From the NCBI GenBank assembly GCA_016124905.1, contig WGMV01000035.1:1-37579 (forward strand): a stretch of 37,579 nt of DNA, in the 5' to 3' direction. The translations under genes and the position numbers were made by a program. Positions 1-37,579 of this stretch are shown piece after piece. Numbering within the stretch: position 1 is the stretch's first letter; each line of letters opens with the position of its first letter. The notes under the pieces are model-generated. The model searched no databases and was not told where the DNA came from. It was given only the letters and a program-made list of their open reading frames with translations. Source of the stretch: a bacterium (GTDB taxonomy: Bacteria > Pseudomonadota > Alphaproteobacteria > Rickettsiales > RI-342).

Positions 1-845
1 ACACCGCCGGCAATATCGTAGGTCTCAAGCTCTTCGGAAAAGGGACGGATGAAATCCATCACCGGGCGCACCAGGTTAAGCACCTGCAGCGCCATGGCAT
101 TTTCGCTATTTTCAATATTCTTTTCAAACACGGAGAACAGGCCGTACCCCAGCACCAGCCCCTGAACCAGGCCGATGGCAATCCGGCCGATCGGGTTGCC
201 CGTGCCCTGGGAAATGGAATCAACCAGCGTATTTTCCGCATCGTTAATCAGGTCGCCCACCATCGGCATATGCTTGACGGCGGCAAAATTCGTGTCCACC
301 ACGCGGCGGACAAAATTGATGATATCGTCCGTCTGACCGACGGCATTGGCAATGCCCATCCAGGTTAATGCCTTATCCACCTGATGTTCATTGATATTTA
401 GGTTCTGCGCCTGGTCCTCGGTCAGGTGCCCCTGTTCCGTCAGCAATTGGCTGCCTTTTTCCACGCCCATAATGGCCAGGTCGCGCGCGCCATGGCGCAG
501 GTCCACAATGCGGTCAGCAATCCAGTCACCCGTGCCGAACAAGCTGATATTACGAAAGATTTTATCACCCAGCGTCAAAAAGGTGAACAGCGGCCCAACG
601 CGCAGCAACCCAAGCGGGTTGAAGGACAGCCGGTCGCCATACATGTCGTGCTTCACTTTCAGCACACCAAACTGGTTCAAAGTATTGAAAAAATGCTGAG
701 CTTCCTCAGGATCGCTCTCATTCAGCGTGGAGGCAAGGGCCTCCATATTGTTCAAACCGGCCTGTTTTTTGGCCGCAAACGACTGAAATCCCTGCATAAT
801 AGCGGGAACTCCCTGGCCATTTGGGTCCATCGTCTGGTCGGTCAT
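1..845 (-). CDS. Unrecognised protein, 3' end outside window
   Basis: An open frame runs from an ATG at 845 to the window edge without a stop, giving the first 281 residues. I do not recognise the family. There is no signal peptide: the start is polar (MTDQTMDPNGQG). The sequence looks mostly helical, with hydrophobic stretches around residues 75-95 (LLRVGPLFTFLTLGDKIF) and 225-245 (IAIGLVQGLVLGYGLFSVF), so it may contact membrane. Near residues 40-70 a segment with FFNTLNQFG and GDRLSFN loosely resembles a segment of the 726-residue protein at 33678-35858 (LLNILSKNG, then HRSISFS), hinting at a family. The promoter region carries an extended -10 and an 11-bp-period direct repeat. That the frame is coding is fairly sure, because it has a good promoter and protein-like composition; function is unknown. 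Confidence 0.75.
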   Translation of the reverse strand, partial: MTDQTMDPNGQGVPAIMQGFQSFAAKKQAGLNNMEALASTLNESDPEEAQHFFNTLNQFGVLKVKHDMYGDRLSFNPLGLLRVGPLFTFLTLGDKIFRNISLFGTGDWIADRIVDLRHGARDLAIMGVEKGSQLLTEQGHLTEDQAQNLNINEHQVDKALTWMGIANAVGQTDDIINFVRRVVDTNFAAVKHMPMVGDLINDAENTLVDSISQGTGNPIGRIAIGLVQGLVLGYGLFSVFEKNIENSENAMALQVLNLVRPVMDFIRPFSEELETYDIAGG

Positions 846-865
846 AACACTCCAATCCTTAAACC

Positions 866-871
866 ATTATA
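866..871 (-). promoter_or_regulatory. Extended -10 promoter element of the left-edge gene
   Basis: Read on the minus strand, TGCTATAATGG gives a perfect TATAAT with the TGn extension, 20 bases before the ATG at 845. No good -35 hexamer lies 16-18 bases upstream. That space is occupied by the GTTTCA direct repeat at 882-898. The same 11-mer occurs in the hpf promoter. Confidence 0.6.
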
Positions 872-881
872 GCAAGGATTG

Positions 882-898
882 TGAAACAAATATGAAAC
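882..898 (-). promoter_or_regulatory. Direct repeat with 11-bp period over the -35 region
   Basis: On the minus strand GTTTCA occurs twice, 11 bases apart (GTTTCA-TATTT-GTTTCA), ending 10 bases before the TATAAT. Direct repeats one helical turn apart at this distance are how PhoB/OmpR-type activators are arranged. The sequence is not a good PHO box, so only the layout matches. Similar layouts precede the genes at 28906-30528 and 33678-35858. Confidence 0.35.
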
Positions 899-957
899 GA
901 CCGTTGAAAATGCTGGGTTTGCAATAGTTGTGTCATCAGACTTCTTTACCTCCCCTC

Positions 958-1013
958 GTCATCCTGCGCGCAGTTGTAGGGCAAGCATGGATACCAGCCT
1001 GCGTCGGTATGAC
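958..1013. repeat. Imperfect extragenic palindrome
   Basis: The stretch begins GTCATCCTGCG and ends in GTCGGTATGAC, so its ends are roughly inverted copies (GTCAT/ATGAC outermost, several mismatches inside). This is the style of short dispersed intergenic repeat common in alphaproteobacteria. The region 846-1113 holds otherwise only the promoter of the left-edge gene and the leader of the small gene at 1114. Confidence 0.4.
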
Positions 1014-1113
1014 GGAAAGAAAGAGCCTCTCCAGTTTGCTGCTTCGTTGCTATAAGCGTTGTAAGTATAGATGCTATTTATACAATAGGCATATGTAAAA
1101 TAAGGAGGAAACT

Positions 1114-1347
1114 ATGAATAAGAAGCTCAAAGTAGAGAAAAACAGCGATAATATGACGCACCAATGGGCAAATGTGGCTTATTTGGGAGCCGTATGCGCA
1201 TTTCTCCATACAAATAAAAATATCTTTTTTGGCGGCGCAATCCCCACTATTATTGCCATGGCGCTACTATTTGTAGTGCTTTTTATAATCAAACTAAAAA
1301 TAGAGCTTGATAGACACCGACTACCCTCTTCCCTCTTCCCTCTGTAG
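1114..1347 (+). CDS. Small predicted membrane protein
   Basis: A 77-residue frame starts with ATG at 1114 behind a strong Shine-Dalgarno, AAGGAGG at 1101-1107, with six bases between them. That is the main reason to believe it. The protein has a charged N-terminus (MNKKLKVEKNSDN), a first hydrophobic stretch near residues 19-32, and a clear membrane helix near residues 42-61 (AIPTIIAMALLFVVLFIIKL), followed by a short basic tail. I recognise no family. It stands alone between repeats, upstream of the convergent acnA. The lower GC of its sequence compared with neighbours, and its place among dispersed repeats, would fit a recently acquired or fast-evolving gene. It could also be a spurious frame. 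Confidence 0.5.
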   Translation: MNKKLKVEKNSDNMTHQWANVAYLGAVCAFLHTNKNIFFGGAIPTIIAMALLFVVLFIIKLKIELDRHRLPSSLFPL

Positions 1348-1504
1348 ATGGAATAGATATCAATGGAATACTGTTGTTGGAAATACACTGCTACTCATTT
1401 TTGCATTTATCTGTCTAGGAACAATCATATCCGAAACAACTGCCAAGTAGGGTTGCACTCCAGTCCGCATCAGCATTGTTGGATTACGATAGATATCACG
1501 TTCT

Positions 1505-1573
1505 GTCATCCTGAGCGCAGCAACGGATCTTTCTAAAATCCGCACACAGCTCCTTCGCTTCGCTCAGGAAGAC
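1505..1573. repeat. Dispersed palindromic repeat (GTCATCCTGAGCG type)
   Basis: Arms at 1505-1517 (GTCATCCTGAGCG) and 1561-1573 (CGCTCAGGAAGAC) are inverted copies with one mismatch. GTCATCCTGAGCG is a motif I know from dispersed intergenic repeats in many bacterial genomes. It lies just downstream of acnA and could form a transcript-end hairpin, although no T run follows. Apart from this repeat I see nothing in 1348-1608. Confidence 0.6.
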
Positions 1574-1608
1574 AACTATCCTATTCATCATTCACAGGAA
1601 AACGTTCC

Positions 1609-4305
1609 TCAAGCCGCCTTGCGCTTGCCTTGCTCCAGGATCTGACGCACCACATACGGCATAATGCCGCCATTGGTGTAATATTCCACCTCATCGAGCG
1701 TATCGACACGGCAAAGCACAGACACATCCAGCGTGGAGCCATCCGCCCGCTGAATATGCAGCGACAGATCCATGCGCGGCTTCAGGCCCTTTTCAAGCCC
1801 CTGAATCGTAACGATTTCATCGCCTTTTAGTCCAAGCGTCTTGCGATCCGTCCCGGGCTTGAAGGTCAGCGGCAGCACGCCCATGCCCACCAGGTTTGAG
1901 CGGTGAATACGCTCGAAACTCTCGGCGATCACGGCTTTCACGCCCAGAAGGATGGTCCCCTTGGCTGCCCAGTCGCGGGAGGAGCCCGTGCCATACTCCT
2001 TACCGGCGAAGATCACCAGCGGGGTGCCGTCGGCTTTATATTTCATGGCTGCATCATAGATGCTCATCTGCTCGCCGGTCGGCACATATTTGGTCAATCC
2101 GCCCTCGATGCCGTCGAGCATCTCGTTTTTCAGGCGGATATTGGCGAAAGTACCGCGCATCATCACCTCATGATGGCCGCGACGCGCGCCATAGGAGTTG
2201 AAGTCGGCAGGCTGTACGCCGTGCTCCGTCAGGTATTTCGCTGCCGGGCTGGTTTTGGAGATGTTACCGGCCGGGGAAATATGATCGGTCGTGATGCTGT
2301 CGCCCAGAACAGCCAGAACGCGGGCGTTCTGAACCGTGCCAATGCCGCTCGCCGTTTTCTGCATTCCTTCGAAATAAGGCGGGTTGGCAACATAAGTGCT
2401 GTCGCCCTGCCAGTTGAAGGTCTGGCCTTCTTTGACCTTGATGTGCTGCCAGCTGGTCGTTCCGGCAAACACGTCCGCATAGCGCGTTCTGAACATAGTC
2501 GCGGTCACGTTTTTCAGCACCGTTTCAGCCACCTCGGCATTGGTCGGCCAGATATCCTTCAGGTAGACCTTCTTGCCATCCGACGTGGTGGCGATCGGGT
2601 CTTTCATCAGGTCAATATTCATGTTGCCTGCCAGCGCGTAAGCCACCACCAGCGGCGGGGAGGCCAGGTAATTCACCTTCGTCAGCGGGTGAACGCGACC
2701 TTCAAAGTTACGATTGCCGGAAAGCACGGAGCCAACCACCAGGTTGCCATCCTTGATCGCCTGCTCAATCTCAGGCTTCAGCGGGCCGGAGTTACCGATG
2801 CAGGTCGTGCAGCCATAACCAACCAGGTTAAAGCCAATCGCATCCAGGTCCTTATCCACGCCCGCATGCGCCAGATATTCCGTCACCACCTGGGAGCCGG
2901 GGGCGAGGGAGGTCTTCACCCACGGTTTCGCCTTCAGGCCCAGTGCATTGGCTTTTTTCGCCACCAGACCAGCCGCCAGCATCACGTTGGGGTTGGAGGT
3001 GTTGGTACAGCTTGTAATGGCCGCAATCACCAAAGCTCCATGCTCAAGGTCATATTTCCCACCGACGGAGATCTTGGCATCCGGTTTGGCATCGCCAACA
3101 AGGGTAGGGAAGTCGGCCTTGTATTTCTCCGCAGCTTGGGACAGCGCAATCTTGTCCTGCGGGCGTTTCGGGCCGGCAATGCTCGGCTCCACGGTGCTCA
3201 TATCCAGCGACAGCGTGTCGGTGAACACCGGGTCGGCCATACCGTCCACGCGCCACATGCCTTGCGCTTTTGCATAGGTTTCCACCAGCTTGATGGTCTC
3301 TTCGTCGCGGGCGGAAAGCTTCAGGTAAGCCAGCGTCTCGCCATCAACCGGGAAGAAGCCGCAGGTCGCGCCATATTCCGGCGCCATGTTGGCAATCGTC
3401 GCGCGGTCGGCCAGCGGCAGGTTGGCCAGGCCGTCGCCGTAAAATTCCACAAACTTGCCTACCACGCCTTTTTTGCGCAGCATGTTGGTCACGGTCAGCA
3501 CCAGGTCGGTCGCCGTCGTGCCTTCCTTCAATTTACCGGTCAGTTTGAAGCCCACCACTTCCGGCAGCAGCATGGAAACCGGCTGGCCGAGCATCGCCGC
3601 TTCCGCCTCAATGCCGCCCACGCCCCAGCCCAGCACTGCCAGGCCGTTGATCATGGTCGTATGGCTGTCCGTGCCCACACAGGTATCGGGGTAGGCATAG
3701 GTCTTGCCGTCTTCTTTCTTCGTCCACACCACCTTGGCCAGATATTCCAGGTTCACCTGGTGGCAGATGCCGGTGCCCGGCGGCACCACGCGGAAATTGT
3801 TGAATGCCTTGCTGCCCCAGCGCAGGAATTCATAACGCTCCTGGTTGCGCTCCATCTCCAGGTCCACGTTCTCTTCAAACGCTTTGGGAGAGGCATAATG
3901 GTCCACCATCACCGAGTGGTCGATCACCAGGTCTACCGGGCAAAGCGGGTTGATGTTGGACGTATCGCCGCCGAGGGCCGTCATGGCCTCACGCATTGCG
4001 GCCAAATCCACCACCGCAGGCACGCCGGTAAAATCCTGCATCAGCACGCGGGCAGGACGGTAGGCAATCTCTTGCTCAGACACGCGGGTATTCAGCCATT
4101 CACCGATGGCCTTGATGTCATCCACGGTTACGGAGCGCTCATCCTCAAAACGAAGCAGGTTCTCCAGCAGCACCTTCATGGAAAAGGGCAGGCGGCTGAA
4201 ATCAACATTCAGGGCTTTACCGGCTTTTTCGATGGAAAAATAATGATACGTATTGCTGCCTGTGCTCAGGGTGGTGAGCGTTTTCAGGTTATCCAAACCG
4301 GCCAT
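1609..4305 (-). CDS. acnA: Aconitate hydratase A
   Basis: This is the TCA-cycle aconitase, converting citrate to isocitrate via cis-aconitate in the cytoplasm with a [4Fe-4S] cluster. It has 898 residues, the usual length for AcnA/IRP1-type enzymes. The three cluster cysteines are visible: Cys433 in SCTNTSNP and Cys499 and Cys502 in [10 protein letters not shown]. The C-terminal swivel domain has the conserved SSRDWAAKG near 775-783. The start is ATG at 4305 with GGGG seven bases upstream. A possible promoter lies in the gap shared with the divergent ccmA. No binding site for an iron or redox regulator is obvious. Identification is secure. Confidence 0.98.
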
Positions 4306-4370
4306 TGAAGTACCCCATTTAAGAAAATTGTTGTCTACGTAGCGTGTTATTTGCTGTGGTAGGTTTGTCA

Positions 4371-4398
4371 GCTATAGCTTAAAGAATGGTTATCGCAA
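4371..4398 (-). promoter_or_regulatory. Candidate acnA promoter
   Basis: On the minus strand TTGCGA (4393-4398) and TATAGC (4371-4376) are separated by 16 bases, each matching four of six consensus bases, and lie about 65 bases before the acnA ATG. The site is in the intergenic space between divergent acnA and ccmA. It was chosen by eye only. Confidence 0.35.
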
Positions 4399-4439
4399 CC
4401 TCGCGTTACATGGGCGCGCTATAAAGGTTTTTGGGCCTT

Positions 4440-5054
4440 ATGCTGACATTAAACCAGCTTACCATCCGCCGCGGAGGGGTGCAACTGGTTCAAGACCTTG
4501 GAATCACGCTCTTTCCGGGCGCATTACTCCTGCTGCGCGGCCCCAACGGCAGCGGAAAAACCAGCCTGCTGAAAATCATCGCCGGCAAGCTAAAACCGGC
4601 CGAAGGTACGGTGGAGTGGAATAAAACGCCGGTCAATAAACAGAGCGACTATTGGCGTGAATGCCAATATCTAGGTCATAACAATGGTATGTGGCCTGAA
4701 CTTACAGTAGAAGAGAATCTTTATTACTGGGCAGAGGCCTTCGATGCGCTGCCCGCCTTGCCGATCGCTGTTCATTTGTGGCAACTCAAGGCAATCCTTC
4801 ATCAGCCCTACAAAGACTTATCCCAAGGATGGAAACGCCGTGTCGCCAACGCACGCATGCTGTTAAGCCCGGGAAAATGCTGGCTTCTGGATGAACCAAT
4901 GGCGAACCTGGACAGGGAAGGCGCCTACATACTCGAAACAATTATCCACAGCCGTTGCCAGCAGGGCGGAATCGTTGTGGTTTCCAGCCATATTGATATG
5001 GATATACCTGGAGCAATGGAGATAAATATTGATGATTATCAGGAAAATGAATGA
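4440..5054 (+). CDS. ccmA: Heme exporter ATP-binding subunit CcmA
   Basis: This is the ABC ATPase of the CcmABCD complex, which helps release heme-loaded CcmE for cytochrome c maturation. It has 204 residues, the family's usual length. Walker A is GPNGSGKTS at 34-42, Walker B is WLLDEP at 148-153 and the switch histidine follows in SSH (182-184). The signature is LSQGWKRR (127-134), where Trp replaces the common Gln. I chose ATG 4440, which begins MLTLNQL like other CcmA proteins. A TTG at 4431 in the same frame would add three residues, but the AAAGG at 4423-4427 would be too close to it. The stop overlaps the ccmB start by four bases (ATGA), so the two are translationally coupled. Confidence 0.93.
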   Translation: MLTLNQLTIRRGGVQLVQDLGITLFPGALLLLRGPNGSGKTSLLKIIAGKLKPAEGTVEWNKTPVNKQSDYWRECQYLGHNNGMWPELTVEENLYYWAEAFDALPALPIAVHLWQLKAILHQPYKDLSQGWKRRVANARMLLSPGKCWLLDEPMANLDREGAYILETIIHSRCQQGGIVVVSSHIDMDIPGAMEINIDDYQENE

Positions 5055-5692
5055 TTATTCTAACCAATAACATCAAGCAGGCCTTATGGCTCGGCTGGCG
5101 CAAACAGGGCGTGCTGTACCAAAGCCTTAGTGTTTTTGCGCTGGTGCTTGTTTTTGGTGTCTATTTGACGCTGCCGGGCGCCGCCACCATGCCGCTATGG
5201 CTGGTGATGAGCTGGCTCGGCATTAGCTTCGCCGCGCTATACGGGCAGGAATGGTGGTTTGACGAAGAGCTGCAGCAGGGAACCCTGGAAATCATGCAAA
5301 CACGCCCATTGCTACTGGGAGGGTGGGTGGTGGCCAAGTACCTGGCGTTTCTGTGCTGTGTGATGCTTCCAATGGGCCTGGTAGCATGGTTGATAGCATG
5401 GGGAGCAGGCCACGAAAACATGCCTGGATTAGCCACGTCATACGCGCTGGCAATTGTCGCGCTGGGCGCATTTGCATGCTTAGGTGCAGCGCTCACATGC
5501 GCCATCTCACAGCGGGGAAGCATCAGCTATTGTTTGCTGCTGCCAATGATGCTGCCGATATCGATCATGGGATTGCTGAGTGCGCACAACACACAAATGC
5601 TCGTCGGATTGGCCGCATACACAGCGCTTATATTGCCCATTTCCATAGGGCTCAGCATCATGCTGGTGCATCACGCCGCAAGCCAGGAATAG
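5051..5692 (+). CDS. ccmB: Heme exporter membrane subunit CcmB
   Basis: This is the membrane partner of CcmA in the System I cytochrome c maturation machinery. The 213-residue protein has about six hydrophobic segments. It also contains family-like stretches: QEWWFDEELQQGTLE in a cytoplasmic loop near residues 58-72, and AISQRGSISYCLLLPMMLPISI near 153-174. The length matches CcmB (about 220). Its start overlaps the end of ccmA as ATGA. In many alphaproteobacteria ccmC and ccmD come next. Here the next 186 bases hold no gene and the following genes run the other way, so the rest of the ccm set must be elsewhere. Confidence 0.92.
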   Translation: MIILTNNIKQALWLGWRKQGVLYQSLSVFALVLVFGVYLTLPGAATMPLWLVMSWLGISFAALYGQEWWFDEELQQGTLEIMQTRPLLLGGWVVAKYLAFLCCVMLPMGLVAWLIAWGAGHENMPGLATSYALAIVALGAFACLGAALTCAISQRGSISYCLLLPMMLPISIMGLLSAHNTQMLVGLAAYTALILPISIGLSIMLVHHAASQE

Positions 5693-5878
5693 AGCCAGAA
5701 ACAGGGCGTTTTTAGGCCCCCTGACCATGCACAAATATATCGCATAATGTATATTATGGAAAATACATCGCGATATTGCATGCTTCAAATCAGGCCTGAA
5801 AACACTATATGCGCCATATCGCGCAACATAAGGCAAACACTGGGCTTGCGCAGCATGCGCTAATGGCGAGCTGAAGGA

Positions 5879-6397
5879 TTATTCTTCGCTACACGGCTCA
5901 TTTGCTGCGTTTGCAGCGTCATTGAGCGACTTGCCATTGAGCTGTCCATTCTCATCAAACGTAACGGTGCCAAGCTGTATGGCAGTCAGGTTTTTATCGA
6001 GATGTTTGTTGTGAATCGGATACGCGTCATTGAGGTTTTTCTGCAGCGGAATCGTGACGTCTTTCGCATCCATTTCCATAGGTTCCGTGCCGGGTGCGTA
6101 AGGCGATGAAACCTGCCAGCCTTCAGCCGTTTTACCGGCTTCATACATGGTGCCGTCCTTGGGCTTATGCAATGCGGAGTGACACGGGCGCTTGGGCAGC
6201 TCCGGCACAACGGAAGCGCCGTCTTGCACAACATCCTTCCCTTCCTGCAGCACATCTCGCCCCTCATGCACCACATCTCGCCCCTGATGAAGCACATCGC
6301 GGCCGTTATGGGGCAGATCAGCGGCAAAACAGTAAGTTTGTACTGAAAAAAAAGAAAACAAGGCCGTGAAAAATATAGTTTTATTGTGTCTTTTCAT
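5879..6397 (-). CDS. Exported protein with a four-fold 7-residue repeat
   Basis: The 172-residue protein is of unknown family. From ATG 6397 it begins MKRHNKTIFFTALFSFF and shows a signal peptide with a likely cut after CFA, before ADLP (about residue 26). This supports the start over in-frame ATGs at 6433 and 6463, which would bury the signal. After the cut comes a four-fold heptad repeat (GRDVLHQ, GRDVVHE, GRDVLQE, GKDVVQD), then a region with single cysteines near each end (RPCHS, EPCSEE). It is the last gene of the nuo-birA-coaX-rnj-DUF1467 run and overlaps the DUF1467 gene by 17 bases, so it is probably co-transcribed. Export to the periplasm is inferred; function is unknown. Confidence 0.7.
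   Translation of the reverse strand: MKRHNKTIFFTALFSFFSVQTYCFAADLPHNGRDVLHQGRDVVHEGRDVLQEGKDVVQDGASVVPELPKRPCHSALHKPKDGTMYEAGKTAEGWQVSSPYAPGTEPMEMDAKDVTIPLQKNLNDAYPIHNKHLDKNLTAIQLGTVTFDENGQLNGKSLNDAANAANEPCSEE
6221..6304 (-). repeat. Four tandem 21-bp units inside a coding region
   Basis: Four imperfect 21-base units (6304-6284, 6283-6263, 6262-6242, 6241-6221 on the minus strand) encode the GRDVVHE-like heptads of the exported protein. Each unit has the core GATGT followed by T/G-rich bases. The differences between units are mostly conservative at protein level, suggesting an older duplication under selection. Confidence 0.8.
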
Positions 6398-6671
6398 GCT
6401 GTTTTTGTTCCCATTCCTGCCAGTTTTTGACATGCAGCATCTTCTCGATGGAAAGATGTCCATAGTGAATCACAGCAAAATACATGCCAGTGAAGAGCAG
6501 GCACAGGATCGTCGCCCAAACCGCTTTTTTACCAAGCTTTATGCCTGCAGGGGCCCCTGTGGATTGCCCTGGGACAGGTGCCTCTTCCACCTGGTTGCCG
6601 ATGGGAAGAAGCAAAAAGAAAAACAGCCACCAGCTAAATGAAAAAACAACAATAAATGACGGAAAATCCAT
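6381..6671 (-). CDS. DUF1467 family membrane protein
   Basis: This 96-residue protein has two membrane helices: residues about 5-23 (SFIVVFSFSWWLFFFLLLPIG) and about 50-68 (AVWATILCLLFTGMYFAVI). The layout is that of DUF1467, small alphaproteobacterial membrane proteins with a WW-x-FFFLLLP helix, a short loop ending GAPAG, and a second helix. In related genomes such a gene often sits close to rnj, and here it starts 12 bases after the rnj stop. No biochemical role is known to me. Family assignment rests on helix motif and position. Confidence 0.75.
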   Translation of the reverse strand: MDFPSFIVVFSFSWWLFFFLLLPIGNQVEEAPVPGQSTGAPAGIKLGKKAVWATILCLLFTGMYFAVIHYGHLSIEKMLHVKNWQEWEQKQHEKTQ

Positions 6672-6683
6672 AATTTATTACAC

Positions 6684-8333
6684 TTATCCCAACATATGTA
6701 CAATGACATAAGGGCGTTTATCGCATTCACGCTCCAGAAACCTGCGGGCCGCCTGCTCCACGCGCTTGCTGATCGCCTCACCCTGCTTTTGCCGTCGCGT
6801 CAGGGCCTGTTCTTCCAGATGCAGGCGTAATTCATCAATCAAGCCTCTGTCCTCATGAGCATCCAGCAATCCTGGCGCGCTGATGCGAATATCCATCTCA
6901 TCGTCGTCATCCATCAACAGGCTGATAAAAACAGCCCCGTTATCCCGCACTCTGGCCCGTGTTTTCAGCACATCGCCGTTCAGCGGCAGCAGGCTGCTGC
7001 CATCCACTGCGTAATACCCGGCCTGAACCTGCCCGGTGATGCGCGTCTGCCCTTCCGCAATCTGAATAACCGCGCCGTTGAACGCCTCCACCGTCTCTGG
7101 CACGCCTAATTCCCGCGCCAGCGCGGCATGCTTATGCAGGTGCCGCGCCTCGCCATGTGTGGGAATGGCAATTTTCGGCTTCAGCCAGCCATATAGCTGG
7201 CGCAGTTCCTCCCGCGCGGGATGGCCGGAAACATGGATCGGCGCGTCATAGGAGGTAATCACCTCGATACGGTTGCGCACCAGCGCATTCTGCAGCATGC
7301 CGATGCGCACGTGGTTGCCCGGGATATCCCGCGAGGAAAAACACACCGTATCCCCGGCGGAAAGCCGCACCACGGGATGATCGTTATGGGCGATACGGCT
7401 AAGCGCCGCGCGGCCCTCCCCCTGGCATCCCGTCGCCAGAATCAGCACCTTGTGCCGGGGCAGCTCCATCGCCTGCTTATCGGTCAAAAACGGTGGATAT
7501 TGCGTGAGATAGCCGCTTTCCCGCGCCGCTTCCGTCGTTCGCCAGAGCGAACGCCCCACCAGCGCCACATGCCGTCCGGCCGCCTTGGCCGCAGCGCAGA
7601 TACTGTCCACACGCGCCACATTGGTGGCAAATGTGCCCATCACCACCCTGCCCTTGCAATGGGCAATCACCTCGGGCAGGGCCTCGGCCACCTGCCCTTC
7701 GGATCCGGATTCTCCCTCCACAAACACGTTGGTGGAATCGCACACCAGCGCCAGCACGCCTTTTTCGCCAATCGCCTTGAGCCTGGCGCTGTCCGTTGCC
7801 TTGCCGATCACCGGCTGGGGGTCCAGCTTCCAGTCCCCCGTATGGAAAACCGTACCCTTATCCGTGTGGATGATGACCGCATGCATTTCCGGTATGGAGT
7901 GGGTAATCGGTTCAAATTCAATGGAGAACGGCCCGAATGTCAGCCTGGTATCGGCCTGGTATTCCCGCGTCACCAGTTTATAGGGTGATTGGTTATCCAC
8001 CAGCTTGGCATCGATGATACCCTTGGCCAGCGGGCTGGCATAAATCGGGCAGCGGATGGCATCGGCCAGGTAGGCGATCGCCCCGATATGATCCTCATGC
8101 GCGTGGGTGATAATCAGCGCCTGAAGCGCGGGCCCAAGCTCTTCCATGAAGGCCAGGTCGGGCACCAGCACATCCACCCCGGCAATATCCTCATGTGCAA
8201 ACCCGATGCCCAGATCCACCATGATGGCCTTGCCCTGGTAGATATAAAGGTTGGCATTCATGCCGATTTCGTCCGAACCGCCCAGCGGCACGAAATAGAG
8301 TGTTTCAGGTGATAAATCTTTAAATCGTAGCAT
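6684..8333 (-). CDS. rnj: Ribonuclease J
   Basis: This is a metallo-beta-lactamase/beta-CASP ribonuclease with 5'-to-3' exo- and endonuclease activity, which matures rRNA and degrades mRNA. It has 549 residues, normal for RNase J. The zinc motif HAHEDH is at residues 77-82, and the further metal ligands are in FHTGDWKLD near 165. Beta-CASP motifs are in the middle (LATGCQGEGRAAL, VSGHPAREEL, PTHGEARHL), and a C-terminal domain follows. It lies 66 bases after coaX and before the DUF1467 gene, an order common in alphaproteobacteria. The ribosome binding site is weak (AAGAAA). Confidence 0.95.
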   Translation of the reverse strand: MLRFKDLSPETLYFVPLGGSDEIGMNANLYIYQGKAIMVDLGIGFAHEDIAGVDVLVPDLAFMEELGPALQALIITHAHEDHIGAIAYLADAIRCPIYASPLAKGIIDAKLVDNQSPYKLVTREYQADTRLTFGPFSIEFEPITHSIPEMHAVIIHTDKGTVFHTGDWKLDPQPVIGKATDSARLKAIGEKGVLALVCDSTNVFVEGESGSEGQVAEALPEVIAHCKGRVVMGTFATNVARVDSICAAAKAAGRHVALVGRSLWRTTEAARESGYLTQYPPFLTDKQAMELPRHKVLILATGCQGEGRAALSRIAHNDHPVVRLSAGDTVCFSSRDIPGNHVRIGMLQNALVRNRIEVITSYDAPIHVSGHPAREELRQLYGWLKPKIAIPTHGEARHLHKHAALARELGVPETVEAFNGAVIQIAEGQTRITGQVQAGYYAVDGSSLLPLNGDVLKTRARVRDNGAVFISLLMDDDDEMDIRISAPGLLDAHEDRGLIDELRLHLEEQALTRRQKQGEAISKRVEQAARRFLERECDKRPYVIVHMLG

Positions 8334-8399
8334 GGTGTTTCTTAATCAAAAAGGTTCATTAGCCTGTAGGCCCAGTGGCCCAAAGAAGCCATATGTTTC

Positions 8400-9170
8400 T
8401 TATGCAGCAGCCTTATGGATCATCCAGAGCCCTTGCATGGTGAGGTCAGGCACGTGATGCTGAATGCTTTTCACCTCATCCATGATCAGCGTTGCCAATC
8501 CCCCCGTGGCCAGTACGGTCGGCTCTCCCATATCGGCCCTGAGTTTTTCAATGAGCCCGCCGATCATGCAGGCATAGCCATAATAAATGCCGGACTGCAT
8601 CGCCCCCACCGTATCCTTTCCCACCACACCGTCACGCGGTTTGGCGAAATTCACCGAGGGCAGCTTGGCCGCGGCATCATGCAGTGCCTTGAGCGAGATA
8701 TTGGGCCCCGGCGCAATAATGCCGCCCACATAGTGCCCGCGCATGTCCACCACATCGAAGGTCGTTGCCGTGCCAAGGTCCAGCACAATCAGGTTGGGCC
8801 CGAATGTCTCGCGCGCGGCAAAGGCGTTCACGAGTCGGTCGGCCCCAAGTTCCTGCGGGTTGCGCAGGTCAACCGGCATATCGATGGGCAGGGATTCGTC
8901 CCCCACCATGCGGCACATCACATGGCAGAGTTTTTTCACCGCCTCTTTCACCGTACCGTTCAGCATCGGCACCACGGAGGCGGCAATGGCATGCGTCACA
9001 CTGCCATAGGCGATGCCTTTCAGGCGAAACAACCCTTCCAGCGTCAGCATAAACTCATCCGCTGTCTGATAACGATGCGTGGCAATGCGCCATTGCGCAT
9101 GGATGCCGCCGTCATCGTTAAACAGCGCCACCACGATATTGGTATTGCCCACATCGATCGCCAGCAACAT
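8400..9170 (-). CDS. coaX: Type III pantothenate kinase
   Basis: This enzyme catalyses the first step of coenzyme A synthesis, phosphorylating pantothenate with ATP. It has 256 residues, as expected for CoaX. The N-terminal phosphate-binding loop is DVGNTNIVVALF (residues 6-17). GADRLVNAFAA and DLGTATTFDVVD in the middle are the ASKHA-fold motifs that mark type III rather than type I or II kinases. Its start overlaps the birA stop by one base (TGATG), so translation is coupled. birA-coaX-rnj downstream of nuoN is a recurring alphaproteobacterial order. Confidence 0.96.
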   Translation of the reverse strand: MLLAIDVGNTNIVVALFNDDGGIHAQWRIATHRYQTADEFMLTLEGLFRLKGIAYGSVTHAIAASVVPMLNGTVKEAVKKLCHVMCRMVGDESLPIDMPVDLRNPQELGADRLVNAFAARETFGPNLIVLDLGTATTFDVVDMRGHYVGGIIAPGPNISLKALHDAAAKLPSVNFAKPRDGVVGKDTVGAMQSGIYYGYACMIGGLIEKLRADMGEPTVLATGGLATLIMDEVKSIQHHVPDLTMQGLWMIHKAAA

Positions 9171-9946
9171 CAGCCATTCCCCTCAAGCAGCACAACTTCG
9201 CCGGCGGCGATGCACAGACGGTCTTTGTCGGTTTTCAGGCAAAGCGCACCATCCGCGTTGATCCCGTCATAACATCCCGTCAGCACATCATCCCCCTGCC
9301 GGACCCGCACCTCGCTACCCACGCGGAAGGCAAATTCCGCCCATGTTTCATGGAAGGGTGAAAACCCATGCTTCCCCCATATGCCATAAGCTTCAAGAAT
9401 GGCCTGACGCAAAGGCGCGTAATGCGCGGCCGCCACGGCTGAGGCCATGAACGAGCTTTGAAGCGACACCGCCTCATCCTTCATCACAGCGGGCGATTCC
9501 AGCAGGTTGATCCCGATGCCGACCACAAGAAAATCCCCTTCCGCCTCCAGCAGAATGCCCCCTGCCTTGCGGCCCTGCCACAACAAGTCGTTCGGCCATT
9601 TCACCACAAGCTGCTCCGGTGATTGCATCAGCCCGCGCAGATAACGGCACACAGCCATCCCAAACACCAGCGACAGCTGCGCATGAAACTCCAGCTCCGC
9701 CTTCTGCAATGCGACCGACATCATAATATTGCCGGGAAGGGAGAACCATTCGCGCCCGTGCCGCCCCCTGCCCCGGGTCTGGCTTCGCGCCGCCAGCGCC
9801 AGCCCGTGCCTTGCATCGCCCGCACGACATAAATGCTTTAAAGCGTCGGATGTGCTCTCCACTTCCTCCAGCACAATAAGAGGAAACACACCTTTCGTGT
9901 CGGAAAACGAGTAATCATCCACATGATTCTGGTCAGGCTTTGCCAT
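9170..9946 (-). CDS. birA: Biotin--[acetyl-CoA-carboxylase] ligase, monofunctional
   Basis: This ligase joins biotin to the biotin carboxyl carrier protein via biotinyl-AMP. The 258-residue protein has the biotinyl-AMP loop GRGRHGR at 59-65 and KWPND at 116-120, followed by GRKAGGILLE. There is no N-terminal winged-helix domain, so it should not act as the biotin-operon repressor known from E. coli BirA. AGAGG lies five bases before the ATG at 9946, and nuoN ends just 13 bases upstream. A bioC and a BioH-like gene lie at the far end of the window, so biotin is both made and used here. Confidence 0.95.
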   Translation of the reverse strand: MAKPDQNHVDDYSFSDTKGVFPLIVLEEVESTSDALKHLCRAGDARHGLALAARSQTRGRGRHGREWFSLPGNIMMSVALQKAELEFHAQLSLVFGMAVCRYLRGLMQSPEQLVVKWPNDLLWQGRKAGGILLEAEGDFLVVGIGINLLESPAVMKDEAVSLQSSFMASAVAAAHYAPLRQAILEAYGIWGKHGFSPFHETWAEFAFRVGSEVRVRQGDDVLTGCYDGINADGALCLKTDKDRLCIAAGEVVLLEGNG

Positions 9947-9959
9947 AAGCCTCTCTACA

Positions 9960-11417
9960 TTACATCAATGCGCTGGCGGCAAAATGCCCTGCATCGATGA
10001 GCGGCTGCGGGTAAAACACATAAAGGCATGTCAGCGCGGTGCCCGCCAGCGTGACGGCCTGAACCGACCGTGAACGCACAAAGCTGAGTGCCACCGCCGC
10101 ATCGTCAAACCAGATAAGCTTAACGATACGGATATAATAATAAGCGCCGACCACACTGCACAGCACCGCCACAACGGCCAACCACACATACCCCGCCTGC
10201 ACCACGGCCTGAAAGAGGATGAATTTGGCGAAAAAACCAGCCAGCGGCGGAATGCCCGCCATGGAAAACATCAGCGCGCTGATGGCGAATGCATGCCAGA
10301 AATGGCTTTTGGAAAGCCCCGCCATATCGTCGATGGATTCGATATAGCCACTGGCGTTCTTCAGGCTCAGCATGCAGGCGAACATGGCGGCGGACATGGC
10401 CACATAAATCAGCAGATACAGCACCATCGCCTCATAGGCTGCGGGCGTATTGACCGCCAGTGCCATCAGCATATAGCCCACATGGCCGATGGAGCTGAAA
10501 GCTAGCATGCGCTTGATGTTGCGCTGCCGAATGGCCGCCACCGCGCCGATGATCATGGATGCCACGGCGACAAACAGCAGCAATTGCTGCCAGGAAGCGG
10601 CCAGGCTGCCGAACGGCTCCATCAGCACGCGCGAGAAAAGCGCCAGCGCGGCCACCTTGGGCGCCGTGGCGAAAAATGCGGTGATGTAGGTCGGCGAGCC
10701 CTGATACACATCCGGCGTCCACATATGGAACGGCACGGCGGATACCTTGAAGCACAGCCCCGCCACGATAAACACCACCCCCAGCACCATCATGGCGGAA
10801 GCGCCGCCGGATTCCTTGGCGAAACTGGCGATACCCGCAAATGAGGTGGTGCCGCTGACGCCATAAACCAGCGAGGAGCCATACAGCACAAAGCCGGAAG
10901 CAATCGCGCCCAGCACGAAATATTTCAGCCCGGCTTCCGTCGAAACCAGGTTTTTCACATCGCCCGAAGCCAGCACATACATGCTCAGGCTCGCCAGCTC
11001 TAGGCCCATGTAAAGCGCAATCAGATCATTGGCGGAAACCATCAGCATCAGGCCAACGGTTGCCAGCACCACCAGAATCGGCATCTCAAACCCGATAGCC
11101 CGGCCGGAACGCTCCTCCTGTTTGAGATGCCCCGCCATCATCAGCAGCACCAGGCCTGAAGCTCCCATCACCAGCAGCTTAAACACCAGGGTGAACTCGC
11201 TCACGCGCACCATGCCGTAAAACGCTTCCCCCACACGGAGGGAGCCCGGTTCCACAGCTACGGCAAACGCCACAGCCACGCTGCCGAGCAGCAGATAGCA
11301 CATCTGCGAGGCCTTGAAGCCCGGGGAGAAAGCCCCCGCCACCAGCAGCAGCATGGCCACAATGCTCAGGAATATTTCTGGCAGAAGAATGGTGATGTCA
11401 AACATGCTGATCGGCAT
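9960..11417 (-). CDS. nuoN: NADH-quinone oxidoreductase subunit N
   Basis: This is an antiporter-like proton-channel subunit of complex I in the inner membrane. The 485-residue protein is almost entirely hydrophobic, consistent with about 14 helices. Conserved charged residues are in GLELASLSMYVLA (the helix-5 Glu) and FKVSAVPFHMWTPDVYQGSPT (the helix-7 Lys region). The start is ATG 11417 with AGGA eight bases upstream; an in-frame ATG at 11405 (MFDITI) is the alternative. It follows nuoM by three bases and is the last complex I gene of the operon. Confidence 0.97.
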   Translation of the reverse strand: MPISMFDITILLPEIFLSIVAMLLLVAGAFSPGFKASQMCYLLLGSVAVAFAVAVEPGSLRVGEAFYGMVRVSEFTLVFKLLVMGASGLVLLMMAGHLKQEERSGRAIGFEMPILVVLATVGLMLMVSANDLIALYMGLELASLSMYVLASGDVKNLVSTEAGLKYFVLGAIASGFVLYGSSLVYGVSGTTSFAGIASFAKESGGASAMMVLGVVFIVAGLCFKVSAVPFHMWTPDVYQGSPTYITAFFATAPKVAALALFSRVLMEPFGSLAASWQQLLLFVAVASMIIGAVAAIRQRNIKRMLAFSSIGHVGYMLMALAVNTPAAYEAMVLYLLIYVAMSAAMFACMLSLKNASGYIESIDDMAGLSKSHFWHAFAISALMFSMAGIPPLAGFFAKFILFQAVVQAGYVWLAVVAVLCSVVGAYYYIRIVKLIWFDDAAVALSFVRSRSVQAVTLAGTALTCLYVFYPQPLIDAGHFAASALM

Positions 11418-11420
11418 AAT

Positions 11421-12995
11421 TTATTCCTGATTCAGGATGGGCTGTTCATGGCTGATGGTCAACGCCTCGCATCCATGAATGGCGGATTGGTGAGAATAAT
11501 CGCAAAACTCATGTAATACACGCCCAATAGCTGGCTGCATGCTTTGCAGCAGCGGCGTCGGGTAAATGCCGAGCGCCAGCACCAGAAGCAACACCGGGGC
11601 GAAAGCAAACCATTCACGCGCATCCAGATCGAGCATTTTCTTAAGATCAGGTTTGGTCAACTCGCCCAGCATGATGCGGCGGTATAGCCACAGCGCATAA
11701 GCCGCGCCGAGGATCATCCCCGTGGCCGCCAGCAGCGTGATCAGCTTATTGGCGCTGAAAATACCGAGCAGCACCAGGATCTCTCCCACGAACCCGGAAG
11801 TACCCGGCAACCCAACGCTGGCCATAGTAAGAAACAGGAACACGAACGCATAGGCAGGCATACGCTCAACCAGCCCGCCATAGCGCGCAATCTCCCGCGT
11901 ATGCAGCCGGTCATACACCACGCCCACGCACATAAACAGCGCGCCGGACACAAGGCCGTGGCTGATCATCTGCATCATCGCGCCCTGGATGCCCTCATTG
12001 CTGAAGCTGAAAATGCCGAGCGTCACCATGCCCATATGCGCCACCGACGAATAGGCGATCAGCTTTTTCATATCCTGCTGAACCAGCGCCACCAGCGAGG
12101 TGTAGATCACCGCAATCACGCTCAGCCAGTAAACCAGGTCGGCATAGTAAACGCTAGCGGCGGGCAGCATCGGCAGCGAAAACCGGATGAAGCCGTACCC
12201 ACCCATTTTGAGCAGAATACCCGCCAGAATGACCGACCCCGCCGTCGGCGCTTGCACGTGCGCATCCGGCAGCCAGGTATGGAACGGCCACATCGGCACC
12301 TTCACCGCGAAGGAAGCAAAGAAAGCAAGCCACAACCACTTCTGGATTTCCAGAGGCAGTTTGGGCAGTTGTTGCGTCACCAGCACGATATCGGTCGTAT
12401 GCGTCTGGTTATAAATATAAAGCAGCGCCACCAGCAGCAGAACCGAACCAAGCAGCGTATATAGAAAGAACTTGAACGCCGCATACACGCGGTTATCCCC
12501 GCCCCAGATACCGATGATCAGGTACATCGGTATCAGCATGCCTTCAAAGAACAGGTAGAACAGCACCATATCCAGCGCGCAGAACACGCCGATCACGAAA
12601 CTCTCCAGCACCATGAAGCAGACCAGATAGGCCTTCAGACGCTTCTCGATCGCCCCCCACCCAGCCAGAATGCATATGGGCTGCAGGAAGGCCGTCAGCA
12701 TCAGCAGATACAGCGAAATCCCATCCACCCCAAGGTGGTAGGAAATATTCATACCCGGAAACCAGGCGATGTTCTCAACGAACTGATAGCCCGCGGAAGC
12801 ATGGTCGAACCGCCACCAGAGCACGGCGGAAAGCGCCAGCGTCAGCAGGGAGAAAAACAGCGCGACCCATTTGACGCCACAACGGTCGGCCTGCGTCTCA
12901 TCCCGCATCACCAGCAGCACGAGACTGCCGATAAGCGGCAGCAGAATAAGGCTGCTCAGGATGGGCCATTGCGTGGAGATGACAGTGTCGAGCAT
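11421..12995 (-). CDS. nuoM: NADH-quinone oxidoreductase subunit M
   Basis: This is the second antiporter-like proton-pumping subunit of complex I. I place the start at ATG 12995 (MLDTVISTQWPILSS), giving 524 residues and avoiding overlap with nuoL; the frame is open further upstream to 13028, but those residues do not look like NuoM. The family motifs are FEGMLIPMYLIIGIWGG (functional Glu) and FAVKVPMWPFHTWLPDAHVQAPT (functional Lys and the broken helix 7). It begins 10 bases after the nuoL stop with only a weak ribosome binding site, suggesting coupling to nuoL translation. Confidence 0.96.
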   Translation of the reverse strand: MLDTVISTQWPILSSLILLPLIGSLVLLVMRDETQADRCGVKWVALFFSLLTLALSAVLWWRFDHASAGYQFVENIAWFPGMNISYHLGVDGISLYLLMLTAFLQPICILAGWGAIEKRLKAYLVCFMVLESFVIGVFCALDMVLFYLFFEGMLIPMYLIIGIWGGDNRVYAAFKFFLYTLLGSVLLLVALLYIYNQTHTTDIVLVTQQLPKLPLEIQKWLWLAFFASFAVKVPMWPFHTWLPDAHVQAPTAGSVILAGILLKMGGYGFIRFSLPMLPAASVYYADLVYWLSVIAVIYTSLVALVQQDMKKLIAYSSVAHMGMVTLGIFSFSNEGIQGAMMQMISHGLVSGALFMCVGVVYDRLHTREIARYGGLVERMPAYAFVFLFLTMASVGLPGTSGFVGEILVLLGIFSANKLITLLAATGMILGAAYALWLYRRIMLGELTKPDLKKMLDLDAREWFAFAPVLLLVLALGIYPTPLLQSMQPAIGRVLHEFCDYSHQSAIHGCEALTISHEQPILNQE

Positions 12996-13005
12996 GGTCA
13001 ATCCG

Positions 13006-14934
13006 TTAACGTAGCAAGGTGAAGGCAAGCAGGGCGAAAATGCCGAGCATCATCGCCAGGGCGTAATGGAAAAGGTAACCGCTTTGCAGGCCGGAAAGCC
13101 GGTTGGCGGCATATTGAGTAAGGCGCGCCAGGCCGTTGGGGCCAAGCCCGTCGATGATGCGCACATCCACCAGCTGCCAGAAGCGGCGGCCAAGCGCCAG
13201 CGCTGGCTTGACGAACACGGCGTCATACAGCTCATCGATGTACCATTTGCGCCACAGAAACTGATGGATGGGACGGAGCGCAAGCTTCAGTTTGTCAGCC
13301 GCAGCCGGGCTCTTCAGGTAAAGGTAATAGGCAGCCAGCAGGGCAAACAGGATCGGCAGTTTCGTCACCCACCAGGCAACCGGGTGGCCATGCGCCAGTT
13401 CCAGCACCTCGTTATGCGGGCCGATTTTGATGGCACCGTTCCAGAAGTTCAGCTCCTGCGACAGCACATCGAAATAATGCACGCCCACATAACCTGCGCC
13501 AAGACTTCCCGCGACCAGCAGCAACAGCGGCGCCCACATGATGGCCGGAGCCTCATGCGCATGCTTATGCACCTTTTTGTCGCCGCGCTCCTGGCCATGG
13601 AAGGTCAGGAACAGCAGGCGGAAAGAATAAAAAGCCGTGAGGATGGAGGCGATAAAGCCGAACACAAAGGCGAATTCCCCCGCATCCGTATGCACCGCGA
13701 ATGCCGACTGCAGGATGACATCCTTCGAATAATAGCCGGCCAGCGGTGGCACGCCCATCAAGGCAAGCGAGCCGATGAGCATGAAGGCGTAAGTGATTTT
13801 CATTTTCGGCGCGAGCCCGCCCATGCGCGTCATATCCTGCTCGTCATGCATGCCGTGGATTACCGACCCCGCGCAAAGGAACAGCAGCGCCTTGAAAAAC
13901 GCGTGCGTCACCAGATGGAAAATACCGGCCGCGTAAGCCCCCACCCCGCAGGCGAAGAACATGTAGCCCAGCTGACTGCAGGTGGAATAGGCGATCACCC
14001 GTTTGATATCCGTCTGAACCATGCCGACGGTTGCGGCAAACAGCGCAGTGAACCCACCGACCACCGTCACCACCACAAGCGCCTCCGGCGACAGCTCAAA
14101 CAGTGGGGAACAACGCGCAACAAGGAAAACACCCGCCGTCACCATGGTCGCCGCGTGAATGAGCGCGGAAACAGGCGTAGGACCTTCCATGGCGTCCGGC
14201 AGCCAGGTATGCAGACCGAACTGGGCGGATTTTCCCATACAGCCAATGAACAGAAGCAGGCAGATCAGCGTGATCGTATGCCACTCATGCCCGAGAAAGA
14301 AGGTCGTATGGGTAAGGTAGGCGGAGCTTCCCGCCGCGGCAAATACATCGCCAAATGTCAGCGTGCCGAAGGTGAGATAAATCAGCAGAATGCCCAGCAC
14401 CATCCCGAAATCCCCGACCCGGTTTACAATAAACGCCTTCATCGAAGCCGCATTGGCAGATTCGCGCTTGAACCAGAAACCGATCAGCAGATAGGACGCA
14501 AGCCCCACCCCTTCCCAGCCGAGAAACAGTTGAATGAAATTATCGGCCGTCACCAGCATCAGCATGCAGAAAGTGAACAACGACAGATAAGCCATGAATC
14601 GCTGCGGATGCGGGTCATGGCTCATATAGCCGACCGAGTAGATATGCACCACGGTGGAAACCCATGTCACCACAATCAGCATAACGGCTGTCAGCGCATC
14701 CAGATGCAGCGCCCAGTGGATGTTAAGATTGCCGACGGAAATCCACGGTGCAATGTCCTGCACAAACGCATGCTTGTTCATCACCACATCGTTAAACACC
14801 ATGCCCGCCAGCACAGCCGATCCGATCATCGGCAGCACGGTCACAATCTGCGCGATGCGCGGCGAAATAAAACGCACCGTCGTTCCGGCAAGCAGAAACC
14901 CGATCAGCGGCAGTAAAACAACCCAGAGCGCCAT
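13006..14934 (-). CDS. nuoL: NADH-quinone oxidoreductase subunit L
   Basis: This is the distal antiporter-like subunit of complex I. It has 642 residues, within the family's range and long enough for the C-terminal lateral helix that braces NuoM and NuoN. Key motifs are GWEGVGLASYLLIGFWF (functional Glu) and GKSAQFGLHTWLPDAMEGPTP (functional Lys). The tail (residues about 540-642) has an amphipathic stretch ending in a last membrane helix (YALAMMLGIFALLAFTLL). The start is ATG 14934, six bases after nuoK. Confidence 0.97.
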   Translation of the reverse strand: MALWVVLLPLIGFLLAGTTVRFISPRIAQIVTVLPMIGSAVLAGMVFNDVVMNKHAFVQDIAPWISVGNLNIHWALHLDALTAVMLIVVTWVSTVVHIYSVGYMSHDPHPQRFMAYLSLFTFCMLMLVTADNFIQLFLGWEGVGLASYLLIGFWFKRESANAASMKAFIVNRVGDFGMVLGILLIYLTFGTLTFGDVFAAAGSSAYLTHTTFFLGHEWHTITLICLLLFIGCMGKSAQFGLHTWLPDAMEGPTPVSALIHAATMVTAGVFLVARCSPLFELSPEALVVVTVVGGFTALFAATVGMVQTDIKRVIAYSTCSQLGYMFFACGVGAYAAGIFHLVTHAFFKALLFLCAGSVIHGMHDEQDMTRMGGLAPKMKITYAFMLIGSLALMGVPPLAGYYSKDVILQSAFAVHTDAGEFAFVFGFIASILTAFYSFRLLFLTFHGQERGDKKVHKHAHEAPAIMWAPLLLLVAGSLGAGYVGVHYFDVLSQELNFWNGAIKIGPHNEVLELAHGHPVAWWVTKLPILFALLAAYYLYLKSPAAADKLKLALRPIHQFLWRKWYIDELYDAVFVKPALALGRRFWQLVDVRIIDGLGPNGLARLTQYAANRLSGLQSGYLFHYALAMMLGIFALLAFTLLR

Positions 14935-14940
14935 GTTGCG

Positions 14941-15267
14941 TTACCCTTTCAACTGGCTGGCTTCATCCACGGCGATGCTGCCATGGCTGCGATAGAAGAC
15001 GACGAGAATGGCAAGGCCGATGGCGGCCTCAGCCGCCGCGACCGTTAAAATGAACAGGGAGAATATCTGCCCCGTGTAATGCCCGTGCTGAACCGAAAAG
15101 GCCACCAGGTTGATATTCACCGCCAGCAGCATCAGCTCCACCGACATCAGAAGCGTGATGACGTTCTTACGGTTGGCCACGATGCCGAAAATACCGATAG
15201 CAAACAATGTGGCGGAAACCAGCACATAATGCTCAAGCGAGATATTCTGAAAAAACACCGCATCCAT
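14941..15267 (-). CDS. nuoK: NADH-quinone oxidoreductase subunit K
   Basis: This is a small three-helix subunit of the complex I membrane arm, 108 residues. It carries the two conserved intramembrane glutamates of the proton path: one in [16 protein letters not shown] and one in [15 protein letters not shown]. The start at 15267 ([14 protein letters not shown]) gives an N-terminus a few residues longer than the common 101-102. It lies two bases after nuoJ. Confidence 0.96.
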
Positions 15268-15269
15268 AC

Positions 15270-15860
15270 CTACACCCCGCTACCTGTCTTGACATCCACC
15301 AGCGCCACGCCGTCCTTTTTCTTACGCATCACCTGCTTGCGTACAACCTGGCGGCGCACATCCTTGCGGTGGCGCAGCGTCAGCATAATGGCCCCGACCA
15401 TCGCCACCAGCAGGATGAGCCCGGAAAGCTGGAACGGATAAATATAGCTCGTGTAAAGCTGGGCGCCGATGGCGTGAACATTGGTCACCCCATCCGTTGC
15501 AGCACCCGCAGGAATTTTTTTGATATCCGGTGACAGACGCTCATAAACCAGCGCAACAAAGCCGGCCAGCATCACCAGCCCAAGCGGCAGCATCCGGTTA
15601 AAGCCCTGCTTCACGCTTACCAGGTTTACATCCAGCATCATCACGACGAAGAGAAACAGAATCGCCACCGCGCCCACATAAACAATGACCAGCGTCATGG
15701 CGAGATATTCCGCCCCGATCAGCAGGAAAAGCGCCGCTGCGTTGAAAAAGCAGAAAATCAGCATCAGCACGGCATGCACGGGCTTTTTGGTGGTCACCAC
15801 CGTCAGGCCGCCCAAAATCAGCAATGCCGCGAACAGGTAGAATAAAATGGTGGCAATCAT
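15270..15860 (-). CDS. nuoJ: NADH-quinone oxidoreductase subunit J
   Basis: This is a membrane-arm subunit of complex I, 196 residues with five predicted helices. The conserved helix containing [20 protein letters not shown] is the one with the pi-bulge implicated in coupling. The C-terminal tail is basic and soluble ([16 protein letters not shown]). The start is ATG 15860 with GAGG about seven bases upstream. An 89-base gap separates it from nuoI, the largest inside the nuo operon. I see no gene, terminator or clear promoter in that gap. Confidence 0.96.
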
Positions 15861-15949
15861 CGGGATACCTCAATCGCCTGAGCTATAGCTTGGCCGTTCC
15901 ACAATGTCGACATGTTGTTATGCATCTTCAAAACACCACAGCATCTGGT

Positions 15950-16432
15950 TTAACGGTAGGGCGCATCGTCCAGCAGGTTAGCTGCAATTTCAGCCTCCCA
16001 CCGGTCGCCATTGGCAAGGAGTTTTTCCTTATTATAGTAAAGCTCTTCGCGCGTTTCGGTCGCGAATTCGAAATTCGGCCCTTCAACGATGGCATCCACC
16101 GGGCATGCCTCCTGGCAAAAACCGCAATAAATGCATTTGGTCATATCAATGTCGTACCGCGTGGTGCGGCGGCTGCCGTCGGGACGCACTTCGGCTTCAA
16201 TGGTGATGGCCTGTGCCGGACAAATGGCCTCGCAGAGTTTGCAGGCAATGCAGCGTTCCTCGCCATTGGCATAGCGGCGCAGCACATGCTCCCCACGAAA
16301 ACGAGGGCTTAAAGGCCCTTTTTCAAAAGGATAATTCAACGTGACCTTGGGCTTGAACATGTAGAAAAGCGTCAGCCACAACCCGTACACGATCTCTTTC
16401 AGAAAAAAGACTCTGCCCGCATAATTAAGCAT
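15950..16432 (-). CDS. nuoI: NADH-quinone oxidoreductase subunit I
   Basis: This is the ferredoxin-like subunit that carries clusters N6a and N6b to N2 in the peripheral arm. It has 160 residues. The two [4Fe-4S] motifs are complete: Cys61, 64, 67 and 71 ([12 protein letters not shown]) and Cys100, 103, 106 and 110 ([12 protein letters not shown]). The start is ATG 16432 behind a strong AAGGAG formed partly by the nuoH stop region. Confidence 0.98.
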
Positions 16433-16444
16433 TATATCAACTCC

Positions 16445-17461
16445 TTAGGCGGGCAAATTGCCGGTATAAATTAAAAATCCGGCGGTAAGAACCACCCATA
16501 ACAATGTGAAAGGCAAGAAGAATTTCCAGCCAATGCGCATAAGCTGGTCATAACGGTAACGCGGCAGGGTCGCCCGCATCCAGATGAAACAGAACAACAT
16601 GAACACGACCTTCAGCACAAACCAGACCAGCCCGGGAACCATGTTCAATGCCGGCATATCCATCGGCGGCAGCCAGCCTCCCAGGAACAGGATGGTGCTC
16701 ATCCCGCTCATCAGGATCATGTTGGCATATTCCCCAAGGAAAAACAGCGCAAAAGGCATGGAGGAATATTCCACGTTATAACCGGCCACAAGTTCGGCCT
16801 CGGCCTCGGGCAAATCGAACGGGTGGCGGTTGGTCTCCGCCAGCGTGGAAACAAAGAACACAATCGCCATCGGGAACAGCGGAATCACGAACCACATCTT
16901 CTTCTGCGCCATCACGATATCCGACAGATTCAGAGAGCCCACGCACAGTAACACCGTAATGATGATAAGACCGATGGAAACCTCATAGGAAACCATCTGC
17001 GCGGCCGAGCGAATCGCCCCAAAAAAGGCGTATTTGGAGTTGCTCGCCCACCCGGCGATGATGATGCCGTAAACCCCGAGCGAGGAAATCGCGAGCAGGT
17101 ACAGCACCCCCACATTGATATTGGCCACCGCGCCTTGTTCGGCGAATGGAATAACCGCCCAGCCAAGCAATGCCAGCATGAAGGTGATCATCGGCGCCAG
17201 CAGGAACAGCAGCTTGTTCGCGCCCGACGGAATGATGGGCTCCTTGAACATCAGCTTCATACCGTCCGCAATCGGCTGCAAAAGCCCGAAAGGCCCAACC
17301 ACGTTCGGCCCCACGCGCAGCTGCATGGCGGCAATCACCTTGCGCTCCATCAGCGTCAGGTAGGCCACCGCGCCAATCAATGGCACCAGCACCAGCAGGA
17401 TATGCCCCAGCAATTGCAGCAGCGGCATCAGGTATTCATTAAGAATGCTCTGCCAATCCAT
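16445..17461 (-). CDS. nuoH: NADH-quinone oxidoreductase subunit H
   Basis: This membrane subunit forms the quinone-entry chamber with NuoB and NuoD. It has 338 residues and eight predicted helices. Conserved loops are present: [20 protein letters not shown] near residues 57-76 and the acidic loop [20 protein letters not shown] near 215-235. The start is ATG 17461, one base after the nuoG stop. Confidence 0.98.
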
Positions 17462-17462
17462 G

Positions 17463-19505
17463 TCAGGCCGCCTCTTTGGAAGATAGTTGTTGCAGGGCGC
17501 GCGTGCATTCCGCCATGGTTTTGGACGCGCGGCTGATCGGGTCGGTCATATGGAAATTCTCGATAACCTGAGCAAATGGAGCATTCCCGATAGCGCCCTT
17601 GCCTCCGAACGCCTGCCATTTCACGGGGCGGATGGCATCCAGCTCCAGCAGATGCGGATATTGCTCGCCAAGATCGGCGCGTAACGCCTCAAGCGTATCA
17701 TAATTCAGCGGATGCTTGAGATAATCGGACAGTGCACGAATAATCTTCCAGTCCTCACGGGCCTCGCCTGGCGGCAGTACGGCTACGGCCGTACGCTGTA
17801 CGCGCCCCTCCGTATTCACATAGGTGCCGTCCTTTTCCGTATAGGCCGCCCCTGGCAGAATCACATCCGCCCGCATTGCCCCGGCATCGCCATGATGCCC
17901 CTGATACACCACGAAAGCCTTGCCCAGGCGCCTGGTATCCAGCTCATCCGCCCCCAGCAGAAACACCACATCCATGTTACCGGCTTCAGCGGCATCCAGA
18001 ATCTGCGACGTGCTGCGGCCATTGGCCCCGGGCACAAAGCCGATATCCAGCCCGCCCACACGGCCCGCCGCCGTGTGCAGCACATTAAAGCCGTTCCAGC
18101 CGTCCTTCACCAGGCCAATCTGCCCGGCCAGCTTGTAAAGCGCCTGAAGAATCGCCCCGCTATCGTCACGGTTGAGCGCCCCCTGCCCGACAATGATCAT
18201 CGGCCGTTCGCTCTTGGCAAAGAATTTGGCAACCGCCTCGCCCTTGGTGATCAGCTCAGGCTTGTTTCCAAGCCATTCCACGGGGTAGGTCAGCTCGCAG
18301 GGCTCACCGATCGCGGCCAGTTTCAGCCTGCTTTTCAGATATGCCTTGCGCAGGCGCGTGTTCACCAGCGGCGCTTCCAGGCGCGGATTCGTGCCAATCA
18401 GCAGCACCGCATCCGCCTGCTCAACGCCCGCAATCGTGCTGTTAAAGCGGTAGGAAACCGGCACGCCCGCATCGACTTGGCTGCCGTCCTGGCGGCAATC
18501 CATATTTTGCACGCGCAGGTGCTGGAGCAGCTCCTTCAGGGCGAACATGCTCTCTACCTCCACCAGGTCGCCCGCAATCGCGGCGACCCGGTCAGGGTTT
18601 ACGCCATCCATCTTGGCGGCGATGGTCTGGAAGGCCTCCTCCCAGCTTGCGGGCTGAAGCTTGCCGCCCTTGCGGACATAGGGACGATCAAGACGCTGCG
18701 CGCGCAGCCCATCGCATGCATGGCGCGTTTTATCGCTGATCCATTCCTCGTTCACCTGCTCATGGATACGCGGCAGAATGCGCATCACCTCGCGCCCGCG
18801 CACATCTACGCGAATATTGCTGCCAACCGCATCCAGCACGTCGATGCTTTCCACCGGGCGCAGCTCCCATGGGCGGGCACGGAACGCATAAGGACGCGAC
18901 GTCAATGCGCCCACGGGGCACAAATCCACCAGATTGCCCGACAGTTCGGACGTAATCGTCTGGTCCAGATAGGTCGTGATTTCCATATGCTCGCCACGGC
19001 CGATCGCCCCAAGCTCTGGCACACCGGCCACATCCTGCGCAAAACGCACACAGCGCGTGCAATGGATGCAGCGGGTCATCTGGGTTTTCACCAGCGGCCC
19101 CATGAATTTCTCTTCCACCGCGCGTTTATGTTCGTGAAAGCGGCTTTCACCGCGGCCATAACCCATCGCCTGGTCTTGCAAATCGCACTCGCCGCCCTGA
19201 TCGCAGATCGGGCAATCCAGCGGGTGGTTGATCAGCAGAAATTCCATCACCCCTTCACGGGCTTTTTTCACCATCGGGCTGTTGGTCTTCACCACCATCC
19301 CCTCGCCCGCCGGCATGGCGCAGCTGGCCACAGGCTTGGGCGCGCGCTCCACTTCCACCAAGCACATGCGACAATTCCCGGCAATCGCCAGGCGCTCATG
19401 GTAACAAAAGCGCGGAATTTCCTGCCCGGCGGCTTCGCATGCCTGAAGCACCGTCGCCCCTGCCGGTACTTCCACTTCCTGACCATCAACAACGAGTTTG
19501 ACCAT
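17463..19505 (-). CDS. nuoG: NADH-quinone oxidoreductase subunit G
   Basis: This is the largest peripheral-arm subunit, passing electrons from NuoF along several Fe-S clusters. I start at the ATG at 19505 ([11 protein letters not shown]), nine bases from the GGAG; an ATG two codons earlier (19511) is too close to it. That gives 680 residues. The N-terminal [2Fe-2S] domain has Cys34, 45, 48 and 62. The His-Cys [4Fe-4S] site has His94, Cys98, 101 and 107. The next [4Fe-4S] has Cys146, 149, 152 and 196. A molybdopterin-oxidoreductase-like domain without cofactor follows. I did not see the extra cysteine set (N7) found in some NuoG proteins. Confidence 0.97.
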
Positions 19506-19517
19506 GCTCATGGGCTC

Positions 19518-20846
19518 CTAGGCGGCGTGTATATGGGTAGGGTTCACGGGCTTGTGATGCCCGGGCAACTTCACTTTCGTGCGCTGATATTCCGTGATGC
19601 GGCGCTCCAGCTCAGGACGGAAATGGCGGATAAGCCCCTGGATCGGCCACGCAGCAGCATCCCCCAGCGCACAGATCGTATGGCCTTCCACCTGGCTGGC
19701 CACATCCAGCAACTGGTCGATGTCGCTGATTTTCGCATCGCCAATCACCATGCGCTTCATGCTGCGATACATCCAGCCCGTGCCCTCGCGGCAAGGCGTG
19801 CATTGCCCGCAGGATTCATGCATGTAAAAATGCGACAGCCGGGCGATCGCTTCCACAATATCCGTACTTTTATCCATCACGATCACCGCCGCCGTGCCCA
19901 GACCAGACTGAACAGCGCGCAGGCTGTCGAAATCCATCGTCACCGTATCGCAGATATGCTTGGGCAGCACCGGCACGGACGACCCGCCCGGGATAACAGC
20001 CAGCAGATTGTCCCACCCGCCGCGCACACCACCCGCATGGGTTTCGATCAACTCACGCAAGCCGATGCCCATCTCCTCTTCCACGTTGCATGGATGGTTC
20101 ACATGCCCGGAAATGGAGAAAATTTTGGTGCCCGTATTGTTCGGCTTGCCCAGTGCGGCGAACCATTCCGGCCCGCGGCGCAGGATGGTCGGCACCACGG
20201 CAATGGTTTCCACGTTATTGATCGTCGTCGGGCAGCCATAAAGTCCCGCACCGGCAGGGAATGGCGGCTTCAGGCGCGGCTGGCCCTTTTTGCCTTCCAG
20301 GCTTTCCAGCAACGCGGTTTCCTCACCGCAGATATAAGCCCCTGCCCCACGATGGACGTAAATATGAAATTCCCAGCCCGTTCCAGCGGCATTCTTGCCA
20401 AGCATCCCGGCCTTATAGGCCTCCGCCACCGCGCGCTCCAGCGCCTCGGCCTCGCGGTAATATTCCCCGCGGATATAGATATACGCCGCATGCGCCCGCA
20501 TGCAGAAACCGCCGATCAGGCAGCCCTCCAGCAGCTTGTGCGGCTCGTTACGCATAATCTCCCGGTCCTTGCAGGTGCCGGGCTCGCTCTCATCCGCGTT
20601 CACCACCAGGTAATGCGGCTTGTCCTTCACCTCCTTCGGCATGAAGGACCATTTCATGCCCGTGGCGAAACCCGCCCCACCGCGCCCGCGCAACCCGGAG
20701 GCTTTTACCAGCTCGATGATCGCATCCGGCCCCTTGGCAAACAGCGACTTCAGCCCCTGCCAGTCACCACGCGCCATGGCGGAATCCAGGTCAGCGCCTT
20801 CCTGGCCGTAAAGGTTGGTGAAGATACGGTCCTTATCGCTCAGCAT
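19518..20846 (-). CDS. nuoF: NADH-quinone oxidoreductase subunit F
   Basis: This is the NADH-binding subunit of complex I, with FMN and cluster N3. It has 442 residues, standard length. The glycine-rich nucleotide motif GRGGAGF is at 54-60 and the FMN-site region at [14 protein letters not shown] (83-96). The [4Fe-4S] ligands are Cys346, 349, 352 and 392 ([24 protein letters not shown]). The start is ATG 20846, one base after nuoE. Confidence 0.98.
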
Positions 20847-20847
20847 C

Positions 20848-21489
20848 TCACGCGCCTTTTTTCTTGGAGGATTTCTTGTCGCCCGCCATTTTTAGCGTGG
20901 CCGTCTTCAGCGTGGTCGGCCCGCCTTCCGGGCATGAATGCAACCGGCCGTTCTGCGGCCCCGGCTTCACGCTTTTGCCCGCGGCCAGCTGGTCAATGAT
21001 GCTCTTCATCTGGTCGGGCGTCAGGTCTTCGTAATAATCGTCATTGATCTGCACCATCGGTGCGTTGGCGCACGCGCCGAGGCATTCCACCTCCACCAGC
21101 GTGAACTTGCCGTCCGCCGTGGTCTGTTTCATCCCCACGCCGAGCTTGTCCTTGCAGGCTTTGAGAATATCCTCCGACCCACGCAGCCAGCACGGCGTCG
21201 TGCGGCACACCTGAATGAAATGCTCCCCCACCGGCGCCAGGTTATGCATGCTGTAAAAACTCGCCACCTCATAAGCGCGCATCACTGGGATGCGCAGCAT
21301 ATGCGCCACCGTCTCGATTGCCGCGCGCGGCAGCCACCCGCCGCACTGGCGCTGCGCCAGATCAAACAGCGGCAAAATAGCACTGGCCTGCTTGCCCGCT
21401 GGGTATTTTTTCAGAACAACATCAACCTTTTTCTGATATTCGCTCGAAAAAGCGAAGCTCTCCGGTTGTTCCTTAGCTGGATGAAACAT
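20848..21489 (-). CDS. nuoE: NADH-quinone oxidoreductase subunit E
   Basis: This thioredoxin-like subunit carries the off-path [2Fe-2S] cluster N1a. Starting at ATG 21489 ([11 protein letters not shown]), it has 213 residues. The ligands are Cys95 and Cys100 (CRTTPC) and Cys136 and Cys140 (CLGAC). A TTG directly before the ATG is in frame but not needed. The C-terminus has an extra tail of about 45 residues ending in a lysine run (KKSSKKKGA), typical of alphaproteobacterial NuoE and absent from the short E. coli protein. Confidence 0.96.
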
Positions 21490-21504
21490 CAAGGTCTTGG
21501 GCTC

Positions 21505-22701
21505 CTACCGGTCAATTTCACCAAACACGATATCCTGCGTCGCAATCACCGCCACCACGTCGGGCAGCATGTGGCCGCGCGTCATGAAATCCAGCGCCTG
21601 CAAATGCGCAAACCCCGGCGCGCGGATCTTGCAGCGGTACGGCCGGTTCGTCCCGTCCGAAACCAGATACACGCCGAATTCGCCTTTCGGCGCTTCCACG
21701 GCCGTGTAGGTTTCACCCGCGGGCACGTTGAAGCCTTCCGTGTAGAGTTTGAAGTGGTTGATCAACCCTTCCATCGTACGCTTGGCAATCTCACGGCGCG
21801 GCGGCGCGATGCGCGGGTCTTCCGTGATCACCGGGCCGGCGGGCATCTGCTCAATACACTGGCGCATGATATGGATGGATTGATAGATTTCCTCCACCCG
21901 CAGCAGGTAACGGTCATAGCAATCACCGTTCTTGCCGATGGCCACTTTGAAATCCATCTTGTCATACACGTCGTAAGGCTGCGCCTTGCGCAAATCCCAG
22001 GGAACGCCGCTGCCGCGCAGCATCGCGCCGGAAAAGCCCCAGTTGCAGGCATCCTCACGCGTCACCACGCCGATATCCACCATACGCTGCTTAAAGATGC
22101 GGTTATCCGTCAGCAGGTCTTCCATATCCTTCATCACCTTGAGGAAGGAATCACAGAACGCGTCGATATCCTCAAGCATCCCTTTCGGAATATCCTGATG
22201 CACCCCGCCCGGACGGAAATAGGCCGCGTGAAACCGCGCACCGCTGGCGCGCTCCTGGAATTCAAGCAGCTTTTCACGCTCCTCAAACATCCAGAGCAGC
22301 GGCGTCATCGCCCCCACATCCAGCGCCTGCGTGGTGATGTTGAGCAGATGGTTCAGGATGCGTGAAATCTCGGCGAACAGTACGCGGATATATTGCGCGC
22401 GCAGCGGCACCTCGCAGCCCAGCAGCTTTTCCACTGCCAGCGCAAATGCATGTTCCTGGCACAGCGGCGCCACATAATCCAGCCGGTCGAAATAAGGCAA
22501 TGCCTGGGTATAGGTCTTATACTCGATCAGCTTTTCCGTGCCACGGTGCAGCAGGCCGATATGCGGGTCCGCGCGCTCCACCACCTCGCCGTCCAGCTCC
22601 AGCACCAGGCGCAGCACGCCATGCGCGGCCGGGTGCTGCGGGCCGAAATTCAGCGACAGGTTTTTGATCTCAACATCTTGGTTCATAGGGGCCTGCGTCA
22701 T
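21505..22701 (-). CDS. nuoD: NADH-quinone oxidoreductase subunit D
   Basis: This 49-kDa-type subunit shapes the quinone site together with NuoB. It is a separate 398-residue gene, not fused to nuoC as in E. coli. Motifs include [14 protein letters not shown] near residues 19-32 (with the quinone-site histidines), HRGTEKLIE, and the conserved C-terminus DIVFGEIDR. The start at 22701 overlaps the nuoC stop by four bases (ATGA). An in-frame ATG five codons later (MNQDVEIK) is an alternative. Confidence 0.98.
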
Positions 22702-23339
22702 GCGACCTTGCCTTTGGTATTGTCAGTAGCCGGTTTGGCATCCTCCCCCGGCACATGCGTCGGGCGCGGATAATCCGCCCCTTCCCATGGGCTGAGGAAA
22801 TCGAAATTGCGAAAATCCTGCGTCAGCTTCACCGGCTCATAGGCCACGCGACGCTGCTCAGGGTCGTAGCGCACTTCCACAAAACCCGTCAGCGGAAAAT
22901 CCTTGCGCAGCGGGTGGCCGTCAAAGCCGTAATCCGTCAAAATACGGCGCAGATCCGGATGGCCGGAAAAGAACACGCCATAAAGGTCATACACCTCACG
23001 CTCATACCAGTTCGCCCCGGCGAACACATCCACCGCCGAAGGTACCGGCGTCAGCTCATCCGTCCACACCTTCACGCGGATGCGGCGGTTATGCGTCAGG
23101 CTCATCAGGTGATAGACGATCTCGAAGCGCTCTTCGCACTGCGGGTAATCCACGCCGGAAATATCCGTAAACATTTTGAATTCGCATTTCGGGTCGTCCC
23201 GCAAAAACTTCAGCAGCCCGATGATATGCTCACGCTCGGCTTCCAGCACCAGCTCGCCATTGATGAACAGACCGCCCGCCACCAGCGGCCCGGCCTTCTT
23301 CTCGATATACTGTGCCAGCGAAATCAGGTCCTCACGCAT
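22698..23339 (-). CDS. nuoC: NADH-quinone oxidoreductase subunit C
   Basis: This is the 30-kDa-type hydrophilic subunit of the Q module. I start at ATG 23339 ([11 protein letters not shown]), which has GCGAGG four bases upstream and follows nuoB by one base; a TTG four codons earlier would overlap nuoB. It has 213 residues. The family signature [20 protein letters not shown], followed by [19 protein letters not shown], is intact. A C-terminal tail follows ([12 protein letters not shown]). Confidence 0.97.
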
Positions 23340-23340
23340 G

Positions 23341-23937
23341 TTACCTCGCAATGCTGGTCGTACGGCGGATTTTGCGCTGAAGCAGCAAAATGCCGTAAAT
23401 CAGGGCTTCTGCCGTCGGCGGGCAGCCCGGCACATACACATCCACCGGCACAATGCGGTCGCACCCGCGCACCACGGAATAGGAATAATGGTAATACCCG
23501 CCGCCATTGGCACATGAGCCCATGGAAAGCACATAGCGCGGCTCGGCCATCTGGTCATACACACGGCGCAGCGCCGGGGCCATCTTGTTGGTCAGCGTAC
23601 CGGCCACAATCATCACGTCCGACTGACGGGGGCTTGGGCGAAACACCACGCCGAAACGATCCATGTCGTAACGGCTGGCCGCGCCCTGCATCATTTCCAC
23701 CGCACAGCAGGCCAGGCCGAAGGTCATCGGCCACAGCGAGCCGCTGCGCGCCCATGCCACCAGCTTATCCAGCTGGGCCACAACGAAGCCCTTGTCGTTG
23801 AACTCGTCCATCACCTGATTCAGGATCGCGTCCTGATCCTTGCCCGCAGGCACCGGCTTGCCGGAAAGCGGAGCCCCCTGCGCGTTCACCAGCTGCGGTG
23901 TCGTGATCGGTGCGATACGTTGATTATTCAAGCCCAT
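23341..23937 (-). CDS. nuoB: NADH-quinone oxidoreductase subunit B
   Basis: This PSST-type subunit carries the terminal cluster N2 that reduces quinone. It has 198 residues. The cluster ligands are visible: tandem Cys77-Cys78 (GLACCAVEM), Cys142 (MGSCANGGG) and Cys172 ([10 protein letters not shown]). Compared with short forms it has an N-terminal extension of about 45 residues, which precedes the conserved core. Start ATG 23937, three bases after nuoA. Confidence 0.98.
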
Positions 23938-23940
23938 AAC

Positions 23941-24306
23941 CTATTCCCACTCCAGCGCGCCTTTTTTCCATTCATAGGCAAACCCGACCGTCAGCACCGT
24001 CAGGAACACCATCATCGACCAGAAGCCGTACAGGCCGATTTTGCCGAGCGTGACCGCCCATGGAAAGAGAAACGCAATTTCCAGATCGAAAATGATGAAC
24101 AGAATCGCCACCAGATAAAACCGCACATCGAACACCATGCGCGCATCGCCGAACGGATCGAACCCGCATTCATAGGCGGAAAGCTTTTCATTGTCCGGCT
24201 TGCGGGATGCCACAATGAAGGGCAGCACCACCATCACAAGCGAAAGGCCAATGGCAATGGCCAGAAACACAAGGATAGGGAAATAGGAGGCGACTACCTG
24301 TTGCAT
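23941..24306 (-). CDS. nuoA: NADH-quinone oxidoreductase subunit A
   Basis: This is the first gene of the complex I operon: a small three-helix membrane subunit with the long flexible loop beside the quinone site. I choose ATG 24306 ([14 protein letters not shown]), giving 121 residues, the common NuoA length; the frame is open to a TTG at 24324. The loop motif [14 protein letters not shown] has the conserved cysteine, and [11 protein letters not shown] marks the second helix. A candidate promoter lies just upstream. Confidence 0.97.
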
Positions 24307-24338
24307 GGAACCCCGGATGCTCAAAAACTCCGTGTTTC

Positions 24339-24367
24339 GGTATAGTGCAAAGCATCACCGATGAAAA
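24339..24367 (-). promoter_or_regulatory. Candidate nuo operon promoter
   Basis: On the minus strand TTTTCA (24362-24367) and TATACC (24339-24344) are 17 bases apart, each matching four of six consensus bases, and lie about 33 bases before the nuoA ATG. No other convincing pair was seen between the tRNA gene and nuoA. Confidence 0.35.
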
Positions 24368-24483
24368 GCCTCTTTCTGCATTGCAAAACATTCTCAATAC
24401 CATTGCTGGTAATGAAACATCCGTTAGAACCACAAGATATTGGAGCGAAGCGAATCAGCATGTGCGAAGAAGGCGCCGGACAA

Positions 24484-24560
24484 TGGCGCGAGTGACGGGG
24501 CTCGAACCCGCGACCTCAGGCGTGACAGGCCTGCGCTCTAACCAACTGAGCTACACCCGC
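24484..24560 (-). tRNA. tRNA-Asp (GTC)
   Basis: A complete 77-base cloverleaf with encoded CCA. The acceptor stem GCGGGTG pairs with CACTCGC (one G-T pair), and the D arm contains AGCTCAGTTGGTTAGAGC. The anticodon stem is CAGGC/GCCTG with loop CTGTCAC, so the anticodon is GTC. The T arm has GGTTCGAGCC. It lies between the nuo operon and the redoxin gene, all on the minus strand. Confidence 0.98.
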
Positions 24561-24623
24561 ACATGCATTCAAGAGGGCCGCTAAGTAACGCGCTTTGATG
24601 CAAATTGCAAGCGCATCCGCATG

Positions 24624-24667
24624 AAAAAATAAAAAAGAACGCGGCAGAATTATTCCACCGCGTTCTT
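24624..24667 (-). terminator. Intrinsic terminator after the redoxin gene
   Basis: On the minus strand AAGAACGCGG and CCGCGTTCTT form a perfect 10-bp stem (24658-24667 with 24635-24644) with a 13-base loop. A T-rich tract (TTTTTTATTTTTT) follows immediately. It lies about 60 bases after the redoxin stop and ends that transcription unit before the tRNA gene. Confidence 0.9.
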
Positions 24668-24729
24668 ACTTATGAAAACTAAGGAAAAGTCAAACTCGCC
24701 GCTAAATCAGGCGAGGCCTGAAACCCCCA

Positions 24730-25332
24730 TCAATATTTTACCGAACAGCCATAGGACTGGGTCGTCGTCTCGCTCACCGGCTTGCCTTCCAGCAGCTCGT
24801 TAACAGCCGTGCGCACATAGTTTTTAGCCTTGGCTACATTGGCCGGGTTGGCGGAGCTGTCATCGTCAATCGCGCCCATATAGGCTACCGAACCATCCTT
24901 GCCGATCACAAACATATGCGGCGTGGTTTTTGCGCCGAATTGCTTGCCGATGGCGCCACTCGGGTCCAGCAGCTTGAAACTTGGCGATGCCTTTGCGGCT
25001 TCAACGCTTTTCTTGGCTTCCGCGTCGGTTTCATAGCCCTCTTTGCCTTTGGCGGAGGAGTTGATGGAAACCCATACCACGCCTTTGCCGGTCAGCTCTT
25101 TCTGCAGCGCCTGCATATTGTCGCTGCCGTAATGTTTTTTGACAAAAGGGCATTCCGGGTTGGTCCATTCCAGCACCACGATCTTGCCGGCCTGGTCTTT
25201 CAGATGAAATTCCTTGCCGCTCAATGCGTCCTTACCGCTGAAATCCGGCTTATCGCCGATTTTGACATCGGCATGGGCCGCGCCCGCCAGCATCACAAAT
25301 GTTGAGAACAAAACCGCCAGTAACGCGCGCAT
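24730..25332 (-). CDS. Exported redoxin (AhpC/TSA-like, CPFV motif)
   Basis: This is a thioredoxin-fold protein, probably periplasmic. From ATG 25332 (MRALLAVLFSTFVMLAGAAHA) it has a clear signal peptide with a likely cut after AHA (residue 21), and AAGG lies just upstream. It has 200 residues. The redox site is Cys61 in NPECPFVKKHY, a single cysteine where thioredoxins have CxxC. TTPHMFVIG supplies the cis-proline-like loop. The C-terminus SYGCSVKY has one more cysteine that could act as resolving residue. The gene follows dsbD by 58 bases, so it is a plausible client of DsbD (inference). A peroxidase role is possible but not shown. Confidence 0.88.
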   Translation of the reverse strand: MRALLAVLFSTFVMLAGAAHADVKIGDKPDFSGKDALSGKEFHLKDQAGKIVVLEWTNPECPFVKKHYGSDNMQALQKELTGKGVVWVSINSSAKGKEGYETDAEAKKSVEAAKASPSFKLLDPSGAIGKQFGAKTTPHMFVIGKDGSVAYMGAIDDDSSANPANVAKAKNYVRTAVNELLEGKPVSETTTQSYGCSVKY

Positions 25333-25390
25333 GCACCTTCTCCATGGAATAATCGATTGAACGGCTGGATTCGCCCGGGGACAAGACAGC

Positions 25391-27421
25391 TTAGAATGAA
25401 TCCAATTCGCCAAGCACTATAGACTCGGTCAGGATTTCCGGCAATAGTTTCGGGTCGCCTTTCGGCGGATAAAACACCACCATCGGCACACCACTCCGCC
25501 CGAATTCCTGCAACAGCCGTGTGATGGCGGGGTCCTGGTTCGTCCAGTCCGCCACCATGAAGGTAATATGCTTTTCCTTCAACAGCGCCTGTACTGCGGG
25601 TGTTTTGATCGCCACGCGCTCATTCACCTTGCAGGTGATGCACCAGGCGGCTGTGGCGTCGAGCAGCACGGGTTTTTCCTGCGTGCGCAGGGAGCGCAGC
25701 GTTTCCTCGCTGTAAGGTACACTGTCCATTGCCTGCGTGTTCTGCCGCTGCACCTCCGCGCCATTCGCCAGCACCAGCGATGCCGCCAACGGGCACAGGC
25801 CAAGCAGAAGCAGGCCGATACGCAGCGCCTTGTGCCATGCAGCCGTCAGCGGCCAGCACCAGCATAGAAACACCAGCGTCAACATGGAAAGCATCCCCAT
25901 GCCAAGCGCCGCCGGGCCCGCCTGCTGGGCCAGCACCCACAGCAGCCACAGGCTCGATGCATACATGGGAAATGCCAGGAACTGCTTGAAACGATCCATC
26001 CACGCGCCGGGCTTCGGCAGCACATGCAGCATGGCCGGAAACAGCCCGATCAGCAGATAGGGCAATGCCAGCCCCAGCCCAAGCACACCGAAGATAAGCA
26101 GCACCACCGGGGTGGATTGCAGCAGCGCATAACCGATGGCGGGCGCCATGAAAGGCGCGGTGCAAGGCGTGGCCACCAGGGTGGCCAGAACACCGGTGAA
26201 AAAGCTGGCGCGCAATCCCTGCCCCGATGTCAGCCGGCCGCCAAAGCCCGAAAAGCGGGAGGAAATATGCACCAATCCCGAAAGAGAAAGCCCCACCACG
26301 AATAACAGCAGCGCCAGCGACAGCACAAATACCGGAGACTGCATGTGATAGCCCCAGCCGATCTGCTCACCCGCATGGCGAAGCGCCACCAGAACCCCGG
26401 CCATGGCCAGGAAGCTGAGAATCACGCCAAAGCTGTAGGCCCCGGCCAGCATCAAGGCTTCGCGTCGCTGCAGATGCGCCTTTTTAGCCAGCGCCAGCGC
26501 CTTGAGCGACAGAACCGGAAACACGCACGGCATGGCATTGAGAATCAACCCGCCCAGCAATGCGAAGAAAAGAGCCCGCCATAACCCGGGATGCTCGGGC
26601 AAAGCCAGGGTCGTGGAGGGTGTAACCTCAAACTGAACCGCCTGCTTGGCCGCCTCATCCACCCACAGCGCCCGCCAGTTTTTGGTGGCCGCGGTCAGCG
26701 GGGTTTTCACCTCAATCACACCATCCTGCCATTTCTGCATGGCCGCATGGTCCAGAATAATCCCGTCCAGTGGCATAAGAATGCCCCCGGTCGGGTTGGC
26801 GATTTCCTGAGGCAGCTTAATGCGCATTAGCCCCGTATGAACGGTGTAGCTGCCCTTGGAAGCCAGGCCTTTCGGCAGATCGTCCAGAACACTGTCGATC
26901 AATTCGGCATTATCGGTGCGCCGGTTGCTGTTTCCCACGGTGATATCGGCGGTAAAGCTGCCGAACTCTGGAATGCATATCTCATGGCATACCAGCCATT
27001 CGCCATCCAGCTTCAGCGTATATTTGCCGTTGGCGGCCGTTTGCGGCACCGTGATGCTCACGGGATGAAAGGCAATATCCTGATAGGCATAACTGGCAAG
27101 CGTGCCGGTATAAATCCTTTTCGGCGTCGGCCAGTAAATGCTGCTGGCCTGCCAGTTCTCAGGCAGCTTCCAGTTCATGTGCGTGGCCATGCCGGAATCG
27201 CCGGGGTTTTGCCAGTAAGTATGCCATCCCGGCTTGATCTCCAGCATCATCATGGCCCAGAATTTCTCCCCGGGCTTCACGCTGGAACGGTCGAGCAAAA
27301 GGGAGGCCGTGGTCAGCTTGTTGCGCACCACGGGCGAGGCTTCCGTCGCGGCGCCGAAAAACACCGCCATCAGCAGCAGGCATAACAAAGCGCCTGTAAG
27401 CGCTACCGAAAACCGTTTCAT
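25391..27421 (-). CDS. Thiol:disulfide interchange protein DsbD family
   Basis: This inner-membrane protein carries electrons from cytoplasmic thioredoxin to periplasmic thiols. I start at ATG 27421 (MKRFSVALTG), which has AGGAGG seven bases upstream and begins a signal peptide; the frame is open 36 codons further up without such signals. The 676 residues show three modules. The first is a periplasmic alpha-like domain with Cys145 and Cys149 (VCHEIC). The second is about eight membrane helices with Cys299 (AMPCVFPVL) and Cys420 (TPCTAPFMAP). The third is a C-terminal thioredoxin-like domain with Cys594 and Cys597 (WCITC). The domain order resembles ScsB/DsbD of the long type. It would supply the redoxin next to it, or cytochrome c apoproteins. 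Confidence 0.93.
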   Translation of the reverse strand: MKRFSVALTGALLCLLLMAVFFGAATEASPVVRNKLTTASLLLDRSSVKPGEKFWAMMMLEIKPGWHTYWQNPGDSGMATHMNWKLPENWQASSIYWPTPKRIYTGTLASYAYQDIAFHPVSITVPQTAANGKYTLKLDGEWLVCHEICIPEFGSFTADITVGNSNRRTDNAELIDSVLDDLPKGLASKGSYTVHTGLMRIKLPQEIANPTGGILMPLDGIILDHAAMQKWQDGVIEVKTPLTAATKNWRALWVDEAAKQAVQFEVTPSTTLALPEHPGLWRALFFALLGGLILNAMPCVFPVLSLKALALAKKAHLQRREALMLAGAYSFGVILSFLAMAGVLVALRHAGEQIGWGYHMQSPVFVLSLALLLFVVGLSLSGLVHISSRFSGFGGRLTSGQGLRASFFTGVLATLVATPCTAPFMAPAIGYALLQSTPVVLLIFGVLGLGLALPYLLIGLFPAMLHVLPKPGAWMDRFKQFLAFPMYASSLWLLWVLAQQAGPAALGMGMLSMLTLVFLCWCWPLTAAWHKALRIGLLLLGLCPLAASLVLANGAEVQRQNTQAMDSVPYSEETLRSLRTQEKPVLLDATAAWCITCKVNERVAIKTPAVQALLKEKHITFMVADWTNQDPAITRLLQEFGRSGVPMVVFYPPKGDPKLLPEILTESIVLGELDSF

Positions 27422-27458
27422 TTCCGCCCTCCTGACGGTCCCCCCTGAGGAGAAATGA

Positions 27459-28241
27459 CTACCAGGCCGTCCATCCACCATCGATGGAAAGCGTGGTGCC
27501 GGTAATGGGTTGTCCATCCTCACTGGCAAGATAGACCGCCATGCGGCCGATTTCCGCAGGCGTTGTGAAGCGCTTGTTCGGCTGTTTTTCGCCGATCAGC
27601 GCCTTGGTTTCCTGTTCAATGCTGGTACCGTTGGCCTTGGCCCGGTCCTCAATCTGCTTGCGCACCAGGGGCGTATCCACCCACCCCGGGCAGATGGCGT
27701 TGCAGGTGATACCGTCTTCGGCCGCCTCAAGCGCCACAACCTTCATCAGTCCCACAAGGCCATGTTTCGCCGCCACATAGGCGGCCTTGCCGTGCGATGC
27801 CACCAGACCATGCGCCGAAGCGATGTTGATGATACGCCCGCTCCCCTGCTTGCGCATATGCGGCAGGGCGGATTTAATGCCGTAAAACGCCGCGCTCAGG
27901 TTGGTGGAGAGAATGGCGTGCCATTTATCCTCGGGAAATTCCTCCACCGGCGCCACAAACTGAATGCCCGCGTTATTGACCAGAATATCCAGCCCGCCGA
28001 GATCGCGAACGGTCTTTTGCACCATATCCTCAATTTCGTCGGATTTGGTCACGTCCGCGCCGTGATATTCGGCTTTGCCGTCAAACGCCGTCACGCGCTT
28101 CTTGGCCGCATCTATCTGTTCCGCCGTGCCGAACCCGTTCAGCATCAGGTGCGCGCCTTCCCGCGCCAGCTCTTCCGCAATGGCCAGGCCAATGCCGCTG
28201 GTGGAACCGGTAACAATCGCAATTTTGCCTTTAAGTCTCAT
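27459..28241 (-). CDS. bdhA: 3-hydroxybutyrate dehydrogenase (SDR family)
   Basis: This is a short-chain dehydrogenase, probably oxidising 3-hydroxybutyrate to acetoacetate with NAD. It has 260 residues. The cofactor motif TGSTSGIG is at 11-18, NNAG at 89-92, and the catalytic Ser142, Tyr155 and Lys159 are intact. Segments such as GRIINIASAHGLVAS and CNAICPGWVDTPLVRKQI, and the C-terminus GTTLSIDGGWTAW, are typical of D-3-hydroxybutyrate dehydrogenases. It lies 12 bases after the rutE-like gene and 37 bases before dsbD. Substrate is assigned by family resemblance. Confidence 0.9.
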   Translation of the reverse strand: MRLKGKIAIVTGSTSGIGLAIAEELAREGAHLMLNGFGTAEQIDAAKKRVTAFDGKAEYHGADVTKSDEIEDMVQKTVRDLGGLDILVNNAGIQFVAPVEEFPEDKWHAILSTNLSAAFYGIKSALPHMRKQGSGRIINIASAHGLVASHGKAAYVAAKHGLVGLMKVVALEAAEDGITCNAICPGWVDTPLVRKQIEDRAKANGTSIEQETKALIGEKQPNKRFTTPAEIGRMAVYLASEDGQPITGTTLSIDGGWTAW

Positions 28242-28253
28242 AACATCAGCGCC

Positions 28254-28847
28254 TTATGCAATGGTTGCTGCTTCATCGAAATCCAAACGCGGGCTTCGGG
28301 GATGAAGCGTGCTTACATCGCCATATCCAAGATTGCATAAAAAGTTTGATTGATTCTTAGTACCGGCAAAAAATACTTCATCCACCATTTTATTCTTGAA
28401 GCCTGACATGGGCCCGCAATCCAGCCCCAGCGCCCTTGCCGCCAGCATGAAATAAGCCCCCTGAAGGCTGCTGTTACGGAACGCCGTGCTTTGAATATAG
28501 GCGTCCTTTCCGGCAAACCATTCCCTCGCACCCGGGTTATGGGGGAAAAGCTTGGGCATTTTCTCATAAAATTCCATATCCATGGCCAATATTGCCGTTA
28601 CCGGCGCTTTCATGGTTTTTTCCACATTCCCGCCATCCAGGCAGGGTTTGAGCTTTTCCTTGGCTTCGGGCGATTTGACGAACACAATCCGCAACGGGCA
28701 GCAATTGGCCGAGGTGGGGCCGAACTTCATGATGTCGTAGATGTGATGCAGCAGATCATCCGGCACATCCTTGTCCAGCCAGGCGGTGTGGGTGCGTGCT
28801 TCGGTGAATATCTGCGCAACCGCGCGCGGATCGACTGGCTCTGACAT
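28254..28847 (-). CDS. Nitroreductase-family protein, RutE/HadB-like
   Basis: This is an FMN-dependent nitroreductase-fold enzyme of 197 residues. It closely resembles E. coli RutE (malonic semialdehyde reductase of uracil breakdown): KFGPTSANCCPLRIVF, APVTAILAMDMEFYEKMPKLFPH, TAFRNSSLQGAYFMLAARALGLDCGPMSGF and LGYGD all match that family. I chose ATG 28847 because GGAGG lies seven bases before it; the frame is open further upstream, but those residues are arginine-rich and lie in the end of the preceding gene. No other rut genes are nearby, so a role in pyrimidine catabolism is unproven. Its ribosome binding site is inside a strong hairpin. Confidence 0.9.
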   Translation of the reverse strand: MSEPVDPRAVAQIFTEARTHTAWLDKDVPDDLLHHIYDIMKFGPTSANCCPLRIVFVKSPEAKEKLKPCLDGGNVEKTMKAPVTAILAMDMEFYEKMPKLFPHNPGAREWFAGKDAYIQSTAFRNSSLQGAYFMLAARALGLDCGPMSGFKNKMVDEVFFAGTKNQSNFLCNLGYGDVSTLHPRSPRLDFDEAATIA

Positions 28848-28851
28848 AAAA

Positions 28852-28881
28852 AAACCTCCATCACGTTCATGATGGAGGTTT
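28852..28881 (-). terminator. Hairpin with T run that contains the RBS of the rutE-like gene
   Basis: A perfect 12-bp stem (AAACCTCCATCA with TGATGGAGGTTT) and six-base loop are followed on the minus strand by four more T, making a run of seven T, and then directly by the ATG at 28847. It looks like an intrinsic terminator for the 540-residue gene, which stops 24 bases before it. The GGAGG in the 3' arm is the Shine-Dalgarno of the rutE-like gene, so the hairpin would also hide that site. Confidence 0.8.
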
Positions 28882-28905
28882 AGACTATCGCGTATCAGGG
28901 GGCAA

Positions 28906-30528
28906 TCATGCTCTGGAGGGCTGAAGCTCCGGCTGATGTTCAAGCGTCGTCTGCGTGAGCAGTTGATCCGGCACCAGCTTGTGCGCTTCCTCGCGGATAA
29001 TGTCGCAGAGCTTCTCAATCGTGTAGATCTTCTGGTGCTCATAATTGGTCACGTAACCGCGCAGCATGGTGGCTGTGTCGAAAATCGCCTTTTCATCGTC
29101 GGCAATGCCTTTGCCAACAAGGATGCGGGCATTGAGCTGGGCTGCCTGGTCGATATCGAAATCGGTCACGTTACTGTCTGCCTGAATCTGCAGCACGCGG
29201 CTGATATTGATCCAGACGCTCGACATGAACATATTGAAGTCAAAGCCCTTTTTCCCATCCTTGAACTCGGTCGAGAAAGAGGCGAACATGCGGAACACGG
29301 TGTTGGAGACGATATCAAGCGCGCCTGAAATAACCTGGCCGTTGATGCGCAGTGCGTCCCACACGCCCACATGCTTCACCAGGTCGGTCAGGTTGCGAAG
29401 ATCGAAGCGATCCAGCAGTTTGTACATAAAGCGGCCAAAATTGGTACGCGGGCTGAATTGTTCGCCCACGCCAAAACGGTCCATGAAATTCTCAAGCGCG
29501 ATACCGTATGGCTTGTGGCCGCTCGTGCGTTCCCACGGCTGCTGTTTTTCCTTCAGGCGCTCAATGATGTCGCGCAGTTCCGAATCCTCATGAATACGGT
29601 TCGCCACATCCTTGTTTTCCTGAAAATAGCGCTCACGGTCATCCTTACGCAGGGTCACCGTGGTAAAAAACTTGGACATGAAGGAAAGCACGCCGTTCAT
29701 GAACAGAGAGCTGCCGCTGAACACATGCGCGCCCTTGCCCTCTTCATGGCCTTTCATGGCCGTGCGCACTTCCTGGGCGCCGGCGGCAATGGTCATGATA
29801 TCTCCCGGCATTTTGCCGATATCGGTCATCACCTGCGAGTTGCGCTTGATGAAATCACCGACATTCTGTTCGCGGTCGTAGCTGCGCACCGCATCCGCCG
29901 TCTGGCCTTCCAGATGGTAGTAATTAACCAGGTCTTCCTTGAATTTTTTCATCGCGCCCTGGTCGAAACGGCGCGCGCCGCCCACGGCCAGCAGCGGCAG
30001 GTTCCACACCGTGCTGTTAAGCGCGGAATTGAGAATATTGTGGTTGCCGCGCTCCATGCCGGAAAGCACGGAATGAACCTGGGATACCTGCCCCAGCCAG
30101 CCGCGAAGCTTCATCGGGTCCATGGAATCGCGGAATTCGCGCAGCCCGCGCTCAAGCGTGGCTTCCTCTTTCAGCTCCGGCAAGGCGCCATCGCCCTGCA
30201 ATTGGCCGGAAATCTGGTGGAAATACCCCTTGCCCTTAAGATGGAACAACTGCTGGGGAACTTTGCTCTCAATACGTTTGCCCGTTTCGGGGTCGAGGGA
30301 GAATTCCGTTTCCTCAAACACCTGATCGGCGATCATTTCCAGCCCTTCATGAGCTGTTACAAGGCCGCGAACCTTTTCAATGGCCTGCGTATCTGAAGGA
30401 TCAAAATATAGCGTTGCCCTGAAGCCGGGCTTTTTTACATCATAATCCTGGCTGACCTCAGCGAACTGAAAGCCGGTTTTTGTTTCCGCCTGGCGGGATT
30501 TTTTCGGAAAATAATAACTTGAAGCCAC
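28906..30528 (-). CDS. Unrecognised 540-residue protein
   Basis: A frame starting with GTG at 30528, seven bases after a strong GGAGG, encodes MASSYYFPKKSRQ and so on. I do not recognise the family. There is no signal peptide. The protein looks mostly helical and is rich in charged residues. Weakly hydrophobic stretches lie near residues 168-182 (NSTVWNLPLLAVGGA) and 272-295 (FSGSSLFMNGVLSFMSKFFTTVTL), too polar to be sure membrane helices. Near residues 395-445, DFNMFMSSVWINISRVLQIQ loosely lines up with LDMEELFNSAAMLFAEKVNM of the 726-residue protein. The promoter region has an 11-bp-period GTCACA repeat, and the gene ends at the hairpin at 28852-28881. A structural, effector or predation-related role would be speculation. 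Confidence 0.85.
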   Translation of the reverse strand: MASSYYFPKKSRQAETKTGFQFAEVSQDYDVKKPGFRATLYFDPSDTQAIEKVRGLVTAHEGLEMIADQVFEETEFSLDPETGKRIESKVPQQLFHLKGKGYFHQISGQLQGDGALPELKEEATLERGLREFRDSMDPMKLRGWLGQVSQVHSVLSGMERGNHNILNSALNSTVWNLPLLAVGGARRFDQGAMKKFKEDLVNYYHLEGQTADAVRSYDREQNVGDFIKRNSQVMTDIGKMPGDIMTIAAGAQEVRTAMKGHEEGKGAHVFSGSSLFMNGVLSFMSKFFTTVTLRKDDRERYFQENKDVANRIHEDSELRDIIERLKEKQQPWERTSGHKPYGIALENFMDRFGVGEQFSPRTNFGRFMYKLLDRFDLRNLTDLVKHVGVWDALRINGQVISGALDIVSNTVFRMFASFSTEFKDGKKGFDFNMFMSSVWINISRVLQIQADSNVTDFDIDQAAQLNARILVGKGIADDEKAIFDTATMLRGYVTNYEHQKIYTIEKLCDIIREEAHKLVPDQLLTQTTLEHQPELQPSRA

Positions 30529-30566
30529 GTTAATTCCTCCTGAGCCCCCTTATTTTGCCACAAATC

Positions 30567-30583
30567 TGTGACGTTTTTGTGAC
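30567..30583 (-). promoter_or_regulatory. GTCACA direct repeat, 11-bp period (PHO-box-like layout)
   Basis: On the minus strand GTCACA-AAAAC-GTCACA, two perfect copies one helical turn apart, stands about 40 bases before the GTG start at 30528. A weak -10 (CAAAAT, four of six) follows nine bases later. The GTCA-N7-GTCA core matches the centre of PhoB-type boxes (CTGTCAT-N4-CTGTCAT), but the outer bases do not. Regulator identity is therefore open. Confidence 0.45.
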
Positions 30584-30692
30584 CTGTGTTTAGCCCTTTC
30601 GCTGGCGGAAGCAACCCATTTGGTTAAGCCATTAATTATGCGCGATTTATCTCATTATGAATAACACAAAAAACTTTTTCTTTAGTAAATAC

Positions 30693-30737
30693 AATCGCTT
30701 TGCTGCGCCGCAGCATGTGCGGTGCAGCAAAGCGATT
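30693..30737 (-). terminator. Strong hairpin after the hpf-ptsN unit
   Basis: Arms at 30693-30712 and 30718-30737 form a 20-bp stem with one G-T pair and a five-base loop (GCATG), 20 bases after the ptsN-like stop. The minus-strand tail is only moderately T-rich (GTATTTACT), so termination may be imperfect or Rho-assisted. It separates the hpf unit from the 540-residue gene. Confidence 0.7.
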
Positions 30738-30757
30738 TTAACGAATGAAGGGATGAT

Positions 30758-31219
30758 TTAAGCGGCTTGATCCTGGTCATTGCGCATCAGCAGCACATAG
30801 GCCGCGGATGCATCCTGCACCCCGCGCAGCTGCTTGCGAAGATCCTGATTTCTCAGGCGTCGGCTGACCGTTGCCATGGTTTGCAGCCGCGTGGCTGCCT
30901 CCTGCGCCGGGTAACAAAGAACCACGACCATGTCGATGGGTATATGATCGCCCGCCTTCATATCCAGCGGTTTTGAAAGAAGAAAAAACAACAATTTGGT
31001 GCTTGCCGTCTCACAGGGCAGCGGCACCACGGCCAGCCCGTCCTGCATATAGGCATCCTTCCAGGCATCCGCGTTGGCCACAATCTGCGCAACCGCAGGC
31101 TTGGCCAACCCCAGGCGGTGATGCATGCCGTCGCCGATGGCATTGCGCAAGCTTTTAACGCTTGCAGCATGCACACCGGCATAAATGCATTTTTCCTCAA
31201 TAAGTTTTGAAAGCGCCAT
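30758..31219 (-). CDS. PtsN (EIIA-Ntr)-like protein lacking the active-site histidines
   Basis: This is a 153-residue protein with the length and layout of EIIA-Ntr, the last phosphate acceptor of the nitrogen PTS. The homologous segments are IDMVVVLCYPAQEAATRLQTMATVSRRLRNQDLRKQLRG. Typical PtsN proteins have GIAIPH with the phosphorylated His and a second His in HLKALA. Here the first segment is GLAVVPLPCE (61-70), with no His, and the second begins RLQTMA, with Arg111 at the His place. The usual preceding segment (LGSTGVGNG-like) is also replaced. The gene follows hpf by 12 bases, the usual hpf-ptsN order, which supports the homology. It should not take a phosphate in the normal way and may act as an unphosphorylatable regulator or be drifting. 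Confidence 0.8.
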   Translation of the reverse strand: MALSKLIEEKCIYAGVHAASVKSLRNAIGDGMHHRLGLAKPAVAQIVANADAWKDAYMQDGLAVVPLPCETASTKLLFFLLSKPLDMKAGDHIPIDMVVVLCYPAQEAATRLQTMATVSRRLRNQDLRKQLRGVQDASAAYVLLMRNDQDQAA

Positions 31220-31231
31220 GCTTACTGGTAC

Positions 31232-31828
31232 CTACCCGGCTTTACGCATGCTGTTTACCACCATACTGGGGTCGATCCAGGCAATATTGCCGTCCGGGCG
31301 GCGATACACCGCATTCAGGCTGTCGCTGCCGTTATTGATGAACAGCAGCACCGGCAGGTCTTCCAGGTCCAGCTTCATCACGGCCTCGCTCACCGTCAGG
31401 TGCAGCAGGTCCATCGGCAGTTCGGCAATCACCAGCGGCGTGTCGTCATGCGCCTCCTCCTCATGGCCGGAGAACACATGCTGGGTCACTTCCGCCAGCT
31501 TGATCTTGTTGCTTTCCTGCTTGGGCTTGTCATGGCCTTTCAGGCGGCGCTTGTAGCGGCGCAGCTGTTTCTCAATACGGTCGGCCGCGGCATCAAAGCT
31601 TTTATAGGCATCGTCATGGCCTGCAGTGGATTTCACCACCATATGCGCATGGGTGCCCGTGTTCAGCGTGATATCGGTCACAACCAGATGGTTTTCCTTG
31701 TGAAACACCACCGCGACATCCACCACCCGATCCAGATATTTGCTAACCCCCGCCTCGATGCGCGCATCGACATGGCTTTTAAGGGAAGCGCCGACATCCA
31801 TATTCTTACCGGAAACGCGAACTTGCAT
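31232..31828 (-). CDS. hpf: Ribosome hibernation-promoting factor, long form
   Basis: This protein binds resting ribosomes and makes 100S dimers. It has 198 residues: an N-terminal S30AE domain (residues about 1-105; MQVRVSGKNMDVGASLKSHVDARI) and, after a charged linker, the C-terminal dimerisation domain (residues about 140-195; LPMDLLHLTVSEAVMKLDLEDLPVLLFIN). The two-domain long form is usual outside gammaproteobacteria. AAGGA lies eight bases before the ATG at 31828. It has its own promoter in the gap after the cpaF-like gene. Confidence 0.95.
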   Translation of the reverse strand: MQVRVSGKNMDVGASLKSHVDARIEAGVSKYLDRVVDVAVVFHKENHLVVTDITLNTGTHAHMVVKSTAGHDDAYKSFDAAADRIEKQLRRYKRRLKGHDKPKQESNKIKLAEVTQHVFSGHEEEAHDDTPLVIAELPMDLLHLTVSEAVMKLDLEDLPVLLFINNGSDSLNAVYRRPDGNIAWIDPSMVVNSMRKAG

Positions 31829-31860
31829 GGGAATGTCCTTTCTTTGTTATCTTTGTAGCC

Positions 31861-31889
31861 ATTATAGCACATTAAAGTAGGGATGCCAG
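31861..31889 (-). promoter_or_regulatory. hpf-ptsN promoter
   Basis: On the minus strand CTGGCA (31884-31889) and a perfect TATAAT (31861-31866) are 17 bases apart, and the -10 has the TGn extension (TGCTATAATGG). It stands 32 bases before the hpf ATG, so hpf and the ptsN-like gene form their own unit. The -10 11-mer is the same as in the left-edge gene's promoter. Confidence 0.75.
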
Positions 31890-31921
31890 CCTTAGGCCAT
31901 AAATATGATGGGCGAAGGCTA

Positions 31922-33496
31922 TTACAGTTTCGGCAATTTGACACCCAGGATATTGCCCAGTTTCTCATACATTCCGTAGTAAGCGATCCTCCTCAGTGTT
32001 TTGGGCATAATGCCCGTCCAGACAAAATCTCCATGCAGCCTTCCCTGTTTGGTTTCCCCCGTGACGTTGAAGGTGAACAGGTCCTGCATGGTGATGACGT
32101 CCCCCTCCACCCCGCAGACTTCGGTGATGTAGATAATGCGGCGGTGACCGTCGCGCATGCGGCTCACCTGGATGATGAGATGCAATGCCGAGGCAATCTG
32201 CGCCCGGATGGCGCGCAGCGTGAAATTGGGGTTGTTCAGGGTGATCATGTTTTCAAGCCGGCTCAACGCATCCCGCGGGTGGTTGGCGTGGATGGTGCTC
32301 ATGGAGCCTTCATGGCCCGTATTCATGGCCTGCATCATGTCATAGGCCTCAGCCCCCCTCACCTCGCCGACGATGATACGGTCCGGTCGCATGCGTAGCG
32401 CGTTCTTCACCAGATCGCGCATGCTCACCTCATCCTCAATGCGCCCGCGCGTGCTCAAAGGCTTGGTTTCCAGACGCACCACATGCGGCTGACGCAACTG
32501 AAGTTCCGCCGCGTCCTCCACCGTCACGATACGTTCAGCCGGGTCGATATGCTGGGCGATGGCATTGAGCAAGGTGGTTTTACCGGAGCCCGTACCGCCG
32601 GAAATCAGCACATTCATGCGGCAAAGCCCCGCAATCTTCAGGAATTCGGCCAATTGAGCCGACACGTTCCCCTGTTCCTGCATCTTATCCAGCGATATCC
32701 CCCGGCGGGAGAATTTACGGATGGAGATGGTCGGCCCGTCCACGGCCAGCGGCGGCGCGATGACGTTAACCCGGCTCCCGTCGATCAGGCGCGCATCCAC
32801 CATGGGGCGGTGCGGGTCCAGTCGGCGGCCGATTTTGGAAACGATCTTGTCCGCAATGGCCAGCACTTCCTCGTCGCTGTTGAAGCGAAACCCGGTATCC
32901 TCAAGCTTGCCGTGACGTTCCACGAATACGCTGTGCGTGCCGTTCACCAGAATATCATTAACACTGTCATCTTCATGAAAAGGCTGCAGCGGCCCCAATT
33001 CATCCGGTTTCAGTTCACCGATGGAGGTGGAGGACATGAAATGCGCCACGTTCGGCGAAATATCCTCATTCTGGCTGGCCTGCTTCAACAACTGCTGAAT
33101 GCCCTGCAGCGCCTGCCCCACCTGGGTCATCGCCGCCTGGCCTTCATGTACATCATGCTCACTGGCCTTTTTAGCGGCCTCCGGCTGGCCGACCATCCGC
33201 TGCATCAGCGCATGCAGGGCCAGCTGCCATTCCGGCGTGTTCTGCTGAAAGAAAAGCTCCACTTCGTCACGCCCGATCACCTCGAGCTCGCAATCCTCAA
33301 CAGCAGTGGCGTCGCAATTCTTAGGCTGCTGAAACCAGCCTGCCTCCCCAAATATATTAATGGGGCTCACCTGGCGGATGCTGTCATCCCCCAATGTCAG
33401 CAGAACCTTGCCTTTTTTCAGCACATAGGCCTGAAAATCCGTGCTGCCTTTGCGGTAAATCACCTGCCCGGCTGGAATATGTAGAATCGATGGCAT
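31922..33496 (-). CDS. CpaF/TadA-type secretion ATPase with N-terminal cNMP-binding-like domain
   Basis: The protein has 524 residues. Residues about 1-105 form a cyclic-nucleotide-binding-like beta-roll (GQVIYRKGSTDFQAYVLKKGKV; FGEAGWFQQPKNCDAT at 49-64). A linker of about 65 residues follows, then a full type II/IV secretion ATPase: Walker A GGTGSGKTT at 300-308, Asp box TVEDAAEL at 325-332, Walker B RPDRIIVGEVRG at 370-381, and His box STIHANHP at 400-407. The ATPase belongs with CpaF/TadA/VirB11-like proteins. The phosphate-binding Arg of cAMP receptors, expected after FGE, is Cys61 here, so cAMP binding is doubtful. No pilin, tadB/C or secretin gene is nearby. The start is ATG 33496, with AGGGGG six bases upstream. 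The gene is divergent from the 726-residue protein gene. Confidence 0.93.
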   Translation of the reverse strand: MPSILHIPAGQVIYRKGSTDFQAYVLKKGKVLLTLGDDSIRQVSPINIFGEAGWFQQPKNCDATAVEDCELEVIGRDEVELFFQQNTPEWQLALHALMQRMVGQPEAAKKASEHDVHEGQAAMTQVGQALQGIQQLLKQASQNEDISPNVAHFMSSTSIGELKPDELGPLQPFHEDDSVNDILVNGTHSVFVERHGKLEDTGFRFNSDEEVLAIADKIVSKIGRRLDPHRPMVDARLIDGSRVNVIAPPLAVDGPTISIRKFSRRGISLDKMQEQGNVSAQLAEFLKIAGLCRMNVLISGGTGSGKTTLLNAIAQHIDPAERIVTVEDAAELQLRQPHVVRLETKPLSTRGRIEDEVSMRDLVKNALRMRPDRIIVGEVRGAEAYDMMQAMNTGHEGSMSTIHANHPRDALSRLENMITLNNPNFTLRAIRAQIASALHLIIQVSRMRDGHRRIIYITEVCGVEGDVITMQDLFTFNVTGETKQGRLHGDFVWTGIMPKTLRRIAYYGMYEKLGNILGVKLPKL

Positions 33497-33614
33497 GCCA
33501 CCCCCTGATAGTCACCGCCACCTTAACCAACCATGGTTAGCAAGCCCTTAAGTTTCCCCCTAAGAATGAAAGCGATGCAAAATACGGATGGGTGCCGTGC
33601 AAAAAAATGGACGT

Positions 33615-33631
33615 TTAACAAAATCGTCACA
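33615..33631 (+). promoter_or_regulatory. Direct repeat with 11-bp period before the 726-residue gene
   Basis: TTAACA-AAATC-GTCACA has the same 11-base period as the repeats before the other two unknown genes. The second half, with its flank CGTCACAGA, is identical to the corresponding part of the 540-residue gene's repeat. A weak -10 (TCTTAT, four of six) follows nine bases later. The site lies 46 bases before the ATG at 33678, in the gap shared with the divergent secretion ATPase gene. Confidence 0.35.
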
Positions 33632-33677
33632 GAGATATGGTCTTATGGAGCTCTGAGAAACATATAGCACCAGGAAT

Positions 33678-35858
33678 ATGACTGTGCAGGGCGGCAAATT
33701 TCTCGTTGAAGGCATCGCTTATCTGGGCAACAAAAGTTATGCTCCGAGCCATTTGGTTCTGGGCCGTGGCGCTTCCACGGAAGACAGCGGCAAACTGCTG
33801 AATATCCTGAGCAAAAACGGCATTGAACCGCAGCTCAGCACGGTGCGCACCAACGATGGCGACCATCGTTCCATCAGCTTCAGCAAACCGCCGAAAGAAT
33901 TTCGCGGCATGCTGGAGGAGCTGGCCCAGGCCGGCCTGGCTTCCGAAGAGAATATCGCCATTCTGGACCGGATGGCTGCGCTTGAGGATGAAAAACGCGG
34001 CCAGCCCTTCAACCCGCTGACCATTCTTACCAATACGCCGTTTGAGCCCATCTACCAAAAAAACAAGGATTTCAAGGTCGATGCCGGCCCGCTGAAGCCT
34101 TTTGTCAAAAAATTCGTGGAAGGGGTGGAACGCAACCCCGATCAGGTTGCCGCCCTTGCCTATCTGGGCGGGGATACGACCGGCGCCGTATCCAACCCGA
34201 TTTATGACCATAACGCCCTGAAAAAAGCCGGCGGCGGCGAAGGCGTCTTCTATTTTTCCGCCCTTGCCGCCACGGGCATGTACGCGCTTGTGCCGGAAAA
34301 ACACGGCACCAAGGCACAGTCTGAACTGCAGCGTATCCGCACCGAACTCAGCATGGAAGAAGGCGGTATTTCAGCCGGCGAACGCATCCAGCAGGGTGCT
34401 GATACAGTGCGCAACCGTGTCGGCCTGCTTGGTAATGTATTGAACGGCTTCAGCGGCTTCGGCCTCATGATGTCCTCATTCCTACACCGCAACCCGCTTT
34501 CATTCGCCCAGGGCACCATCGTCACCTCCTCCTTTGCCACCTCCGTGGGCCTTGAAGCAGGCGGCGAGAAATTTAGCAAACCGGTGGAAGCCGTTGCCAG
34601 GGCTGCCTCTCCCATCACTCGCCTGCTTCCCCAGTCCGTGCGTGATTACGTCAGCAAGACATGGGAAATCTCCAAAATCGATACCAACCAGCCGATTGCT
34701 TACAACAAAAACCACAATTTCCTTGGTTTTGTCAGCATCGCCTACCAGCTCTTCAATTCCGGCCGCTTCCGCAAACAGGCCGAGCAGAAATACGATGCAG
34801 CCTCCAATCCCGCCTATGCCCTGGTGAAGGCCAGCACCGCCGCCGATGGCTCGGTCAAGCTGGAGCGCAGCGGCAGCTGGAAGGACATTGCCAAAGACGG
34901 CAACGCCCTGCGCGACCACCTCACCATTCTGCGCGACGGCTATGCCCATGTCAGCCCCGAAGGCCGCGTGCATCCGCTGACGGATGAACAGCGCGCCTCC
35001 ATCCGCAGCGGCAGCATCTCCAAAACCGGCGGCGCATTGGCCGACGGCAGCACCGTACTGCCCATTCCCCATGCCCTGGCGGAAGAAGGCTGGAACAAAC
35101 ACGGCAAAAAAGCCGAATGGCGCTACGACCGCAAAAGCGACACGGTGCAATACCGCGAGAATGGCGGCGTATCGCGCAATCTGACCGCTGAAGAAGTCAA
35201 GAAAATGAAGATCGAGCCCGGCCCGGCCGGCTACAACGAGTATTTTCACGACATGGCGCATTACCAGACCGCCATGCGCGATCCGCTTGCCCTGCTTTTC
35301 CGCACCATTTCCACGGCTATTTACGTGGTGGCCAACGGCGTGCTCGGCGGCATCAAGCGCGAGGCCAACTGGCTGGATATGGAAGAGCTGTTCAACAGCG
35401 CCGCCATGCTGTTTGCCGAAAAGGTCAACATGCCCGGCAGCACTCCCGCCAGCCAGCAGCAGTTCCTTCAAAATCTTTCAGAAAAACTTTCCCGCTCCAT
35501 TGAACGGGAAAACGAGACCCGTGAGAAATTCGAGCGCAAAGAACGCATCAAAACCGGCAATGACAGCTTCACCATGCCCCGCCTGGAAAACCTGTCTCCG
35601 GCCCAATGCGCCGATGTTATCGCCCATAAACTGAACAGCTTCGCCAAGGAAGACGCCGCCATCAAACGTCTGGCCGAGGCCCAGCTCATCCAGCACGCCA
35701 AACCGGAAGCCTCCGCTTCGGTTGCGGGTTCGGAACTCACCGCCTCGCTTCAGGCCGAAGCCGACCGCCATCATCATCCGGTGGATTTCACCAACATCGC
35801 CGATCTGGCACGCCAGGCGGCGGCACAGGTGGTCAACGCCCCGGCAATCGCGCTCTAG
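33678..35858 (+). CDS. Unrecognised 726-residue protein
   Basis: A long frame with protein-like composition; I do not know the family. There is no signal peptide. Residues 185-205 (GVFYFSALAATGMYALVP), 250-290 (LLGNVLNGFSGFGLMMSSFLH, then FAQGTIVTSSFATSVGL) and about 525-548 (DPLALLFRTISTAIYVVANGVLGGI) are hydrophobic, so it may enter membrane. The C-terminal 110 residues are helical and charged. The start is uncertain: AGGA at 33672-33675 is only two bases from the ATG at 33678 but eight from a GTG at 33684, which would drop two residues. Parts loosely resemble the 540-residue and left-edge proteins. It is divergent from the secretion ATPase gene, and its stop overlaps the nfuA stop in a shared CTAG. 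Confidence 0.88.
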   Translation: MTVQGGKFLVEGIAYLGNKSYAPSHLVLGRGASTEDSGKLLNILSKNGIEPQLSTVRTNDGDHRSISFSKPPKEFRGMLEELAQAGLASEENIAILDRMAALEDEKRGQPFNPLTILTNTPFEPIYQKNKDFKVDAGPLKPFVKKFVEGVERNPDQVAALAYLGGDTTGAVSNPIYDHNALKKAGGGEGVFYFSALAATGMYALVPEKHGTKAQSELQRIRTELSMEEGGISAGERIQQGADTVRNRVGLLGNVLNGFSGFGLMMSSFLHRNPLSFAQGTIVTSSFATSVGLEAGGEKFSKPVEAVARAASPITRLLPQSVRDYVSKTWEISKIDTNQPIAYNKNHNFLGFVSIAYQLFNSGRFRKQAEQKYDAASNPAYALVKASTAADGSVKLERSGSWKDIAKDGNALRDHLTILRDGYAHVSPEGRVHPLTDEQRASIRSGSISKTGGALADGSTVLPIPHALAEEGWNKHGKKAEWRYDRKSDTVQYRENGGVSRNLTAEEVKKMKIEPGPAGYNEYFHDMAHYQTAMRDPLALLFRTISTAIYVVANGVLGGIKREANWLDMEELFNSAAMLFAEKVNMPGSTPASQQQFLQNLSEKLSRSIERENETREKFERKERIKTGNDSFTMPRLENLSPAQCADVIAHKLNSFAKEDAAIKRLAEAQLIQHAKPEASASVAGSELTASLQAEADRHHHPVDFTNIADLARQAAAQVVNAPAIAL

Positions 35859-36397
35859 GCGACAGCTTCCACGGCCGTTACTTCCGGCACGTAATATTTC
35901 AGCATGTTTTCGACGCCGTTTTTCAAGGTCATGGTCGAGCTCGGACAGCTTGAGCAGGCCCCGCGCAGCGTCAGCTGCACCACACCGTTCACAAAGCCGC
36001 GAAAGATAATATCCCCGCCATCCTGCGCCACAGCCGGACGCACGCGGGTTTCGATCAGCTCCCGAATCTGCTGCACCACGGGGTCGTCACTGTCGATGCT
36101 TGGCGCCTCATCCTCTTGAACCGCCTGCCCGGTCAGCAGATGCTCCATCATCATGGTCAGCGCCAGCGGCTTCACCACGTCCCAGCTTGCGGCATCTTTC
36201 TTCGTCACGGTAATGAAATCCAGCCCGAAGAAAACGGACTCCACCTCATCCATCTCCAGCAACTCCACCGCCAGCTGGGACTTTCCTTTTGCTTCTTCCG
36301 CGCTGCTGTACATGGCCGTGCCCTTGTCCATCACCACCACATCGGGCATGAACTTAATGGCATTGGGATTGGGGGTGGATTCTGTCTGGATGAACAT
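35855..36397 (-). CDS. nfuA: Fe-S cluster carrier NfuA/NifU-like
   Basis: This protein carries [4Fe-4S] clusters to target enzymes such as aconitase and complex I. It has 180 residues: an N-terminal Nfu_N domain (MFIQTESTPNPNAIKF, residues 1-85) and a C-terminal NifU domain with the cluster motif Cys148-Ser-Ser-Cys151 preceded by AQDGGDIIFRGF. This layout is the alphaproteobacterial and mitochondrial Nfu1 type. It converges with the 726-residue gene, overlapping it by four bases at the stop codons. The start is ATG 36397 after a purine-rich stretch. Confidence 0.96.
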   Translation of the reverse strand: MFIQTESTPNPNAIKFMPDVVVMDKGTAMYSSAEEAKGKSQLAVELLEMDEVESVFFGLDFITVTKKDAASWDVVKPLALTMMMEHLLTGQAVQEDEAPSIDSDDPVVQQIRELIETRVRPAVAQDGGDIIFRGFVNGVVQLTLRGACSSCPSSTMTLKNGVENMLKYYVPEVTAVEAVA

Positions 36398-36423
36398 GGC
36401 AACACTCTTCTTTTCTCTAAAAT

Positions 36424-36518
36424 GTCATTCCAGCGAAAGCTGGAATCCAGCTTACCGCTCATCATTTCCTAGCTCGGCTTTACGCAGGCACATGGATTCC
36501 AGCTTTCGCTGGAATGAC
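36424..36518. repeat. Pair of inverted REP-like hairpins
   Basis: Arms at 36424-36449 and 36493-36518 are perfect 26-base inverted copies separated by 43 bases. Each arm itself holds TTCCAGC-GAAA-GCTGGAA, a 7-bp hairpin with a GNRA loop. The whole fills most of the gap between bioC and nfuA, both read leftward. It is like the paired REP elements of other bacteria, and it may also end or protect the bioC transcript. Confidence 0.85.
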
Positions 36519-36534
36519 GATACCGTATCCGGCA

Positions 36535-37314
36535 TCACTCCCTATATAAGCTCAAATAATAGGAATGCCAACTCACGCGAATGCCTTCCGCATCGGCAAA
36601 ATGCCGTTCATAAGTTTCCGCCAGCTGCTGAAAGTCTCCCGGTGTCAGGCGCCCCGGGCTGTCATTGCGCTTGCCGCCCGCGCCGATCCCTTTGAGATGC
36701 TCGGCGAATACCGCAAAATTCCCATAATGCTCGATATGCGTCGCCAGTTCCGCTTCCAGCACCTTGAACCCCGCATTACGCGCCGCATTCTGCCAGGCAT
36801 CCACGTCCATCAGCGGGTTGATGGGCGAAGGCAGGTTCGGCAGCGCCGCTTTCCAGCTCGCCACCATCTCATGCAGCGTGGGCGGCACGAAGGTCGCCAT
36901 CACCATATGCCCGCCCGGTTTCAGGATGCGCCGCATCTCGCACATGGTCGCCAGCGGGTCGTTCAGCCACTGCACGGCCAGAGAGGAGACAATCGCATCC
37001 ATGCTGGCATCGGCGAAGGGAATCTGCTCCATATCCGCCAGCACGCAAGGCAGCTTGGGCATTTCCTGCCGGAGTGTCTGCAGCATTCCCTCCGCCAGAT
37101 CAAGGCCGACCCACTGAAATTTCTTTTTGCACTGGCGCGGCACAAAACCGGTACCGATGCCCAGATCCGCCACCTGCTTGCCAATCAGCGGCAACGCCCC
37201 CAGCTTCTTCGCCACCTTCAAGGCAATGGCGCGCTGAAGTTCCGCTACCTTCTCATAAGCGGGCGCAGCCTGGCTGAAATCCTTACGGATCTTGGCGAGA
37301 TTATAGGTGGTCAT
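36535..37314 (-). CDS. bioC: Malonyl-[ACP] O-methyltransferase BioC
   Basis: This enzyme methylates malonyl-ACP to start pimelate synthesis for biotin, using S-adenosylmethionine. It has 259 residues, normal for BioC. The class I methyltransferase motifs are DLGIGTG (50-56; Ile where Cys is common) and GLDLAEGML (70-78), followed by ADMEQIPFADASMDAIVSSLAVQWL, a strong BioC-type stretch. LKGIGAGG near 209-216 is also typical. Its start overlaps the end of the BioH-like gene by 14 bases. No other bio genes are in view. Confidence 0.9.
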   Translation of the reverse strand: MTTYNLAKIRKDFSQAAPAYEKVAELQRAIALKVAKKLGALPLIGKQVADLGIGTGFVPRQCKKKFQWVGLDLAEGMLQTLRQEMPKLPCVLADMEQIPFADASMDAIVSSLAVQWLNDPLATMCEMRRILKPGGHMVMATFVPPTLHEMVASWKAALPNLPSPINPLMDVDAWQNAARNAGFKVLEAELATHIEHYGNFAVFAEHLKGIGAGGKRNDSPGRLTPGDFQQLAETYERHFADAEGIRVSWHSYYLSLYRE

Positions 37315-37579
37315 GCAGCCATCCCTTCACGGCATCCACGGCGGATGCCTCCTTAAACGGCGCATGCCCGCCTTTGTCCAGCTTTATCAAATCCGCGCCG
37401 ATCGCCTGTGCCAGCTTCTCCCCATGCGCAAACGGCACCACCACATCATCCGTGGCATGCAGCACGGCCATCTCCATCTTCGGCATAGTCTTCACTTTTT
37501 CCGTAAAAGACGCCGCCAGCATTTCCAGCAAGGTTCCGGCAAGCGCCGCATCCTGCCAGTCATCCCCGCCGCGCCTGTC
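37301..37579 (-). CDS. Alpha/beta hydrolase, BioH-like, 5' end outside window
   Basis: This is the C-terminal 92 residues of a gene that begins beyond 37579; the frame is open to the window edge. The end of an alpha/beta-hydrolase fold is visible: the catalytic Asp region in LHATDDVVVPFAHG and the catalytic His in GGHAPF. The 14-base overlap with bioC suggests it is BioH, the esterase that removes the methyl group from pimeloyl-ACP. BioH is assigned by context, since the nucleophile elbow lies outside the window. It could be another hydrolase serving the same role. Confidence 0.8.
   Translation of the reverse strand, partial: DRRGGDDWQDAALAGTLLEMLAASFTEKVKTMPKMEMAVLHATDDVVVPFAHGEKLAQAIGADLIKLDKGGHAPFKEASAVDAVKGWLHDHL

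Follow-up and report, generated by a model that had tools for sequence, protein, structure and literature searches.

A cyclic-nucleotide-binding-like domain fused to a CpaF-type ATPase

The window, by which we mean the whole analysed stretch of 37,579 nucleotides, is contig C35 of a Rickettsiales genome (G000) of 2.36 Mb, assembled in 47 contigs and 95% complete. The following features of its minus strand are needed for what follows.

31922..33496, minus strand: cNMP-domain/CpaF-type ATPase fusion gene, an uninterrupted frame of 524 aa, with clade membership taken from the tree described below
33239..33481, minus strand: cNMP_binding domain (Pfam PF00027), residues 6-86, with Glu51 present and Lys59 at the phosphate-Arg position
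32168..33001, minus strand: CpaF/T2SSE ATPase domain (Pfam PF00437), residues 166-443, catalytic motifs intact
32420..32464, minus strand: extended pore (central) loop, residues 345-359 (15 residues), without the E-G motif of the Tad CpaF platform contact
31232..31828, minus strand: hpf, encoding a ribosome hibernation-promoting factor of 198 aa that has the C-terminal domain; immediately downstream of the fusion gene, an arrangement shared with relatives
30758..31219, minus strand: ptsN-like EIIA, 153 aa, with a residue other than His at the phospho-acceptor position

The window protein scores 45.3 bits on PF00027, where the curated cut-off is 27.5, and 202 bits on PF00437. The ATPase motifs, which we take to be Walker A (GGTGSGKTT, 300-308), the Asp box (321-334), Walker B (370-381) and the His box (393-406), are all intact, and the original prediction of a single frame joining a cNMP-like N-domain to a complete CpaF ATPase was thereby confirmed. 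No further Tad, pilus or secretion gene had been seen in the window, and none appeared when 30 of its 86 ORFs of at least 100 aa were scanned with Pfam. Two ORFs in the window, at 33678-35858 (726 aa) and 28906-30528 (540 aa), have no Pfam or NCBIfam match.

The top NCBIfam family is TIGR03819 (TadA family), on which the window protein scores 310.6 bits against a cut-off of 373.15. Since the CpaF encoded in this genome's tad cluster also misses the cut-off, with 331.6 bits, the cut-off does not discriminate here, and we dropped the shortfall as an argument against CpaF membership. The protein is neither a VirB11 (TIGR02788, 228.2 bits, cut-off 249.95, as compared to 400.3 for the genome's real VirB11) nor a PilT/PilU by these models (TIGR01420, pilT_fam, 66.1 bits, cut-off 319.1, as compared to 474 and 385 for the genome's two PilT/PilU proteins). 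A promoter search with at most two mismatches gave 50 sigma-54-like sites in the window where 64.8 were expected, and none in the 181-base gap upstream of the fusion gene; sigma-70-like and terminator-like sites were no more frequent than by chance.

The fusion gene belongs to a CpaF paralogue clade

In a tree of 91 CpaF domains, a branch with support 99/97 separates 45 rows from 45 tad rows and L096, which was counted as tad-type by its place in the tree and whose fetched stretch showed no tad gene. On the non-tad side, RpoN, HPF or PtsN lies within 6 kb in 35 of the 45 rows and is absent from that distance in the other 10. The window gene falls in subclade A (34 rows, support 99/86), where it is the first to branch in a midpoint-rooted drawing. 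Ten rows form clade B (support 100/98), a tandem copy upstream of clade A, and one more upstream copy, L063_2222, has a long branch of its own at the base. The window gene is thus found outside a tad cluster and apart from the tad-linked CpaFs, as a member of a vertically inherited paralogue clade, the 'operon CpaF' or clade A. Its ATPase region is 49-64% identical to those of 45 tad-linked CpaFs, and its identity to the CpaF in its own genome's tad cluster is 53-54%.

Clade A was assigned in 45 genomes, 34 by the tree, eight by a fetched locus (one of these eight with no readable His box) and three (G008, G034, G142) by partial genes; 44 loci were long enough for examination. Clade-B copies with Walker motifs kept stand in tandem upstream of clade A in L043, L040, L055, L057, L061, L065 and others, and a possible role for this paralogue is that of a hetero-oligomer partner of clade A. 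In G086 the upstream clade-B-type cpaF (L039:7116-8396) is interrupted by an in-frame stop, which leaves frames of 175 and 237 aa.

Clade A usually lies beside rpoN and/or hpf

In relatives, clade A usually stands beside rpoN and/or hpf of a cluster for LPS transport, sigma-54, ribosome hibernation and PTS-Ntr, often behind clade B. The gene order, in L034 and L043 for example, is rnd-kdsD-lptC-lptA-lptB-rpoN-[cpaF B]-cpaF A-hpf-ptsN-hprK-(rapZ)-EIIAman-HPr, where rnd and kdsD are our own labels for Pfam matches and rapZ was confirmed in L034. Of the 44 clade-A loci, 34 have RpoN and/or HPF encoded on the same strand at a distance of no more than 1.6 kb, and 17 have both. The ten loci away from rpoN and hpf include three that bear the cNMP domain (L035, L036, L045) and at least one (L152) at a contig end. 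The window retains cpaF-hpf-ptsN, with the genome's rpoN at an end of contig C7, and in G008, of the same family, rpoN and cpaF are still adjacent. The original prediction had looked for a partner in the divergent neighbour, whereas it is hpf, ptsN and rpoN that are conserved beside the gene, and the informative hpf and ptsN downstream had been overlooked.

The window's PtsN lacks the phospho-acceptor His, which is kept in 14 of 14 rows from relatives (13 distinct, L016 and L037 being one gene), and HPr has no match in the window's genome, where the PTS-Ntr relay is apparently decaying. As the motor is kept without a recognisable relay, this relay is unlikely to be the motor's input here.

Two arrangements elsewhere in the order were also observed. 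In two genomes of family f23, G042 (L118) and G023 (L089, L154), rpoN has the tad cluster as a near neighbour, at a distance of about 3-4 kb, and the clade-A gene stands with hpf-ptsN on that contig too, tens of kb away from them. The tad-less G041 offers another example of a pilus motor gene close to the sigma-54 gene: some 0.8 kb downstream of its rpoN is a PilT/PilU-family gene (L126:7453-8463) whose 336-aa product exceeds the NCBIfam cut-off with 420.6 bits.

The N-domain is homologous to cNMP-binding domains and carries Lys59 in place of the phosphate-binding Arg

When a profile built from nine homologous N-domains was run against the PDB, 213 sequences matched at E<=1e-3; the best 60 of these are cNMP-domain proteins, among them PKA-R, PKG, CRP-family regulators, ion channels and the Bd1971 EAL enzyme. 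In HMMER alignments, which are modest (16-21 bits over these stretches), P58-K59-N60-C61 pairs with the P-R-A/S-A of PKA-R (3of1, PRAATVVA) and of PKG (5dyk, PRSATIIA). The phosphate-Arg equivalent is accordingly Lys59, with Cys61 paired with Ala, and the nine-row alignment agrees. The proposal that Cys61 had replaced the Arg was therefore in the wrong register, and the accompanying suggestion of a signal 'perhaps not cAMP' no longer has the ground that was given for it, although Lys59 still differs from the canonical Arg. Glu51 of the GE motif is kept in the phosphate-binding cassette. Among the nine aligned N-domains the Arg is present in L034, L111 and L120, the window protein has Lys, and the other five have His, Tyr, Phe or Ala; the GE Glu is kept in seven of nine. 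AlphaFold2 gave no usable model, with low confidence both for the whole protein (mean pLDDT 54.9) and for residues 1-110 alone (40.7).

PF00027 was matched by nine of the 44 clade-A proteins, all of which were scanned (E<=0.001), leaving 35 that showed no cNMP domain; at the same threshold it was matched by 0 of 46 tad-type CpaFs. The clade-B-like proteins L054 and L121 have no PF00027 match at this threshold either. When ten clade-A proteins were scanned singly, seven scored above the PF00027 cut-off (the window protein, L034, L035, L036, L045, L046 and L120), L047 was below it (24.4 bits) and two had no match. The carriers over the cut-off span four families of the order (f1, f12, f16, f20), and the N-domain of L120, from the window's own family (G008), reaches 68 bits.

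Outside the order, none of the matches listed from 385 genomes begins before query residue 118, and none of those listed from 398 genomes begins before model position 71; such searches could miss a CpaF fused to a cNMP domain of another lineage. In a further search ten records cover at least 80% of the query, and two of them were inspected. The Rhizobium etli plasmid match (97% coverage) proved spurious, as its extension falls within an L,D-transpeptidase gene and no cNMP match was obtained for the CpaF. A Photobacterium match was likewise rejected as a fusion, being a 441-aa CpaF that lies in a tad cluster by our reading of the adjacent ORF translations.

The window's genome carries, on contig C13, a pair of adjoining genes (L156:2025-4997), the first CRP-like (258 aa) and the second for a class III cyclase (730 aa), and a cyclic-nucleotide ligand is plausible for this reason. 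The domain could instead be a dimerisation or docking module that has lost ligand binding, a reading compatible with any view of the motor and one to which we give serious weight, at a little under an even chance. It would agree with the varied residues at the Arg position, Lys in the window included, and with the many clade members that do without the domain. The Arg kept in three of the nine aligned domains, the GE Glu kept in seven of the nine and the cyclase and CRP-like genes of the genome argue against it.

The clade-A motor differs from Tad CpaF at the platform-contact loops

Contacts of CpaF with the Tad platform have been predicted for loop 8 (G204, R205, R206, D208) and the central loop (E331, G334) (PMC12019362). 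In Caulobacter crescentus, mutation of D208 or of E331/G332/S333/G334 is described as abolishing pilus formation, with a caution from the authors on expression (PMC11300603). The central loop has 13 residues and the E-G motif in all 43 tad-type rows that could be parsed (46 examined, three not parsed). In contrast, all 34 clade-A rows have a loop of 14-17 residues, and one of them shows the E-G pattern; in clade B and the long-branch relative the loop has 12-15 residues, with the E-G pattern in two of 11. In loop 8 all 46 tad-type rows have Arg at the R206 equivalent and Asp at the D208 equivalent, as compared to four and nine of the 34 clade-A rows, respectively. The window protein has G223 R224 R225 L226 D227, which agrees with the G-R-R-x-D contact, R225 and D227 being kept, and it lacks the central-loop E-G contact. 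Because the central-loop motif is lost in 33 of 34 rows, it is doubtful that clade A engages TadB/TadC.

The catalytic loop carries a signature of its own. Glu396 and His406 are present in 34 of 34 clade-A rows, whereas tad-type rows have Asp396 in 43 of 46 and His406 in none of 46. The clade-specific pore loop and His box were found in loci of nine families.

Platform genes and co-occurrence with Tad

Six T2SSE matches were found in the window's genome, the fusion gene included. One is on C8, where a PilB/PilC pair lies; PilB is its best NCBIfam match, under that model's cut-off. Two PilT/PilU-family proteins are encoded on C3 and a VirB11 on C20, all over their NCBIfam cut-offs, and a tad cluster on C7 has CpaF followed by tadB and tadC. 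A profile search gave four T2SSF matches. Two are domains of a single 405-residue frame, by our reading PilC, and the others we take to be TadB and TadC, so that none of the T2SSF matches in this 95%-complete assembly is a platform gene of the window motor's own. The ATPase had been called 'lone', which is right for the window and wrong for the genome, given the second CpaF on C7. The look for tadB/tadC elsewhere that had been proposed found both of them beside that CpaF, and the idea of a sensor-type N-domain on a CpaF-type motor with possible platform genes elsewhere stands, the candidates being tadB/tadC on C7 and PilB/PilC on C8. Among deep-branching, possibly free-living relatives of Rickettsiales, Tad and type IV pili are reported for Mitibacteraceae (PMC9352585), in a source whose main text makes no mention of CpaF, TadA or rpoN.

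RcpC/CpaB is present in 54 of 174 genomes of the order and rpoN in 78. All 45 clade-A genomes fall within the 54 that carry the Tad gene CpaB/RcpC, and clade A was found in 0 of the 31 rpoN-bearing genomes without RcpC. Nine RcpC-bearing genomes had no clade A found, seven of them less than 90% complete. At the rpoN loci of tad-less genomes, hpf adjoins rpoN with no cpaF between in eight of 20, and in the other 12 hpf was not found within the stretch. We initially regarded this co-occurrence as strong evidence and downgraded it after an RpoN tree had placed the 28 tad-bearing rows all on one side of a single branch (99/97); since it amounts to roughly one phylogenetic event, it is weak evidence.

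A supernumerary Tad-type motor as the preferred reading

Taken together, our sequence comparisons lead us tentatively, at somewhat less than an even chance, to favour a supernumerary Tad-type motor that would be made beside starvation regulators and, in some lineages, controlled by a cNMP-like domain. Clade A would form an additional hexameric motor. As the window's genome shows only PilC, TadB and TadC as platform proteins, the motor would have no platform of its own and would most likely share the Tad machine with the canonical CpaF. It may do so in a different working mode, such as retraction or control of idling, as PilT does relative to PilB. It would be produced together with regulators of starvation and nitrogen status, and where the N-domain is kept, a cyclic mononucleotide or some related ligand may act as its switch. 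The strongest counterpoint is the loss of the platform motif, which fits equally well a motor that has left the pilus altogether.

Such a motor, a platform-free hexameric ATPase derived from CpaF and repurposed with sigma-54, HPF and PTS-Ntr for starvation or envelope control and not for pili, seems to us rather unlikely, yet it is a rival to be weighed. The conserved neighbourhood would suit it, as would the lost contact motif of the central loop, the scarce Asp at the D208 equivalent and the genome's want of an own platform protein. It sits less well with a clade never found without tad genes in the order (45 of 45 genomes, though about one event), with the tad-less rpoN-hpf neighbourhoods that have no clade A (eight of 20 loci) and with motifs that are those of pilus motors. 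Possibly, clade A is merely redundant, a back-up for the CpaF on C7 with the same job, as its identity to the tad-linked CpaFs and its full set of catalytic motifs would allow; we hold this to be improbable, for the clade-specific pore loop and His box in nine families and the conserved location argue for a distinct, selected role. That the fusion is a lone motor with the 726-residue divergent protein as partner or cargo, as first proposed, is very improbable. It has adjacency alone in its favour, and neither Pfam nor NCBIfam (E<=0.01) gave a match for this neighbour, of which no relative turned up at E<=0.001 when the order's 173 other genomes were searched.

Relation to known motors and meaning

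Of the known systems, CpaF/TadA of Tad (type IVc) pili, as in Caulobacter crescentus, shares with the window protein the PF00437 domain, Walker A and B, the Asp and His boxes and the G-R of loop 8. The window gene differs in belonging to a separate clade outside the tad cluster and in its added cNMP domain, and the clade in its longer pore loop (14-17 and not 13 residues) without the E-G motif and in the His at 406. Extension ATPases of the MshE/PilB type are alike in outline, with an N-terminal domain for a nucleotide messenger on a pilus-type ATPase (PMC5013675), but MshEN is another domain, for c-di-GMP, and is not among the window protein's Pfam matches (E<=0.01). With the PilT/PilU retraction ATPases the likeness is in the idea of a second motor beside one platform and of tandem paralogues, whereas the window protein is CpaF-like in sequence. 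The cNMP-EAL enzyme Bd1971, PKA-R and PKG have a sensor domain homologous by sequence, with different output domains and with the Arg that is Lys59 in the window protein.

In a survey of 292 CpaF orthologues three main classes are distinguished, without an IDR, with an IDR and with FHA and IDR, and a cNMP class is not one of the three (PMC12019362). The cNMP-CpaF fusion is an architecture outside these main classes. In a literature search of titles and the starts of abstracts we found no account of such a fusion and none of a CpaF beside rpoN-hpf, which is no proof of absence.

A further-reaching possibility is that some Tad pili of alphaproteobacteria have a second, dedicated motor derived from CpaF, with a remodelled platform loop and a cNMP switch, that would retract or park the pilus on starvation and be inherited beside sigma-54 and hibernation genes. 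In this full form we consider it unlikely. Retraction in pilus systems without a dedicated retraction ATPase has been called an open question, and the generality of CpaF bifunctionality is said to be unknown (PMC11300603). As a conserved extra CpaF that stands beside starvation genes, has altered platform loops and lacks its own platform gene, clade A offers a defined gene for this question of retraction.
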